64,000 nt of DNA, taken from NCBI GenBank assembly GCA_030447745.1, contig JAUJOH010000002.1, forward strand, positions 227,848-291,847. The letters are read 5' to 3'. Numbering within the stretch: the stretch's first letter is position 1; every line of letters begins with the position of its first letter. The notes under the pieces are model-generated. The model was not told where the DNA came from. It did no database searches and saw only the letters and a list, made by a program, of their open reading frames with translations. The stretch comes from Chloroflexota bacterium. GTDB lineage: Bacteria; Chloroflexota; Limnocylindria; Limnocylindrales; CSP1-4. Of the stretch, positions 1-64,000 are shown one piece after another. Position numbers and translations under genes: made by a program.

Positions 1-416
1 CGTGCGGGCGGCGAGGTCGCTCGGCGGGAGGTGACCGGCCATGGGGCCCATTGTCGGACCACGGGACGCGGGACGGGACGTGACGCGGCAACGGGACGCG
101 GCGACGGGACGTGACGCGGCGACGTCGACGTGGCCGGGCCGGACTTGTCGAATACCACCCCTCGTAGTGCTCGCCGCGAAGTTGTCACGTCGTCGCGGGC
201 GGTCGGCGAGCGGGCCGTGCACGACTGCTTCGCCCGATCCGGTCGCCTACTACCCGCGATGGTACGCGGCAGGGTCGCGCGCGCTTGTACTACGCGGGAT
301 GGTAGGCGACACGAAATTACGCAACGGCCGCGCGCAACACCACCCGGGCTGGTAGGCGACAGGAACAACGCGCGACCGGCGAGCGGCGGCGACCGGCCGC
401 GACCCCGAGCGGGTGG
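1..416. other. non-coding stretch with degenerate repeats
   Basis: No reading frame here has a homologue I recognise or a convincing start. The stretch lies downstream of the minus-strand ABC permease that stops at 417. It holds the tandem repeat at 61-121 and three degenerate copies of a TACTAC/GGTAGGCGAC-like motif (about 247-270, 287-310 and 338-360, spacing 40-50 bp). The second copy can form a short CTAC/GTAG hairpin. I see no promoter or terminator I would defend. Confidence 0.4.
61..121. repeat. two tandem copies of a ~31-bp GC-rich repeat
   Basis: The unit starts with ACGGGACGCGG and continues with GACGGGACGTGACGCGGC. The second half is seen identically at 72-89 and 103-120. The two copies differ by one base of spacing. 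It is non-coding and its function is unknown. Confidence 0.65.
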
Positions 417-1220
417 CTACCGGAGCAGCAGCTTGTCGAGCCGCCGTGAGACGATCAGGAGCCCCAGCACACCCATCACCGTGAGGTAGGCGGCGTGCAC
501 AACCGTGCTCGGCCCGACGACCCCCACGGCGAGCGAGCGCACGAGATCGACGCCGTGATAGAGCGGCGTGAGCTGGACGAGCAGCCGGACCGGCTCCGGG
601 TACGCGTCGAGCGGGTAGAACGTGCCGGAGAACAGGAACATCGGCAGGACGACGAGCTGAATCAGGTCGAAGTCCTGCCAGGTCCTCATGAACGACGTGG
701 CAGCCATCCCGACGGCCCCGAACGCGAAGCTGATGAGCAGCGCCGCCGGCAGCGTCAGCAGGAGCCAGGCCGACACGCCGAGCCCGAGGGCGACCATGAC
801 GACCAGGAACCCGCCGGTGTAGAGCGCGCCGCGGATCAGCGCCCAGCCGAGCTCGCCGAGGGCGATGTCGGCGGTCGACAGCGGGGTCGACAGGATCGAC
901 TCGAACGTCTTCTGGTACTTGAGCTTGAAGAAGAAGTTCAGGGTTGCCTCCGTGACCGCGCCGTTCATCGACGAGCTGGCGAGGAGCGCGGGCGCGATGA
1001 AGAGCTGGTACGGGATCTCCGTGCCGCCAGGCCCCGGGACCGTCCCGACGAGCTGTCCGAGCCCGAACCCGATGCTGAGCAGGTAGAAGAGCGGCTCGAA
1101 GAACCCGGACACGATCACGATCCAGCCGTGCCGGTACACGTACAGGTTGCGTTCGATGAGCCGGAACGCGCGAAGGCTCCCGAACATGAGCGGCGGTGCG
1201 ACGCGGAGCGGCAGCGTCAT
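417..1220 (-). CDS. ABC-2 type exporter permease (NodJ-like), second permease
   Basis: This is an integral membrane permease of an ABC-2 exporter, about 267 residues. It has a short cytoplasmic N-terminus, roughly six hydrophobic segments, and the family-typical stretch with PMFLFSGTFYPLDAYP before the last segments. The ATG at 1220 is chosen because it overlaps the TGA stop of the upstream permease as ATGA, showing translational coupling. A longer reading from 1262 would overlap that gene by 46 bases. With the two upstream genes it forms a three-gene exporter. The substrate cannot be read from sequence; NodIJ/daunorubicin-type systems export lipids, glycans or drugs. Confidence 0.88.
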   Translation of the reverse strand: MTLPLRVAPPLMFGSLRAFRLIERNLYVYRHGWIVIVSGFFEPLFYLLSIGFGLGQLVGTVPGPGGTEIPYQLFIAPALLASSSMNGAVTEATLNFFFKLKYQKTFESILSTPLSTADIALGELGWALIRGALYTGGFLVVMVALGLGVSAWLLLTLPAALLISFAFGAVGMAATSFMRTWQDFDLIQLVVLPMFLFSGTFYPLDAYPEPVRLLVQLTPLYHGVDLVRSLAVGVVGPSTVVHAAYLTVMGVLGLLIVSRRLDKLLLR

Positions 1221-1996
1221 CCGCGGATGAGCCGGCGCTCGATCATCCGGACCGTCGCCCACGTCGACACGACGACGATGGCCACCAGGACCACGACATG
1301 GGCGACCATCTGCGCCGGCTGCTGACCGACCGTGCCGAGCACGAGGCCGCGCGTCAGATCGACGCCGTGCCAGAGCGGCGACAGCCAGGCGATCGGTTGG
1401 AGGACGTCCGGCAGCGATTCGATCGGGAAGAACGTTCCGGAGAACAGGAACAGCGGCGTGATGCCGAAGCGGAAGATGACGTTGAACCGGTTCGGCGTTC
1501 GCTGCGTGGCGGAGAAGGCGGTGATCGGGGCCGCGAACGCCATCCCGGTCAGGACGGCGACCGGGATGCCGAGGACGACGAGCGGCGAGTGTGCGGCGCC
1601 GAGCACGATGATCACCGCGCTGAAGACCGAGGCGATCATCGCCATCCGGATCGCCATCCAGACCAGGTTGCCGAGGGCGATGTCGCTCGGTGACAGTGGC
1701 GTGGCGTACATCGCGTGAAACGTCCGCTGCCAGTTGAGCCCGCCGATGATCGGGAACGTCGCCTCGAACGCCGCCGACTGCATGACGGTCGCCGCGAGGA
1801 GGCCGGGGGCGAGGAACTCGAGGTAGCTCAGCCCGCCCAGCACGGCGTCGCCCGAGGCGTCGACATACCCGCCCAGCCCGAGCCCCATGGCGGTGAGAAA
1901 CAGGACGGGGCTCAGGAACGACGTGAAGACCGACGACCGGAACGTCCGGCGGTACTGGACGGCGCGGTGCTCGACGACGCGGCTGAGGCCGGCCAC
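1217..1996 (-). CDS. ABC-2 type exporter permease, first permease
   Basis: This 259-residue membrane protein resembles its downstream partner: an ATPase-coupled permease with about six membrane spans and the shared motif PLFLFSGTFFPIESLP. The start is GTG, two bases after the TAG stop of the ATP-binding gene. Its own stop overlaps the next permease start (ATGA). Two non-identical permeases with one ATPase suggest a heterodimeric channel. Substrate unknown. Confidence 0.88.
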   Translation of the reverse strand: MAGLSRVVEHRAVQYRRTFRSSVFTSFLSPVLFLTAMGLGLGGYVDASGDAVLGGLSYLEFLAPGLLAATVMQSAAFEATFPIIGGLNWQRTFHAMYATPLSPSDIALGNLVWMAIRMAMIASVFSAVIIVLGAAHSPLVVLGIPVAVLTGMAFAAPITAFSATQRTPNRFNVIFRFGITPLFLFSGTFFPIESLPDVLQPIAWLSPLWHGVDLTRGLVLGTVGQQPAQMVAHVVVLVAIVVVSTWATVRMIERRLIRG

Positions 1997-1998
1997 GG

Positions 1999-2937
1999 CT
2001 ACTCGACCAGCGAGCGGCCGGTGAGCCGCAGGAAGACGTCCTCGAGCGTCGAGCGCCGAACGAGGACCGTCTCCGGGTTCAGGCCACGCTCGTGGGCGGC
2101 CACCGCGACGGCCTCGCCGTCGTCCGCGTACAGCAGCACCCGGTCGGCGAGGTGCTCGATCCGATCCGCCAGCCCGTCCAGCTGGCCGTCGAGACGCTCC
2201 TGGACACCGGGCCCGAAGCGGAGCTCGGTGACCTCACGCGTCGAGTAGCGGTCGATCAGCTGGCGCGGAGACCCCTCGGCCACGATCTTGGCCTTGTCCA
2301 TGACGACCAGGCGGTCGCAGAGCTGCTCTGCCTCGTCCATGTAATGCGTGGTCAGCACGAGCGTCACGCCGCGCTGCTTGAGGCGGTACAGGCGGTCCCA
2401 CAGGAGGTGGCGCGCCTGCGGGTCGAGCCCCGTGGTCGGCTCGTCGAGAAGGAGCAGGTCCGGCTGGTTGATCAGCGCCCGAGCGATCGTCAGCCGCCGC
2501 TTCATCCCGCCCGAGAGCGGCTCGACCTCGTCGTTCTGACGTTCCGTCAGCTGCGCGAAGCCCAGGAGCTCGTCCGCGCGACGTCCGCATTCCGCGCGCG
2601 GCAGCCCGAAGTAGCGGCCGTAGAGGACGAGGTTCTCGCGGACCGTCAGCTCCGTGTCCAGCGTGTCCTGTTGCGGGACGACGCCGAGACGAGCCCGGAT
2701 CTCCGGCCCGTCCGTGCGCGGGTCCAGGCCGCGCACCGTCAGCGTGCCGTCGGTCACGGGCGAGACGCAGCCGATCATCCGCATCGTCGAGGTCTTCCCC
2801 GCCCCGTTCGGGCCGAGGAAGCCGAACGCCTCGCCGGGCGCGACGTCGAAATCGACGCCGTCGACGGCGGTGAACGACCCGAATCGCTTCGTCAGGCCGC
2901 GGGCATGGATGAGCGAGGACTCGGGGGAACCGGGCAT
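1999..2937 (-). CDS. ABC exporter ATP-binding protein (NodI/DrrA-like)
   Basis: This 312-residue cytoplasmic ATPase energises the two permeases downstream. Walker A is GPNGAGKTS, the signature is LSGGMKRR, Walker B is LLLLDEPTTGLD, followed by the switch histidine in LTTHYMDEAEQLCDR. The C-terminal extension of about 90 residues, ending in a TLEDVFLRLTGRSL motif, is typical of the multidrug/lipo-oligosaccharide CcmA/NodI branch. It is the first gene of the operon. The intergenic region to the divergent PPOX gene (2938-3093) must hold its promoter, but I cannot assign the boxes. Confidence 0.93.
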   Translation of the reverse strand: MPGSPESSLIHARGLTKRFGSFTAVDGVDFDVAPGEAFGFLGPNGAGKTSTMRMIGCVSPVTDGTLTVRGLDPRTDGPEIRARLGVVPQQDTLDTELTVRENLVLYGRYFGLPRAECGRRADELLGFAQLTERQNDEVEPLSGGMKRRLTIARALINQPDLLLLDEPTTGLDPQARHLLWDRLYRLKQRGVTLVLTTHYMDEAEQLCDRLVVMDKAKIVAEGSPRQLIDRYSTREVTELRFGPGVQERLDGQLDGLADRIEHLADRVLLYADDGEAVAVAAHERGLNPETVLVRRSTLEDVFLRLTGRSLVE

Positions 2938-3033
2938 GGGCGGGCATCGTACCGCACGGTTCGGCGATCTCTGTCAGGTTTGTCGGGACCGCCCGGGGCC
3001 GCTCCGCGCGCGCCCACGACGCCTCGAGATAAC

Positions 3034-3053
3034 GTGCTATGCTGAAGTAGCAC
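3034..3053. promoter_or_regulatory. GTGCTA/TAGCAC inverted repeat overlapping an extended -10
   Basis: Perfect 6-bp arms GTGCTA and TAGCAC are separated by 8 bases. The left arm runs into TGC-TATGCT, an extended -10 element like those of several other genes in this window. It lies about 45 bases upstream of the PPOX gene start. This could be a repressor operator on the PPOX/UbiA promoter; the regulator is unknown. Confidence 0.45.
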
Positions 3054-3093
3054 AAAGGCTTCGGATCCGCCGATCCGCGACAGGAGCGCCGCC

Positions 3094-3573
3094 ATGGCCA
3101 AGCTACCCGAACCGGTCGAGCGCCTGCTCGACGCCGCGCTCGTCGGCGAGCTGACCGTCGTCAGCCCGTCCGGGCGACCGATCACGTACCCGCTCATCCC
3201 GCTGTTCGACGGCGACAAGGTCTACCTCACGTCGTCGACCCTGTTCAGCCGGAAGCTCGAGCACATCGCGGCCAATCCGCGGGTGGCCCTGTCGATCACC
3301 GACCCCGTCGCGACCGGTCGCCCGGACCGGGCAACCCTCCAGGGCGACGCCCGCGTCATCGACGAGGACCCGCACGGCGGCTGGGAGCGGCTGCTCCCGA
3401 TCTGGGAGAAGAAGGAGCCGTCCATCGTCACATTCCTCAAGGCCCGCGTGGCGCTGCCGCTATTCTTCGAGCGGGCGCTGATCGAGATCACGCCGCGACG
3501 CGTGCTGTACTGGTCGGACGGAGCGTCCGCCGCGGCACCGGTCACGACGCTCGTCGGGACGGAGGCCGCCTGA
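3094..3573 (+). CDS. pyridoxamine-5'-phosphate-oxidase-fold flavin/F420-type protein
   Basis: This 159-residue split-barrel protein is of the PPOX-like superfamily, which binds FMN, F420 or heme. The N-terminal strands TVVSPSGRPITYPLIPLFDGDKVYLTS and the ANPRVALSITDP helix-strand match the family pattern. The ATG at 3094 follows a GGAG ribosome site. Its stop shares one base with the start of the next gene (TGATG), so the two are translationally coupled. The next gene itself carries a second PPOX-like domain, which suggests a joint role. The chemistry is not deducible. Confidence 0.8.
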   Translation: MAKLPEPVERLLDAALVGELTVVSPSGRPITYPLIPLFDGDKVYLTSSTLFSRKLEHIAANPRVALSITDPVATGRPDRATLQGDARVIDEDPHGGWERLLPIWEKKEPSIVTFLKARVALPLFFERALIEITPRRVLYWSDGASAAAPVTTLVGTEAA

Positions 3574-4961
3574 TGCGCAGCACCACGGAGCTCGACGCCC
3601 GCGCCGGCCTGGAGAGGCTCCGGACGTATCCCTTCCAGGTCCTGACCTGGGTCGGCCCGGACGGCTACCCCGTCAGCGTGGCGGTCGAGGCGGCCGTCGA
3701 TCCGGCCACCGGCTCGGCGCGCTTCGCCGCGCCGACGGGACTCGCCGTCCCGACGGACCGCGAGGTCTCGCTCACCGGCTCCCACATCCGCCCGCAGCCT
3801 GGATACGGCTACGACGAGCGCCGCCACGTGACCGTGTGGGGCCGAGTGGCGGCCGCGGACGGCACCCTCACGCTCGCCGCCGACCACGCCTGGGGCTGGG
3901 ACGAGGCAGAGGTTCCGTTTTTCGAGTACAGCGAGCGCTCCCTGCCGCAGTCACGCAAGTACTTCGACGCGCTCTCCCGGGAGCGCGGGACTCCCGTCCG
4001 GCCGAAGCTCTCCTTCGGGTTCCTGACGCTGCGCGCGACAAGGCTGCCGTTCCTGACCGCGACGATCGTGCCGGTGCTGCTGGGCATCCTGATCGCCGCC
4101 AGCGACGGCGCGTTCGACCTCCTGACGGCCGTCCTTACCGTGGTCGGCGCGTCGTTCGTCCAGCTGGCGATCAACGTCAGCAACGACGTCTTCGACACCG
4201 CCCAGGGAGCAGACGACGCGAACGTCACGCCCACCCAGTTCAGCGGCGGGTCGCGCGTCATCCAGTACGGCCTGGTGACCTTCCGCCAGATGGCCACGCT
4301 GGCCACGGTGTTCTTCGTGGCAGCCGCGGCCGTGGGGCTCGTGCTGCTGGCGCTTCGGGGGTCGCCGGCGCTGCTCGCCATCGGCATCGTCGGGTTCGTG
4401 GTCGGGCTCGGCTACACGGCGCCGCCGCTGAAGCTCGTGTATCGCGGGCTCGGCGAGATCGCCGTGGCGGTGGGGTTCGGACCGCTGATGCTGCTTGGCG
4501 CCTACGTCGTGCAGACAGGTGGCTCGCTGTCGTGGGAGCCCTTCGTGGCCTCGATCCCGATCGCCGTCCTCATCGCGCTCGTCCTGTACGTCAACGAGAT
4601 CCCCGACCGGCGCGGTGACGCGCGTGCCGGCAAGCGGACGCTCCCGGTCCGCTTCTCGCGCGAGGCGGTCGTGACCGGCTACCGCGTCGCGACGATCGCG
4701 GCGTACGGGGCGCTCGTGCTCGGCGTCGTCGCCGGGCTGCTGCCGATCCCGGCGCTGCTGATGCTCCTGACCGTGCCGCTCGCCCTCCGGGTGGAGCGCG
4801 GCCTGCGCCCAAACTACGACAACCCGTACGGATTGATGTCGGTGATGGGCGTCAACATCCGGCTCCACCTGTACGCCGGCCTGCTCCTCGTGGCGGCGTA
4901 CGCGCTGGTCCTCGTCGCCGAGGCGGTCGCGCCCGGCGTACCCCTGTTCCTCGGCCGCTGA
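3573..4961 (+). CDS. fusion of PPOX-like domain and UbiA/MenA-type prenyltransferase
   Basis: Residues 1 to about 130 form a PPOX/split-barrel-like domain (LRTYPFQVLTWVGPDGYPVS). Residues about 150-462 are a UbiA-superfamily membrane prenyltransferase with eight or nine helices. The two prenyl-diphosphate/Mg motifs are visible: NVSNDVFDTAQGAD at 201-214 and NEIPDRRGDARAGKRTL at 341-357. The latter is close to MenA (1,4-dihydroxy-2-naphthoate prenyltransferase) enzymes. The protein is 462 residues against about 300 for a stand-alone UbiA. The substrate is unknown; a menaquinone-like or other prenylated aromatic is the simplest guess. The start overlaps the upstream PPOX stop. Confidence 0.85.
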   Translation: MRSTTELDARAGLERLRTYPFQVLTWVGPDGYPVSVAVEAAVDPATGSARFAAPTGLAVPTDREVSLTGSHIRPQPGYGYDERRHVTVWGRVAAADGTLTLAADHAWGWDEAEVPFFEYSERSLPQSRKYFDALSRERGTPVRPKLSFGFLTLRATRLPFLTATIVPVLLGILIAASDGAFDLLTAVLTVVGASFVQLAINVSNDVFDTAQGADDANVTPTQFSGGSRVIQYGLVTFRQMATLATVFFVAAAAVGLVLLALRGSPALLAIGIVGFVVGLGYTAPPLKLVYRGLGEIAVAVGFGPLMLLGAYVVQTGGSLSWEPFVASIPIAVLIALVLYVNEIPDRRGDARAGKRTLPVRFSREAVVTGYRVATIAAYGALVLGVVAGLLPIPALLMLLTVPLALRVERGLRPNYDNPYGLMSVMGVNIRLHLYAGLLLVAAYALVLVAEAVAPGVPLFLGR

Positions 4962-4978
4962 GGGCGCGTCCGGAAGCG

Positions 4979-5626
4979 CTACTTGTCGAGTTTCTCGAGG
5001 CCGGCGTCGCGCCCGAGCAGGATCAGCTGGTCGCCGGCCGCGATCCGCTCGTCGCGATGCGGGTTGACGGTCACCCTGTCGCCACGGCGGAGGCCGATCG
5101 GCGTCAGCTGGAGGCGCCGTGCGAGGTCGAGCTCCGCCAGCGAGCGCCCGACGAACGACTGCGGCGGGCGGAGCATCACGATCCCGAAGCCCGGCGCGAC
5201 GTCGATGTAGTCCACGACGCTCGGGTGCGCGAAGACGTGCGCCACGCGGGCGCCCATCTCGCGCTCGGGGTAGACGACCCGGTCCGCACCGACCCGCTCG
5301 AGGATGGACCCGTGCAGCGCGGAGCCCGCCTTGGCGACCACGTTGCGCACGCCCAGCTGCTTCAGCGCCATCGTCGCGAAGATGCTCGGCTCCGTGTGGC
5401 CGCTCATGGCCACGATCGCGTGCTCGAACTCGCCGGCGCCGATGCCGGTCAGCGCGTCGAGGTCGCTCGCGTCGAGCTGGACGGCGTGGGTGACGTCCGG
5501 GGCCACGTCGTTCACGCGAGCCTCGTCGTGGTCGACGGCGAGGACCTCGTGACCCAGCCGCATCAGCTCCTTCACGGCGGCCGTCCCGAACCGCCCGAGC
5601 CCGACCACGAGGATCGACTGCTTCAT
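4979..5626 (-). CDS. ktrA: potassium uptake regulatory subunit, KtrA/TrkA type
   Basis: This 215-residue cytoplasmic gating ring protein has an N-terminal RCK_N Rossmann domain, with nucleotide motif VVGLGRFGTAAVKEL and the acidic end of strand beta-2 in AVDHDE. A C-terminal RCK_C domain starts near residue 140. The single RCK_N/RCK_C pair and the length match KtrA/KtrC rather than the duplicated TrkA. It sits 49 bases downstream of the KtrB-like channel gene. ATP/ADP or NAD(H) is expected to gate the transporter. Confidence 0.9.
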   Translation of the reverse strand: MKQSILVVGLGRFGTAAVKELMRLGHEVLAVDHDEARVNDVAPDVTHAVQLDASDLDALTGIGAGEFEHAIVAMSGHTEPSIFATMALKQLGVRNVVAKAGSALHGSILERVGADRVVYPEREMGARVAHVFAHPSVVDYIDVAPGFGIVMLRPPQSFVGRSLAELDLARRLQLTPIGLRRGDRVTVNPHRDERIAAGDQLILLGRDAGLEKLDK

Positions 5627-5675
5627 CCCGTCTCCCGATGCGCCGCTTCCGGGCCGGAGGTGCCCGTCCGGCCCG

Positions 5676-7097
5676 TCATCCGATCCGGATCGTCTCGACC
5701 GCCGGCCGGTGCAAGGTGGGACGCTGGCGTGCTGTGAGGGCGAGCACGAGGGTGAGCGTCCCGAGCCGGCCGATGAACATCGCGCCGACCAGCAGCAGCC
5801 TACCGGTGTCGCTCAACTCGGGTGTGATCCCCGTCGACGCGCCGACCGTGCCGACGGCGGAGACGGCCTCGAACAGCACCTGCACGAAGCTCCCCGTGGA
5901 CGTCAGCTCTAGGCCAAGGCTGACCATGAAGAGCACGGCGATCGACAGCAGCGCGACGGACACCGCCCGGTAGACGATGACGTGGGGGATCCGGCGGCCG
6001 AAGGCCTCGGCCGATGGCCGGCCGCGCGCGGTCGACACGATGGCGACCAGCAGCACGCTGAAGGTGTTGACCTTGATGCCGCCGGCCGTGGACCCCGACG
6101 CGCCGCCGATGAACATGAGCGCCATGACGACGAAGAGCGACGCCTCGACCAGCTCGCCGGTCGGGAGGGCGCTGAAGCCCGCCGTCCGGAGGGTTACCGA
6201 CTCGAACGCCGCATTGAGCGGCCGCTGCTCGACCGGCAGCGCGCCCAGTGTCGCGGGGTTCTCCCACTCGAAGACGGCGATAGTCGCCGCCCCCAGCGCC
6301 AGGAGCGCGGCCGTCGTCAGCAGCACGATCTTGGTCTCGAGGGCGAGCCGGCTCCAGCGCCGCTTGCCGGCAACGTCGCCGACGATGGCGAAGCCAATCC
6401 CCCCGAGCACGATCAGCACGCCGACCGGCACGAGCACGAACGCGTCGTCCGCGAACGGCCGGAGGCTCCGGAACTCGCCGATCAGGTCGAAGCCGGCGTT
6501 GTTGAAGGCGGAGATCCCGTGGAACACGCCCCACCAGGCCGCCTGCGGTGGGTCGAGCCCGCGGGCGAGGAAGGCCGCGGCAAGCACGAGCGCGCCGAGC
6601 ACCTCGGCGACGAGGGTGAACAGGCCGACCCGCCGGACGAGCGACGTGACGCTGCCGAGGTCCACGCCGGTCGACGCCTGGACGAGCAACCGGTCGCGCA
6701 GGCCGGTTCGCCGCCCGACGAGGAGCAGCAGGATCAGCGTCGACCCGGTCATGAAACCGAAGCCGCCAACCTGGATCAGGCCGAGGATCACGGCGTGCCC
6801 GAACGGGCTCCAGTGCGTCGCGGTGTCGACGACGACGAGCCCGGTGACGCAGACGGCCGACGTCGCCGTGAACAGGGCGGTCAGCGCCGGCGTGGACCGC
6901 CCGGCGGCCGTCGCGATCGGCAGCAGGAGCAGGATCGTGCCGATGAGGATGACGACGCCGAAGCCGACGATCAGGACGAGCCACGGCGACGGTGGCCGCC
7001 GGATCCGCCTCGGCGGCGCGAGGTCGTAGGCGCGTGGCGTGACCCGCTCGATGCGAACGCGTTGGTCGCCGATCCGCCGGCCGGGACGGACGGTCAC
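5676..7097 (-). CDS. ktrB: potassium transporter membrane subunit, KtrB/TrkH type
   Basis: This membrane channel has the four selectivity-loop repeats of the Trk/Ktr family: TSAVCVTGL, SAFNNAGFD, LRTAGFSALP and VGTVGASTGITP. I place the start at the GTG at 7097 (MTVRPGRR...), giving about 473 residues, near the usual 440-480. The same frame stays open upstream to 7325, but that part only translates the GC-rich intergenic repeats into Ala/Pro/Arg-rich sequence and is unlikely to be protein. No strong ribosome site is visible, so the start is uncertain. Confidence 0.9.
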   Translation of the reverse strand: MTVRPGRRIGDQRVRIERVTPRAYDLAPPRRIRRPPSPWLVLIVGFGVVILIGTILLLLPIATAAGRSTPALTALFTATSAVCVTGLVVVDTATHWSPFGHAVILGLIQVGGFGFMTGSTLILLLLVGRRTGLRDRLLVQASTGVDLGSVTSLVRRVGLFTLVAEVLGALVLAAAFLARGLDPPQAAWWGVFHGISAFNNAGFDLIGEFRSLRPFADDAFVLVPVGVLIVLGGIGFAIVGDVAGKRRWSRLALETKIVLLTTAALLALGAATIAVFEWENPATLGALPVEQRPLNAAFESVTLRTAGFSALPTGELVEASLFVVMALMFIGGASGSTAGGIKVNTFSVLLVAIVSTARGRPSAEAFGRRIPHVIVYRAVSVALLSIAVLFMVSLGLELTSTGSFVQVLFEAVSAVGTVGASTGITPELSDTGRLLLVGAMFIGRLGTLTLVLALTARQRPTLHRPAVETIRIG

Positions 7098-7181
7098 GCC
7101 GACGGAGGCAGGGCGGGGGTCATCCGCCGGAGTGTAGGCGCGGGCGCCGACGGGCGCTGGGCGGCGAGCCGGCGGCGGCGG

Positions 7182-7332
7182 GCGGCCACTGGCCGCTTCG
7201 GCGGCGCGGGCGCTGGGCGGAGCCCGCTCGGGCGGCGCGGGCGCTGGGCGGGAGCCCGCTCGGGCGGCGCGGGCGCTGGGCGGCAGCGGGCGGCCACTGG
7301 CCGCTCCTGCGGCGCGGGCGGCCACTGACCGC
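7182..7332. repeat. GC-rich repeat block between ktrB and the HTH gene
   Basis: Two interleaved repeats are seen. GCGGCCACTGGCCGC, a palindrome with one central base, occurs at 7182-7196 and 7290-7304, and with one mismatch at 7318-7332. Between the first two lie about three tandem units of 30-32 bp containing GGCGGCGCGGGCGCTGGGCGG. The block lies between two divergently transcribed genes, so promoters for both must be in or near it. Confidence 0.7.
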
Positions 7333-7395
7333 TTCGGGTCATGCGGTCCATCGTCTGATACGTGGACGGTGAGTGGCGCCCGTCATCCTCCCCCG

Positions 7396-8289
7396 ATGGA
7401 TCCCTTCCGCTTCGGTCGCGGCATCCGCGACCTGCGGCGCCGACGCGGCTGGCGGCAGGAGGACCTTGCGCGCGCGGCAGGCGTCTCCCGCAGTGTCGTC
7501 GCACGGGTTGAGCAGGGACGTGGCGACCGCGTGCCCTACGTCACGCTCGCCCGGATCGCCGCGGCACTGGGCGCGCGTGTCGCCGTCCGGCTGGACTGGC
7601 GCGGCGAGCAGCTCGACCGGCTGATCGACTCCCGCCACGCCGCGCTGACCGAGCTCGTCGTTCGCGAACTGACCTCGCACGGCTGGGAGTGCGCCACCGA
7701 GGTGACGTTCAGCGTCTACGGGGAGCGGGGCTCGATCGACGTCCTCGCCTATCACCCGGCGGCGAGCGTCGTCCTCGTCGTCGAGGTCAAGTCATCGATC
7801 CCGGAGATCGGCAACCTGCTCATTCCGATCGATCGCAAGGTCCGGCTCGCGCCACGGATCGCGGCGGAGCGGGGATGGCCGCCGGGCGTCGTAGCGCGGC
7901 TGCTCGTCGTCGAGGAGGGGCGCACCGTACGGCGACGTATTCAGGATCACGAGGCGATCTTCTCCACGGCGTTTCCGGTGCGGGGCTGGGCCGTTCGTCG
8001 CTGGATGCGGCAGCCCGAAGCGACGCCGGCCTGGTCCGGCCTCTGGATCCCGTCAGATGGTCACGAGCGGATCGGGGCGACCCCGGGAGCAGCATGCGAC
8101 GGAACCGGCGTTCGCGGGCCGCAGTTCCGGCGTCTGACCGTGGAGCGGTCGCCGGGACCGCGTGGCGGTCGCGCGCCGGGACCAGCCGCCGGCCGCGAAA
8201 CCCAGCTCGGTCCGCGCCGGGCCCATGCGGTCCCGCCGGCAGCCCGAATCCGAACGGCCCCGGGCGATGCCCGGGGCCGTTCCTCGTGA
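7396..8289 (+). CDS. XRE-type helix-turn-helix protein with PD-(D/E)XK nuclease-like domain
   Basis: Residues 7-65 form a Cro/C1-type HTH (GRGIRDLRRRRGWRQEDLA...SRSVVARVEQG). Residues about 80-180 match a restriction-endonuclease-like fold: E103, then D115 in ERGSIDVLAY, then E130-V-K132 in VVEVKSS. About 80 residues of Gly/Pro/Arg-rich tail follow, running through a hairpin. I chose ATG 7396. An in-frame GTG at 7369 sits about 8 bases after a TGATAC box and could be a leaderless start. It stands alone, with no methylase or antitoxin partner. Its function is unknown; it could be a regulator, a nuclease, or both. Confidence 0.75.
   Translation: MDPFRFGRGIRDLRRRRGWRQEDLARAAGVSRSVVARVEQGRGDRVPYVTLARIAAALGARVAVRLDWRGEQLDRLIDSRHAALTELVVRELTSHGWECATEVTFSVYGERGSIDVLAYHPAASVVLVVEVKSSIPEIGNLLIPIDRKVRLAPRIAAERGWPPGVVARLLVVEEGRTVRRRIQDHEAIFSTAFPVRGWAVRRWMRQPEATPAWSGLWIPSDGHERIGATPGAACDGTGVRGPQFRRLTVERSPGPRGGRAPGPAAGRETQLGPRRAHAVPPAARIRTAPGDARGRSS
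8253..8281. terminator. perfect 13-bp GC-rich hairpin between convergent genes
   Basis: AACGGCCCCGGGC is followed by a 3-base GAT loop and its exact complement. There is no clear T-run. It lies between the convergent HTH gene and dnaK, and inside the last codons of the former. A bidirectional terminator is the likely role. Confidence 0.65.
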
Positions 8290-8309
8290 CGCGGGTCCGA
8301 GGCCGGTCT

Positions 8310-10250
<1,941 letters not shown>

Positions 10251-10267
10251 GTCGTGCGTGGCTCCTG

Positions 10268-10903
10268 TCAGTCGTTGAGGGGTTCGGGGGTGACGTTCGA
10301 TGTGGCTTGCGATGTGGCTTGCGGCGCGGCCTCCTGAACGGCCGCCGGCGCGGCCGTCGCTGGCTCGCCCTGCGCGACGGCGACGAGCGCCGGGCGGAGG
10401 ACCCGATCGCGGAGCCGGTATCCGCGCCGGACCTCCTCCACGATCTCGCCTTCCGGGCGGCCGGTGCCCGGGACGTTCGCGATCGCCTCGTGCTGGCGCG
10501 GGTCGAAGGTCGTGCCCGGGGAGGCCACGACGAGGCTCACGCCTTCGCTCTCGAGCAGCGCCCGGAGCTTGCGGTCGATCGCGGCGACACCCTCGGCCCA
10601 CGAGTTGCTCGCCAACTCGGTCGGTCGGGCGTCGATCGCCCGGTCGAAGTCGTCCGCGATCGCGAGCACCTTGCGGATCAGGTCCTCGCCGGCGAGCCCG
10701 AGCTCGCGCTCGCGCTCCTCGGCGGTCCGGCGGCGGTAGTTGGCGAACTCAGCCCGCTCGCGCTGGAGCAGGGCGACGTATTCGTCCGTCTGGCGTCGCG
10801 CCGTCTCGAGCTCCGCCTTGAGCGCCTCGATGTCCGCGAGGAGGGTCGTCGGCGAGACGTCGATCTCGTCGATCCGCTCCTGCGCCCGGGTGCGGTTGGT
10901 CAT
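10268..10903 (-). CDS. grpE: nucleotide exchange factor GrpE
   Basis: This 211-residue DnaK nucleotide-exchange factor has an N-terminal coiled coil ([36 protein letters not shown]) and a C-terminal beta domain ending with [26 protein letters not shown] 10903 is preferred because AGGAAG lies 8-9 bases upstream. ATG 10930, 10 bases after the hrcA stop, and 10960 are in-frame alternatives. It lies between hrcA and dnaK in the heat-shock operon, with 17 bases to dnaK. Confidence 0.95.
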
Positions 10904-10940
10904 GCGGCCACTTCCTGTTCGCTGGGTCATGTCGGGTCTC

Positions 10941-12002
10941 TCACGCGTAGAGGTGGTCAACGAGCTCGTTCATGAGGCCGGAGACGAACCGGACCGTGCC
11001 GATCGCCTGCGGGTATGACATCCGGGTCGGCCCCAGAACGCCGACCACGCCGATCGCCCGGCCGGGTCGCCCGTACGGCGCGAGCACGAGGGAGACGTCC
11101 TGCATCTCCGCCGGGCGGTTCTCGTGCCCGATGAAGACGCGGACCCCGCCGCTGCCGGCCACGTTGCCGACCAGCTCACCGAGCCAGGCCCGGTTCTCGA
11201 GCGCCGAGAAGACGCGTCGGAGCTTGTCGCTGTGGGCGAACTCGGGAGCCTCCATCACGTTGAGCAGCCCGTCGCTGAACACGTCCTCGATCAGCGCCGC
11301 GTCGTACTCCCGGAGCATCCGGACCAGGCGCTCGCCGACGCGCCGCACGATGGCGACGTTGACGTCTGTGCCCCCGATTGTGCCGAGGATCGCGGGCGCC
11401 TCCACGGCCGTCCGGCCGCCCAGGCGATGGTTGAGCATCGCCGCCACGGCATTGAGCTCGTGCTGCTCCGTCGGCTCGTCGAGGTTCACGAGTGCCTGCT
11501 TGATCGCGCCCTCCTGGAGCACGAGGATGAGGCTGGCCAGCCGCTCGTTCATCGACACGAGGTCGACGCGCCGGATGTGCGCGGCCTCCGGCTTGGCCGG
11601 GGTGGCCAGACCGGCGGCCCTCGTCAGCGAGGCGAGCGTCGTGGCGGCGAGCCGGAACCAGTGCTCGCTCGCGAACTCGACCTGCCCGAACTGGTGACGG
11701 ATCATCAGCTGCTCGACCGCCGGGAGCGGAACGTGGTCGACGATCGACTCGACGTAGAAGCGGTAGCCGGCATCCGTGGGGATCCGTCCGGCGGACGTGT
11801 GGGGGTGCGTCAACAGGCCCCCTGCCTCGAGCTCCGCGAGCACGTTGCGGACCGTCGCGCTCGAGACGCCGAGGCCGTAGCGCTCGACCAGGGCCTGCGA
11901 CGCGACGGGCGCGGCGGTGACCACGTATTCCTCGATGACGGCCCGCAGGATCGCCTGTGTGCGGAGGTCCAGCGGGCCGGTGCGGCGGATTCGTCGCGCC
12001 AA
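10941..12002 (-). CDS. hrcA: heat-inducible transcription repressor HrcA
   Basis: This 353-residue repressor binds CIRCE. It has an N-terminal winged helix (LDLRTQAILRAVIEEYVVTAAPVAS, SSATVRNVLAELEAGGLL) and the family motif HTSAGRIPTDAGYRFYVE, then a GAF-like domain. The TTG start at 12002 is supported by GAGGAG 7 bases upstream. It is first in the operon and represses itself, grpE and dnaK until GroEL is titrated by unfolded protein (known for the family). Confidence 0.97.
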   Translation of the reverse strand: MARRIRRTGPLDLRTQAILRAVIEEYVVTAAPVASQALVERYGLGVSSATVRNVLAELEAGGLLTHPHTSAGRIPTDAGYRFYVESIVDHVPLPAVEQLMIRHQFGQVEFASEHWFRLAATTLASLTRAAGLATPAKPEAAHIRRVDLVSMNERLASLILVLQEGAIKQALVNLDEPTEQHELNAVAAMLNHRLGGRTAVEAPAILGTIGGTDVNVAIVRRVGERLVRMLREYDAALIEDVFSDGLLNVMEAPEFAHSDKLRRVFSALENRAWLGELVGNVAGSGGVRVFIGHENRPAEMQDVSLVLAPYGRPGRAIGVVGVLGPTRMSYPQAIGTVRFVSGLMNELVDHLYA

Positions 12003-12023
12003 GACCGGGCTCCTCTGTCCGTG

Positions 12024-12050
12024 TTAGCACTCTGGCACCGAGAGTGCTAA
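12024..12050 (-). promoter_or_regulatory. CIRCE operator of the heat-shock operon
   Basis: This is an exact consensus CIRCE: TTAGCACTC, nine bases, GAGTGCTAA. The flanking G/C also pair. It begins a few bases after the predicted transcription start and lies in the hrcA 5' leader, where HrcA is known to bind. Confidence 0.97.
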
Positions 12051-12062
12051 CGAACTGCCGGC

Positions 12063-12092
12063 ATGGTAGCAGTCGGCCGAACGAAGTGTCAA
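12063..12092 (-). promoter_or_regulatory. sigma-70-type promoter of hrcA-grpE-dnaK
   Basis: Read on the minus strand, TTGACA (12087-12092) and TACCAT (12063-12068) are 18 bases apart. The -10 is preceded by TGC, making an extended -10. The transcription start should be near 12056, immediately ahead of CIRCE. Confidence 0.8.
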
Positions 12093-12134
12093 CGCGAGGA
12101 GGCGCGCCTCACCCGGCACCACGCCCCGCCGTCG

Positions 12135-13388
12135 TCAGACGAGGCGGCTGAAGAGTTCGTTCGAGAGGAGGCGCCCTCGCGTCGTGAGGACGACGCGGTC
12201 GTCCGCCGTCGTGGTCAGCAGTCCCGCATCCAGCGCCCACCGCAGCGCGTCCACGAGCGGCGGCACCGATGCGACGGCGGCGGGTACGCCCCGCTCGGTC
12301 CGCAGGGCAAGCACCACGCGTTCGGCCGCCGCCGCCGTGGCGCCGACCTCCTCGTGGCCGCCGGGCGGCAGCGCCGGCGCACGCCCCGGACCGCCCGCGA
12401 GCGCCGCAGTCCAACCGTCGAGGCGGGCGGCATTCCAGCGCCGCGTCCGGCCGTCGAACGCGTGGGCACCGGGTCCGGCCGCCTCCCAGGCATCGCCCCG
12501 CCAGTAGATCAGGTTGTGCCGGCTGGCGTGGCCGGGCTGCGCCCAGTTGCTGATCTCGTAGCCGTCGAAGCCGGCGACCGCAAGCCGCTCCACCGCGTGC
12601 TCGTACTGCTCGGCCGCTCGGTCCTCGTCCTGCTGCGGCCGCGAGCGCTCGCGCCACCGGCGGGCTCCGGCCGTCGTTGGCAGGTGGTCGCCCGCCGGGC
12701 CGGTCAGGCCTTCCGCTCCCGGGTCGTCGAGCGTCAGGGCGTACAGCGACAGGTGATCCGGCGCGAGCGCGAGCGCGCGATCGAGCGTGGACGCCCACGC
12801 GGCGCCGCTGTCCCCAGGGATGTCGTAGAGGAGATCGAGCCCGATCGACCCGATGCCGCCGCCTCGCGCCGCCCGGACGGCATCCGCCACGTCGTCCGGG
12901 TCGTGCCGCCGCCCGAGCCGCCGGAGCTCGGCGCGATCCATGCGCTGCGCGCCGACTGACAGCCGGGTGACGCCGGCCCGGGCAAGGCCCGCAGGGTCGC
13001 CGCGCTCAGCCGGTCCCGGGTTCGCCTCGACCGTGATCTCGGCCCCCGGCACGATCCCGTATCGCTCCCGCACGCGCGCGAGAAGCGACGCCATCTCGCC
13101 GGCCGGCAGGAGGGTCGGCGTGCCGCCGCCGAAGTAGACCGAGGCAAGGGCCGGTCGCCCGGCGGAGCCCGGCGGGCCGAACGCGCCGTCGAGCCGATCG
13201 GCCCGCAGCTCGAGCTCCGTGGCGAGCGCCGAGACGAACGAGGCCAGCCGACTGCGCGGGCCGCGCGCCGCCGCTCCGGCCAGCACCACGAAGTCGCAGT
13301 ACGGGCACAGCGAGACGCAGAACGGGACGTGCACGTACAGGCCGACGGGCGGCCTCGGGACGGGGACCTCGGTGGCGTCGGGCTCCAT
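12135..13388 (-). CDS. hemW: radical SAM heme chaperone HemW
   Basis: This 417-residue radical-SAM protein has its cluster motif at the N-terminus: C24-VSL-C28-PY-C31-DF. VYFGGGTPTLL, the glycine-rich EANPG strand and SVGAQRMD follow. The HemW C-terminal domain is present with GYEISNWAQPGHASRHNLIYW and a winged-helix end. HemW inserts heme into apoproteins. The alternative, coproporphyrinogen III dehydrogenase HemN, normally has a longer N-terminus. ATG 13388 sets the domain at the usual position. The hrcA-grpE-dnaK...hemW...lepA neighbourhood is a common bacterial order. Confidence 0.93.
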   Translation of the reverse strand: MEPDATEVPVPRPPVGLYVHVPFCVSLCPYCDFVVLAGAAARGPRSRLASFVSALATELELRADRLDGAFGPPGSAGRPALASVYFGGGTPTLLPAGEMASLLARVRERYGIVPGAEITVEANPGPAERGDPAGLARAGVTRLSVGAQRMDRAELRRLGRRHDPDDVADAVRAARGGGIGSIGLDLLYDIPGDSGAAWASTLDRALALAPDHLSLYALTLDDPGAEGLTGPAGDHLPTTAGARRWRERSRPQQDEDRAAEQYEHAVERLAVAGFDGYEISNWAQPGHASRHNLIYWRGDAWEAAGPGAHAFDGRTRRWNAARLDGWTAALAGGPGRAPALPPGGHEEVGATAAAAERVVLALRTERGVPAAVASVPPLVDALRWALDAGLLTTTADDRVVLTTRGRLLSNELFSRLV

Positions 13389-13465
13389 GGCCGGGCGCAA
13401 CGGCGACGCCCGGGCCGGCACGCTCCGTCGCGGGGGCCGTTCCCGATCCGCCGCTCGTTCGACCG

Positions 13466-14218
13466 TCAGTCCCCTCGCGGGCCGACCACGCGCCAGCCGT
13501 CCGGCATCCGCCGCCGGCGCTCGATGTCCTCCGTCTCTCGACCGCGGAGCGCGACCTGGCCGGCATGGCCCGTGCACAGGAAGACCGCGAAACGGGTCAC
13601 GGCGTGGCCCAGGAACGACGCCGCGATCCCGCCGGTGAGCGACGTGAGCCAGCCGCCGGCGAGGCCGATGACGAGCGCGAGGACGAGCATGTAGCGGTCG
13701 CGGCCCGGCGCCCCGAGGCGGGTCGACAGGGCGTACAACAGCGCCTGCATGATGTTCGCCGTGGTCGGGTTGATGCCGGCGCCGAGCACGATCCCGTAGA
13801 GCACGCCCCGATAGGTCGCCTCGTCGATGAACGCCGTCGCCAGCGCGTTGACCAGCGCCCCGGGATAGGACGCGAGCTCCGGCAACCGGAGGTGGCGATA
13901 GCGGAGCCAGGCGAACGCGATGGCCTGCGCCGCGCCGGCCAGCCCGTAGCCCAGGCCGCCGACGAGCGTCGCGACACGATCGCCCGAACCCAGGGAGAGG
14001 ACGTCCCCGGGCGACGGATGAGCGACGAAGATCCCGGCCACGAGCCCGATCCCGAGGAGGTACCAGGTGATCCGCCGCCGGAACGACGGGAGATGGCCGT
14101 CGCGCGTCGCCTCGTCGTATTCCGCGGCCCCGAAGCGCTCGGCGTCCAGCCGCAGCAGCACGAGCAGGAGCGCAAGGCCGATGACGATGAGGTGGCGAAG
14201 CGGATCCGGCAGCTCCAT
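13466..14218 (-). CDS. CPBP-family intramembrane glutamic-type protease
   Basis: This 250-residue membrane protein has about seven helices. The CPBP (Abi) signatures are visible: DEATYRGVLYG in place of the canonical EExxxR (first acid is Asp), and a conserved His in FLGHAVTRFAVF. Members cleave within membranes or serve in bacteriocin immunity and prenyl-protein processing; which applies here is unknown. It lies between hemW and lepA on the same strand. Confidence 0.78.
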   Translation of the reverse strand: MELPDPLRHLIVIGLALLLVLLRLDAERFGAAEYDEATRDGHLPSFRRRITWYLLGIGLVAGIFVAHPSPGDVLSLGSGDRVATLVGGLGYGLAGAAQAIAFAWLRYRHLRLPELASYPGALVNALATAFIDEATYRGVLYGIVLGAGINPTTANIMQALLYALSTRLGAPGRDRYMLVLALVIGLAGGWLTSLTGGIAASFLGHAVTRFAVFLCTGHAGQVALRGRETEDIERRRRMPDGWRVVGPRGD

Positions 14219-14286
14219 CGGTCAGCCCTGGGCGGGACGTCCCATCCTGCCGGCTCGGCGCCGGCGGCACGACCCGGCGGCGGCGG

Positions 14287-16095
14287 TCATGAGTCGCCCA
14301 TCCTGAGCACCGCAAGGAAGGCGTCCTGCGGGATCTCGACGGAGCCGACCCGCTTCATCCGCTGCTTGCCTTCCTTCTGCTTCTCGAGCAGCTTGCGTTT
14401 TCGGGTGATGTCGCCACCGTAGCACTTGGCGAGCACGTTCTTGCGCATGGCGCGCACCGTCTCGCGGGCGATGACGTTGGACCCGATGGCCGCCTGGATC
14501 GGCACCTCGAACATCTGCCGCGGGATCAGCTCCTTCAGCTTCTCCGTCAGCTGGCGCCCGACGGTCGGCGCCTTGTCGCGGTGCGTGATCAGTGACAGGG
14601 CGTCGACCGGCTCGCCGTTGACGAGCACGTCGAGCTTGACGAGGTTCGCCGGGCGGTAGCCTGCCTCCTCGTAGTCCATCGAGGCGTAGCCCTGCGTCCG
14701 GCTCTTGAGCTGGTCGTAGAAGTCGACGATCAGCTCGGCCAGCGGCATCTCGAAGTTCAGCAGGACCCGCTGCGGGTCGAGGTACTCCATGCCGAGGAAT
14801 GCCCCGCGCCGGCTGGTCGACAGCTCCATGAGCGCCCCGATGTAGCTGCTCGGCGTGACGATGTTCAGCGTGACCCATGGCTCCTCGATGACTTCGATCT
14901 CGGACACGCTCGGGAGCAGCGCCGGGTTGTCGACGGCCAGGGCGCCGCGGCCGTGGGTCAGCTCCACGCGGTACTCGACGGACGGGGCGGAGGCGATCAG
15001 GTCGAGGTCGAACTCGCGCTCCAGCCGCTCCTGGACGATCTCCATGTGGAGCAGGCCGAGGAAGCCGCAGCGGAACCCGAACCCGAGGGCAATCGAGCTC
15101 TCCGGCTCGTAGGTGAAGCTCGCGTCGTTGAGATGGAGCTTCTCGAGCGCATCGCGCAGGAGCGGGTAGTCCTCGCCGCTGAGCGGGTACAGGCCGGCGA
15201 ACACGAGGCTCTTGGCCTCCTGGTAACCCGGCAGCGGCTCGCTGGCCGGCCGGCGCGCCGCCGTGATGGTGTCGCCGACCTGAGCGTCGCGGACGCTCTT
15301 GAGTCCGGTAGCGACGTACCCCACCTCGCCGGCCCGCAACTGCTTGACGGCGACGAGCTGCGGGCGGAAGAAGCCGAGCTCCAGAAGCTCCGCCTCCGCT
15401 CTCGAGGCCATCAGCCGGATGGTGTCGTGGTCGTGGAGCGTGCCATGCGCGAGCCGCACGTAGACGACGACGCCCTTGTACTGGTCGTAGTGGCTGTCGA
15501 AGATGAGCGCCTTGACCGGCGCCGATGCGTCACCGTGCGGCGGCGGGATCCGCTCGACGATCGCCTCGAGGATGTCCGGCACGCCGGTCCCGTCCTTGGC
15601 CGAGGCGAGGATCACCTCCTCCCGCGGGATGGCGAGGACGTTCTCGAGCTCTTCCATCACGACCTCCGGCTGGGCGGACGGGAGGTCGATCTTGTTCAGG
15701 ACCGGGATGATCGTCAGGCCCTCGCGCAGCGCCAGGTGCACGTTGGCCAGGGTCTGGGCCTCGATGCCCTGGGCGGCGTCCACGACGAGGATCGCGCCCT
15801 CGCAGGCCTGCAGGCTCCGGCTGACCTCGTAGCTGAAGTCGACGTGCCCGGGCGTGTCGATCAGGTTGAGGCCGTAGGTCCGGCCGTCGCGCGCGGTGTA
15901 CTCGAGCCGCACCGCCCGCGCCTTGATCGTGATCCCCTTCTCGCGCTCGAGGTCCATCGAGTCGAGGACCTGGCTCATCATCTGGCGGCCCTCGACGGTG
16001 TGGGTCAGCTCGAGCAGGCGGTCGGCGAGCGTCGACTTGCCGTGGTCGATGTGGGCGATGATCGAGAAGTTGCGCAATCGCTCCTGGGGGATCAC
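14287..16095 (-). CDS. lepA: elongation factor 4 (LepA), back-translocating GTPase
   Basis: This translational GTPase has about 602 residues. G1 is AHIDHGKST, followed by the switch region with [16 protein letters not shown]3 DTPGHVDF and G4 NKIDLP. Domains II, III and V and the LepA-specific C-terminal domain ([24 protein letters not shown]) are all present. The GTG at 16095 gives the family-typical start (V/M)[21 protein letters not shown]. The frame remains open far upstream through the antisense of the EamA gene, which is not coding. LepA rescues or remodels stalled ribosomes. Confidence 0.97.
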
Positions 16096-16205
16096 GGGTC
16101 CTCGGGGCGTGACGAGCGCCGCGCCGTCGGAGTCGGCGGGCGCGCCGGAGCCGGGCGTCGGTACGTGGGCGCGCAGAGGGTAGCACGAGGGCCCCGCCCG
16201 CTCCG

Positions 16206-17072
16206 TCACGCGTGGAGGGCGCTCAGCACGGCGACGCCGATGGCGATCAGGGCGACCCCGGCCGCCTGGACGCGGGCGAGACGCTCGCCGAACAGCGCCA
16301 CGCTGACGACCGCGGCGAGCGCACCGAACTGCGACGACACGACCGAAGCGACGGCGATGCCGTCGCGCGCCCCGAATGCGTAGGACGCGACGCCGAGCAC
16401 TTCGACGACCGCGATGAGGACCACGAACGGCGCCGCCTCGCGGGTCAACCGGAGCCGGCGCGCAAGCAGAAGCGGCAGCGCCACGGCGACGGTCCCGGCG
16501 ACGCGGGCCGGGAGGATGGCCCAGACAAGCGGCAGCTCGGCGCCGATCCGGCCGGACACGTACAGGTTGACCCCGAACATCGCCGCGGCCCCGAGCGCCA
16601 GCAGCACGGCCGGGACGGCCGACGTCCGGACCTTTCCATCGGCACCGGGGGCGTCCGCCCGACGGCGCTCGACCGAGGCCAGCACGATCCCGACCACGAT
16701 GACTGCCAGGACGACCGCGCCGGCCGCGCTCAGCGGGTCGCCCGCGGCCACGGCGATCGTGGCGCCGAGCGCGCCCTCCGTCGAGATGACCGGCGCGACG
16801 AGCGCGACCTGGCCGCGTTGCACCGCGGCGTAGGCGAAGAGGAGCCCCACCACGTTCGAAGTCCCGGACACGGCGAGGAGCGTCAGCTCCCGTGGTCCCA
16901 GGTCGACGTCGCCGCCCGCGACCACCCTCAACGGGATCGTGAGCGCCAGGCCGATGACCATCGCCCACCCGAGCGTCGCCCAGGCGCCGATCCGGCGCGC
17001 GGCACGGGCCGATGCCATCGACGCGGTCGCCCAGCACAGCGCGGCGCCGAGGCCGCCGAGGATGGCCAGCAT
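16206..17072 (-). CDS. EamA-family (DMT superfamily) transporter
   Basis: This 288-residue inner-membrane protein has ten predicted helices and two EamA repeats (about 1-135 and 150-288). Each repeat ends in the typical [19 protein letters not shown] / [19 protein letters not shown] pattern. DMT members export or import small metabolites, amino acids or nucleotide precursors. No substrate clue is present. It precedes lepA by about 110 bases on the same strand and is divergent from rpsT. Confidence 0.88.
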
Positions 17073-17172
17073 CAGTCAAGTGTCGCGGGCGGAGCCGGCG
17101 GGCTCCGGTCGAGTTCGCGCCGCGGGCGCGCTGCGGGCCTCGCTGCCGAACGTGGTCGGTCCGCGACCGCTC

Positions 17173-17181
17173 TGCTACCAT
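17173..17181 (+). promoter_or_regulatory. extended -10 element for rpsT
   Basis: TGC-TACCAT, identical to the extended -10 of the hrcA promoter, lies 63 bases upstream of the rpsT start. No convincing -35 is seen. The predicted leader is about 55 bases. Confidence 0.5.
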
Positions 17182-17243
17182 GCGCGTTCGCGTTCGCGCC
17201 CCGCGCGACCGTCTCCGCCCCCAGACCACGAGAGGTTCGCTTC

Positions 17244-17834
17244 TTGGCCAGAACGCCCCGAACCTGGACGGGTGCCCGCTCGCCGTCGGGCCGCAAGCGC
17301 GTCCGACAGGCTGAGAGCCGGCGCGCCGTCCTGCAGCCCCGGCGCAGCGCTGCGAAGACGCTCGTCGCAAAGGCCATCCGCGTGTCGGCGCAGCCGACCG
17401 ACGGGGTCGAGCCGGGTGCCGCGCTGATCGACGCCCTGAGTGCGCTCGACCGCGCTGCCAAGGCCGGTGCCATCCACCCGAACGCCGCGGCGCGCCGGAA
17501 GTCGCGCCTCGTCCGCAAAGTCAACGCCGCGCTCGGTGGTACTCAGGTCCAGGGCGCCCACGTCGCGAAGCAGACGAGCAAGGCCCAGGCGGTGAAGGCC
17601 GCCAAGGCGCGCATCGCGGCGGGCAAGGCGGACAAGGCCAAGGGCGCACAGACGGCCGCCGGCAAGGCACGGACCGCGCTGTCCCGCAGCAGCCGGACCG
17701 AAGGCGTTGTGACACCCTCGTCGCCCGCCGGCGAGACCACGGCGGGCGCGGCAAAGCCAAAGGCCACGACCGCGCGCCCGAGGGCCGCCACGGCCTCGAA
17801 GGCGACCCCGAGGAAGACCTCCGCCAAGGGCTGA
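17244..17834 (+). CDS. rpsT: 30S ribosomal protein S20 with a ~100-residue basic C-terminal tail
   Basis: Residues about 14-92 match S20 ([27 protein letters not shown]...[27 protein letters not shown]). S20 binds 16S rRNA early in 30S assembly. The TTG start at 17244 follows GAGAGG by 8 bases. The protein is 196 residues, versus about 88 for ordinary S20. The extra half is Ala/Lys/Thr/Pro-rich, resembling histone-H1-like tails ([21 protein letters not shown]), with no stop before it. GC-rich third positions continue through the tail, so it looks genuinely coding. Confidence 0.92.
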
Positions 17835-18094
17835 GCCGGCCGCGGCCAGGCGCCGAGGCGCGGCTCGAGGAACGCCGGGGGCGTTTCGATTCGGGAGGCC
17901 GGTTGCGGACGCCGGTTTCCCTGCAGCGGTGCGCGCCGCCCAGGGCCACCGATGCACGGTGGGCATGCAAGGCCGTCCCGGCGGGCATTCGGGCCGGTGA
18001 GGCCTCGTCCGCCACGCTCGCCCGGGGCATCTGGGGGCGGCCGGTGGTGCCATCCCGTGGCCCAGCAGTCCCAAGGTAAATGGGTGGCCCGGAA

Positions 18095-18110
18095 TGACGC
18101 CGCGGCGTCA
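18095..18110. promoter_or_regulatory. perfect 16-bp palindrome TGACGCCGCGGCGTCA
   Basis: It is self-complementary over all 16 bases and isolated in the gap between rpsT and the membrane-protein gene. It may be a protein-binding site for an unknown dimer. No adjacent start codon is obvious. Confidence 0.4.
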
Positions 18111-18147
18111 GATACAAGTCACACCGGGCATGAACGTCGATTCACGA

Positions 18148-18173
18148 GGCGCCGGACCGGATGATCCGGCGCC
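18148..18173. terminator. candidate bidirectional terminator hairpin
   Basis: The arms GGCGCCGGA and TCCGGCGCC enclose 8 bases. It lies 35 bases from the end of the minus-strand membrane gene and in the convergent gap after rpsT. There is no T-run, so confidence is limited. Confidence 0.4.
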
Positions 18174-18207
18174 AGCGCGCCAGGGATCGCGGCCGCGACG
18201 GTTTGCC

Positions 18208-21379
<3,172 letters not shown>

Positions 21380-21465
21380 CGGGGCGATCCTGCGTGCGGT
21401 GGCGGCTGGAGGCGCCCGTCGAGGCGCGGCGGCGAGCCCGGGGCGTTGGCGGTCCAGTCGGCGGG

Positions 21466-22518
21466 TCAGCCGGCGGCTGCCGAGGCCGGCTCCGGCGCGG
21501 CCTCTGCCGCCGGCAGGCGCTGCGCGACGAACCCGATCAGGTCCGCGACACGGCTGCTGTAGCCCCACTCGTTGTCGTACCAGCTGATCACCTTGACCAT
21601 CGTGCCGCCCATCACCATCGTCGAGTCGGCGTCGATGATCGAGGATCGGCTGTCGCCGCGGAAGTCGCTCGAGACGAGCGGCTCGTCGGACACGCCGAGG
21701 ATGCCGTCCATCGGCCCCGCGGCCGCCTTGCGGAACGCGTCGTTCAGCTCCTCGACGCTGGTCTCGCGCGAGACCTCCGCCGTGAAGTCGACGACGCTGA
21801 CGGTCGGGGTCGGCACGCGCAGGCTGAAGCCGTCGAACTTGCCCTTGAGGTCGGGGATCACGAGGGCGAGCGCCTTGGCCGCCCCGGTCGTCGTCGGGAT
21901 GATGTTGAGCGCGGCGGATCGCGCCCGTCGCGGGTCCTTGTGCGCCACGTCGAGGATCCGCTGGTCGTTCGTGTAGCTGTGGATCGTGTTCATCAGCCCG
22001 CGCTCGATCGTCAGCAGGTCGTGGACGACTTTGGCCGCGGGCGCCAGGCAGTTCGTCGTGCAGCTCGCGTTGCTGATGATTTCGTGTGCGTCGGGGTCGT
22101 AGCGCTCCTCGTTGACGCCCAGGACGACCGTGATGTCCTCGCCCTTGGCCGGCGCGCTGATGATCACCTTCCTGGCGCCTGCCTCCAGGTGCGCGCGCGC
22201 CTTCGCGGCATCAGTGAAGAGGCCGGTCGACTCGAGGACGATGTCGACTCCGAGGTCGCCCCACGGGAGGTCGGCGGGGTTCTTCTCGGCGAGGATCCGG
22301 ATCTCCCGGCCGTCGATCACGAGCGAGCCGTCGCGCGCTTCGACCGTCCCCTCGTAGGTCCCGTAGGTCGAGTCGCGCTTGAAGAGGAGCGCGTTCATCT
22401 CGGCGTCGACGAGGTCGTTGACCGCGACGACCTCGACCTCCGGCGTGCGCTCGATCAGCGCCTTGAGGGACTGACGACCGATCCGGCCGAATCCGTTGAT
22501 CCCGACGCGGGCTGCCAT
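21466..22518 (-). CDS. gap: glyceraldehyde-3-phosphate dehydrogenase, type I
   Basis: This 350-residue enzyme has the Rossmann start [12 protein letters not shown], the catalytic cysteine in SNASCTTNC and the type-I substrate motif. NAD preference is suggested by [14 protein letters not shown] (Asp after the second beta strand). The ATG at 22518 has a strong AGGAGG site. The C-terminus ([10 protein letters not shown]) is slightly longer than usual. It is first in the gap-pgk-eno operon and follows a terminator at 22731-22761. Confidence 0.97.
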
Positions 22519-22730
22519 GGCGGCCTCCTGTTTGTGCTCGATCGTCGGCCTCCGCGAGCCGTCGCGGCCGGAGGCCCCGCGCCGGACCTGGAACGTGCGG
22601 TGGGCGGTCCGCAGGCGCGGCATCCCATCGTACGACGGGCTGCCGGTTCGCGCGACTGGGGCGAGCTTCCGGGCGGCCGGGGGAGCACGCGGCGGGCTCC
22701 GTCGTCCTCGAGCCCTGCCGTGCGCGCGGC

Positions 22731-22761
22731 AAAACCCCCGCCGGTCGGGCCCGGCGGGGGT
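22731..22761 (-). terminator. rho-independent terminator after the zinc-ribbon gene
   Basis: On the minus strand, an 11-bp perfect stem (arms ACCCCCGCCGG and its complement) with a 6-base loop is followed by TTTT. It lies about 45 bases beyond the zinc-ribbon stop and isolates it from the gap operon. Confidence 0.85.
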
Positions 22762-22803
22762 CTCGGTGTCGCGCGGGCCGGTCAGCCGCCGATCGCGGCC
22801 GGG

Positions 22804-22944
22804 TCAGCCGCCGATCTTGAAGACCTTGCCCCCGCACTTCGGGCACGTGCCCTGGAGCGCAGGCTTGCCGTTCTTCATCGTGATGCGCTCGGGGTTCTGG
22901 ACTTCGACCTTCGTCTTGTCCTTGACGCAATAGGCCTCCGCCAT
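22804..22944 (-). CDS. 46-residue zinc-ribbon-like protein (DUF5679 type)
   Basis: This very small protein begins MAEAYCVKDKTKVEVQNPE and ends TCPKCGGKVFKIGG. An N-terminal Cys and a C-terminal CPKC pair could bind zinc. The family is widespread in Chloroflexota and Actinobacteriota and has no known function. The ribosome site TAGGAGGT five bases upstream is the strongest in the window, pointing to high expression. It follows the uridine phosphorylase gene by 54 bases and is closed by a terminator. Confidence 0.88.
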   Translation of the reverse strand: MAEAYCVKDKTKVEVQNPERITMKNGKPALQGTCPKCGGKVFKIGG

Positions 22945-22998
22945 CGGTTACCTCCTAGGTCTGGGCTGCGTCGCGGGAACCCGTGTCCCGCGTCCGCT

Positions 22999-23844
22999 CT
23001 ACGGTCGGCCCCACAGCGACGGGCGCCACCGATCGGTCGACGCCGCGTCTTTCTGGCGATCCATCTCCGCGAGGATCAGGAGGCTCTCGAGCCCCGTCTC
23101 GACACAGGCAGCCTCGGCTGCGTCCTTCTGTGCCTCCTCGACGAACCGGCCGGTGGAGCGGTGCGCGTAGACCGCGCAGACGACACCGGCCCGGCAGCCG
23201 GCAAGCCCGGCCAGGACCAGAAGGGCCGACGCTTCCATCTCGAAGTTCATGACGCGCTGCCGCGTCATCTCTTCCGCGAGGTCAGGGTAGCGGATGGGAA
23301 GCTGCGGGATGGGGCGGCCCTGCGCACCGAAGAACCCGGGGGCCGTGGCGGTGATGCCCGCGTGCGTGCGGTGACCGAGCCGCTCGGCTGCCTCAAGCAG
23401 CGCGAGGACCGCCTCGTAGTGCGCGACCGCCGGATAGCCATCGTGGACGAACCAGGAGGTGGTCGTCTCGAGGCGGACCGCTCCCGTCGACACGACGAGA
23501 TCGCCAAGCTCCATCTCGGGCTGCAGCCCGCCGCAGGACCCGACGCGGATGAGGGTCGGGCGGTGCGTGATGGCGAGGATCTCGGCCACGGCGATCTCGA
23601 CGTTGTCCGTCCCGATCCCGGTCGAGACGACCGAAACTCGCTGGCCGCGGAGCGTGCCGGTAACCGACGCGAACTCGCGGTGGCGGTGCTCGCGCTCGAC
23701 CGCCTCGAGACGGGTCGCGATCCGGCCGGTCCGGTCCGGGTCGCCCGGGAGCAGGATGTACTCGGCGAGGTCGCCCGGTCCTAGGCCGATGTGATACTGG
23801 CGTTCGCCAGTCGGGAGCGCGACGCGGGCATCCGCGTTCGGCAA
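22999..23844 (-). CDS. udp: uridine phosphorylase
   Basis: This 281-residue nucleoside phosphorylase of the PNP/UDP superfamily cleaves uridine to uracil and ribose-1-phosphate. It shows QYHIGLGPGDLAEYILLPGDPDRT, the phosphate-binding loop IRVGSCGGLQPEMELGD, and VMNFEMEASALLVLAGLAG, the Met-Glu ribose contact. The TTG start at 23844 follows GAGG. Purine-specific paralogues cannot be excluded. A salvage partner, psuK-psuG, lies elsewhere in the window. Confidence 0.88.
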   Translation of the reverse strand: MPNADARVALPTGERQYHIGLGPGDLAEYILLPGDPDRTGRIATRLEAVEREHRHREFASVTGTLRGQRVSVVSTGIGTDNVEIAVAEILAITHRPTLIRVGSCGGLQPEMELGDLVVSTGAVRLETTTSWFVHDGYPAVAHYEAVLALLEAAERLGHRTHAGITATAPGFFGAQGRPIPQLPIRYPDLAEEMTRQRVMNFEMEASALLVLAGLAGCRAGVVCAVYAHRSTGRFVEEAQKDAAEAACVETGLESLLILAEMDRQKDAASTDRWRPSLWGRP

Positions 23845-23979
23845 GACCTCGTCCTTCTCCAGCTCGGCTCTCGCGGGGCGCGAACCCTGGCCGAGGATAG
23901 TGGCGGCGTCTCGCGAGCGTCAAGCAAGCGCGGCGCCCGCGGCAATCGGCGGCCAGCCGGCGTGGCCGCGCCGGGGGGG

Positions 23980-26900
23980 TCATCCGCCGTGCCCCGGACG
24001 CGGCGCCGACTCGCCGGTGGAGGGCCGTTCGATCGCGGATCGGCGTGCCATCGGCGCCAACGGCGCGGAGACCCGGGCGGCGCCCAACGCCCGACGTGCC
24101 CGCTGGCGTCGGACCAGCGTCGCGATCCCGGACCCGATCGACAACGCCATCAGCGCGAGGACGCCGAGGAGCTCCGGGATTCCGGGTTTGCCCGCGCCGA
24201 GCGGCGCGGCAGTCGCGATCCTCATGGGGCCGGTGGTCGGTCCGCCGGAGCTGGCTGGTTCCGCGAGCGGCAGCGGTGCCTGGAGGTCGCCGACGCGCGC
24301 GATCCCGGCGGGGTCCGACACGACGACCGCCAGCTCGTCGCCTCGTTGCTCGACGCGACCCGTCGCGTTGAGCGGGTCGTCCAGCTCGATCAACGGCAGC
24401 AGCTCCGCCGCCTCGCCGACCAGCAATACGAGGCCTGTCGCCGTTCCGTCATCCAACCGCACGCCGTCGGGCGCGAGCTCGACGACGAGCCCACCGACAC
24501 GGACGGTCTCGCCGACGTGGTCAGCGAGATCGGCGATGTCGACGTCGACGGCGGCCGGATCGGTCGCTACGGTGGCCGCGGGGCGGCCCCCACCAGCGCC
24601 GCCGTTCGACCCACCCGCACCACCACGTCCGCCTGCACCACCACGCCCGCCCGTGGAACCGATGCCGGCATCCGATGTCCCGCCTGGCGCGGCCACGGTG
24701 CCGGGTCCCACGGTGACATCGCCCGGCTCGCGCGGCGTGACCGCGAACCGCCGGTCGGTGGCCGACGGATGCGGCCGTCGGACGATGCCGGCGACCGTGG
24801 CCCGCGCACCCTCGCGAAGCGTGGCCGAGGGGATGCCGGCGCCGCTGAGACCGGCGATCGGGACGCGGCCGTTGCCGATCTCGAGCTCGGCCCGCCATCG
24901 GCTGCCCATCTTCGTGACCTCGACGATCGATCCGCTGACGCGCACCAGCCGCCATTCGTAGGCCTCGCCCGGCGCAACTCGGAGCTCGAGCGGACGCCTG
25001 GGACTGCCGCTCCCACCGGCGACAACGGCGGTTGCCCTGATGCGCGGCGCACCGTAGGCGCGACCGACCGTGCCGGTCACGAGCACCCGGTCTCCCTGCG
25101 ACGGCGCCCGCGTTCCGGCCGGCACGAGGACCTCGACCGCGGCGGTGTCGTCCTCGACGACGAGCCGCCGTCCGCTCCCGTCGAGGAGCGTCGAGCCCGC
25201 GGTCACCGTGGCCCGGATCCGGACCTCGCCCTCGCGCACGAGCAGCGCCCGGGCGATCGTGAGCGTCTGGGCGGATGACCCACCCGGCGGTCCGGACGCT
25301 CCCGGGCTGCGCGTCTCGTCCGGCCGTTCCGATTCGGGCGCCGCGAGCAGCCGGATGTCCGCCTGGTCGCGGAGCCACACCCGGTATCCGTCGAGCCTCC
25401 CCTTGCGGCTCGCTCGCTGCCCCGCCACGCCGACGATGCGGTACGTCCCGCCGTCTGCCAGCGCCGCGGGACCGATGCCGCTTGATGCGTCGGCGACCAG
25501 CCGGACGCTCGCGCCATCCGCGGCGAGCAGGTCGACCGTCAGGTCACCACTCGATGACTTCCGGACGCCGCCGTCGACGGTGCCCTCGACCGTGACGAGC
25601 CGGCCCTCGGTTGCCTCGCCGAGGTCGTCGCCGTCGACGTCCGCGGGACGCGGCAGCGCCGCCGTGCCGACCGACCGAAACCCTGCCGCGTCCGGCCGGA
25701 TCTCGAGCTGACCGTACGGATCATGCAGCGTGCCAGCCACGGTGACGACCGCGCCGCGAGCTGGTGGGCGCGCGTCGTCGGGCACGCGGACGACGATCCC
25801 GCCGGTCACATCCTGGATCGCAACGAGCGAAGGACTGCCGAGCCGGCCGAGCTCCGCCGTCACGACGCCGCGCACGGCGACGCGCGATCCGACGGGCTGC
25901 GCGCGAGCCGCGGCGATCGTGTGCTCGGGTGACACGCTCGGGCGCGGCGTCGCGGTGGGGCGCGGCGTCGCGGTCGGACCGGGCGTCGCGGTGGTCCGGG
26001 GCGTCGCGGACGGCCCAGGGATCGCCGTCGGTGGCGCGGACGACATCGTCGGCGACGGCAGAGGTGTCGGCGACGGCGTCGGGTCCGGGACCGGGATGAT
26101 GGCAAAGTTCGTCGGCTCGGTGACGTGGACGCGGTAACCGGACAGCCCCGTGCCGCTGCTGTCGCGCTGGCCGACGGGTCCCGTGACGGCGACGAGCGTC
26201 CCCGCCGGCACCGCGGCGCCGGCAAGCGCCTCGGGCGCCACGATCGCGCGGGCGCTCCCCGTCCCGTCGTCGATCCACAGCCCGAGCCCGTCGGCGAGCG
26301 ATGACGGCGCTCCGACCGTCGTGCCCGAGAAGTGCACGAGCGTGCCCTCGACCGGCTCACCGATGCCTGCCGACACGACGTCCAGCGGCACGTTCGGACC
26401 GCCGGTCCCGAGCGACACGAGATCCGCCGTCGCGACGCGGAGCGTCACCTGTCCGTACCGGCTGTCCACCGTGCCGCGGGCCCGGACGTTCGTGCCGGCG
26501 GGCAACCCGTCCGCGACACTGGTGTCGAGATAGAGCGCGATGCCCGCCTCGGCGTCCTGGACGAACGCCCCGCGGCCGGCCTCGAGCGCGCCGAGCCGCG
26601 TCGTGAGCGTTGCCTCGATGGTCGCGTCCGTGCCGACCGGAAGTGCTCGCACGACGGCAACCGGAACCACTGGCTCGGCGGGTGACGGCGACGGCGTCGG
26701 CTCGCTACTCGGGCTCGGAACCGGGGTTGGGCTCGGGGCGGGTGACGCGCTGGCGGCCGGCGACGAGGCGCTCGGCGCGGGTGTCGGCGTTGGCGTGGGC
26801 GTGGCGGTCGGTGCAAGCGTCGGTGCAGGCGTCCGTGTCGGCGTCGGCGTTGGCGTGGGCGTGGCGGTCGGTGCAAGCGTCGGTGCAGGCGTCCGTGTCG

Positions 26901-27813
26901 GCGTCGGCGTGGGCGTGGGCGTGGCGGTCGGTGCAAGCGTCGGTGCAGGCGTCCGTGTCGGCGTCGGTGCGGGCGTCAGGGAGGCACTCGGCGTCTCGGT
27001 CGGGACGGGGGTCGGCCCCGGCGTCGCCCTCGAGGCGGTCGGCGTTGGATCGGGGGTCGGGAGGATCGAGGGTCCGGGCGTTGCCGTGGTCGCCGGGGGC
27101 GAGGCGCTCGGTGTGGCGGTCGCCGCGGGCGCCGACGGTGACGGCCCGCTCGTCGGCGGCGGCACGGGCGATCCGGGCGGCGGCGGCACCGGAGGCGCAA
27201 GGAGATTCTGCGGCGACGGCGACGGCTGGACGAACCAGTCCGTTGCGTTGTCGTTCGTGTCGCTGCCGTTCCCGGCCGCGCCGCCGGGTCGCCGCTCGGC
27301 GCTGGAGCCGGGCGGCGGTGCCGCAGCCGCGGCACCCTCGACGAACGCGTTGCTCGCATCGCCCCATCCGACGGCGTCGATCGGCGCTCCGCCGGTCGTC
27401 CGGAGCACGAGGGCGCCACCGGTTCCCGCCAGCCCGCCGGTGTACGTCGCGTCGCCGATGGCTGCGTACGCGCCGCTCGAGTTCGCCACCAGCAGCCGGC
27501 GGCCGGGCGCCAGCGATCGTGCCTCCGTCCAGGCCGCCTTGCGCGTGACCGTCGAACCGGAGCCGGTCACGTACACGACCTCGAGCCCGGCAAGATCGAT
27601 GATCTCCGGACCGGCGTTGACGAGCTCGACGAACTCGTCGCTGGCGGAGGCGCCACCCGTCATCAGCTCCGACAGGAGCAGCGTCGAGACGCCCCAGTCG
27701 ACGTCGGCAAGCGGAGCCGGCGCGGGCCGCGGTGCGCCGGCCCCCGCCGCGACCGACACGAGGATGGAGACGAGCGAGAGCGCGGCTACCGCCGCACGCC
27801 GGGCGCGAGCCAT
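23980..27813 (-). CDS. large surface-anchored lamin-tail/OB-fold repeat protein
   Basis: This 1,277-residue exported protein begins with a signal peptide (1-27). A lamin-tail domain follows (about 41-150, [25 protein letters not shown]). Thr-Pro linkers with a 20-residue repeat occupy about 283-344. At least three OB-fold-like modules each carry a VAVxGxVxxxYGxxxxR pattern (about 380-470, 640-730 and 850-930). A Gly-rich stretch precedes a C-terminal membrane span (about 1213-1234) followed by basic residues. Lamin-tail and OB modules often accompany secreted nucleases or nucleic-acid binding, but no catalytic domain is visible. The start is preceded by GGAGG. Function unknown. Confidence 0.85.
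26783..26967. repeat. three tandem copies of a 60-bp repeat inside the surface-protein gene
   Basis: Identical or near-identical 60-bp units encode [20 protein letters not shown] on the minus strand. There are about 3.1 copies, with one change within the full units. The near-identity suggests recent copy-number expansion of the Thr-Pro stalk. Confidence 0.9.
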
Positions 27814-27990
27814 CGAGGACCTCCGGGCGGGACAGCGGGATCCGGCGGCACAGCGGCGGGAGCGTCACCATGTCTACCAGCCGCCCCTTACCGGCCACGT
27901 ATCCACAGCTTCACCGCGGGGCTCGTCGTGCAGGTCGGAGGGTCCGATGCACTACGATCTGCTCAATCCCCGCACCGCCCAGGAGGGTCT

Positions 27991-28707
27991 GTGGCCCGCG
28001 CCAAGCGCACCGATCGCGCCGCTGCCCGTCGCCGTTACCGCGCCCAGTTCGGCGATCCGGTCGAGTCGCCGGACCCCGCCGCCACGCCGGCGGAGAGCGA
28101 CGCCGGGACCTCCGACGGAGGACGGGTCGTCCGGCGGCCGGCTCGGGCCGGGCCTCGCGACCCCGCCGCACGGATGACGCAGGATGGCCCGGCACCCGCC
28201 GGCGGCATCCGCAACGCCTTCCGCCTCGCGTTCCGGCCGCTCAACCTCCGACAGGACGTCGCGCTCCTGCCGCGACTCCTCACGCACCGGGCCTTCTGGT
28301 TGCCGTGCCTGCTCGCCGTGGTGACGGTGGTCGCCGTCGTGGCGTTCCAGGGTCGTGAGATCATCTCCCAGTTCGCGCTGACCTACTTCGTCTATCCGCC
28401 GCCGATCGGCGGGCTCTTCCTCGCCGGCTTCCTCGCGCCCCGGGCGAGCTACCTCCTCGGGGCGCTCGTCGGCGTCGTCAGCTCGATCCTGCTGGCCATC
28501 GTCGTCATGTCGGCCCCATCGCTGTTCCAGGAAGCCACACCGGTCGACGCGCTGATCGCCGGCCTCGTGACGTCGCCGCTGGCCGGGATCTTCTTCGCGT
28601 CGGCTGCGGCGTGGTACCGGCGGTTCCTGCACCTGGCCAGCCCGACCCGCCAGATGGCGGCGAGGCGCCCGCCCCCCTCGCGCGGCAAGCCGGCCCGCGG
28701 CGGCTGA
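27991..28707 (+). CDS. hypothetical membrane protein, 238 residues
   Basis: I do not recognise this protein. After a basic, Pro-rich N-terminus of about 75 residues (ARAKRTDRAAARRRYRAQFG) come about five hydrophobic segments: AFWLPCLLAVVTVVAVVAF, FALTYFVYPPPIGGLFLAGFL, YLLGALVGVVSSILLAIVVM and a terminal pair. GTG 27991 is chosen for its AGGAGG site four bases upstream. An in-frame GTG at 27928 is less likely. It is divergent from the surface-protein gene and convergent with dnaE2. Confidence 0.75.
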   Translation: MARAKRTDRAAARRRYRAQFGDPVESPDPAATPAESDAGTSDGGRVVRRPARAGPRDPAARMTQDGPAPAGGIRNAFRLAFRPLNLRQDVALLPRLLTHRAFWLPCLLAVVTVVAVVAFQGREIISQFALTYFVYPPPIGGLFLAGFLAPRASYLLGALVGVVSSILLAIVVMSAPSLFQEATPVDALIAGLVTSPLAGIFFASAAAWYRRFLHLASPTRQMAARRPPPSRGKPARGG

Positions 28708-28902
28708 AAGATCGCGGCCGGGAAGCAATCCGCCGCGCCGCATGCCGCGAATGATCGTCGGATCGGCTCCGGCGCCGGCCGGCGGGTCGGAAGCGGAAGC
28801 TCGGGCCGCGACGACATTCGTGCCGGGCGTCCGGGCCGATCCTCCCCGGCTTGAAGCGGCCCGATCCGGCGCACGGATCGCCGGAGCGGCAAGGTCTCGC
28901 GC

Positions 28903-31900
28903 TCACCCGAGCCGGCGCATCCCGGCCTGACCCATCTGGCGGATGCCTTCCGGCGGCTCGGGTCCGCCGACGGCAGCCGCGGCGTCCACGACCGGCCGGA
29001 CCTCCCGGGCCACGACGTTGACCACCTCACCCTCACGCTGCAGCTCGCCGTCCACGAGCAGGAGCGCGTGGCGACGGACGATGCCACGCAGGCGCGCCCA
29101 CGTGTCCGGCCACAGGGTGACGTTGACCATTCCGGTCTCGTCCTCGAGGGCGAGGAAGACCGTTCCGCGGGCCGTCATCGGGTGCTGGCGGGTGACGACG
29201 AGGCCGCCGATCCGGATCTGGCCGGGTCGCCGCGACCCGAGCTCGGCGTTCGTGACCGCCCCCAGCCGCTCGAGCGCGCCGCGGTAGAGCCCGACGACCT
29301 GCCGACGCGCGTCCAGCCCGACGACGGCATAGGCGTCCCCGATGCGCTCCGTCTCGGTGATCGCGGGCAGCTCCGGCGCCTCCGTCGGGGGCAACCGGAG
29401 GTCCATCGGCCGAACGCTCGCCTCGCTCGCGACGCGACGCGACAGACTCGCAGACGCGGCGCCGCGTCCTTGAGCTCCGTCCGGCACCCCTCGAACCCGA
29501 CGTCCATCGATCCGTCCGCGCACCGTGCCGGCCACCTCGCGGAGCTGCCACAGCAGCTCTCGCCGCTGCCGTCCCAGCGAGTCGAGCGCCCCGACGCGGA
29601 TCAGGCGCTCGATCACGTCCTCGGGCAGCGCCGTGCGCTCCACGAGGTCGGCGAGGCTCGTGTACGGCCCCCGCTCGAGCTCGGCGTCGAGGAGCGCCTC
29701 GGGCTGCTCGCCGATCCCCTTGACCATCGACAGCCCGAGGCGCACGCCCCAGCCGGTCGCGGTCTCCGCTGCCCACCGGTCGCGCGCCCCGGCGCGCGGC
29801 ATGAGGCAGGCCGGCGAGCGGACCGGTCGCGGCCGCGCCGTCACGCCGCAGCCATCCGGCAGCGGCTCCCCCACCGCGTCGTCGCCCGAGCCGTCGCCGG
29901 CCGCGCCGGCCATCGCCCAGCCCGGCCGGCCCACCCATTCCGTCGTCGTCTTGTAGCGCGACGCGTTGACGTTGACCGGGAGGACCGTCACCCCGTGCCG
30001 CTTGGCGTCGTTGACCAGCACCTCGACCGGGTAGAAGCCCATCGGCTGGGCGTTGATCAGCCCGACCAGGAACTGGGCGGGGTAGAAGAGCTTGAGGAAC
30101 GCCGACTCGTAGGCCGTCCTGGCAAAGGCCGCGGCGTGCGACTTCGCAAACCCGAACGAGGCGAACGCGGCGCACTGCCGGAACAGCTCCTCCGCGTCGT
30201 CGCGGGCGAGGCCGTGCTTCGCGATACAGCCCTCGACGAACTCGACGTGGAGCTTCTCCATCTCCCGCTCTGAACGCCACGTGCCCATCGCCCGCCGGAA
30301 GGCATCGGAGCCGGCCGGCGTGAAGCCCGCGACCTCGATCGCGATCCGCATCACCTGCTCCTGGTAGAGGATCACGCCGAGGCTGTCGCGCAGGATCGGC
30401 TCGAGGCTCGGATGGAGATAGGTCACCGGCTCGAAGCCCTGCTTGCGCCGCAGGTACGGGTGCACGGCGTTGCCCTGGATCGGACCCGGCCGGATGATCG
30501 CCACCTCCACGACGAGGTCGTCGAGGCTTGCCGGTCGCGACTTCGGGAGCGTCTGCATCTGCGCCCGGCTCTCGACCTGGAAGACCCCGACCGTGTCGGC
30601 CGCCTGGAGCATCGCGAAGACCTCCGGGATCTCCTCCGGCAGGTGATCGAGGTCGAGGCAGACGGCACAGTCATGCTCGATCAGCTCCATCGCCTCGTCC
30701 ATCGCGGCGAGCATCCCGAGGCCCAGCAGGTCGAGCTTGATCAGCTTCAGGGTCTCGACGTCGCGCTTGTCGTACTGGGCGACGACGCGGTCGGGCATCG
30801 TGGCCCGCTCGAGGGGCGCGATGTCGATGAGCGGCGCGGCCGTGATCAGCATCCCGCCCGAGTGGATCGACAGGTGGCGCGGGAAGCCGTCGATCCGGGC
30901 GCAGAACTCGAGCCACCGCTCCCAGTCGGACAGGCCACGGGTCGATCCGCCGCGGGGCTGCGGCGGCGGATCGGGCTCCAATCCTCGGGCCGATGGCGTC
31001 GCGGAGCTTCGCCTCGGACCTCGGACGGCCCCGACGGTGTTCGGATCGTTCGGCCGGCCCGTCCCGCGCCCGGCCCGGAGCCACCGGACGCTCGCCGGCG
31101 TGTCGCCCGGTCCTCCCTCGTCCTCCGCAGCGCCCGGCTGGATCCCGGGTGGCGAGTCGGGCGCCCATCGGGTGGTCACGGACGGGGCCATGCCGGCGCG
31201 CGCCGCATCGTCCGGACGCGGCAGTCTGCCGTCGCCTGCCTCCCCGGCGCCGCCGGTTCGGACCCGCCCGCCGCGGGCGTGGTTGAGCTGACCCATCGCG
31301 TCGGTCAGCCCGCGCTTGCCGGCGAGGGCGACCGCTGCGCGCGCTTCGGGCGCCTCGCCGTCCCCGGGCCGTCGGAAGAACTCCGCGAACCCGCCGTCCG
31401 CCTCGAGGTCGCGCCGGACCATCACCGAGTCGTACGTCTCGAGCGCCTTGGCCACCCGGTCGACGAGCGGCCGCGGGAACCCGAGCGCGTAGCCGACCTC
31501 GCGGACCGCGGACCGCGCCCGGTACGTCACGAGGTTGCAGACCATCCCGGTGTGCTCCTCGCCGTAGCGCTCGTAGACGTACTGGATCACCTCCTCGCGC
31601 CGCTCGGAGCTGAAGTCGATGTCGACGTCGGGATAGGCGGTCCGGCCCTCGTTGATGAACCGCTCGAAGAGCAGGTTGTGGCGGATGGGGTCGACCCGGG
31701 TGATCCCGAGGACGTAGGCGACGATCGAGTCGGCGGCGCTCCCGCGACCCTGTGCCGGGATGCCGCGCGACTTCGCGAAGCGCATCAGGTCCCAGCAGAT
31801 CAGGAAGAACTCGGCGAGCCGCGTCCGCTCGATCACGTCCAGCTCGTGGGCCAGCTGCCGGACGACCGCCGGCGTGAGCGGGTGGTAGCGCCGCCGAGCC

Positions 31901-33033
31901 CCCTCCTGGCAGAGCTCGACGAGGTAGCTGAACGGCGTCTCCCCGGCCGGCACGGCGAACCCCGGGAAGCGGTACTGCTCGAAGCCGAGGTCGACCGAGC
32001 ACGCCGAGGCGAGCTCGTGCGCATTGGCTAGACCCGCCCGCCATGCCACCACCGTCGCCCGATCCTCCGACGGCGGCATCGTCGCGAGCTCGGCACCGGA
32101 CTTCAGGTAGGACTCGCTGTCGGGCCGGCGGAGGTCACCGAGCTCGTCGAGCGTCCGCCCGTGGCGGATGCCGGTCAGGACGTCGTGCAGCTCACGCCCG
32201 TCGGGCCGCGCGTAATGGACGTCGTTGGTGACGACGACGGGCAGGCTCAGCTCCCGGGCGAGGGCAGCGACCTCCGCCACGAGCCAGTCGTCCTCCGGCA
32301 CCAGGTGGTGCTGGAGCTCGAGGACGAGGCCGGCGGTGGCGATCCCGTCACCGGTCGTCCGGAACCGCGACGCCAGCCACTCCGCCGCGGCCCGGGCGCC
32401 CTCACGATCACCGACGCGGAGACGCCGTGCGATCTCGCCGTCGCGGCACCCCGACAGCGCGACGAGACCCTCGGTCTGCTCGGCGAGGAGCGCGTGCGTG
32501 AACCGCGGCACGTCCTTCGTTCCCGCGAGGTTGGCCCGCGAAACGAGCCGGCACAGGCTTCGGTAGCCGGTCGTGTCGCGGGCCAGGAGCACGAGATGCG
32601 GTCCGCGGTTGCGGTCTCCGATTCCGCGCAGATCCTCCTTGACGGCGTCGCGGTGCCCGGGGAGGCGCTGCCGCTCGGCACGGGGTCGAACCGGTCGACC
32701 CTCCGCGACCTGCCCGCTGATCGCGTCGACCCCGCCCCGCGAACGGGCAGCGCGTCCCCGCCGGCGACGCCGCGGCGCAATGACCGTGCCCGCCACGTCC
32801 GGGACGGCCGCGTCGAGCAGGTCGATCTCGAGCCCCACGACGGGGTGCACTCCGGCGGCCTCCGCCGCGGTGACGAACCGGACGGCGCCATACAACCCTC
32901 CGTGATCCGTCACCGCGAGACCGGTCAAGCCGAGCTCGACCGCCCGTTCTACCAGCTCATCCGGCGTCGACGCGCCGTCGAGAAACGAGAAGTTCGTGTG
33001 GAGGTGGAGCTCGGCGTACGGGACGCTCGTCAT
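28903..33033 (-). CDS. dnaE2: error-prone DNA polymerase DnaE2 (ImuC), with large insertions
   Basis: This C-family translesion polymerase has 1,376 residues, versus roughly 1,050-1,100 usual. A PHP domain (YAELHLHTNFSFLDGAS) is followed by the palm with YPDVDIDFSSERREEV, then GRGSAADSIVAYVLGI, a tandem HhH region and a C-terminal OB fold (IRIGGLVVTRQHPMTARGTVF). Four low-complexity insertions account for the excess (about residues 85-140, 590-700, 1095-1160 and 1235-1270). The second contains a stem-loop repeat also found at 54.4 kb. ATG 33033 fits the family start. It works with ImuA/ImuB in damage-induced mutagenesis and is controlled by the SOS box at 33081-33094. Confidence 0.95.
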   Translation of the reverse strand: MTSVPYAELHLHTNFSFLDGASTPDELVERAVELGLTGLAVTDHGGLYGAVRFVTAAEAAGVHPVVGLEIDLLDAAVPDVAGTVIAPRRRRRGRAARSRGGVDAISGQVAEGRPVRPRAERQRLPGHRDAVKEDLRGIGDRNRGPHLVLLARDTTGYRSLCRLVSRANLAGTKDVPRFTHALLAEQTEGLVALSGCRDGEIARRLRVGDREGARAAAEWLASRFRTTGDGIATAGLVLELQHHLVPEDDWLVAEVAALARELSLPVVVTNDVHYARPDGRELHDVLTGIRHGRTLDELGDLRRPDSESYLKSGAELATMPPSEDRATVVAWRAGLANAHELASACSVDLGFEQYRFPGFAVPAGETPFSYLVELCQEGARRRYHPLTPAVVRQLAHELDVIERTRLAEFFLICWDLMRFAKSRGIPAQGRGSAADSIVAYVLGITRVDPIRHNLLFERFINEGRTAYPDVDIDFSSERREEVIQYVYERYGEEHTGMVCNLVTYRARSAVREVGYALGFPRPLVDRVAKALETYDSVMVRRDLEADGGFAEFFRRPGDGEAPEARAAVALAGKRGLTDAMGQLNHARGGRVRTGGAGEAGDGRLPRPDDAARAGMAPSVTTRWAPDSPPGIQPGAAEDEGGPGDTPASVRWLRAGRGTGRPNDPNTVGAVRGPRRSSATPSARGLEPDPPPQPRGGSTRGLSDWERWLEFCARIDGFPRHLSIHSGGMLITAAPLIDIAPLERATMPDRVVAQYDKRDVETLKLIKLDLLGLGMLAAMDEAMELIEHDCAVCLDLDHLPEEIPEVFAMLQAADTVGVFQVESRAQMQTLPKSRPASLDDLVVEVAIIRPGPIQGNAVHPYLRRKQGFEPVTYLHPSLEPILRDSLGVILYQEQVMRIAIEVAGFTPAGSDAFRRAMGTWRSEREMEKLHVEFVEGCIAKHGLARDDAEELFRQCAAFASFGFAKSHAAAFARTAYESAFLKLFYPAQFLVGLINAQPMGFYPVEVLVNDAKRHGVTVLPVNVNASRYKTTTEWVGRPGWAMAGAAGDGSGDDAVGEPLPDGCGVTARPRPVRSPACLMPRAGARDRWAAETATGWGVRLGLSMVKGIGEQPEALLDAELERGPYTSLADLVERTALPEDVIERLIRVGALDSLGRQRRELLWQLREVAGTVRGRIDGRRVRGVPDGAQGRGAASASLSRRVASEASVRPMDLRLPPTEAPELPAITETERIGDAYAVVGLDARRQVVGLYRGALERLGAVTNAELGSRRPGQIRIGGLVVTRQHPMTARGTVFLALEDETGMVNVTLWPDTWARLRGIVRRHALLLVDGELQREGEVVNVVAREVRPVVDAAAAVGGPEPPEGIRQMGQAGMRRLG
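30944..31014. repeat. stem-loop plus 36-base dispersed repeat, copy A, inside dnaE2
   Basis: Inverted 10-bp arms (GATCCGCCGC at 30944-30953 and its complement at 30963-30972) are followed by a 36-base segment at 30979-31014. That segment matches copy B at 54463-54498 at 33 of 36 positions, and copy B also follows a hairpin. Here it is translated in the dnaE2 frame (ATPSARGLEPDPP). Confidence 0.7.
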
Positions 33034-33075
33034 GGCACGACACCGCCCTCGCGCGAGTGATCTGGGTCTGCCACA

Positions 33076-33094
33076 ATGATAGAACATCCGTTCT
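33076..33094 (-). promoter_or_regulatory. SOS (LexA) box and -10 of dnaE2
   Basis: AGAAC-ATCC-GTTCT (33081-33094) matches the GAACN4GTTC LexA consensus. On the minus strand it abuts a TATCAT -10 (33076-33081), leaving a leader of about 36 bases. LexA bound here would block the promoter. Confidence 0.8.
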
Positions 33095-33206
33095 CATCAG
33101 TGCGCCGGAGCATGTCTCCAGCCGACCCCCCAACGGCGTCAAAGAATCTCCCCAAAATCGGCCCCAGCGGCTGAAACAAGTCGGGCGGGATCGGCGTCTC
33201 ACCGGC

Positions 33207-33335
33207 ATGCAGATGCAGATCCGCCCGATCGCCATGATCCTGGCCCGCAGCCTCGTCATGGTCGGGCTGGCGGCACTGCTCATCCTCGTGCTCCTGCCCG
33301 CGGCCGTTTCCGCGCAGGTCGCCATCGCGACCTGA
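33207..33335 (+). CDS. 42-residue putative membrane microprotein (first of three)
   Basis: A short N-terminus (MQMQIRPIAMILARS) is followed by one strongly hydrophobic segment (LVMVGLAALLILVLLPAAVSA) that could be a membrane anchor or a signal peptide. The ribosome site is weak. It reads away from dnaE2 and lies about 110 bases upstream of a stem-loop. It is unrecognised and annotated mainly because two similar microprotein genes follow. Confidence 0.45.
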   Translation: MQMQIRPIAMILARSLVMVGLAALLILVLLPAAVSAQVAIAT

Positions 33336-33448
33336 CCACATCCAACGTCCGCGCCTGGGGGCGAAGGACGATTTCGGCGACGTTCCGGCTGCGATGGTCG
33401 GCGCGTCGACCCGCCGCTGGCACCTGGTGAGCGGGTGCCTCGGCACTG

Positions 33449-33483
33449 CAGGACCCCGTCGCGCTGGGGGCGACGGGGTCCTG
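33449..33483 (+). terminator. 14-bp perfect stem-loop between microprotein genes
   Basis: CAGGACCCCGTCGC, a 7-base loop and the exact complement form the stem. It is probably a terminator of the first microprotein gene, although no T-run follows. Confidence 0.55.
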
Positions 33484-33543
33484 CCACGTCCGGGTAGCAT
33501 GACGGGGAGGCGCAGCGTGCCGCCTCCCCACCGTCGAGGACCG

Positions 33544-33645
33544 ATGCACCCACGAGCTCGCGACGTGATCGGCGCCGGCCTGTTGACCCTCGTCCTGTTC
33601 GGGCTGGTCGCGGTCATCTTCGTGGCGGCGCTGAGGAGCGCCTGA
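33544..33645 (+). CDS. 33-residue single-pass membrane microprotein (second of three)
   Basis: A basic head MHPRARDVIGAG is followed by one transmembrane segment (LLTLVLFGLVAVIFVAAL) and ends RSA. ATG 33544 is preceded by GAGGA at four bases. A TAGCAT box about 50 bases upstream could be its -10. The layout, head then span with almost no tail, matches the third microprotein. Function unknown. Confidence 0.6.
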   Translation: MHPRARDVIGAGLLTLVLFGLVAVIFVAALRSA

Positions 33646-33723
33646 ACGGCCGGTTGCGCGCTCGACGGATAGCGGTGGTCGGCTGGCCGGATTTCCCCTT
33701 GCGCGGACGGCCGGGGTAGCAGC

Positions 33724-33752
33724 TACACTGTCTGAGGGGTTGTACTAGACAG
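33724..33752 (+). promoter_or_regulatory. -10 box and inverted repeat ahead of the third microprotein gene
   Basis: TACACT (33724-33729) is followed by CTGTCT (33728-33733), and AGACAG (33747-33752) is its exact complement. An operator at the transcription start is plausible. Confidence 0.45.
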
Positions 33753-33774
33753 CCTCGCGGACGGGGGAGGCGCG

Positions 33775-33882
33775 GTGCAGACGGCACGTTCGAGAGATCT
33801 CGGCGCGCTCGCGCTCGTGATCGGGGTTCTCGTCATCCTGTTGGTCGTCACGCTCGTGGTCGGAGGGCCAGCGGTCTCCTGA
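33775..33882 (+). CDS. 35-residue single-pass membrane microprotein (third of three)
   Basis: GTG start 33775 has a strong GGGGGAGG ribosome site. The protein has a polar head (MQTARSRDLGALA), one membrane segment (LVIGVLVILLVVTLVVGG) and a short PAVS end. The head RxRDxxGA resembles MHPRARDVIGAG of the second microprotein. It converges on the DUF6504 gene with 53 bases between. Function unknown. Confidence 0.65.
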   Translation: MQTARSRDLGALALVIGVLVILLVVTLVVGGPAVS

Positions 33883-33935
33883 ATCCGATCGACCGTCCGT
33901 TCGGTTCGCACAGGCGGGGGAGCGGTCGATCCGGC

Positions 33936-34184
33936 TCAGTCGTACAGCCGCTCGAGATGCCACGTGCCGGCCAGCCGGTCGCGGTACACGAGGGCGAGCC
34001 AGCGGTTCCCGACGACCTTGAAGTAGTCACGGGCGATCGGCGCCCGCCACCAGTCCTCCTCGATCCGCCACCGGTTGCAGACCTCGACCGGCTCCCGGCG
34101 CCCGTTCCACCGGATCGCCACCAGCCGGCCGTTCGGGTCCAGCTCCGCGTCGATCGACGGATGCTCCCGCAGCAGCCGAGTCAC
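33936..34184 (-). CDS. DUF6504-type small protein of the mutasome operon
   Basis: This 82-residue soluble protein has a dense aromatic/basic core (RREPVEVCNRWRIEEDWWRAPIARDYFKVV...LVYRDRLAGTWHLERLYD). It matches the small family usually encoded next to imuB. GTG 34184 overlaps the imuB stop as GTGA, so it is translationally coupled. Its role is unproven; an accessory to ImuB or DnaE2 is inferred from context. Confidence 0.8.
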   Translation of the reverse strand: MTRLLREHPSIDAELDPNGRLVAIRWNGRREPVEVCNRWRIEEDWWRAPIARDYFKVVGNRWLALVYRDRLAGTWHLERLYD

Positions 34185-35467
34185 GCCGGGTCGCCGAGAT
34201 CGACGGCGCTCCACGCCCACCGGCGTTCGGGGAGCGGTGCCTGCGGGTCGGCCAGCTCGACGCGACGGACGCGGTCCTCGCCGAAGGTCAGGGCAAGGCG
34301 GGCGATCTGCCAGCCGAGCCGTGCGTTGCGTGCCGCCTGCGGCACGAACATCGGCAGCTGCTGGCCGGCCGCCGGGCCGACGCCGCCGAGCTCGAGCTCG
34401 AGTCGGGCGACCGGCGCCCGTGGTGGCGTTCGCTCGAGCCGCGCGAACACGAGCCGCTCGATCGCCTCGGCCTCGGCAGTCGGTTCCGGGAAGCGCTGCG
34501 AGACCTGCATCGCGGCCGGCGTCCCGGCAGGTGCGAACGCAACGTCGAGCTCGAGACCCAGCCGGGCCAGACCGGCGGCGGACCCGCGGGCGAGGAGCTG
34601 GTCGCCGAGCGCGACCGCCAGGCGGTGGAGGACGAAGCGGAGCGGTTCCAGGTCGCCGACCGCGGGCTCGATCGGCACGGCCAGCGCGAGCCGCTCCGCG
34701 GCCCGGCGCGGACGGAAGGGAACGAGCTCCTGGCCGTTTGCGCGGGCGTGGATCCGGGTGCCCTCCTCACCCAACCTGGCGACGAGCGCCGAGCACGGCA
34801 GCTCGGCGACGGCGCCGATCCGCCGGAGCCCGAAGCGGGTCAGCCGGGCGCGGACGTCCGGGTCCGGCGTCAGCAGCCGCGCGGGCAGCGGCGCGAGCCA
34901 CGCCGACTCACCGCCCGGCGGCACGGTGACCGGAGCGCCGCGGGTCGCGTGACCGGCGGCGACGGTCGCAGCGAAGCGCGTGCCCGCGATGCCGGCCCTG
35001 GGTTGACCGGGCAGAACCGGCGCGAGCGCGACCGCGAGCCGCTCGACGAGCCGCGGCTCGGCACCCCACAGCCGGTCGAGCCCGTCGACCTGGATCTCGA
35101 ACCGCCCGAAGGCCGGGTCGATCGGATCGCTCGTTCCGGCGAGTCCCGGGCTGAACGCGGAGAGCGTCTCGAACGCCGCCTCGACGGCCGCCGCGTCCGT
35201 CTCCGGTAGCGGGTCGAGAAAGGTTGCCTCAGGGGCGAGCCGGTGGGCCGTCCCGAGCGGAATCCCCCGCCGCACGCCGAGCGCTCGGGCCTCCGGGCTC
35301 GCGTCGAGGACGATCCCGTCCGTCCACGGTTGGCCGCCGAGAACGACCGGCCCGGTCAGGGACGAGCCGCAGGACGGGCCGTTCGAGGCGTCCATCCGTC
35401 CAGCCTCGAGGCGCGACCTCGCGAGGTCGAGGAGGAGATGAGGCCATAGCAGGTGGAGCAGTCGCAT
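34181..35467 (-). CDS. imuB: Y-family polymerase-like mutasome scaffold ImuB
   Basis: This 428-residue protein has a DinB/UmuC-like fold with palm (MRLLHLLWPHLLLDLAR...GRFEIQVDGLDRLWG), HhH region (RFGLRRIGAVAELPCSALVARLGEEG) and little-finger domain. The usual metal-binding Asp pair of active Y polymerases is not at the N-terminal position, as in other ImuB proteins, which act as adaptors to the beta clamp and DnaE2. The start lies inside the imuA frame (239-base overlap), and the stop is coupled to DUF6504. Confidence 0.92.
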   Translation of the reverse strand: MRLLHLLWPHLLLDLARSRLEAGRMDASNGPSCGSSLTGPVVLGGQPWTDGIVLDASPEARALGVRRGIPLGTAHRLAPEATFLDPLPETDAAAVEAAFETLSAFSPGLAGTSDPIDPAFGRFEIQVDGLDRLWGAEPRLVERLAVALAPVLPGQPRAGIAGTRFAATVAAGHATRGAPVTVPPGGESAWLAPLPARLLTPDPDVRARLTRFGLRRIGAVAELPCSALVARLGEEGTRIHARANGQELVPFRPRRAAERLALAVPIEPAVGDLEPLRFVLHRLAVALGDQLLARGSAAGLARLGLELDVAFAPAGTPAAMQVSQRFPEPTAEAEAIERLVFARLERTPPRAPVARLELELGGVGPAAGQQLPMFVPQAARNARLGWQIARLALTFGEDRVRRVELADPQAPLPERRWAWSAVDLGDPA

Positions 35468-36407
35468 CGCGCACCTTCCCGGGCACTGGGTTGGGGGCGT
35501 CGGTCTGGGTCTCGGTCAGGAGGTCGTCGCGGGCGAGGCACGCCTCGCGCTCGTCGCCGTCGGCGTAGAGGATCCGCAGGCCGGCGCGTCTCCCCGGCGG
35601 ACCGAAGCGGTTGCGGGCAACGACCACCTCCGTCCGCTGGCCGACCACGTCTCGTCCGAGCCGGATCCACGCTCGGCGGGCGAGCTCGAGGCGGAGCCCG
35701 GCCGACTCGGCCACCGCGGTCCCGAGGGCACGGGGGGTGCTGAGCGGTTCGAGCAGGACGAGCAGCGTGCCGGCGCGGCGCGCGAGTGCGGCCAGGCGAT
35801 GGAGCCGTTCGGCGATGCGGGCGGTCCTCACGCCGGTCCCCCCGCCCGGGAGGTCGACGACGAGGAGATCGACGGCGCGACCACCGACCAGCGAGCCGGC
35901 GATCGAGAGACCCTCGTCGAGGTCGGCCGGGGTCACGACGACCAGCCACGGCAGGCGGACGCCGCGCGCCACGGCCTCGACCGGGTCGAAGGACCGCCCG
36001 ACGTCGAGCCAGGCGGCGATCGAGCCGACCGCCTGCGCCTCCGCGACGAGACGGAGCGCGAGCGTCGTCTTGCCGCTCGACCCGTCGCCGCGCAGGGCGA
36101 GACTCGTCGTCCGCGGCACGCCGCCGGTCCCGAGGATCGCGTCGAGCGCCGGGAAGCCCGTCGATACGACGCCCTCGGCCGGGGTGGAGACCGGCCGCGG
36201 AGCAGGTGCTCCCGACGCGTCGTCGAGCTCGGCGGGGACGGGGACGGTGGCGAGCGCTCCGACGAGGTCGCCGACACCGGACCTCTCGCCGGCCATATCG
36301 CCGGCCCCGTCTCGAGACGGCTCCCCGGCTCTCCGCGGAGCTGCGGCGCCCCAGCGCACCTGGAGGGTCGCGAGAGCCGCCGTCACGTCCGCGGAAAGCG
36401 TGGCCAT
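35229..36407 (-). CDS. imuA: RecA-like mutasome protein ImuA
   Basis: This SulA/RecA-like ATPase fold protein has Walker A GDGSSGKTT (about residue 110) and a LLVVDLPGGG Walker B region. In other species ImuA modulates RecA and assembles with ImuB and DnaE2. ATG 36407 (MATLSADVTA) is preferred; the ATG at 36428 lies within the LexA box. The frame runs 79 codons into imuB, giving an Arg/Pro-rich tail. Without it the protein would be about 313 residues. The tail may reflect loss of an earlier stop. It is SOS-controlled by the palindrome at 36420-36437. Confidence 0.9.
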   Translation of the reverse strand: MATLSADVTAALATLQVRWGAAAPRRAGEPSRDGAGDMAGERSGVGDLVGALATVPVPAELDDASGAPAPRPVSTPAEGVVSTGFPALDAILGTGGVPRTTSLALRGDGSSGKTTLALRLVAEAQAVGSIAAWLDVGRSFDPVEAVARGVRLPWLVVVTPADLDEGLSIAGSLVGGRAVDLLVVDLPGGGTGVRTARIAERLHRLAALARRAGTLLVLLEPLSTPRALGTAVAESAGLRLELARRAWIRLGRDVVGQRTEVVVARNRFGPPGRRAGLRILYADGDEREACLARDDLLTETQTDAPNPVPGKVRDATAPPAMASSPPRPREVAPRGWTDGRLERPVLRLVPDRAGRSRRPTVDGRDRPRREPGGPSARRAAGDSARDGPPARP

Positions 36408-36416
36408 CGGACGACC

Positions 36417-36437
36417 ACGATAGAACATCTGTTCTAT
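36417..36437 (-). promoter_or_regulatory. SOS (LexA) box and -10 of imuA-imuB-DUF6504
   Basis: ATAGAACA-TC-TGTTCTAT (36420-36437) is palindromic over 8-bp arms and contains GAACATCTGTTC. On the minus strand a TATCGT -10 overlaps its edge (36417-36422), the same arrangement as at dnaE2. The predicted start is within a few bases of the imuA ATG, so the mRNA may be nearly leaderless. Confidence 0.85.
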
Positions 36438-36510
36438 AGTTTCAGGTCGTCAGGGTAGTCGCGCGATGCGTCGGGACGCGGTGCGGGCCGGCGGCCGCGA
36501 CAGGGGCCCG

Positions 36511-36519
36511 TGCTACACT
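36511..36519 (+). promoter_or_regulatory. extended -10 for tRNA-Ala(CGC)
   Basis: TGC-TACACT lies 39 bases upstream of the tRNA, implying a 5' leader of about 30 bases. No -35 is evident. Confidence 0.5.
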
Positions 36520-36557
36520 CTCGCCCCGATCCGCCCTCGCGCGCGGGTCGCTCCGGC

Positions 36558-36633
36558 GGGGATGTAGCTCAGCTGGGAGAGCACCGCGTTCGCATCGCGG
36601 GGGTCAGGGGTTCGAGTCCCCTCATCTCCACCA
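36558..36633 (+). tRNA. tRNA-Ala (anticodon CGC)
   Basis: It folds as a full cloverleaf: acceptor GGGGATG/CATCTCC, D-arm GCTC/GAGC, anticodon stem CCGCG/CGCGG with loop TTCGCAT, and T-arm AGGGG/CCCCT with TTCGAGT. Discriminator A is followed by a genomic CCA (36631-36633). It reads GCG. Confidence 0.96.
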
Positions 36634-36662
36634 TCTCGCCGCACCGGCCGGTCACCGGCTGC

Positions 36663-37097
36663 TCACTCCGCGAGCGCTTCGTGGAGCTCCAGCGAGTGCC
36701 CTCGCAGCCAGCGCCGCCAGTCGGCGTGGTCCGGTCGTCGCGACGCCACGAGTGCCCAGAACGCCGGTCCGTGACCGAAGACCCGCAGATGCGCCAACTC
36801 GTGGACGACGACCGTCTCGAGGGCCTCGGGTGGCGCCATCACGAGCCGCCACGACAGCATCAGGCGGCCGTTGCGCGATGCGCTTCCCCAGCGCGTCCGC
36901 GGATCGCGAAGCTCGACACGAACCAGCGGCAACCCCATCGCCGGAGCGTGGCGGGCGACCGCCTCGTCAATCGCAGCCCGTGCACGGCGACGAAGCCAGT
37001 CGCGGATCACCGCCGGCGAGCTGCGCCGGTCACGGCTGGCCACGTCCAGGCGCAACTCGGGCCCGTCCGTCGTCAGGGAGGATCGGGCGCCCGCCAC
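36663..37097 (-). CDS. YgjP/SprT-like zinc metallopeptidase (DUF45)
   Basis: This 144-residue protein has the zinc motif VVHELAHL (HExxH), a downstream third ligand in FGHGPAFW, and the family signature RTRWGSASRNGRLMLSWRL. YgjP proteins usually have about 60-90 more N-terminal residues. The GTG start at 37097 has no good ribosome site, so a shortened N-terminus or a missed start is possible. It is oriented opposite to the flanking tRNA-Ala genes. Substrate unknown. Confidence 0.85.
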   Translation of the reverse strand: MAGARSSLTTDGPELRLDVASRDRRSSPAVIRDWLRRRARAAIDEAVARHAPAMGLPLVRVELRDPRTRWGSASRNGRLMLSWRLVMAPPEALETVVVHELAHLRVFGHGPAFWALVASRRPDHADWRRWLRGHSLELHEALAE

Positions 37098-37238
37098 GCC
37101 GACGAGGCGGAGCTGACCGCCTCCATCGCCCCGATGGTGACAGATTGAGCACGGCCAGATCGAGTCGGCTGCCCGGGCGACGGCCGGCGACGACCTGACT
37201 CGCCGAATCGGCTGTGCGCCAGTCGCAGCGATTGCCGC

Positions 37239-37247
37239 TGGTATACT
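37239..37247 (+). promoter_or_regulatory. extended -10 for tRNA-Ala(GGC)
   Basis: TGG-TATACT lies 14 bases upstream of the tRNA gene, so the transcript would start about 7 bases before the mature 5' end. Confidence 0.55.
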
Positions 37248-37261
37248 CCGCGCTCCGGCGT

Positions 37262-37337
<76 letters not shown>

Positions 37338-37421
37338 CACACTCGCAACGTCGGTCTTGGCACGCTCCTCCCCAGGGAGTCGTGACGAGCTGCCGATGAT
37401 CGGGACGGACGGCCAATCGGG

Positions 37422-37447
37422 CCCCCCGCCGGCGGCGGGGGGTCTTT
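37422..37447 (+). terminator. GC-rich hairpin with TCTTT, after tRNA-Ala and before leuS
   Basis: CCCCCCGCC and GGCGGGGGG flank a 3-base loop and are followed by TCTTT. It lies 85 bases beyond the tRNA and only 18 bases before the leuS start. It is most likely the tRNA terminator; a leuS attenuator is a weaker alternative. Confidence 0.7.
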
Positions 37448-37464
37448 CCGTATCGAGCCGAGAC

Positions 37465-40011
37465 ATGACGACGACCAGCGACCGAACCAAACAAACGCGA
37501 ACCGAGCGCTACCAGCCGGCCGAGCTCGAGCCGCGGTGGCAGACCCGCTGGGAGGAGCTCGGGCTCTACCGGACGAACCTCGAGGAGACGCGCGACCGGT
37601 TCTACCTGCTCACGATGTACCCGTATCCGTCGGGCGACATCCACATTGGCCACTGGTACATCAAGACGCCGACGGACGCGCTCGCCCGGTTTTATCGGAT
37701 GCACGGCAAGAACGTCTTCCTGCCGATCGGCTTCGACGCCTTCGGCCTGCCGGCGGAGAACGCGGCGATCAAGAACCGGGTCAACCCGCGCGACTGGACG
37801 ATGTCGAACATCGCCAACATGCGGCGGCAGCTCCGGACGATGGGCGCCACGTTCGACTGGGACGCCGAGGTCGTCACGTGCGACCCGGAGTACTACAAGT
37901 GGAACCAGTGGCTCTTCCTGCGCTTCCTGGAGGCCGGGCTGGCCTACCGCGCGAGGTCCCCGGTCGACTGGTGCCCGAACGACGGGACGCTTGCCCGCGA
38001 GCAGGTCGAGGGCGCCGATCGGCGCTGCTGGCGGTGCGGCGCCAAGGTCGAGAAGCGCGAGCTCGACCAGTGGTACCTGCGCGTCACGAAGTACGCGGAC
38101 GAGCTGCTCGACTTCGGGGGGATCGACTTCCCAGAGCCGATCCGGATCATGCAGACGAACTGGATCGGACGGTCGGAAGGCGCCGAGGTGGTCTTCACGT
38201 CGGCACCGGACGACCACCAGCCGGGCGGCGACGAGATCCGCGTCTTCACCACCCGCCCGGACACGCTGTTCGGCGCCACGTTCATGGTGCTCGCGCCGGA
38301 GCACCCGCTCGTCGAGAAGCTCACGGCGCCCGACCGGCGTCCGGACGTCGAGGCGTACGTGGCCCAGGCCGCCGTGCGAACGGAGATCGACCGGCTGGCC
38401 ACGGACCGCGAGAAGACCGGCGTCGCGATCGGCGCCGATGCGATCAACCCGGTCACCGACGAGCGGATGCCCATCTTCGTCGCGGACTACGTGCTCCGCG
38501 GGTACGGGACCGGCGCAATCATGGCCGTACCGGCGCACGACGAGCGCGACTACGCGTTCGCGGAGCGGTACGGGCTGCCGGTTCGGCACGTCGTCGCCCG
38601 TCCGGGACGCGAGGAGACCGATGCCGACGGAGTCTACGTCGCCCACTCCGACGATGAGGTCCTGATCAACAGCGGCGACTTCAGCGGGCTGCCGGCCGAC
38701 GAAGGCGGCCGGAGGATCGTGGCGCGCCTCGAGTCGGAGGCGCGGGGCAGGTCGGCGGTCACCTACCGCCTGCGCGACTGGCTGATCAGCCGGCAGCGCT
38801 ACTGGGGCACGCCAATCCCGGTGATCCACTGCGAGCAGTGCGGGATCGTGCCGGTCTCCGACGACGACCTCCCGGTGCTCCTGCCGGACACGGTCGACTA
38901 CGCCGGCAGCGGCGTCAACCCGCTCACCCGCGACGAGGCATTCCTGAACGCGGCCTGCCCGCGCTGCGGCGGCCGGGGCCGGCGCGAGACCGACACGATG
39001 GACACGTTCATGGACTCGTCCTGGTACTGGTATCGCTACCTCTCGCCCCACAAGGCGGACGGGCCGATCGACCCGGACCTGACCGAGGCCTGGACACCGG
39101 TCGACCAGTACACCGGCGGCGGGGAGCACGCGGTGATGCACCTGCTCTACGCGCGGGAGTTCACGAAGATGCTGCGCGACATCGGGCTGGTCCAGCAGAA
39201 CGAGCCGTGGCGCCGGCTCTTCAACCAGGGCCAGATCCTCGGCCAGGACGGCGAGCGGATGTCGAAGTCGCGCGGCAACGCCGAGGACCCGGACGAGCTG
39301 GTCGCCCGCTACGGCGCCGATACGGTCCGCCTGTTCCTGATGTTCATGGGGCCGTGGGACCAGGGCGGCCCCTGGAGCCCGACGGGGATCGGCGGCGTCC
39401 ACCGGTTCCTCAACCGGGTCTGGACGATCGCGCTCGACCCGAAGGGCGTCGAGCCAGGCGATCCCCGGGCGGGTCAGCTGCCGGCCGGCGAGGACGAGGC
39501 GCGAGCGCGCGAGACGCTGCGCAGGGCGGCGCACAAGACGCTGAAGGTCGTCACGGGCGAATACGAAACCTTCAAGTTCAACACCATGGTCGCCCACCTC
39601 ATCGAGCTGGCCAACACGCTGATGCGCTACCGGGGAACTTCGGTCGCACGCCTGGCCGAGTGGGACGACGCCGTTCGCCTGTTGCTGCTCATGCTGGCGC
39701 CGGCGGCACCCCACATCACCGAGGAGCTCTGGTCGCGCCGCCTGGCAGCCGCCGGCGAGCCGTGGTCCTCGATCCACGCCGAGCGCTGGCCGATGGTCGA
39801 CGATGCGGCGGCAACGGACGAGACCCGGGAGGTCCCGGTCCAGGTGAACGGCAAGCTGCGGGACCGGGTCGTCGTGCCGGCCGGCATCTCCGAGCTCGAG
39901 CTCGAACAGGTCGTCCTCGCGCGCGACAAGATTCGGGCCGCGCTTGCCGGCCGGGCGCCGCAGCGCGTCGTCCACGGCGGAGGCCGGCTCGTCAACATCG
40001 TCGTCCGGTGA
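37465..40011 (+). CDS. leuS: leucyl-tRNA synthetase
   Basis: This 848-residue class I synthetase charges tRNA-Leu. HIGH is at residues 60-63, the CP1 editing domain carries the TRPDTLFGATFMVLAPEHPL motif, the tryptophan-rich DWLISRQRYWGTPIP follows, and the second signature is GERMSKSRGN near 595. Zn-type cysteine pairs are visible (CRRCG-like at ADRRCWRCGAK, and CEQCG/CPRCGG). ATG 37465 is chosen although its ribosome site is weak. Its stop is coupled to the DUF1801 gene (GTGA). Confidence 0.98.
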   Translation: MTTTSDRTKQTRTERYQPAELEPRWQTRWEELGLYRTNLEETRDRFYLLTMYPYPSGDIHIGHWYIKTPTDALARFYRMHGKNVFLPIGFDAFGLPAENAAIKNRVNPRDWTMSNIANMRRQLRTMGATFDWDAEVVTCDPEYYKWNQWLFLRFLEAGLAYRARSPVDWCPNDGTLAREQVEGADRRCWRCGAKVEKRELDQWYLRVTKYADELLDFGGIDFPEPIRIMQTNWIGRSEGAEVVFTSAPDDHQPGGDEIRVFTTRPDTLFGATFMVLAPEHPLVEKLTAPDRRPDVEAYVAQAAVRTEIDRLATDREKTGVAIGADAINPVTDERMPIFVADYVLRGYGTGAIMAVPAHDERDYAFAERYGLPVRHVVARPGREETDADGVYVAHSDDEVLINSGDFSGLPADEGGRRIVARLESEARGRSAVTYRLRDWLISRQRYWGTPIPVIHCEQCGIVPVSDDDLPVLLPDTVDYAGSGVNPLTRDEAFLNAACPRCGGRGRRETDTMDTFMDSSWYWYRYLSPHKADGPIDPDLTEAWTPVDQYTGGGEHAVMHLLYAREFTKMLRDIGLVQQNEPWRRLFNQGQILGQDGERMSKSRGNAEDPDELVARYGADTVRLFLMFMGPWDQGGPWSPTGIGGVHRFLNRVWTIALDPKGVEPGDPRAGQLPAGEDEARARETLRRAAHKTLKVVTGEYETFKFNTMVAHLIELANTLMRYRGTSVARLAEWDDAVRLLLLMLAPAAPHITEELWSRRLAAAGEPWSSIHAERWPMVDDAAATDETREVPVQVNGKLRDRVVVPAGISELELEQVVLARDKIRAALAGRAPQRVVHGGGRLVNIVVR

Positions 40012-40472
40012 CCGAGCCCGACGACGCCGCGCTCTTCGACAGCCATCTGGATCGAACGGCGTCCCCCGAGACGGCCGCCATCGCCCGGAGCCTGCGCGCC
40101 ACGGTGCTCGAGGAAGCTCCCGCGGCAGTCGAGTGGTTCGACGGCGGGAACGGCCTCCTGGCCTTCGGCTCGCGGCGGGTGATGCGCGATCTCTTGTTCG
40201 CGATCATCCCGCACCGCGCCCACGTGAACCTCCAGCTCGCGGACGGTGCCGATCTCCCGAACCGGGACGGGCTGATCGAGGGGACCGGCAAGCGGATCCG
40301 GCACGTCAAGATCCGCTCGGTCGAGGCGAGCAGGTCGGCGGCGGTCCGCGAGATCGTGCGCGCCCAGGTGTCGCTGCGATCGGGCGGTGGATCGGACCGT
40401 CCGAGGGGAGCCGGCCGGCCCCTAGCCGCCGCCCGGGACCACCGCCCGGCGCGACGCGGCAGACCGACCTAG
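40008..40472 (+). CDS. DUF1801-like small protein
   Basis: This 154-residue soluble protein resembles the DUF1801/YdhG-like fold (LRATVLEEAPAAVEWFDGGNGLLAFG...FAIIPHRAHVNLQLADGADLP...GKRIRHVKIRSVE). The function is unknown. GTG 40008 overlaps the leuS stop. Its last codon converges on the CGNR gene, the two stop codons sharing a CTAG. Confidence 0.78.
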   Translation: MTEPDDAALFDSHLDRTASPETAAIARSLRATVLEEAPAAVEWFDGGNGLLAFGSRRVMRDLLFAIIPHRAHVNLQLADGADLPNRDGLIEGTGKRIRHVKIRSVEASRSAAVREIVRAQVSLRSGGGSDRPRGAGRPLAAARDHRPARRGRPT

Positions 40473-41107
40473 GCGGGGCGGGCGGTTGCCTCCGCCTTGG
40501 CTCGGGCGCGATGGCGGGCGACCTTGGCGCGGTTGCCGCAGGTCGACATGTCGCACCAGCGCCGGCGGCCGGTTCGTGACTCGTCCATGAACGCGTAGCG
40601 GCACTCGTCGTTCGCGCAGATCCGGAACCGATCGGTCTCCCCCCGCGCGATTGACTGGACGAGCGGCTCTGCCAGGCGCGCGAGCGCCTCGTCCGTGGGG
40701 TCGCCGATATGGCGGTGGCCCACGCCCAGGCCGTCCGGGCCGGGTGTGAGCTGAATCGCCGGTCGGTGGCGCAGGACGTCGTTGATCCTGTCGACCGCGC
40801 GGGGATCGACGCCGCGCTGCTCGGTCTGCGCGTCCCACACCTCGCGCAGCGCCGCGCGGACCGAGCGGATCTTCTCGAGCCACGCTTCAGGGCCGCCACG
40901 GATGCCGTCGGCGCAGCCCTCGATCGCCTCGCGGTGCCCCACACCGTGCGATTCGAAGAACGCGATGGCGACGTCCGGCGTGGTCAGCTCCTCGTGCGTG
41001 TGGCCGAACTCGGCATGCGAACGGGTCGAGCAGTGCTCGAGCGTGTTCAGGAACTCGACGCTCAGCTCGAGGTTGCCGCCGTGCGCGTGTTGCTCTGTGG
41101 TCGTCAT
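40469..41107 (-). CDS. CGNR zinc-finger (ABATE-domain) putative transcription regulator
   Basis: This 212-residue protein has an N-terminal stress-sensing ABATE-like domain (LSVEFLNTLEHCS...) and a C-terminal CGNR zinc finger with CANDECRYAFMDESRTGRRRWCDMSTCGNRAKVARHRAR. The family is presumed to bind DNA and regulate neighbouring genes. ATG 41107 lies about 4 bases from the predicted transcription start, so the mRNA may be nearly leaderless. It is divergent from an operon of two tiny genes across a 95-bp region packed with GGTTAC boxes. Confidence 0.87.
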   Translation of the reverse strand: MTTTEQHAHGGNLELSVEFLNTLEHCSTRSHAEFGHTHEELTTPDVAIAFFESHGVGHREAIEGCADGIRGGPEAWLEKIRSVRAALREVWDAQTEQRGVDPRAVDRINDVLRHRPAIQLTPGPDGLGVGHRHIGDPTDEALARLAEPLVQSIARGETDRFRICANDECRYAFMDESRTGRRRWCDMSTCGNRAKVARHRARAKAEATARPA

Positions 41108-41117
41108 GTCGGACACC

Positions 41118-41190
41118 ACTATAACCCCTTGACAGGTTACAAGCAAGGCGGTACATTCGTAACCAGAAACCTCGATCTGATCGGTTACAA
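41118..41190. promoter_or_regulatory. overlapping face-to-face promoters with GGTTAC operators
   Basis: Plus strand: TTGACA (41129-41134), 17 bases, TACATT (41152-41157). Minus strand: TTGCTT (41141-41146 on the complement), 17 bases, TATAGT (41118-41123). GGTTAC occurs at 41135-41140 and 41183-41188, and its complement GTAACC at 41159-41164. The boxes cover the spacer, the start site and the leader of the plus-strand transcript. One bound regulator could control both directions. Confidence 0.7.
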
Positions 41191-41202
41191 AGGAGGCGCC
41201 CG

Positions 41203-41319
41203 ATGGACGGACTGCTCGCCCTGATCCTGACCATCGTCGGCCTGGTCACGCTGGACGTCGCGGCACTGACGGCGGGCTCGGACTCACGGGACTCCCTTCC
41301 CGACGACCACCGGCGCTGA
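41203..41319 (+). CDS. 38-residue single-pass membrane microprotein
   Basis: ATG 41203 has a near-perfect AAAGGAGG ribosome site. One hydrophobic segment (LLALILTIVGLVTLDVAALTAG) is followed by an acidic/polar tail (SDSRDSLPDDHRR). Short LDxxALxxGxDSRD...DDH proteins of this kind seem familiar from Chloroflexota genomes, but no function is known to me. It is the first gene of the operon divergent from the CGNR regulator. Confidence 0.75.
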   Translation: MDGLLALILTIVGLVTLDVAALTAGSDSRDSLPDDHRR

Positions 41320-41343
41320 CGACCCGTACGGAGAACCCCTGTG

Positions 41344-41598
41344 ATGCATCCCCTTCATCTTGCCCTGACGGTGCTCGACATCGCCCACGACCGGACCCTC
41401 GAAGCCGAACGACGGGCGCGCCTGTTCGCGAACACCGAGGCGGCGCCAGTGGACCGCCCGAGCTCCGGCCGCCGAGCGCTGGCGAGGCTCGCGGCCGACG
41501 TCAGCCGTCGCTCCGCGGACGCCGCCCGGTGGCTGGACGCCGGGACGGCCGATCCGGTCACGCCCGGGCAGACTCCCCGCCGCCGGGTCACGCACTGA
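41344..41598 (+). CDS. 84-residue hypothetical protein, second gene of the GGTTAC operon
   Basis: I do not recognise it. It is predicted soluble and largely helical: MHPLHLALTVLDIAHDRTLEAERRARLFAN, then an Arg/Ala-rich region. GC-rich third codon positions support coding. ATG 41344 follows GGAGAA by about 10 bases, and an in-frame GTG sits just before it. It starts 24 bases after the membrane microprotein and probably shares its transcript. Confidence 0.65.
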   Translation: MHPLHLALTVLDIAHDRTLEAERRARLFANTEAAPVDRPSSGRRALARLAADVSRRSADAARWLDAGTADPVTPGQTPRRRVTH

Positions 41599-41663
41599 GG
41601 CTCGCGGTCGAGTCGGAGCGCCGCGTGATCGCCTCAACGCCACTGAGCGATCTCGAGACAATT

Positions 41664-41712
41664 GAGCGTGGCCCCGCTCCCGACTGCAAACCGGGCGGGC
41701 GGCGCCACGCTC
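41664..41712. other. 49-base structured stem-loop after the GGTTAC operon
   Basis: Perfect 9-bp outer arms (GAGCGTGGC and GCCACGCTC) enclose a GC-rich inner part that can pair further. It lies 65 bases past the second small gene. It may be a terminator or structured RNA; no T-run is seen. The rest of 41599-42102 shows nothing recognisable except a CACTGACAGTG palindrome at 41731. Confidence 0.4.
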
Positions 41713-42102
41713 GCACGTGGGCAACTCGCTCACTGACAGTGATTGCCGGCCACGTCGGTCAAGTCGCTCGCGAGCGGCCGCGCGGTTGTGGTAAGTCGCG
41801 GCATCAAGCGGGTGCCGGTAACGTTCCGGCACGACGTTCCGCTCCTCGGTAGTGCCCCGAAGCGGGCGGGACGTCGACCCATCTACCTGCACCGCCGCCC
41901 AGCCCGCCGGGAAGGCCAGTCGATGGACGACCCTGCCGCGCCGTGGCGCGCCCTCGCGGCACCGAGAGCGCGATCACCGCCTTCGACGCGCTGCACCGTG
42001 ATCCCTGGCGGCCGTCGCGTTCTTTCTTGCCACGCATCGAACCGGGTGCGGTGGCGGTCGCGCGACCTCGCGACGAGTGCCTCGGCATTCCCGGCGGCCA
42101 TC

Positions 42103-42171
42103 CCGGAGGCGGAGGTCTCGTCCGCCGCCGGCCCGGGCCTGTATCACCTCCCGGTCGGCGCGCGGGTCGGG
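42103..42171 (+). pseudogene. remnant of comEA-like SLBB domain
   Basis: One frame reads PEAEVSSAAGPGLYHLPVGA and then RVG. This resembles the conserved start of the SLBB domain of ComEA (GPGLYHLPxGxRV). Both flanks lose similarity at once. comEA normally stands directly before comEC, as this does. There is no intact frame. Confidence 0.4.
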
Positions 42172-42239
42172 CCTCACGGCCGCCCGGGACCGCGATCGAC
42201 CGGCATCTGCTGGCCGCGCCGCCGCGGACTTCACCCGAC

Positions 42240-44399
42240 CGCCGGGGCGACGCCGGGCGGCACGACCGATGGAGGCCGACGGCGGGCGGGTCTCGGGCCG
42301 ATCGGAACATCGCCATCGTCGCGGCGTCGGTGACGGCTGGAAAGATTGCTGCGCTCGGTGCGGTCGCGGGGGCGAGCCACGTCGCGGCCCCGAACATCGC
42401 CATCGTCGCAGTCGCGTTGCTGGGGTCGGTGCCGGCTCGCGCGCCGGCGTCGCTCGGTGCTCACGGCTGCCGCGATCGTCCTGTATGTCGTCTTCGTCGG
42501 CGCATCGGCCTCCGTCCTGCGGGCGGCGGCGATGGCCGGGGTCGTGCTGCTGGCGCCGGGCATCATGCCGCACGAACTCGCCTCCCGGACGGCGCCGGGT
42601 CGGCCGGGCGGGCGACGGCGGCACCTCGGGTGCCGGCCGTGGCGGCGCTGCTGGTCGCCGATCCGTCCACCGCCCACCCGTGATGCCGGCTGGGGATCGC
42701 CGGTACGCTCTCCACGCTCGCCACGGCCGGGCGTCGAGCGCCTCAGACGCGAGGCGGCCGCGTCGCGCGGGCATCACCGTTGACGGCATGGCTGAACCGG
42801 GTCACCGCGCATCGACTGCCGGGCTGGGTTGACAGAATCGCCCTCGGCGTCTGCTGCGCTCGCGCGCGCCGGCGCAGCGACGCTGCCGGTGATCGTGGCG
42901 TCCTTCGGCGATGGCCTCGTCGTGCTGCTCGTCGCCCCGGGCGCGGTGAACCTCCTGGTCGTGCCGCTCGTCCGTGATGCCGGCGATGGCGGCCGGCGCC
43001 GCCGCGCTGATCGGTGGAGCTGTCGTGCTGCTCATCCGCGCTGATCGGTGGAGCCTCCCCTGGGTGCCGGGGTTCGTGTCGACCATCACCGGCCTGCCGG
43101 CGTGGGGCCTGCTCGCCCTCGTCGTCGCGATCGTGCGGTCGTTCGCTGGTCTGCCGCTGGCGAGCATCGAGCTCGGGCCGGCCTCCGCCGTCGTGGCGGC
43201 CGCCATCGCCACCGTGGTGATCGCACTTGTGGGCTCATCGGCCGGTCGAACCGCGGTGCGTCGGGTGCTGGGTCTCGCCGGGTGGCACGCCGACGCCGCT
43301 CGTCCATCGGCCCGGTCGGCGTCGCGGGGCATGGCAGGCGGGCAGCGTGAACGGACGGCCGGCGCGCACGCCGCGCGAGCCGCGATCGCGCTTCTGGTCG
43401 GCGTCGTCGCGATCACCGGTCTCGTCGTCGTGCACCGGCCGGACGGCCGGACGACGATCGTCGTGCTCGACGTCGGCCAGGGTGATGCGATCCTCGTCGA
43501 GGGCTCACGCGGCGGTCGCTTGCTGATCGATGGAGGCCCCGATCCCGATCGGCTGCTGGTCGCCCTGGACGAGCGGCTGCCGCCGTGGGATCGCCGCCTC
43601 GACGCGCTCGTTCTCACGCACCCGCACGAGGACCATGTCGCGGGGCTCGCGCTGCTGCTCGATCGGTATCGCATCGGACGGGTGCTCGAGCCCGGGATGC
43701 GCGGGCCCGGGCCGGGATACGCCGCGTGGGATGAGCGGCTCGCTGGCGGGAAGGTCCCGTACGGTCGTCTCGGGACCGGCGACCGGCTGACCGTGGACGA
43801 CGCACGTCTGACGGTGCTGTGGCCCGATCCGGGCGCGGTGCCGTTGGAGCCGGCGGACACCGGAACGGGCATCAACAACGTTTCCATCGTGCTGCTCGGC
43901 GAGGTGGACGGGCGCCGCTTCCTCCTGAGCGGCGACATCGAGGAAGAGGTCGACCCGACGCTGGTCGCCCGCGGCCTGCCAACGGTCGACATGCTCAAGA
44001 TCGCGCATCACGGCAGTGCGACTGCATCGACCGACGCGTTCCTCGATGCGGTGCGACCGAGGGTCGCCGTCGCGTCCGCCGGCGCCGACAACCGGTACGG
44101 GCACCCGAGCCCGGCGACCCTTGGCCGGGTCGCCGACCGCGGGGCGCGCGTGTACCGCACGGATCGCGACGGGACGGTCGAGATCACGGTGGACCGCTCG
44201 CGCGTGTCTGTCCGGACGAGCCCGCGCGCGGCGGGGACGTCGACCGCCGTCGCGGCCGGCGGGCAGGCCGCCAAACCGGCATGGGCGTGCGGCATCCCGA
44301 GCGGCCCGGTCACCGCCAGCGATCGCAGGTCGGATACGCGGCTGGCGCGGCCGGCTCGCCCGGCTCGGCCGGCTCGAACGGCCCTGTACCATCGAGCCG
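42240..44399 (+). pseudogene. comEC: decayed comEC (DNA-uptake channel); MBL domain frame intact
   Basis: Characteristic ComEC segments appear in successive, different frames: NIAIVAASV (about 42306), SVLTAAAIVLYVVFVGASAS (about 42454), AVAALLVADPS (about 42640), AWLNRVTAHRLPGWVDRIALGV (about 42786) and LPVIVASFGDGLVVLLVAPG (about 42880). From about 42974 the frame is continuous through the metallo-beta-lactamase domain, with THPHEDHVAG, SGDIEEE and KIAHHGS intact. That frame then lacks its own stop and would read 359 bases into the HD gene. At least five frame changes make this a pseudogene or an error-rich assembly stretch. Confidence 0.8.
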
Positions 44400-45014
44400 A
44401 TGACGGTCCCCGGGCGGGTGGACGCCGCCCGCCTCCTCCTGAGCCTCGATCCCCCGGACTGGTTCCTGCGTCACTCGCGAGCGGTGGCGGAGGTCGCGGC
44501 CTGGCTCGCGGCGCGGATCGTGCGCGCCGGCATGGCGGTCGATCGGCCGCTCGTGGAATCGGCTGCGCTCCTGCACGATGTCGACAAGCTGCTCCCGGAG
44601 GACGACCCCGCCCGCCACCTCCCGCACGGCGACGGCTCCGCCGACTGGCTCGGCCGCCACGGCCATCAGGAGCTGGGCCGGGCGGTCGCGAACCACCCGG
44701 TCAGCCGACTCTCGGACGGCGAGCGGTTCCGGCGCTGGGCCGCATTCGCCAGCCGTGAGGAGCGGATCGTCGCGTACGCAGACAAGCGCGCCGGGCAGCG
44801 GGTCGAGTCGCTGGCCGCCCGTTTCGCGTCGTGGGAGTGCCGGTTTCCGGAGGACCGCGCCGGCTGGTCGGGGACGACCCGCGCGGAGATCCGCCGGCGT
44901 GCCGAGCGGCTTGAGGCGGACGTCTGCCGGGCAGCCGCGATCGCGCCACACGAGGTCCGGCGCCTTGGCTGGACGCATGCCGCACTCCTGGCGGCTGGTC
45001 GGCGAGCGTCTTGA
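44400..45014 (+). CDS. HD-domain phosphohydrolase
   Basis: This 204-residue protein has the HD metal pair in ESAALLHDVDKLLPED and an earlier His in DWFLRHSRAVAEVAAWLA, consistent with the HD superfamily (nucleotidase/phosphodiesterase). It resembles YqeK-like or multifunctional tRNA-CCA HD proteins, but the exact activity is not deducible. ATG 44400 is chosen by domain limits. The stop overlaps the holA start (TTGA). Confidence 0.8.
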   Translation: MTVPGRVDAARLLLSLDPPDWFLRHSRAVAEVAAWLAARIVRAGMAVDRPLVESAALLHDVDKLLPEDDPARHLPHGDGSADWLGRHGHQELGRAVANHPVSRLSDGERFRRWAAFASREERIVAYADKRAGQRVESLAARFASWECRFPEDRAGWSGTTRAEIRRRAERLEADVCRAAAIAPHEVRRLGWTHAALLAAGRRAS

Positions 45015-46108
45015 GCAAGGTCGCTCTCGGCTACTTCTTCGGCGACGACGGGTACGGGCTCGAGCGAGCGGCGGACGAGGTCCTCGAACGGCTCCGCGCC
45101 GGCGGCGCGACCGTCGACCGGTGGCGCGCGGCCGGGGACGAGGTGACGATTGGCCGGCTCGCCGAGCGCGTCGGGACCGCGTCGCTGTTCGGAGGCGGGA
45201 CGCTCGTGATCGTGGTCGATCCCGGGTCACTCCTGCGCAGCCGCGAGGATCGGGAGGCGGTCGCGGCGCTCCTGCGGAACGTCGCCCCGGGCAACGGCCT
45301 GGTCTTCGTCGAGCCGAACGACGGCTCCAACCGGCGGCCGGCGGCGTTGACGGCGCTCGAGAAGGCGGTCCGCGATGCTGGCGGCGAGGCCCGCGAGCTG
45401 CGGGCTCCGAAAGAGGGCCAGCTGGCGAACTGGATCGAGCAGCGCGCGCGGGAGCGCGGCATCGTGCTCGGGCCGGGTGCGGCCCGCCAGCTCGCGACGC
45501 GCGTCGGGGGCTTCGTTCGCGAGGGTGATGTGGACCGGCGCCGGCAGGGCGAGCTGACGGTGTCGGAGCTCGAGAAGCTTGCGCTCCGCCGGCCGAACGG
45601 GACGGTGACGGTCGACGACGTGCGTGACCTCGTGGCCGAGGTCGTGCCCGGATCGACATGGGCGCTTCTCGACGCGGTGGCTGCCCGACGGGTAACGCGC
45701 GCACTCGACCTGCTCGAACGCGTGCTCGACGGAACCCCGGAGCTCGTCGTCCTTGCTCAGCTCCACCGCCGGATCAGGGAGCTGATCGAGGTCGCCGACC
45801 ACCTCGCCGCCGGCGCAACGCCGGGCTCGCTCGTTCGAACACTCGGGTTGAAGCCGTTCCGCGCCGACAAGCTGGTCGAGCAGGCGCGGACGTGGAGCCG
45901 GGCCGAGCTCGACGGGGCGCTGCACGGTCTCGTCGAGGTGGATGCGACCGTTCGAGGCGCGCCCGGCACGCCGGCCGGCGACGCCAACCGGCGACTGGCC
46001 TGGACGCTGTGGGTGACGGAGCGTGTCGCGCGCCCGGCGCTCGCCCCGGCGGCGGTCTCAGCGGGCGGGTCTGGGCAGGCTGTCGCGCCGGCCAGACGCG
46101 GGAGCTAG
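45011..46108 (+). CDS. holA: DNA polymerase III delta subunit
   Basis: This 365-residue clamp-loader subunit opens the beta ring. It has the N-terminal YFFGDDGYGLERAADEVLERL motif, the mid-region LFGGGTLVIVVD, a KxGQLxNWI segment and a C-terminal helical collar (LVVLAQLHRRIRELIEV...HPF-like KPFRADKL). TTG 45011 overlaps the HD stop. comEC followed by holA is a widespread order, which supports identifying the broken gene upstream. The stop overlaps the convergent zinc-finger gene by four bases. Confidence 0.92.
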   Translation: MSKVALGYFFGDDGYGLERAADEVLERLRAGGATVDRWRAAGDEVTIGRLAERVGTASLFGGGTLVIVVDPGSLLRSREDREAVAALLRNVAPGNGLVFVEPNDGSNRRPAALTALEKAVRDAGGEARELRAPKEGQLANWIEQRARERGIVLGPGAARQLATRVGGFVREGDVDRRRQGELTVSELEKLALRRPNGTVTVDDVRDLVAEVVPGSTWALLDAVAARRVTRALDLLERVLDGTPELVVLAQLHRRIRELIEVADHLAAGATPGSLVRTLGLKPFRADKLVEQARTWSRAELDGALHGLVEVDATVRGAPGTPAGDANRRLAWTLWVTERVARPALAPAAVSAGGSGQAVAPARRGS

Positions 46109-46359
46109 TCCGCGCTCGACCAGGCTTGCTCCTGCACGACGAGGTCGCTCTCGATCGCGAAGATGCAGCGGGCAGTTCCGAGGTCGAGCAGCTCGATCAG
46201 GTCGGGGTCGATGTAGAGCTGGCTGCAGTCCTCGCACAGGCCGCCGGGGAGACCGAAGCACAGCCGCTCGCTGCGATCCTCGAGCCGGAAGGTCGTGTCG
46301 AAGCGGGTCTGGATCAGCCGCCGGCTGCAGGCGGGGCATCGCTCGCGGTGGCGCGACAT
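46105..46359 (-). CDS. YgiT-type zinc-finger protein, 84 residues
   Basis: This small protein has two cysteine pairs: CPAC near residue 8 and CEDC near residue 42. A helix with YIDPDLIELLD follows, as in YgiT/MqsA-type zinc-finger domains. No toxin gene is adjacent, and the HTH half of MqsA is absent. Role unknown. It is downstream of rsfS on the same strand, 120 bases away. Confidence 0.7.
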   Translation of the reverse strand: MSRHRERCPACSRRLIQTRFDTTFRLEDRSERLCFGLPGGLCEDCSQLYIDPDLIELLDLGTARCIFAIESDLVVQEQAWSSAD

Positions 46360-46479
46360 CGACCGGTCCCTTCGAGGGCGGGACGGCAGGCACAGCCATC
46401 CATACCGCGCATGCTAGTGAGCCGCCGCGATCGCGGGCATGACCCGACCGTACCGACGTCGCCCGTACCGAATCGCGCG

Positions 46480-46980
46480 CTACTGCACGCGGAGGATCGT
46501 CTTTGCCTCTCCCCAGTGCCGCTCGAGCTGGTAGAAGTCGCGTTCCGGCGGCGTGAAGACGTGGACGATGACGGATCCGTAGTCGATCAGGATCCAGTGC
46601 GACGCGGACACTCCCTCGCGACCGATCGGGCGCAACCGTTCGTTGCGCAGCGCCTCGACGATTCCGTCCGCGATGGCGTCGAGCTGGCGCTCGGAACCGC
46701 CCGAGCAGATGACGAAGTAGTCGGCCAGCGTGGTCAAGCCGGCCAGGTCGAGCAGCACGATCTCGGCTGCCTTCTTGTCCTCGGCCAGCTCGACGATCCG
46801 TCGAGCGAGGTCGAGCGGCGGCCGCTCCCCGGGGGCCACCGGCTGGGCGTCGCGGCTCGGCAGTGCTTCGCGCTTCGGCAAGCCGTCCGGGCTCGGGCCG
46901 GTCGGCTCGAGTGGGCCGGGATCCGTCACGCTTGCTTGATCCACGAAATCGTTCGCGTCACGCGTCAGTTCGTCCTCCAC
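46480..46980 (-). CDS. rsfS: ribosomal silencing factor RsfS
   Basis: This 166-residue protein blocks subunit joining through ribosomal protein L14 when nutrients are low. The core spans residues 57-166 (LARRIVELAEDKKAAEIVLLDL...YFVICSGGSERQLDAIADGI...GSVIVHVFTPPERDFYQLERHW). The first 55 residues are Pro/Asp-rich and unconserved. GTG 46980 overlaps the nadD stop by 16 bases. It forms the common obgE-nadD-rsfS block. Confidence 0.94.
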   Translation of the reverse strand: MEDELTRDANDFVDQASVTDPGPLEPTGPSPDGLPKREALPSRDAQPVAPGERPPLDLARRIVELAEDKKAAEIVLLDLAGLTTLADYFVICSGGSERQLDAIADGIVEALRNERLRPIGREGVSASHWILIDYGSVIVHVFTPPERDFYQLERHWGEAKTILRVQ

Positions 46981-47600
46981 ACATCGTCCTGGTACAGCCC
47001 ATGGTCGCCGATGTAGGCGGCGACCGTGTCCGGCACGAGGTAGCGGAGCGACCGGCCCGCTGCCGCGCGCCCGCGGATGTCGGTCGACGACAGGTCGAGT
47101 CGCGGACCGGCGAGCCGCACGATCCGGGCCTCGACGCCGGGGAAGTGCTCGGCCAGCCAGCCGTCGCCGGGAGCGTCGAGAACGGCTCGCGGGACGACCG
47201 CGATCCGGCAGCTGACGAGCAGCCGCTCAGGCTCGTGCCACCACGGCAGGCCACGGAACGTCTCCGCGGAGAGGATGAGCGTGAGGTCCGGCTGGCGGCC
47301 GGCGTCGCGCTCGGCCGCGGCGACCTGCTCGACGGTCTCGACGGTCCACGACGGGCCGGTTCGGTCGACCTCGACGCGGCTGAGCGCGAAGGCGGCATTG
47401 CCGGCGATCGCCAGCTCGACCATCGCGACCCGGTGACCGGCTGCTGTCACGGGCGCCGTCGCCTTGTGCGGCGGGACTCCCGCCGGGACGAACACGACCC
47501 GCTCCAGGCCCAGTGCCTCGCGCGCCTCCTCCGCGACGGCGAGATGGCCGACGTGCACGGGGTCGAACGTGCCGCCCATCAGCCCCAGCGACCCCGGCAC
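46965..47600 (-). CDS. nadD: nicotinate-mononucleotide adenylyltransferase
   Basis: This enzyme of about 211 residues transfers AMP to nicotinate mononucleotide in NAD synthesis. GGTFDPVHVGHL (nucleotidyl-transferase HxGH), PHK near residue 50, ILSAETFRGLPWWHEPERLL and the ISSTxIR-equivalent LSSTDIRGRAA are present. The GTG at 47600 gives VPGSLGLMGGTFDP, the usual spacing; ATG 47579 would begin at MGGTFDP and is also possible. It follows obgE by 20 bases. Confidence 0.92.
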   Translation of the reverse strand: MPGSLGLMGGTFDPVHVGHLAVAEEAREALGLERVVFVPAGVPPHKATAPVTAAGHRVAMVELAIAGNAAFALSRVEVDRTGPSWTVETVEQVAAAERDAGRQPDLTLILSAETFRGLPWWHEPERLLVSCRIAVVPRAVLDAPGDGWLAEHFPGVEARIVRLAGPRLDLSSTDIRGRAAAGRSLRYLVPDTVAAYIGDHGLYQDDVWRTN

Positions 47601-47620
47601 GACCGGGACCGGCCGGGACG

Positions 47621-48913
47621 TCAGCGGTCCTCCCAGGGCTGCGCCTCCCATTCGAGCTCGGTCACCCCGATCCTGACCGTGTCGCCGGCCGCCACGCCCG
47701 CCCGGCGCAGCTCGGCGTCGATCCCGTGGCGGGCGAGCTCGCGCTGGAACCGCTCGGCCGACTCCTCGATCTCGAAGTCCGTCTGAGCAGCAAGTCGCTC
47801 GATCCGGCGGCCACGAACGCGGAAGGCACCGTCCTCGTGCTCCACGGCGAAGCCGTCCCCCATCGCGTCGATCCGGTGGACGACGACGCCCGTCGCGTCC
47901 GTGGCGGTTTCCAGCTCGTCGGCGCCCGGCAGGAGCTCGGCGAGCACCTCGCGAAGGTCTGCGATGCCGAGCCCGGTCGCGGCGGCGACCGCCACGACGC
48001 GCAGACGTTGAGCGACACGCGCGGCGCGGAACGCGGGCCAGGCCGCTGCGGCAGCGGGCAGATCGAGCTTGTTGAGGACGACGAGCATCGGCTTCTCGAG
48101 GAGGGCGGGATCGTGCGCGCGCAGCTCCTCGCGGATCACGCCGTGATCCCATTCCGGGTCGCGCGACGCACCGTCGACGACGTGGACGAGGACGCGTGTC
48201 CGCTCGACGTGTCGCAGGAAGGCATGGCCGAGGCCGGCGCCCGTGCTCGCGCCCTCGATCAACCCCGGCAGGTCCGCGATCGTCGGCCGGCGCGCGTCGA
48301 ACATGCCGAGGTCCATGACCCCGAGGTTGGGCTCGAGGGTCGTGAAGGGATAGTCGGCGATCCGCGGCTGGGCGGCGGTCAGGGCCGCGAGGAGCGTGGA
48401 CTTCCCGGCATTCGGCAGCCCGACGAGCCCGATGTCGGCGATCAGGCGCAGCTCCAGCCGCAACCAGCGCTCCTCGCCCGGCTCGCCCTTCTGGGCGTGC
48501 CTGGGCGCCTGGTGCGTCGGCGTCTTGAAGTGGGTGTTGCCGAGCCCGCCGCGTCCGCCCCGCGCGACCATCGCCTCCTGGCCGTTCGCGACCAGGTCGG
48601 CGAGCAGCTGGCCGGAGCCGTCGTCGAACACCGCGGTGCCGGGCGGGACGGACAGGTGCAGGTCGTCGCCGGCCTTGCCGTGACGGCGCGCCCGCGTCCC
48701 GCGGCCACCCGGCGTCGCCTTGAAGTGGTGCCGGTACTGGAAGTCGCGGAGGGTCGTCTGGCCGGGGTCGACTCGCAGGTAGACCGACCCGCCGCGGCCG
48801 CCGTCGCCGCCGTCTGGGCCGCCACGCGGAACGTGCGCCTCGTGCCGGAAGGTCGCGGCCCCGGCCCCACCGTCGCCGGCACGGACCCAGATCTTGACCC
48901 GGTCGAGGAACAT
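47621..48913 (-). CDS. obgE: Obg-family GTPase (ObgE/CgtA)
   Basis: This 430-residue GTPase acts in 50S assembly and the stringent response. It has the glycine-rich Obg fold (VKIWVRAGDGGAGAATFRHEAHVPRGGPDGGDGGRGG), a G domain with GLPNAGKST, DLPGLIEGAS and NKLDLP, and a C-terminal OCT domain (about 345-430). The OCT domain is typical of Gram-positive and Chloroflexota forms. ATG 48913 gives the standard MFLDRVKIWVRAGDGG start. It heads obgE-nadD-rsfS. Confidence 0.97.
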   Translation of the reverse strand: MFLDRVKIWVRAGDGGAGAATFRHEAHVPRGGPDGGDGGRGGSVYLRVDPGQTTLRDFQYRHHFKATPGGRGTRARRHGKAGDDLHLSVPPGTAVFDDGSGQLLADLVANGQEAMVARGGRGGLGNTHFKTPTHQAPRHAQKGEPGEERWLRLELRLIADIGLVGLPNAGKSTLLAALTAAQPRIADYPFTTLEPNLGVMDLGMFDARRPTIADLPGLIEGASTGAGLGHAFLRHVERTRVLVHVVDGASRDPEWDHGVIREELRAHDPALLEKPMLVVLNKLDLPAAAAAWPAFRAARVAQRLRVVAVAAATGLGIADLREVLAELLPGADELETATDATGVVVHRIDAMGDGFAVEHEDGAFRVRGRRIERLAAQTDFEIEESAERFQRELARHGIDAELRRAGVAAGDTVRIGVTELEWEAQPWEDR

Positions 48914-49206
48914 CGCCGCTATCTTCGCACGGCGCCGGAGAGGGCCCGGTGGTCCGCCGGCCGTGGAGCTGGAGGTACGCCGCCGCGTTCACGTGCATGC
49001 CGCCGCTCCAGATCGGGCCCCGCGTCCATCTAGTCCCCGCTGATCGGCTCCGCGGGTGCCGGCAACGGCTCCGCCGGTTGTCCCTGCGCGAGCGGGACGC
49101 GAGCGTGACGCGGCGCGGCATGCCTGCCGGACGCGGCCGGCTACCGGCTGGTTCGGCGCCGGCGCGTCACGCCCACCGGAACATCGACGAGCGCCCGGGC
49201 GTGGGG

Positions 49207-50598
49207 TCAGGCCTCGAGGCTCTTGGTCAGCGTGGCCAGGAACTGCGCGTTGTTGTCCGTCTTCGCCAGGCGGTTGAGGAGCAGCTCGATGCCCTCGTTC
49301 GTGCCGACCGCCGAGAGCATCCGGCGCATCGTCCAGACCATCTTGAGGGTGCCCTCCTCGAGGAGGAGCTCCTCGCGGCGGGTCCCGGACCGCTGCACGT
49401 CGATGGCCGGGAAGATGCGCTTCTCGGCCAGCTTCCGCTCGAGAATCAGCTCCGAGTTGCCCGTGCCCTTGAACTCCTCATAGATGACGTCGTCCATGCG
49501 CGAGCCGGTATCGACGAGGCACGTCCCGATGATCGTCAGCGAACCGCCCTCCTCGATGTTCCGGGCGGCGCCGAAGAACCGCTTCGGCGGGTAGAGCGCG
49601 ATCGGATCGAGACCGCCGGACAGGGTCCGCCCGGACGGCGGGAGCGCCAGGTTGTAGGCGCGTGCGAGGCGGGTGATCGAGTCGAGCAGGATCACCACGT
49701 CGCGTCCGGTCTCGACTTGCCGCTTGGCGATCTCGAGGGCCATCTCGGCGACGTGGGTGTGGTTCTCGGTCGGCTCGTCGAAGGTGGAGCTGATGACCTC
49801 ACCCTTGACGCTCCGGCGCATGTCCGTCACTTCCTCGGGCCGCTCGCCGATGAGTGCGACCATCAGGAGAATGTCCGGGTAGTTCGAGCTGACGCCGTTC
49901 GCGATCTGCTTCAGGAGCATCGTCTTGCCCGCCTTGGGCGGGCTGACGATGAGGGCGCGCTGGCCCTTGCCGATCGGGTTGACGAGGTTGATCAGGCGCT
50001 GGCTGAGGTTCTTCGAATCCGCCTCGAGGTTGATCAGCTCGTCCGGGTGGACCGGCGTGAGGTCGTTGAATGCGGGACGCCGGCGGGCGGTGTCGACGTC
50101 GACCCCGTTGACGGCATCGACGCGCAGCATGCCCCAGTACTTCTCGGCCTCGCGGGGAGCTCGGACGGCACCACTGACCCGGTCACCGATGCGCAGCCCG
50201 AACCGCCGGACCTGACTCGAGCTGACGTACACGTCGTCCGGACTGGGCAGCAGCCCGTGACGTCGCATGAAGCCGAAGCCCTCGTCGACGATGTCGAGGA
50301 TGCCGCTCGCGTACGCGTGGCCGGCCCGCTCCGTCTGCTGGCGCAGGATGCGGTCGACGAGGTCGTCCTTGCGGTCGCCGGTGCCGGTATCGAGCTGGAG
50401 CTGCCGTCCGACCTGGCGGAGCTCGATGACGCTCATCTCGCGAAGATCGCTGACGTCGAGGTCGTTGCGCTCGCGCGCCGCCTCGAGCTCCTGGATCTCG
50501 TCGTATTCGGTCACCGGGGCGCGATTGCCGCCGCCCATGGGCACGCGACGACGGGGACGGCGATTGCGGGACCGGGGGTCCTGTCCGTTTCCGGGCAT
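49207..50598 (-). CDS. rho: transcription termination factor Rho
   Basis: This hexameric RNA helicase has about 463 residues. After a basic, disordered N-terminus ([15 protein letters not shown]) come the Rho N-terminal SAP-like domain ([18 protein letters not shown]), the RNA-binding cold-shock fold ([28 protein letters not shown]), Walker A PPKAGKT, Walker [18 protein letters not shown] and the R-loop. ATG 50598, preceded by AGGTGA, is preferred; in-frame ATGs at 50679 and 50781 would add unconserved residues. The 236-base leader to the transaldolase gene could allow autoregulation. Confidence 0.96.
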
Positions 50599-50834
50599 CT
50601 GGGTAGGGGTCACCTGTGGTGGGGCCGGACGGAGCGACTCGGACGGCCAAGGCCGGACCGGGCTGTCGCGCGGAATCATCCGCTGCGCTGGCCGGTGGGA
50701 TGGACGGAGGATACGCGTCGGCGCACGCGGCGTCAACGATCCACTGCGATCGTTCGAGGCGTGCCGGCCTGCCCGGAGCACCGGCCGCCGCGCGCCGCCC
50801 CGGGCGCGGCGCCGCTCCGGCGGCCGGCCGACGG

Positions 50835-51548
50835 TCAGCTGCCGGGCTGTGTCGCTCCGGTGGCGACGGCCTGCTTTGCCTCGCCGGAGTCGGTCGCCGC
50901 GGCCTCGCGGGCCTTGTCCCAGTCGGCCCGGAACTGCTTGATGCCCTTGTCGGTGAGCGGGTGATGAACCATCTGCTGCAGAGGCTTGAACGGTAGCGTC
51001 GCGACGTGGGCGCCGGCGAGTGCCGCCTGCGTCATGTGCAGCGGGGTCCTGATGGAGGCCGCGAGCACCTCGGTTTCGAGCTCGTGGATCGCAACGATCT
51101 CGGCGAGCTCGCGGATGACGATCATGCCGTCCTGGTTGATGTCGTCGAGACGCCCGACGAACGGGGACAGAAGCGACGCGCCGGCCTTGGCCGCAAGAAG
51201 GCCCTGGTTCGCGGTGAAGATCAGCGTGCAGTTGGTCTTGATCCCCTCTTCCGCGAACCGCGAGATCGCCTCGAGCCCTTCCTCGCTCATCGGAACCTTG
51301 ACGACGATGTTCGGGGCGAGCTTCGCGAAGGCACGGCCTTCGTTGAGCATGCCGTCCACGTCCGCTGCGACGACCTCCGCGGAGACGGGGCCGCTCGTGA
51401 TCTTCGTGATCTCCTGGAGGACTTCTTCATAGGTCGAGCCGCTCGTCTTGGCGAAGAGGCTCGGGTTGGTGGTGACGCCGTCGAGGACGCCCCAGCGGGC
51501 GACCGTCCGGATCTCTTCGATGTCAGCGGTGTCGAGGAAGATCTTCAT
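50835..51548 (-). CDS. fsa: fructose-6-phosphate aldolase/transaldolase-like
   Basis: This 237-residue TIM-barrel is of the short transaldolase family (MKIFLDTADIEEIRTVARWGVLDGVTTNPSL). The Schiff-base lysine is in NIVVKVPMSEEGLEA, and TLIFTANQGLLAAKAGASLLSPFVGRLDDI is conserved. ATG 51548 gives the canonical N-terminus. A Thr/Ala-rich tail of about 15 residues is extra. Sequence alone does not separate fructose-6-P aldolase from true transaldolase. The presence of tkt, rpiB and pgi in the window suggests the pentose-phosphate role. Confidence 0.92.
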   Translation of the reverse strand: MKIFLDTADIEEIRTVARWGVLDGVTTNPSLFAKTSGSTYEEVLQEITKITSGPVSAEVVAADVDGMLNEGRAFAKLAPNIVVKVPMSEEGLEAISRFAEEGIKTNCTLIFTANQGLLAAKAGASLLSPFVGRLDDINQDGMIVIRELAEIVAIHELETEVLAASIRTPLHMTQAALAGAHVATLPFKPLQQMVHHPLTDKGIKQFRADWDKAREAAATDSGEAKQAVATGATQPGS

Positions 51549-51675
51549 GAGGGGGCTCCGGGTGTGCGGATCGGCAGAGCCCGATTCTACGCCAGCAGTG
51601 CGTCCAGCCCGTCTGCGGACGCCTCTCGGCGTGACAGCAGTGTCGCACGCCGGAATCGATGGCCCGGCCGCCGCA

Positions 51676-53442
<1,767 letters not shown>

Positions 53443-54339
53443 TCAGCCCGGGACGTCTCCCTCGGCCTCGCCGGTCGCGGGCGGCGGCTCGGCCGGCGGC
53501 AGGGGCTCCCAGCGGCCCTCGCCCCACACCTCCGGGCCGCAGAAGAACGGCCGGCGAGCCGGACCCGGCAACGTCGCCGGGTCCACCGTCCAGGCCTCGA
53601 GAAGGCCGGCCAGCCACGCCTCGATGTCGGCGAAGTCCCTCCAGGGCCGATGGGCCCAGCCGTGCTTCCTGCACAGGTCGATGAGCTGCTCCTTGGCCCA
53701 CACATGGTCGCTGTAGCCGGCCGCGTAGCGGTCGCTCGCGCCGTCGCCGATGAACACGACCGCGCGCCCGGCGTCCTGGTGCGCGAGCACCCGATTGCGC
53801 TTGCAGGTACCGCAGACGAAGCAGGTCGGGTGGCCGTTGGGAAAGGCGATCGACGGCCGGCCGCGGGTGAACGTCGTCGCGGCGGTCACGACGGGCAGAT
53901 GACCAACGCCGAGCGCCTCCAGCGCCGGCCCGATGAAGAACCCGAACCCGTCGCTCACGACCTCGACCGGGATGCCCGCGGCCTCCGCCCGGCGGACGAA
54001 CGGCGCGAATCCCTCGTCGTGCGGCTGGGCGGCCGCGAGCGCGGACAGCTCGTGCGGGTCCGCCGTGATCAGCTCGATCTCCCACTCCATCAGCCGGCGC
54101 GAGCCGGTCCGACCCGCGTCGTAATCCGCCGTACGGGCGTGCCACTCGGGTGTGAAATACGGCGTCATGAGCGCGTCCGAGACGTCCGTCTGGGCGATCG
54201 TCCCGTCGTAGTCGACGAGGATCGCGAGCGGCGGCTGGCCGGCGACGAGCGGCGGAACTGGGACCGGCGCAGACGTGACGGGATCGCCCGAGGCGTCCAC
54301 GAGGCCACCGGTCCCCCGGTCCGTGATCTCCTTGCTCAT
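53443..54339 (-). CDS. HAD-superfamily phosphatase, MtnX/SerB-like
   Basis: This 298-residue protein has HAD motif I LVDYDGTIAQTDVSD at about residues 41-55, a helical cap, motif II VEVVSDGFGFFI, Lys-region motif III and motif IV VVFIGDGASDRYAAGYSD. The arrangement matches MtnX (2-hydroxy-3-keto-5-methylthiopentenyl-1-phosphate phosphatase) and phosphoserine-phosphatase-like HAD-IB enzymes. Extra N- and C-terminal tails are unconserved. ATG 54339 is chosen by domain position. No methionine-salvage neighbours are present, so the substrate is uncertain. Confidence 0.82.
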   Translation of the reverse strand: MSKEITDRGTGGLVDASGDPVTSAPVPVPPLVAGQPPLAILVDYDGTIAQTDVSDALMTPYFTPEWHARTADYDAGRTGSRRLMEWEIELITADPHELSALAAAQPHDEGFAPFVRRAEAAGIPVEVVSDGFGFFIGPALEALGVGHLPVVTAATTFTRGRPSIAFPNGHPTCFVCGTCKRNRVLAHQDAGRAVVFIGDGASDRYAAGYSDHVWAKEQLIDLCRKHGWAHRPWRDFADIEAWLAGLLEAWTVDPATLPGPARRPFFCGPEVWGEGRWEPLPPAEPPPATGEAEGDVPG

Positions 54340-54437
54340 GCCGTCGCCACGCGGTGCCTGGCGCGGACCACGGCCGGACGCTCCAGCGGCCGACGAGGCG
54401 GGCCGTCCGGCGTCGCTCGGGACGGCCGCCACGACGT

Positions 54438-54498
54438 CGCCCGCCGGTCTGCCGGCGGGCGTCAATCCTCGGGCGAATGGCGTCGCGGGGCTTCGCCT
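54438..54498. repeat. stem-loop plus 36-base dispersed repeat, copy B
   Basis: A perfect 10-bp hairpin (CGCCCGCCGG, loop TCTG) at 54438-54461 is followed by the 36-base segment 54463-54498, which matches copy A inside dnaE2 at 33 of 36 positions. Here it is non-coding, between the small membrane gene (ends 54554) and the HAD gene (starts 54339). The hairpin may act as a terminator. Confidence 0.7.
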
Positions 54499-54553
54499 TC
54501 GGCCCTGGAGGGCGACAAGCCGCAAACCGCTGAGGTTGTCTCCTCGGCCGACG

Positions 54554-54721
54554 CTACGTGACCGATGGGGCGGCTTCCTGGTCGAGCTCGAGCGTCTCCT
54601 CGTCGGATTCCTCGGTCAGCTTGAGCCACACGAAGAGCCCGGCCAGCACGACCAGCGGGATGATGATCAGCGCGGCGAGCGTCACCCCGAGCGCGACCGC
54701 CACGGTCTTGAGGGCCTTCAT
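54554..54721 (-). CDS. 55-residue single-pass membrane protein of the ABC operon
   Basis: It has an amphipathic start MKALKTVAVALGVTLAA, a membrane segment (LIIIPLVVLAGLFVWLKL) and a strongly acidic tail (TEESDEETLELDQEAAP). AGGAGG precedes ATG 54721, whose first base overlaps the stop of the upstream gene (TGATG). It is last in a five-gene operon with an ABC-2 exporter. Function unknown; an exporter accessory is inferred only from position. Confidence 0.75.
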   Translation of the reverse strand: MKALKTVAVALGVTLAALIIIPLVVLAGLFVWLKLTEESDEETLELDQEAAPSVT

Positions 54722-55041
54722 CACGGTTCCTCCTGTCTGAGCCTCGGCTGTCGCCGGCGGCCGCGGCCGCCGGGGCCGTCGGACGCCGTATCCGTATGGC
54801 GGAGCGTCGATCCGTCGGCGATCATCCGGGCCATGTCCTCGCGCGTGGACTCGGCGAGGACGTGGCGCGAGCCGCTCTGGCCGCCCGGCATTCGCACGAC
54901 GAACGTCCCGCCGTGCTCGAACAAGAAGACGTCCGTAGCCGCTGTCGTCCACGTATCGACCGAGTCGCGCAGCGCCGACTCATAGTAGCCGAGCGGAAGA
55001 CCTCCTCGAACTCCTGGCCGGGCGCCCCCGTAGACGCGCAC
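54721..55041 (-). CDS. 106-residue hypothetical protein of the ABC operon, possible double frameshift
   Basis: GTG 55041 has GGAGAGG five bases upstream. The C-terminal half (YESALRDSVDTWTTAATDVFLFEHGGTFVVRMPGG...MARMIADG) looks like a real soluble domain, though I do not recognise it. Codons 6-18 have unusually AT-rich third positions in this frame, while the next frame there reads APGQEFEEVFRSA with GC-rich third positions. Two compensating indels, real or from sequencing, are suspected. It lies 52 bases after the second permease. Confidence 0.65.
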   Translation of the reverse strand: MRVYGGARPGVRGGLPLGYYESALRDSVDTWTTAATDVFLFEHGGTFVVRMPGGQSGSRHVLAESTREDMARMIADGSTLRHTDTASDGPGGRGRRRQPRLRQEEP

Positions 55042-55093
55042 CTGGACCTCTCCCGCGTACGCCTGGCTGCCGCCGCGCACCGCGGCCTCGTCG

Positions 55094-56044
55094 TCACGAC
55101 CCCGTGGTCTGATCGAGCAGTCCGCGCTCCTTCGCGCGGTGGACGCTGACACGGAAGCCGACGATCGCCCCGAGCGCAACCAGCGCCCCGGTGGCCAGCA
55201 ACGCGACGACGATCTCGTACGGCTCTGGCCGGAGGCGCCCGGTGAAGGCGGCAAACGCGGATCCCGCGCCGCCGATCCCGCTTGGCGCGGCGGGGAAGAC
55301 CGCCAGCCGGACGCCCTCGATCCACCAGGTCAGCGGCGTCGCCCAGCCGACGACCTGGACAGGCGCCGGGAGGACGGACAGCGGGAAGACGGCACCCGTC
55401 ACCAGGAACAGGGCGCCGGCCGCCGCCTCCGGGTAGGACCACGCCTCCTGGCGGGTCTGGATGCAGATCGCCGCAAGCAGGATGCCCACCGCGACGACCG
55501 CGCTCAGGCCACCGACCATCACGACCGACAGGAGCGGCCAGTCGATCCGGCCCACCTCGAGGGGCAGCCCCAGCGCGACGACTCCGACCGCCAGCGTGAT
55601 GACCGCCCCCATCGCGCCGACCGCGAGGCGCGCCACGCCGCGCCCGAGCAGGACGGTCAGGAAGTCCGACGGGCTGACGACGACGTACTTGAGCATCGCG
55701 TAGCGCTCGCGATCGTCGAGGATCGACCAGGCCAGGCCCGCGATGCCGGCCACGACGAACGCCCACAGCGCCGTCCCGACGATGACGAAGCCCCGGAACT
55801 CGCGCGCCGCCGCACCACCGATGACCTCGATCATGACGACGAAGATGAGGGTCGAGCTGAGCGGCTTCGCGACGGAGTAGATGAAGAACAGGATGGGGTC
55901 GGTCCAGTTGGCCTCGTTGCGCCAGCCGAGCTGGGCGGCCGTGACGAAGCTCCGCCAGACGTCGCGCAGCCCCTGGCCACGCGTCCTTGCCGGGTCGAAC
56001 CCGCCCCACGCCGGAGAGTCGAGGGCGGCCGGGTCGATGCTCAT
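55094..56044 (-). CDS. ABC-2 exporter permease (second permease)
   Basis: This 316-residue permease has about six membrane spans, with FFIYSVAKPLSSTLIFVVMIEVIGG and ALFLVTGAVFPLSVLPAP typical of ABC-2 proteins. ATG 56044 lies one base after the stop of the first permease gene. It pairs with the upstream permease and ATPase. Substrate unknown. Confidence 0.88.
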   Translation of the reverse strand: MSIDPAALDSPAWGGFDPARTRGQGLRDVWRSFVTAAQLGWRNEANWTDPILFFIYSVAKPLSSTLIFVVMIEVIGGAAAREFRGFVIVGTALWAFVVAGIAGLAWSILDDRERYAMLKYVVVSPSDFLTVLLGRGVARLAVGAMGAVITLAVGVVALGLPLEVGRIDWPLLSVVMVGGLSAVVAVGILLAAICIQTRQEAWSYPEAAAGALFLVTGAVFPLSVLPAPVQVVGWATPLTWWIEGVRLAVFPAAPSGIGGAGSAFAAFTGRLRPEPYEIVVALLATGALVALGAIVGFRVSVHRAKERGLLDQTTGS

Positions 56045-56045
56045 G

Positions 56046-56930
56046 TCACTGCCACCGGATCGACAGGCGACCCTCGCGTCGCGCAAGTCGCTCGAGCGTC
56101 CGAAGCATCCATCGGGCGATGCCCAGGAACACGACCGTCATGACGACGAGGATCAGCGCCTCGATCTCCGGCGGCGGCGTTCCGCCCGGGTACGCAGCGT
56201 CGGCGAACGCGAGCTGGCGCATCGCGTCGAGCCCGACCGCGAGCGGCAGCACGGAGATCGCGAGCGCGCCCAGCAGCCCGAGCCGCGCGATCGGGAAGTT
56301 GAGCCCGGACACGAAGTAGATCGGCTCGGTCAGGAACTGCGTGAGGTGGTACGCCTCGCGTCCCCACATCAGGAACAGGCTGGCCAGCACCATCCCCAGC
56401 CCGTACAGCGCGGCCAGCGTCAGCATGAAGACCGCGACGAGGAGCAGCCACTGTGCGACGGAGAAGGTGACGCCGTAGAGGACGGTCGCGATGACCAGCA
56501 CGACGACGGCGCGGGTCGAGCTCATCACCATGCCGCCGAACGCCATCCCGAACAGGACCGCGACGATGTCCATGGGCGCCGCGAAATACAGTTCGAGGTT
56601 GCCCTGGCTCTTCTCCCACCACAGCTGGCTGGCCATCATCCAGATGACGTTGAGCCAGAAGGCGGTCATCGCGCCGCCGAGGACGACGAACCCGACGTAC
56701 TCCGGCGGAGCCTGAAGCGCCCGGTACACGAACACGAACGCCGACGTCGTCAGGAACGGGAGCAGAATCTCGAAGAAGAGCCACGACTTCTCGCGGGCGA
56801 GCCCGCGGACCCGCGGGTACGCGCGCCCGCCGACCGTGCGGACGTTGGTCATCACGATCTGGCGCCGCGTCCAGGCCGCCGCGGCCTGAGGGCCCGGTGT
56901 CGGGCGGTGGACGTAGGGGTTGGCGCTCAC
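56046..56930 (-). CDS. ABC-2 exporter permease (first permease)
   Basis: This 294-residue membrane protein has about six spans. A basic N-terminus (RRQIVMTNVRTVGGRAYPRVRGLAREKSW) is followed by FFEILLPFLTTSAFVFVYRAL and the exit motif LTEPIYFVSGLNFPI. The GTG at 56930 overlaps the ATPase stop (GTGA); the frame upstream of this is not coding. It forms a heterodimeric exporter with its neighbours. Confidence 0.88.
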   Translation of the reverse strand: MSANPYVHRPTPGPQAAAAWTRRQIVMTNVRTVGGRAYPRVRGLAREKSWLFFEILLPFLTTSAFVFVYRALQAPPEYVGFVVLGGAMTAFWLNVIWMMASQLWWEKSQGNLELYFAAPMDIVAVLFGMAFGGMVMSSTRAVVVLVIATVLYGVTFSVAQWLLLVAVFMLTLAALYGLGMVLASLFLMWGREAYHLTQFLTEPIYFVSGLNFPIARLGLLGALAISVLPLAVGLDAMRQLAFADAAYPGGTPPPEIEALILVVMTVVFLGIARWMLRTLERLARREGRLSIRWQ

Positions 56931-58024
56931 ACGAGCTCCTCTTCCGCCGGCTCGTCGTCGCGCCGGGGCTCGGACGCCGCGGCGCGACCGTCCGGCTGGC
57001 TTTCGTCCCGACCGTCGTCGGGGGCGTCGTCGAACCCACGACCGACGAGCTCGACGAACACGTCCTCGAGCGTGGGCTCCGACTTGCGGAGTGCCTGGAT
57101 TTGGGCGCCGAGACCACCGAGGGCGGTCACCACTCCGCCCAGGGCCGCGTCGTCGTGCAGCACGAGGTTGACGGCGACGGTCTGGCGGTCGTCGTGTCCG
57201 TTCGCCTCGTCGGCGGCGGCGGCCGAAGCTGCCACGACGCCCGGCAGGCGCGCGAGCGACGCCGTCCCGCCGTCGAGCCGGTCGAGCTCGAGCCGGAAGA
57301 TCGACTCGCGCTGCACGCGGCGCTTCAACTCCGCCGGCGTGCCGATGGCCAGAACGCGGCCGTGGTCCACGATGGCGATGCGCTCGCACAGCTCGTCGAC
57401 CTCGGCCATGTAGTGACTGGTCAGGAGCACGGTCCTGCCCGGAACGGCGGCCTTCCAGGCCAGGATCAGCTCGCGCACGGCCCGGGCGGCGGACACGTCG
57501 AGCCCGAGGGTCGGCTCGTCGAGGAAGAAGATCCAGGGATCGTTCAGCAGCCCGCGCGCGAAGTTCATCTTCTGGCGCTGACCGGTGGACAGCGTGCTCA
57601 CCTTCTGGCGCCGCTGCTCGTCGAGCCCGACAGCGTCGATCAGCTCGTCGACCCGGCGCCACCCGTCGCGCGAACCGAGCCCGTAGAACTGGCTGAACAT
57701 CCAGAGCTGCTCGCGCACCTCGAGGATTCCGTAGCCGGACTGCTCGCCGCCCGCGACCATGTTCATGATCCGGCGGATCTCCTTGGTCTGGTGGACCACG
57801 TCGAAGCCGAAGATCCGGGCCGTCCCGCTCGTCGGCAGGAGCAGCGTCGTCAGGATCTTGATCAGGGTCGTCTTGCCGGCGCCGTTGGGTCCGAGCAGCC
57901 CGAAGAACTCGCCGGGAACGACCTCGATCTCGATGCCGTCGAGGGCGACGACGTCGTTCGGCTTCGAGCGGTAGACGCGGTGGAGGGCTCGCGTCTCGAT
58001 CGCGAGCGGGGCGCTGGCGGACAT
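56927..58024 (-). CDS. ABC exporter ATP-binding protein
   Basis: This 365-residue ATPase has Walker A GPNGAGKTT, the signature STGQRQKMNFARGL (LSTGQ variant), Walker B WIFFLDEPTLGLD and switch His LLTSHYMAEVDELCERI. The C-terminal extension with SEPTLEDVFVELVGRGF ends in an Asp/Glu-rich tail. ATG 58024 follows GGGAG. It is first in an operon with two permeases and two small genes. The arrangement is distinct from the exporter at 0.4-3 kb, whose ATPase has the LSGGM signature. Confidence 0.92.
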   Translation of the reverse strand: MSASAPLAIETRALHRVYRSKPNDVVALDGIEIEVVPGEFFGLLGPNGAGKTTLIKILTTLLLPTSGTARIFGFDVVHQTKEIRRIMNMVAGGEQSGYGILEVREQLWMFSQFYGLGSRDGWRRVDELIDAVGLDEQRRQKVSTLSTGQRQKMNFARGLLNDPWIFFLDEPTLGLDVSAARAVRELILAWKAAVPGRTVLLTSHYMAEVDELCERIAIVDHGRVLAIGTPAELKRRVQRESIFRLELDRLDGGTASLARLPGVVAASAAAADEANGHDDRQTVAVNLVLHDDAALGGVVTALGGLGAQIQALRKSEPTLEDVFVELVGRGFDDAPDDGRDESQPDGRAAASEPRRDDEPAEEELV

Positions 58025-58101
58025 GGAGCTCCCGTCGAGGGCGACGTGCGGGGGGTTGCGGAGTATAGCGCCCGACCGGCGGTGTCGACCACCGTCGCCG
58101 C

Positions 58102-59040
58102 TCAGGCGGCTCCAGCGGCGAGGCGTGCGGCGAGCTGGCCGGCGACCGCGGCGTCGTTGACGATCAGCGCCGTGTTGGCGCGCACGGATCGTCCCTCGGT
58201 GAGCTCGGCCACGCGGGCGAGGAGCCACGGTGTGAGGTCCGGTCCGGCGACCCCCCTGCGGCGCGCGTCGTCCAGGGCCTGCTCGACCGCCGCGCGCGTC
58301 TCCTGCTCGCCGAGCGCATCTCCTTCGGGGATCCGGACGGTGACGAGCACGGAGCCCGCGAGCCCGATCCCGAGGTGCCTCGCGACGATGGTCGCCGCGG
58401 CATCGATGTCCGGCACTGCCAGCGGTGCGCGGATGCCGCTCGACCGTGTGTAGAAGCCCGGCACCTCGTCCTGGCCGATCGTCAGCACGGGCACTCCGCG
58501 CGTCTCCAGGTATTCGAGCGTCGCGGGCACGTCCAGGATGGCCTTCGGTCCCGCGCACACGACGGCCATCGGGGTGCGTGCCAGCTCCTCGAGATCGGAC
58601 GACACGTCGAGCGTCGGCGGCGCGTCCGGCCCGCCGAAGGCACCGCGGTGCACGCCGCCGATTCCACCGGTCGCGAAGACGCGGATCCCCGCGGCACGGG
58701 CGGCGATCATCGTCGCGGAGACGGTCGTTGCGGCCCATCCGCCGGCCGCGAGCGCGGCGGCGAGGCTCGGCCGGGCGGCCTTGCGGACGGCCCCCGCCGG
58801 TGCCTCCGCAAGCGCCTCGAGCGTGTCGGAGTCGAGTCCCACGAGGAGCCATCCGTCGCGGACCGCGACCGTGGCCGGCACCGCGCCGGCGGCACGAACC
58901 GCCGCCTCCGATGCGGTTGCCACGTCCCGGTTGGCCGGCCAGGGCAGCCCGTGGCTGATCAGGGTCGACTCGAGCGCCACGACCGGATGCCCGGCGTCGA
59001 GCGCCTGCGCGACCTCCGGCGCGAGCTGCAGTGGCAACAT
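58102..59040 (-). CDS. psuG: pseudouridine-5'-phosphate glycosidase
   Basis: This 312-residue enzyme cleaves pseudouridine 5'-phosphate to uracil and ribose-5-phosphate. It carries the family motifs ALESTLISHGLPWPANRDVA, FATGGIGGVHRG, VCAGPKAILDVPATLEYLETRGVPV and ANTALIVNDAAVAGQLA. ATG 59040 gives the usual N-terminus. It follows the PfkB kinase on the same strand with a 143-base gap holding two copies of a 22-bp repeat. Uridine phosphorylase elsewhere in the window would use related metabolites. Confidence 0.93.
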   Translation of the reverse strand: MLPLQLAPEVAQALDAGHPVVALESTLISHGLPWPANRDVATASEAAVRAAGAVPATVAVRDGWLLVGLDSDTLEALAEAPAGAVRKAARPSLAAALAAGGWAATTVSATMIAARAAGIRVFATGGIGGVHRGAFGGPDAPPTLDVSSDLEELARTPMAVVCAGPKAILDVPATLEYLETRGVPVLTIGQDEVPGFYTRSSGIRAPLAVPDIDAAATIVARHLGIGLAGSVLVTVRIPEGDALGEQETRAAVEQALDDARRRGVAGPDLTPWLLARVAELTEGRSVRANTALIVNDAAVAGQLAARLAAGAA

Positions 59041-59072
59041 CGTGCAAGCGTACGTTGCCCGGCGATGCGCAC

Positions 59073-59109
59073 CGGCCGCATATCCAATGCGCGTCGGCCG
59101 CATATCCAA
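59073..59109. repeat. two copies of a 22-bp repeat, psuG side
   Basis: CGGCCGCATATCCAA occurs at 59073-59087 and 59095-59109, with period 22 and TGCGCGT between. The same unit, inverted, recurs at 60241-60274. It lies upstream of psuG, so an operator role is possible. Confidence 0.8.
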
Positions 59110-59183
59110 CGCCCGGGCTCGCCGCGCCGGCCCGGCCCGTTCCGGATGCTCGAGCAGGGTCGAGCCGCAGCTCCGCGCCAGGC

Positions 59184-60137
59184 TCAGACGATGTCGAGCT
59201 CGGGCGTGCCCCCGACCAGCTGGCGGGCGGCTGCCCGGTGTCCCGCCACGGCCGAGCGCTGCAGTGACGCTGCCATCGATTGACCGGACGCCCGCGCCGT
59301 GAGCCACGCCAGCAGGAACCCGGCGTCGAACGCATCACCCGCGCCGGTCGAGTCCACCGTCGCGACGTGCGCGGTGGCGACCTCGAAGCGCAGCCGCTGC
59401 CCGCGCTCGACGGCCATCACGGTCGCGCCATGCTCGCCGCGCTTGATGACGGCCACCGGTGCGAGGTCGAGCAGGTCGTCCGTCGCATCGCGCCCGAGGA
59501 CCGCCTTGGCCTCGTCGGCCGTTGCGAACAGGACGTCCGGCTGCGTGTCGCGGATCAGCGCCACGGCCTCCCGACGGCCACGCGCAAGGAGCGGCCCGCT
59601 CGACGCCAGGTCGAGCGAGACGGCCGCCCGGGACGCGCGAGCGAGGTCGACCGCCCGCCGGCCCGCCTGCCCGAGCGGCTCGCCGATCAGCGAGTAGGCC
59701 GGCAGGTGGACCGCCTGGGCCGATCTGAACCAGGCGATCTCCAGGCTCTCCGGGCGCAGCCGATCGGCGGCGGCCCGGTCTGCGACGAAGGACCGCTCGC
59801 CGCCGGGCGCCACGACGACCCCGATCCTGCCCGTGCGGGCACCGGCCACGCGCGCGACGCGCGCGACGACGCCGTCGGACCGCACCGCCTCGACGAGCGC
59901 TCGGCCCGCCGGGTCGCGCCCGACGGCCGCAACCAGCGTCGTCCGGGCCCCGAGACGCGCCAGCCACCGGGCGGTGTTCGCCGCCGACCCACCCTGGCGG
60001 AACGAGACGGTCCCCGGGACGTCCGTCCCCGGCTCGACGACCCGCGCGGGCGCAAGCACCACGTCGAGCATCAGGTCGCCGACGACGAGGACGCGGACGC
60101 GGCCGGCGGGCGCACGCCGACGCGGCAGGGTGGGCAT
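59184..60137 (-). CDS. psuK: PfkB-family sugar kinase, probable pseudouridine kinase
   Basis: This 317-residue ribokinase-fold protein has the N-terminal [11 protein letters not shown], substrate-binding [15 protein letters not shown], and the catalytic/anion-hole signature [19 protein letters not shown]. Placement directly before psuG suggests it phosphorylates pseudouridine at the 5' position. Ribokinase or adenosine-kinase-like activity cannot be excluded. ATG 60137 is chosen by the domain; the longer frame runs into the 22-bp repeats. Confidence 0.83.
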
Positions 60138-60240
60138 CACGCGAGCATAGCGAGCGGCGCGCAAGGTCCTGAGCTCCCGGGCGGTAGCGAGGCGCGGCGC
60201 GTGCCCGCGCCGCCGGTCACGAGCGCCGCCCCCGGCCGCC

Positions 60241-60274
60241 GATATGCGGCCGATGCGCATTGGATATGCGGCCG
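60241..60274. repeat. two copies of the 22-bp repeat, tkt/psuK side
   Basis: GATATGCGGCCG (60241-60252, partial) and TTGGATATGCGGCCG (60260-60274) are the reverse complement of the units at 59073-59109, again with period 22. They lie between psuK and the divergent tkt gene. Relative to psuG and tkt transcription, both blocks have the same orientation. Confidence 0.8.
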
Positions 60275-60320
60275 ACGCGCAAAACCGCCGTCGTGCGGCT
60301 GCTGTCTCGGCTGCCCGGCC

Positions 60321-60326
60321 TACAAT
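60321..60326 (+). promoter_or_regulatory. candidate -10 of tkt
   Basis: TACAAT lies 34 bases upstream of the tkt ATG, in a GC-rich leader. No good -35 is present. Confidence 0.4.
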
Positions 60327-60359
60327 GCGGCTCCCCGTCGTGCCCAGCGGAGTCGTCCG

Positions 60360-62516
60360 ATGATCGTCGCCCAGTCACTCGACCAGCTCGCCATCGACAC
60401 GATCCGGACCCTGTCGATCGACGCCGTTCAGAAGGCCAACTCCGGGCACCCCGGAGCGCCGATGGGCGCGGCGCCGATGGCCTACGTGCTGTGGACGCGG
60501 TACCTGCGCCACGCGCCGACGCATCCCGGCTGGCCGGCCCGCGACCGCTTCGTCCTGTCCGCCGGTCACGCGAGCATGCTCCTCTACTCGATGCTCCACC
60601 TGACCGGCTACGACGTCTCGCTCGACGATCTCAAGGGCTTCCGGCAGTGGGGATCCATCACCCCGGGTCACCCGGAATACGGCCTGACGCCGGGCGTCGA
60701 GGCGACCACCGGACCGCTCGGCCAGGGCTTCGCCAATGGCGTCGGCATGGCCATCGCCGAGCGCCGGCTGGCGAGCGAGTTCAACCGCCCGGACCACCTC
60801 GTGGTCGATCACCGCGTCTACGGCATCGTGTCGGACGGAGACCTCCAGGAGGGCATCGCATCGGAGGCCGCGTCGCTGGCCGGTCATCTCCGGCTGGGCA
60901 AGCTGATCTACCTGTACGACGACAACCAGATCCAGCTCGACGGTCCAACCGCCATGGCCTGGTCCGAGGACGTCCTTCGGAGGTTCGACGCCTACCGCTG
61001 GCACACGCAGCGGGTCGAGAACGGCAACGACATCGCAGCCATCTCGCAGGCGATCGACGCCGCCCAGGACGACGAGCGCCCGAGCCTGATCGCCGTCCGG
61101 ACGCAGATCGGCTACGGCAGCCCGAACCGCGCCGGCAGCCAGAAGGCCCACGGCAGCCCGCTTGGCGACGACGAGGTGCGGCTCACGAAGGAGGCCTACG
61201 GCTGGGATCCCGACCTGACGTTCCACGTGCCGGACGAGGTGCGCGAGCACTTCGAATCGGTCGCCGCCCAGGGCAACACGCTGATCAACGACTACGAGCG
61301 GCGGATCGCCCGGTACCGCGAGGACTACGCGGAGCTCGGGGACGAGCTCGACCGACGCCTCGGCAGGCGACTGCCCGACGGCTGGGACGCCCCGCTGAAG
61401 CGGTACGAGACGGGCACTGAGCTCGCCACCCGCAATGCCAGCCAGGAGACGATCAACGCGCTGGCGGAAGGACTCCCGGAGCTCTTCGGTGGGGCGGCGG
61501 ACCTCTCCGAGTCCAACCTGACCGACGTCAAGGGCGCCGGTGAGTTCTCCGCCGACGATCCGGGGCGCAACATCCGGTTCGGCGTGCGCGAGCACGCGAT
61601 GGGCGGCGCAGCCAACGGCATCGCGCTCCACGGCGGCTTCATCCCGTACGTCGGCACGTTCCTGACCTTCAGCGACTACATGCGCGGCTCGGTCCGGCTC
61701 GCCGCGCTCACCGGCCTCCAGGTCGTCTACGTCTGGACGCACGACTCCGTCGGACTCGGCGAGGACGGGCCGACGCACCAGCCGGTCGAGCACTACGCCG
61801 CCCTGCGCGCGATCCCGAACCTGTGGTTCATCCGCCCCGGCGACGCCAACGAGACGGCGGCCGCGTGGGCGGTCGCGATCGAGCGGATCGCGGAGCAGCC
61901 GTCCGGACCGGTCGCCCTCTCGCTGACCCGCCAGAAGCTGCCCGTGCTCGAGGGGACGGCGGAGCGGGCCCGCCAGGGCGTCCGACGCGGCGGCTACGTG
62001 CTGCGCGACGCGCAGGGCGAGCCTGAGCTCATTCTCATCGGCACGGGTTCCGAGCTGCAGCTCGCGTTCACTGCCGCCGACGCGCTCGAGGCCGACGGCA
62101 TCCCGACCCGGGTGGTCAGCCTGCCCTGCTGGGAGCTGTTCGAGGCGCAGGACGATGCCTACCGGGACGAGGTGCTGCCGCCGGCGGTCCGGAAGCGGGT
62201 CGCCGTCGAGGTCGGCGTGTCACTTGGCTGGGAGCGCTGGGTGGGCGACGAGGGGGCGGTGATGGGCCTCGACCACTTCGGTGCGTCAGCCCCGGCGGGG
62301 ACCATCTTCGAGCGGTTCGGGTTCACCACGGACCGCGTCGTCGAGACCGGCCGGAAGGTCGTCCGCGAAGGCCTCCGCGGCCGGGTCGAGACGCTGGAGC
62401 CGGGTCACCTGCCCGCCGTCGGGCGATCGCACGGCGGCGGCGGCGAGCATCCGACGCTCGACGAAGGCGAGTCCGGCGTCGACCGGAGCGGCGGCTCCGA
62501 CCCCGGACACGACTGA
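60360..62516 (+). CDS. tkt: transketolase
   Basis: This 718-residue thiamine-diphosphate enzyme exchanges two-carbon units in the pentose-phosphate pathway. Visible are [40 protein letters not shown], the ThDP motif GDGxxxEGxxxEA as [18 protein letters not shown], and the second-domain [21 protein letters not shown] with [21 protein letters not shown] 60360 gives the family start ([27 protein letters not shown]). The last 50 residues ([18 protein letters not shown]) are an unconserved tail. It heads tkt-rpiB-pgi. Confidence 0.97.
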
Positions 62517-62529
62517 CGGCCGCCGAGCG

Positions 62530-62991
62530 ATGCGTGTTGCGTTGTCCGCGGACCACGCCGGCGCCGCCCTGAAGGACGAGCTGCGGACGCGGCTCGCCGA
62601 CGCGGACCTCGGGCACGAGCTGGTCGACCTCGGCGGCGACGGCTCCGACCCGGACGACGACTACCCGGACTTCGCGCAGGCAATCGCGGTCGCCGTCCGC
62701 GACGGCCGCGCTGACCGCGGCATCCTCATCTGCGGCTCCGGCGTCGGCGCCTCGATCGCCGCAAACAAGGTGCGCGGCGTGCGGTCGGCGCTGTGCCACG
62801 ACACGTACTCCGCGCACCAGGGTGTCGAGCACGACGACATGAACGTCCTCGCCCTCGGCGCTCGGGTGATCGGGCCGGAGCTCGCCTGGGAGCTGTCGCT
62901 CGCCTTTCTCGGCGCCCGGTTCACCGGCGAGGAGCGGCATCGGCGGCGCCTCGCCAAGGTGCTCGCGATCGAGGCCGCCGAGCGCCCCTGA
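62530..62991 (+). CDS. rpiB: ribose-5-phosphate isomerase B
   Basis: This 153-residue isomerase interconverts ribose-5-P and ribulose-5-P. It has [16 protein letters not shown], the active-site stretch [32 protein letters not shown], and [15 protein letters not shown]. The catalytic Cys lies in [10 protein letters not shown] 62530 is 13 bases after the tkt stop, making a pentose-phosphate operon. Confidence 0.96.
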
Positions 62992-63124
62992 CGCGAGGAC
63001 CGCGGACCGGCGGCGGCGTGCAGCGTGGACGTAACGGGCAGCGCACGGTCGGTTGGACCGCCGCGATGACAGCGGGTGCACCGTCGAGGAGCAGACGCAG
63101 CCCGCCCCTCCAGCAGGGACTACC

Positions 63125-64000
63125 ATGCCCACCATGCCCGACCCCGGCTCGACCCTGACCGGCGTCCTCGATCTGCGGATCACCCCCGCCGACGCTGGGC
63201 CGCTCGACGCCGCCGTCGACCGGGCGCGAGACGAGCGCTGGGCGGAGCGCCTCTTCGACCGCGACACGACGCTCTGGTCCTCTGACGAACGCGTCCAGGC
63301 CGCCATCGCCGACCGGCTGGGCTGGCTGGATGCGCCGGAGCACTTCACGGACCAGATCCCGGCACTCGAGGGCTTCGGGCGCGGCATCCGCGAGGCGGGG
63401 TTCCGGGTGGCGGTCGTCATGGGGATGGGCGGCAGCAGCCTCGCCCCGGAGGTGCTCGCTCGCACGTTCGGCGTCGGCGCCGACGGCATCCCGGTCCGGA
63501 TCCTCGACTCGACCGATCCGGACAACGTGACCCGTGTCCTCGACGAGCTCGACCCGCTGTCCACGCTGTTCATCGTCGCCTCGAAGTCCGGCACCACCAC
63601 CGAGCCGCTCGCGTTCCAGGCGGAGGCCTGGGCACGGATCGAGGCCGCGCTCGAGGCCAAGGACGCGGACCAGTCACCGGGCACGCTGATGGCGGCCATC
63701 ACGGACCCCGGCCAGGCCTGGGAATCGATCCCGCGCCACGACGAGCTCCGCGAGGTGTTCCTGAACCCGCCGGACGTCGGTGGGCGGTACTCGGCGCTCA
63801 CCTACGTCGGGCTCGTGCCCGCCGCGCTCCTCGGGATCGACCTCGATGCGCTGCTCGCGCACGCCGCGGCGATGCTCGCCCGCTGCCGGGACCCTGAGCC
63901 GCTGCGCAACCCCGGCGTGAGCCTGGGGCTGGCCATCGGCACGCTGGCCAGGGCCGGACGCGACAAGCTGACCTTCCTCCCGGATCCGGAGATCGGGAGC
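63125..64000 (+). CDS. pgi: glucose-6-phosphate isomerase-like protein, 5' part
   Basis: The first 292 residues are present; the gene runs off the window end. The SIS-fold shows VVMGMGGSSLAPEVLARTF, FIVASKSGTTTEPLAF (phosphate loop) and VGGRYSALTYVGLVPAALLGID, as in the PGI domain of bifunctional transaldolase/PGI proteins. The N-terminus (about 70 residues before the SIS core) is too short to hold a transaldolase domain, which is supplied separately by the fsa-type gene. ATG 63125 and 63134 are both possible starts. Confidence 0.9.
   Translation, partial: MPTMPDPGSTLTGVLDLRITPADAGPLDAAVDRARDERWAERLFDRDTTLWSSDERVQAAIADRLGWLDAPEHFTDQIPALEGFGRGIREAGFRVAVVMGMGGSSLAPEVLARTFGVGADGIPVRILDSTDPDNVTRVLDELDPLSTLFIVASKSGTTTEPLAFQAEAWARIEAALEAKDADQSPGTLMAAITDPGQAWESIPRHDELREVFLNPPDVGGRYSALTYVGLVPAALLGIDLDALLAHAAAMLARCRDPEPLRNPGVSLGLAIGTLARAGRDKLTFLPDPEIGS

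Follow-up and report, generated by a model that had tools for sequence, protein, structure and literature searches.

A conserved gene pair links a flavin-type split-barrel protein to a predicted split-barrel–UbiA prenyltransferase fusion in Chloroflexota

Two adjacent genes in a 64,000-nucleotide stretch of a Chloroflexota genome (the window) encode a flavin-type split-barrel protein of the PPOX family, here called PPOX1, and a fusion protein in which a membrane prenyltransferase domain of the UbiA family follows a predicted, divergent split barrel. The same architecture and the same directly upstream PPOX gene recur in all 25 loci with upstream DNA, the window included; the pair is beyond chance, and it is old. 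We tentatively propose, at somewhat under an even chance, that the flavin module reduces a quinone-type ring and the UbiA domain prenylates it, which would supply a respiratory quinone without the Men or futalosine routes.

Results

Organization and conservation of the gene pair

The window lies within contig 23 of a genome assembly of 2.43 Mb that is 77% complete. The features that concern us are these:

417..1262, minus strand: ABC-2 permease B (ABC2_membrane, 71 bits)
1217..1996, minus strand: ABC-2 permease A (ABC2_membrane, 65 bits)
1999..2937, minus strand: ABC transporter ATPase, divergent neighbour of the pair (ABC_tran, 108 bits)
3094..3573, plus strand: PPOX1, a 159-aa FMN-type split-barrel (PPOX) protein, partner of the fusion (open reading frame; Pfam PNPOx_N)
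3562..3575, plus strand: GGAGG ribosome-binding-like site (3562-3566) and TGATG stop-start overlap (3571-3575), from the sequence
3573..4961, plus strand: split-barrel–UbiA fusion, 462 aa (open reading frame; Pfam UbiA)
3597..3911, plus strand: predicted divergent split-barrel domain at the N-terminus of the fusion, residues about 9-113 (AlphaFold, Foldseek, alignment)
4017..4910, plus strand: UbiA prenyltransferase domain, residues about 149-446, with NDxxD and NEIPDxxxDxxxGKRTL motifs (PF01040, 115.4 bits)

Both reading frames and the one-base overlap that an earlier note on this DNA had described are confirmed: a single A is common to the TGA of PPOX1 (3571-3573) and the ATG of the fusion (3573-3575).

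The fusion is known from 26 genomes, made up of the 25 counted loci and one further locus (L010) that stands outside the pair count, its contig beginning just before the fusion with no upstream DNA; nine repeats of counted genomes (L011-L014, L080-L082, L085 and L086) are likewise outside the count. At 22 of the 25 loci the PPOX stop and the start codon of the fusion overlap, by 1 base or by 4; the exceptions are L093 and L094, where the ATG lies 2 bases further on, and L015, where no start was called. The part of the L089 fusion that can be recognised starts 302 bases past the PPOX stop. The nine relatives found by name are all Chloroflexi or Chloroflexota MAGs, CSP1-4 among them. Across a phylum sample, a match running from model position 14 or earlier into UbiA was found in at least 18 of 400 genomes, with the matches listed ending near E 7e-36 and two of the 18 (G155, G159) incomplete; these matches span at least five family-level groups (f1, f4, f19, f69 and f78). 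That the two genes are co-translated across so wide a range of genomes suggests that their products are made in a fixed ratio, and we infer that PPOX1 and the fusion bind each other. The earlier argument that fusion plus coupling speaks for one pathway is supported by how consistently the pair and its overlapping stop and start codons are kept.

PPOX1 is a split-barrel protein of the PPOX family

By both Pfam and fold, PPOX1 belongs to the PPOX split-barrel family, which bears out its first description as a flavin-type split barrel. It matches PNPOx_N with 39.3 bits (E 9.9e-10, cut-off 28.1), a profile search of the PDB finds 3f7e at E 1.8e-6, and its AlphaFold model (pLDDT 81.5) matches 2i02 in Foldseek at E 2.7e-9. 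This Foldseek search returned 151 matches at E ≤0.001, and among the matches listed the named ones are split-barrel proteins. The RK...NP-type stretch of the PPOX family has a role in FMN binding; alignment shows it mostly kept in PPOX1, which is predicted to bind FMN.

PPOX1 resembles the PPOX/flavin-deazaflavin oxidoreductase B proteins (Rv1155, MSMEG_3380) by Pfam, profile and fold, but unlike them it is the constant partner of a UbiA fusion, in hosts of which eight of nine tested have no CofH. These observations bear on the idea that the reduction coupled to prenylation depends on F420. PPOX1 has its closest matches in F420-dependent subfamilies and in 3f7e; however, its nearest NCBIfam model, TIGR03618 (Rv1155_F420), scores 42.2 bits against a cut-off of 79, and its scores fall below the F420 subfamily cut-offs. 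Of 61 genomes, 5 have CofH, which is needed for F420; of the nine fusion genomes among them one has it (G024), and it was not found in the window's own genome. Because it is missing from the other eight, F420 is unlikely as the carrier and FMN likely; with CofH missing from 56 of the 61 genomes we rejected an F420-dependent pair as a general reading and hold it to be highly improbable. The available part of a review of F420 (PMC8498797) contains no mention of UbiA or prenyl that we could find.

A divergent split barrel is predicted at the front of the fusion

The claim of a second, divergent split barrel in the fusion stands on the side of fold and fails on the side of sequence. Residues 1-156 alone matched no Pfam family at E 1, and an hhalign profile comparison with PPOX1 gave a probability of 0.4%, detecting no relation; attempted proof by sequence that the front domain is a PPOX domain therefore failed, and what supports it is the comparison of folds. 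The AlphaFold model of the fusion, built from ten aligned fusions, is modest overall (pLDDT 60). In it, residues about 9-113 form a helix and seven strands, with 10-residue mean pLDDT of 49-88 up to residue 110, and the order of elements is much like that in the PPOX1 model minus the PPOX1 helix at 52-60. Foldseek matched this domain to Rv2074, a biliverdin reductase with F420 (5jab; E 0.03, probability 1.00), and to the further split-barrel structures 3db0, 2fhq, 2i02, 2hq7 and 4n7r; for a model of moderate confidence, folded within the whole fusion, these matches have probabilities of 0.98-1.00 and E-values from 0.03 to 0.3. When the whole fusion model was searched, UbiA proteins came first, followed by split barrels interspersed with polyprenyl synthases, whose matches are to the UbiA part; in a second search of solved structures, the matches listed cover almost the UbiA part alone. 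The earlier note would have given up its reading had the N-terminal domain failed structural comparison to the PPOX fold; split-barrel structures were matched, with weak E-values. We conclude that the front domain is probably a divergent split barrel, as the modelled fold indicates.

Much of the stretch SHIRPxPGxGYDERR, and of WGWDExExPF at and just behind the end of the domain, is nearly invariant across 21 sequences, which implies that the domain is under selection. Around the first of these stretches the model is unsure (pLDDT 49 at residues 71-80). Because the front domain has no detected sequence relation to PPOX1 and its model is missing the helix corresponding to 52-60, it may bind no flavin.

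The UbiA domain lies outside the clade of men-operon MenAs

The Pfam UbiA match covers residues 165-408 of the fusion. Residues of the Asp-rich motifs are invariant in 10 aligned fusions, the alignment on which the first motif (NDxxD) rests, and the second motif reads NExPD in all 25 fusion rows of the tree set. At the second motif, NNxRD was found in 9 of 11 men-operon rows, the other two lying outside the search pattern, and in E. coli MenA. The nearest NCBIfam models are those of MenA (NF004751, TIGR02235, TIGR00751), with scores of 144.6 of 264, 136.2 of 225 and 85.0 of 102.2 bits; the fusion keeps both Asp-rich motifs of a UbiA enzyme and falls below every equivalog cut-off.

We placed 65 UbiA domains in a quick tree with SH-aLRT supports only, in which the E. 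coli rows are long branches and from which incomplete sequences (L096, L035), a repeat of L020 (L103) and the same nine repeats as in the pair count were excluded. All 25 fusions form one clade (support 99), within a larger clade (99) that also holds fusions of a PAS domain to UbiA (PAS-UbiA), fusions of a recognisable PPOX domain to UbiA and stand-alone proteins. The men-operon MenAs and E. coli MenA (12 rows) form a separate clade (99), and fusions of a luciferase-like (LLM) domain to UbiA a third (97). Among tree rows, the sequence SGGSR or TGGSR was found only in the fusion's clade, whose second motif is N-E/Q-x-P/Q-D. A standard menA clade containing the same fusion would have undone the earlier reading; the sampled men-operon MenA clade contains none. 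The description of the prenyltransferase as MenA-like is apt in so far as MenA is the nearest named family, but the domain scores below the MenA cut-offs and sits outside the men-operon MenA clade.

The closest solved structure to the fusion's UbiA domain is UBIAD1, the animal menadione prenyltransferase (8djk; Z 22.2, rmsd 3.5, 261 aligned, next Z 17.1), a weak sense of closest, as few UbiA structures and no MenA structure are among the matches; by profile the match to UBIAD1 has E 1e-11. The two share the UbiA fold, and the reaction of UBIAD1 needs a reductant (PMC4398444). They differ in the second motif, NNTRD in UBIAD1 and NEIPD in the fusion, and the aligned UBIAD1 chain has no fused split barrel.

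Known quinone routes in genomes with the fusion

MenD over cut-off was found in none of 22 fusion genomes (nine within a 61-genome set and 13 more) versus 16 of 61 relatives. All 16 relatives' MenD proteins score at least 397 bits; most genomes have weaker matches, which fall well short of the cut-off. MenB exceeds its cut-off in 5 of 23 genomes and in none of the nine fusion genomes tested. MqnA/MqnD (PF02621) is absent from all 22 fusion genomes; by genome set it occurs in 0 of 23 and 1 of 25, the latter a weak match in a genome with the recognisable PPOX-UbiA (G172). These absences were judged on genome-wide searches for MenD, MenB and MqnA/MqnD. The futalosine prenyltransferase MqnP was rejected as an identity for the fusion, its hosts having no MqnA/MqnD.

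The methyltransferase MenG/UbiE is over cut-off in 29 of 48 genomes and in 11 of 22 fusion genomes, the window's own included; the other 11 fusion genomes, among them the 99%-complete G059, have none over cut-off. In L125 and L126 MenG is about 64% identical to men-operon MenG, and in six other fusion genomes 41-50%.

These results bear on the possibility that the fusion works as a MenA that carries an accessory domain, in which case divergent or unrecognised enzymes would make dihydroxynaphthoate in the cell and the split-barrel pair would be incidental or protective. That MenA models are the best named matches (144.6 and 136.2 bits) agrees with it, as do the MenG proteins of L125 and L126 and an orphan MenB-like gene in G006 that scores 331 of 342.7 bits, just below cut-off. 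Against this, no MenA score reaches its cut-off, the second motifs of the fusions and the men-operon rows differ, the quick tree separates the two, and MenD, so clean in 16 relatives, is over cut-off in no fusion genome. We consider a functional MenA of this kind unlikely, and on cut-offs, tree and MenD together we rejected a standard MenA. The check for menaquinone genes that the earlier note called for thus speaks against a MenA reading.

As for respiration itself, haem-copper oxidase subunit I is present in five of six fusion genomes sampled, near CtaB in G059, G006, G024 and G016, and in G251 at a distance of about 5 kb from MenG; the stretch sampled from the window's genome has CtaB alone, near a contig end. 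No NADH dehydrogenase I genes were found in 1.79 Mb (with repeats) comprising small parts of genomes, a search in which the E. coli positive control worked. For Thermoflexus, the available text of PMC8129789 reports an NADH:quinone oxidoreductase and a cytochrome c oxidase, a report not tied to fusion genomes. Quinone data were not found in the accessible literature on Limnocylindria or CSP1-4, the word 'quinone' being absent from what is available of the main text of PMC13212565 and PMC10608941.

Related UbiA fusions carry other N-terminal domains

Several other Chloroflexota proteins likewise join a MenA-like UbiA domain to an N-terminal flavin-type or sensor domain, but the N-terminal domains are different and the UbiA domain of one type, LLM-UbiA, forms its separate clade. 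LLM-UbiA (Bac_luciferase, 147.5 bits, plus UbiA) was found at 12 loci and at one more broken by a contig end. The recognisable PPOX-UbiA occurs in L098, L099 and L100, with best PPOX-family E-values of 2e-6, 6e-9 and 6e-5, the last below cut-off. PAS-UbiA occurs in L019-L021 and L101, and luciferase-type genes lie near it in L021 (seen by eye) and L101 (178 bits). In one genome, G119, an LLM gene, PAS-UbiA and MenG follow one another in this order on one strand, and in G237 a stand-alone member of the fusion's UbiA clade adjoins MenG (152 bits); in these two relatives the clade is thus directly beside MenG. A flavin-type step next to prenylation would fit the separate fusion of LLM and PPOX domains to related UbiA domains. 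In G256 and G360 a MenA-like UbiA domain is joined to a permease of an ABC importer.

Alternatively, the split barrels could do no chemistry and serve instead to gate the prenyltransferase, as regulators or as sensors of haem, flavin or redox state. A PAS domain does occupy the same end of the protein in a sister group, some structural neighbours are haem-binding or binding proteins (4n7r for the front domain; 6m09 and 5bnc for PPOX1), and the front barrel is without the helix seen in PPOX1; however, the luciferase-like domain carried by other relatives belongs to an enzyme family, and the RK...NP-type stretch is mostly kept in PPOX1. A purely sensory role is, in our judgement, improbable.

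Within 37 genomes of the window's family, PPOX-UbiA is present in 8, LLM-UbiA in 10 (in G025 broken before the LLM part) and MenD in 16, and 30 of the 37 have exactly one of the three. PPOX-UbiA and MenD occur together in none (Fisher p 0.005), either flavin-type UbiA and MenD in two (p 0.00014), and for LLM-UbiA alone against MenD p is 0.08, all three values being uncorrected for kinship. The two genomes with both MenD and LLM-UbiA (G011, G032) each have a men operon. By these criteria five genomes have none of the three, G010 among them with an incomplete MenD close to the end of a contig. A genome outside this set, G343, has PPOX-UbiA and LLM-UbiA both. Because G011, G032 and G343 each carry two, the three alternatives are not strict substitutes.

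Genomic neighbourhood

An orthologue of the window's ABC-2 transporter (ATPase 73-89% identical) lies beside nine other fusion loci, so that 10 of the 22 loci with flanks have the transporter. Orthologues also lie beside men operons at 3 of 15 loci (ATPase 78-80%), which may be an undercount as several contigs end soon after the operon, and beside LLM-UbiA at 1 of 13 (83%). More distant ABC ATPases (32-43%) accompany the fusion in L134, L135 and L128, and seven LLM-UbiA loci have one close by. In a few genomes, and on small counts, the alternatives appear to have replaced one another at a single position in the chromosome; the neighbourhoods may instead share their descent. Heat-shock genes (DnaJ, GrpE, HrcA) and further housekeeping genes surround the pair in the window's relatives. 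The maps are provisional, since neighbouring reading frames were picked by GC at codon positions and are sometimes antisense, as over MenG in L136.

The transporter raises the prospect that the product is a prenylated non-respiratory compound, such as a pigment, an antibiotic or a signal, exported by this neighbour. UbiA enzymes outside quinone synthesis exist, and an algal six-gene cluster (PMC5133447) may serve as an example. That cluster reportedly holds a UbiA enzyme. The frequency of the transporter beside fusion loci is in keeping with export, as is the distant ABC ATPase (32-33% identical) beside the pair in L134 and L135, with an ABC-2 permease in L134; but men operons in three genomes have this transporter alongside, two genomes tie the UbiA clade to MenG, and the recurring annotated neighbours are mostly housekeeping genes (besides the heat-shock genes, PrmA, DNA glycosylases and TrkA/TrkH). 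We regard a non-respiratory product as quite unlikely.

Discussion

We return to the reading we tentatively favour, reduction by a flavin module followed by prenylation. PPOX1 and the fusion would form a stoichiometric membrane complex. Split-barrel flavoproteins are commonly dimers, and PPOX1, carrying FMN, would pair with the front split barrel of the UbiA protein in a putative heterodimer. The flavin would reduce a soluble acceptor ring, a naphthoquinone or oxidised dihydroxynaphthoate, to the hydroquinone right beside the UbiA domain, which would join the hydroquinone to a polyprenyl diphosphate; MenG/UbiE, where present, might then methylate the prenylated product, whose presumed role would be in respiration. 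A quinone-like substrate, one of two kinds the earlier note envisaged, is plausible; the other, a flavin-like one, found no support. For the favoured reading speak the conserved pair, the lack of MenD over cut-off and of MqnA/MqnD together with MenG in half of the fusion genomes and oxidases in five, the related UbiA domains that are fused to LLM or PPOX domains or lie beside MenG, the mostly single occurrence of MenD, PPOX-UbiA or LLM-UbiA in the window's family, and the ABC-2 transporter, which in some genomes flanks each of these three. Against it stand the 11 fusion genomes with no MenG over cut-off, the genomes that carry two of the three, the low counts of the transporter beside men operons and LLM-UbiA, the front domain's lack of a sequence relation to PPOX1, and the failure to find NADH dehydrogenase I in the 1.79 Mb searched. 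UBIAD1 made no MK-4 unless the reductant DTT was present, from which its authors conclude that menadione has to be reduced first. This need for prior reduction would be answered by a reductase attached to the prenyltransferase.

Either neighbours or an as yet undescribed pathway could supply the ring. Scavenging fits the missing upstream genes and the proposal of a 2016 study that bacteria with menA and menG only live on their neighbours' precursors, a study that could point to no transporters (PMC4746308); an undescribed route fits as well.

Taken as a set, PPOX1 with PPOX-UbiA, LLM-UbiA, the single-chain PPOX-UbiA and PAS-UbiA with LLM may be considered flavin-module UbiA enzymes. The further idea that in Chloroflexota lacking Men and futalosine genes they represent a third, so far undescribed, path to a respiratory naphthoquinone, or make a new quinone, from a ring that is taken up or made by undescribed enzymes and then reduced and prenylated in one complex, strikes us as possible yet doubtful.

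The earlier note knew of no described enzyme of this design, and we found none among titles and the openings of abstracts, most subscription journals lying outside that scope. One paper among those found treats fusions of IspH to UbiA (PMC4746011). A 2026 survey of 26,264 bacterial genomes states that lineages without a known quinone pathway are mostly Bacillota and Chloroflexota and that other quinones may await discovery (PMC13386864).

The split-barrel–UbiA pair is a candidate for the step by which some Chloroflexota without the key genes of the known menaquinone routes obtain their respiratory quinone. We know of no earlier prenyltransferase candidate for Chloroflexota without MenD and MqnA/D. 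If the proposal is true, how these Chloroflexota respire would become testable with two genes in E. coli.

UbiA fused to flavin-type domains, and possible CtaA-CtaB fusions

A recognisable PPOX domain (the FMN-type split-barrel family) and UbiA occur in a single chain at three loci:
L098, single-chain PPOX-UbiA
L099, single-chain PPOX-UbiA
L100, single-chain PPOX-UbiA
Their UbiA parts fall in the same clade as the UbiA of the window's fusion, and their hosts are Chloroflexota from other families.

UbiA is also fused to a luciferase-like oxidoreductase:
L022-L034 (except L025, which does not belong to this set), L054, L058, L059, L062, L069 and L180, luciferase-like oxidoreductase-UbiA fusions
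At those loci where the ORF was read it spans ~660-730 aa, and the UbiA parts of these fusions form a clade of their own. One neighbour gene is common to four of the loci; its copy at L058 is Rce1-like (CAAX protease family).

Three long ORFs are possible CtaA-CtaB fusions:
L141 8599-10419, long ORF
L142 8871-10751, long ORF
L144 10707-12701, long ORF
In each, the haem O synthase match is confined to the second half, and the first half, examined by eye, is presumably haem-A-synthase-like.

Menaquinone genes and UbiA copy number

The genomes of genus g28 (G037-G055) are ~0.8-1.2 Mb in size and hold 2 to 6 UbiA-family matches each; none of the 19 has a MenD above the cut-off. Genome G006, likewise with no MenD above the cut-off, carries an orphan gene:
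L055 7836-8609, MenB-like protein
This protein is ~50% identical to men-operon MenB and scores slightly below the MenB cut-off.

In stretches from four fusion genomes (L119, L120, L123 and L127), one gene family recurs near MenG; the L119 copy is a prolipoprotein diacylglyceryl transferase (144 bits).

UbiA fused to an importer permease

Domain matches identify two further fusions:
L104 646-2364 (G256), BPD_transp_1 permease-UbiA (MenA-like)
L105 1495-3237 (G360), BPD_transp_1 permease-UbiA (MenA-like)
Judged by eye, the permease part is of the NitT/TauT type. At a separate locus, L106, a MenA-like gene is adjoined by an NMT1-type binding protein. Both fusions combine a match to BPD_transp_1, the ABC importer permease (81-84 bits), with a UbiA match, and we regard them as candidates for a putative importer of a quinone precursor.

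Follow-up and report, generated by a model that had tools for sequence, protein, structure and literature searches.

Among the short palindromic repeats of bacteria, REPs lie close behind genes and at times inside replication and repair genes (PMC3733652). The CGTC-tagged REP super-family, which includes Rickettsia RPE-4/RPE-6 and Neisseria dRS3 (Di Nocera et al., 2013; PMC3733652), carries a terminal unpaired CGTC/TGTC/CCTC tag, an 8-9 bp stem starting with A-T pairs, a 4-5 nt loop and a CCA tail, and is not described from Chloroflexi in that work; GTAG repeats are listed there for Chloroflexi, with a GTAG-23 family in T. roseum. The repeat described here resembles the CGTC super-family in its small palindromes at gene 3' ends and between co-directional genes, in having no known dedicated transposase, and in its intragenic copies, which in the super-family are enriched in replication/repair genes. 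However, CGTC occurs inside our hairpin, near the tip, and not as a terminal tag; CCTC falls near the 5' end within a paired region; the first pairs are T-A/A-T, then C-G and C-G; the stem is longer, interrupted and of 15 pairs; the loop is GGA, the CCA tail is missing, and partial dimers run head-to-tail rather than head-to-head. GTAG REPs and REPINs with their RAYT are likewise short structured mobile repeats in DNA flanking genes, yet our consensus starts AATCCTCGGG, with no GTAG at the hairpin foot, and here the element is ~84 nt long, occurs in tens and not hundreds of copies, and has no Y1 transposase. Rickettsia palindromic elements of the RPE-1 type, compared by description, similarly insert in frame in housekeeping proteins at tolerant places (here dnaE2, dnaG and birA), although in an unrelated lineage, and the majority of our copies are intergenic. 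Bacterial MITEs (PMC10969869) share the non-autonomous habit, short length, patchy copy number and, possibly, weak terminal inverted repeats; in our case neither a target-site duplication nor a parental transposon was found. The repeat belongs, as a separate family, to the broad REP/RPE-like kind. Where the original prediction named a REP/MITE-type family, a dispersed, hairpin-forming, REP/MITE-like family is indeed present, whereas the lack of a consistent target-site duplication and of a Y1/RAYT transposase leaves a classical MITE or a REP/RAYT system unsupported.

The window, by which we mean the whole 64,000-nt stretch of DNA analysed, lies in contig C23 of the host genome (G000), a 2.43 Mb MAG that is 77% complete, and contains two copies of the repeat, the second of which sits between two minus-strand genes and is antisense to both. 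The relevant features are:

28903..33087, minus strand: dnaE2-like DNA polymerase III alpha ORF, 1394 aa, with an in-frame copy in its hypervariable linker (ORF list)
30944..30977, plus strand: GC-rich hairpin over the conserved dnaE2 residues (D)PPPQPRGGST, outside the repeat (relatives' sequences)
30978..31029, plus strand: core of the dnaE2 copy, 52 nt; covariance-model match of 77.8 bits, E 1.3e-18 (G000:C23:258825-258876)
31030..31060, plus strand: degenerate 3' part of the dnaE2 copy, its YTGAGGKTGCC end unrecognisable (comparison with full-length copies; the nhmmer match ends at 31030)
54438..54461, plus strand: GC-rich hairpin ahead of the second copy, outside the repeat family (upstream flanks differ among all copies)
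54462..54513, plus strand: core of the second copy; covariance-model match of 70.2 bits, E 2.2e-16 (G000:C23:282309-282360)
54514..54545, plus strand: 3' part of the second copy, terminus CGCTGAGGTTGTC (nhmmer full-length match 54463-54545)

The likeness that first drew attention to this pair is confirmed, in that the segments CAATCCTCGGGC..GCTTCGCCT agree at 33 of 36 positions (81% over 58 nt), and a GC-rich hairpin does precede each of them. Those preceding hairpins had been taken for part of the repeat, but they are unrelated to the family: other copies lack them, the one in dnaE2 is conserved host coding sequence (PPPQPRGGST), and the conserved hairpin lies inside the segment itself. The in-frame reading of the dnaE2 copy was correctly predicted; the copy is antisense to dnaE2, and the minus strand of ORF 28903-33087 reads through the core in frame as ..SSATPSARGLEPDPPPQP.., the predicted peptide across the copy spanning SSATPSARGLEPDPP. 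Relatives without the repeat read ..PPPQPRGGSTRGLSDWERW.., or similar, at PPPQPRGGST. The site is not the essential domain gap once supposed, and is instead a linker, hypervariable throughout the family in both its length and its sequence; dnaE2 homologues were found in 36 of 37 genomes. This linker, between FFRRPG and GGSTxGLSDWERW, carries other low-complexity inserts elsewhere in the family (L114-L131). Model search of dnaE2 orthologues in 14 related loci returned no element, except for a weak 18-bit match at L125. Hypervariability of this linker in all relatives means that the pre-insertion sequence is not exactly readable; the copy is best understood as an in-frame insertion that dnaE2 tolerates and that would presumably have been neutral.

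Alignment of 14 copies, which required few gaps, defines the conserved hairpin core as 52 nt with 15 base pairs and a GGA loop, folding as (((..((.((((.((((..((...))..)))))))).))..))) and following the pattern TCC..GG.CCGA.GGCG..GC GGA GC..CGCC TCGG.CC..GGA, an imperfect hairpin. In a full-length copy of ~84 nt the core is succeeded by a variable stretch and a conserved 3' end, YTGAGGKTGCC. The termini appear weakly inverted (GGAATCCTC / GAGGKTGCC), with ~7/11 positions agreeing by eye between GGAATCCTCGG and the reverse complement of YTGAGGGTGCC, and several copies are head-to-tail partial dimers, in which a partial core of 38-39 nt is followed by a full core. Covariation was examined on the same 14 copies and later on a set of 50 different copies drawn from many genomes. 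In the larger set 95.6% of cells are paired, 65 cells differ at both partners where shuffles give 20, both-side changes occur in 8 pairs, and the outermost core pair takes all four Watson-Crick types: UA (24), AU (21), CG (1) and GC (1). Sliding the pairing partner by 1 to 3 columns lowers the score from 0.251 to 0.02-0.06, and one column is already enough to make the structure collapse. The repeat is the hairpin itself, with a stem strongly backed by compensatory changes.

A covariance model made from the 14-copy alignment detects 27 copies in the host genome when the threshold is E<=1.3e-4 and 29 when it is relaxed to E<=0.05, so that the genome-wide count by which the family was to be judged does not bear out chance similarity in a small set. 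Simple pattern scans point the same way: a 34-nt pattern with <=3 mismatches occurs at 10 places in the host genome, a 23-nt pattern at 17, and the reversed control of each at 0. The same model finds 22 copies in a same-genus relative and 10-16 in some other genomes. Copy number is patchy inside one family of one Chloroflexota class, presumably Candidatus Limnocylindria: pairs from the same genus hold 10 vs 0 (G030/G004), 10 vs 0 (G033/G011) and 15 vs 0-1 (G128/G002) copies, and in a class-wide sample of 121 genomes none from another family reaches E<=1e-6. Copy-rich members of the family are G000, G001, G025, G030, G033, G114, G118 and G128, and members devoid of copies include G004, G011 and G022. 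Scanning 84,980 species for the exact core gave 24 real matches, all of them in Chloroflexota MAGs. Viral contigs contained no exact-core match, and phage carriage was rejected. Four Bacteroidales matches were set aside; they comprise the same 26 nt only, from related rumen genomes, with the rest of the element absent, and look like chance likeness to conserved coding sequence, presumably the coding end of a putative argD-like aminotransferase, as recognised by eye.

Neighbouring genes were located, in the stretches around the copies, with a simple codon-based gene caller, their names being our reading of the translated ends. The majority of copies lie between co-directional genes, for example ilvB-ilvN, ilvN-ilvC, atpA-atpG, glmM-glmS, glmS-acpS, secY-adk, DUF177-rpmF, greA-lysS and KH-rimM, among others, and a few lie directly 3' of tRNA genes. 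Fifteen of 25 sense copies begin at -2 to +3 nt relative to the stop codon of the preceding gene; sense copies outnumber antisense ones by about 28:9, with a p-value of 0.0026 that is optimistic because a few loci common to G000 and G001 were counted twice. Within genes, the copies in dnaE2 and dnaG are antisense and in frame, that in birA is sense and in frame, and at the 3' end of ilvN the last codons have been replaced by a repeat copy.

Orthologous loci provide both filled and empty sites. The ilvN-ilvC junction holds the element in G000 and G030 and a dimeric copy in G026 (L064), and retains its overlapping stop/start in G001, G013, G033, G011, G025 and G022; ilvB-ilvN is filled in G000 alone; and greA-lysS carries a copy in G000 but not in G030, G013, G025 or G011. 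Searched with the model, only the ilv locus of G030 is positive (80 bits) among the orthologous loci, besides two chance-level 18-bit matches. Because sites filled in G000 (ilvB-ilvN, ilvN-ilvC and dnaE2) are empty in relatives, including members of the same genus, the element has moved. Other sites, in or at dnaG, birA, glmM-glmS, DUF177-rpmF and secY-adk, are common to G000 and G001, and the family therefore has older members too.

What is observed directly comprises the repeat family, its covarying structure, the occupied and empty orthologous sites, the patchy distribution and the in-frame copies. We consider that these probably represent a lineage-specific, non-autonomous mobile palindromic repeat family of ~84 nt, present in one family of a Chloroflexota class and inserted repeatedly at new sites. 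Insertion would fall mostly directly behind stop codons in tight operons, where it should do least damage, and occasionally inside genes without closing their reading frame (dnaE2, dnaG, birA and the ilvN 3' end). The hairpin may be recognised as single-stranded DNA by an enzyme acting in trans, and selection may shape the choice of sites by leaving copies where they are harmless.

Weighing against this explanation, the core is much better conserved than the DNA beside it at intergenic sites that G000 and G001 have in common, a pattern not expected of inert passengers. The cores at these sites are mostly 82-97% identical (77% at L165/L150) and the adjoining spacer is unalignable; between L165 and L150 one stem pair is GC in one copy and CG in the other, a compensatory change. 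This core conservation could also stem from recent gene conversion or re-insertion. Because the core is kept at shared sites and the neighbouring intergenic DNA is not, some copies may alternatively be functional RNA elements, and the repeat might then be a cis-acting RNA element behind operon genes (an intercistronic stabiliser, a processing/termination hairpin, or the binding site of a common regulator), kept by selection. The sense bias of ~3:1, the position at the stop codon and the copies directly behind tRNA genes are likewise in keeping with such a role. We nevertheless judge it unlikely, given that the host genes (ilv, atp, glm, rpmF, adk, lysS, dnaG, birA, dnaE2) form no regulon, about one quarter of copies are antisense, the element is absent from most related genomes, with same-genus genomes at 10 vs 0, and the repeat has no match in Rfam at the gathering level, nor any at E<=1. 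There is a modest chance that both descriptions apply in succession, in that many copies, once mobile and spread by a non-RAYT enzyme, were later retained behind operon genes in the role of functional RNA, their hairpin preserved partly by compensatory substitution as the spacer was lost. In that event a single bacterial family would have made a mobile repeat into a standard RNA part between its cistrons.

A model without transposition, in which most of the spread comes from short transferred segments that recombine homologously or illegitimately (through gene conversion or natural transformation), appears quite improbable as a general account. The ilvN-ilvC junction is filled in three genera with similar downstream sequence, and there recombination of the filled junction, rather than independent insertion, could be responsible. 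At another copy (L167, 5383-5520; G000:C4 near 28214) both sides carry the opening 35 bp of atpG, with about six differences, all synonymous, as if diverged alleles had been joined, hinting that recombination brought two alleles together. Set against these cases, the flanks of the repeat are unrelated in each genome, and most copies have no common flanking tract.

Mobility in the preferred reading of a non-autonomous mobile family also has to be reconciled with the lack of a transposase (PF01797 being the one tested) and of a consistent target-site duplication. The duplication sought around the copies did not materialise, with no enrichment across 41 full-length copies; a single copy (L079, ~1490-1600) is flanked on either side by a candidate duplication, TTACTC[AG]T. 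A scan with just the 3' end motif, aimed at a parental transposon, gave matches mostly near background, and a parental transposon sharing just that end was rejected. If the MAG had lost, or failed to assemble, the gene for a REP-associated (Y1) tyrosine transposase, the repeat could be a classical REP family that this enzyme mobilised, which would agree with the small palindrome, its adjacency to gene ends and its occasional in-frame copies, as in REPs (PMC3733652). This reading is very improbable and already largely refuted: Y1_Tnp (PF01797) has no match in G000 or nine relatives, five of them copy-rich, in a search whose control was positive in E. coli and others, and the repeat has no GTAG or terminal CGTC tag and tens of copies in place of hundreds. 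Chance likeness of GC-rich sequence, for all that the window is 72% G+C, has a negligible claim and is refuted by the reversed controls (0 vs 10 and 17) and by covariation, with model E-values down to 1e-19.

The family appears to be an undescribed palindromic repeat of an uncultured Chloroflexota lineage, a search of the literature having yielded no description, and it offers clean occupied and empty sites with tens of copies per genome. Operating without the usual transposase, it adds to the cases in which one may ask how REP-like repeats that lack RAYTs move, and raises the question of whether inserted hairpins are later used at operon junctions or as protein linkers.

Other repeats were encountered in passing. 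Three genomes contain another dispersed repeat, GCGTTGTCGCCTCCGCGCGCTCGCTCACGCAC..GTGCGCTCGCTCGCGTGCTCGGC.CCGCCTTG (L172, L066, L151, L169, L145), within which the main element seems to be nested at L172 384-500 (minus-strand coordinates; G000:C18 near 102220). The window itself contains, at 26720-27031, a 12-bp tandem array within an ORF, encoding a GVGVGV-like stretch, and, at 59066-59117 and 60230-60281, a 52-nt inverted repeat with GGCCGCATATCCAA motifs, whose arms are 85% complementary and lie ~1.1 kb apart.
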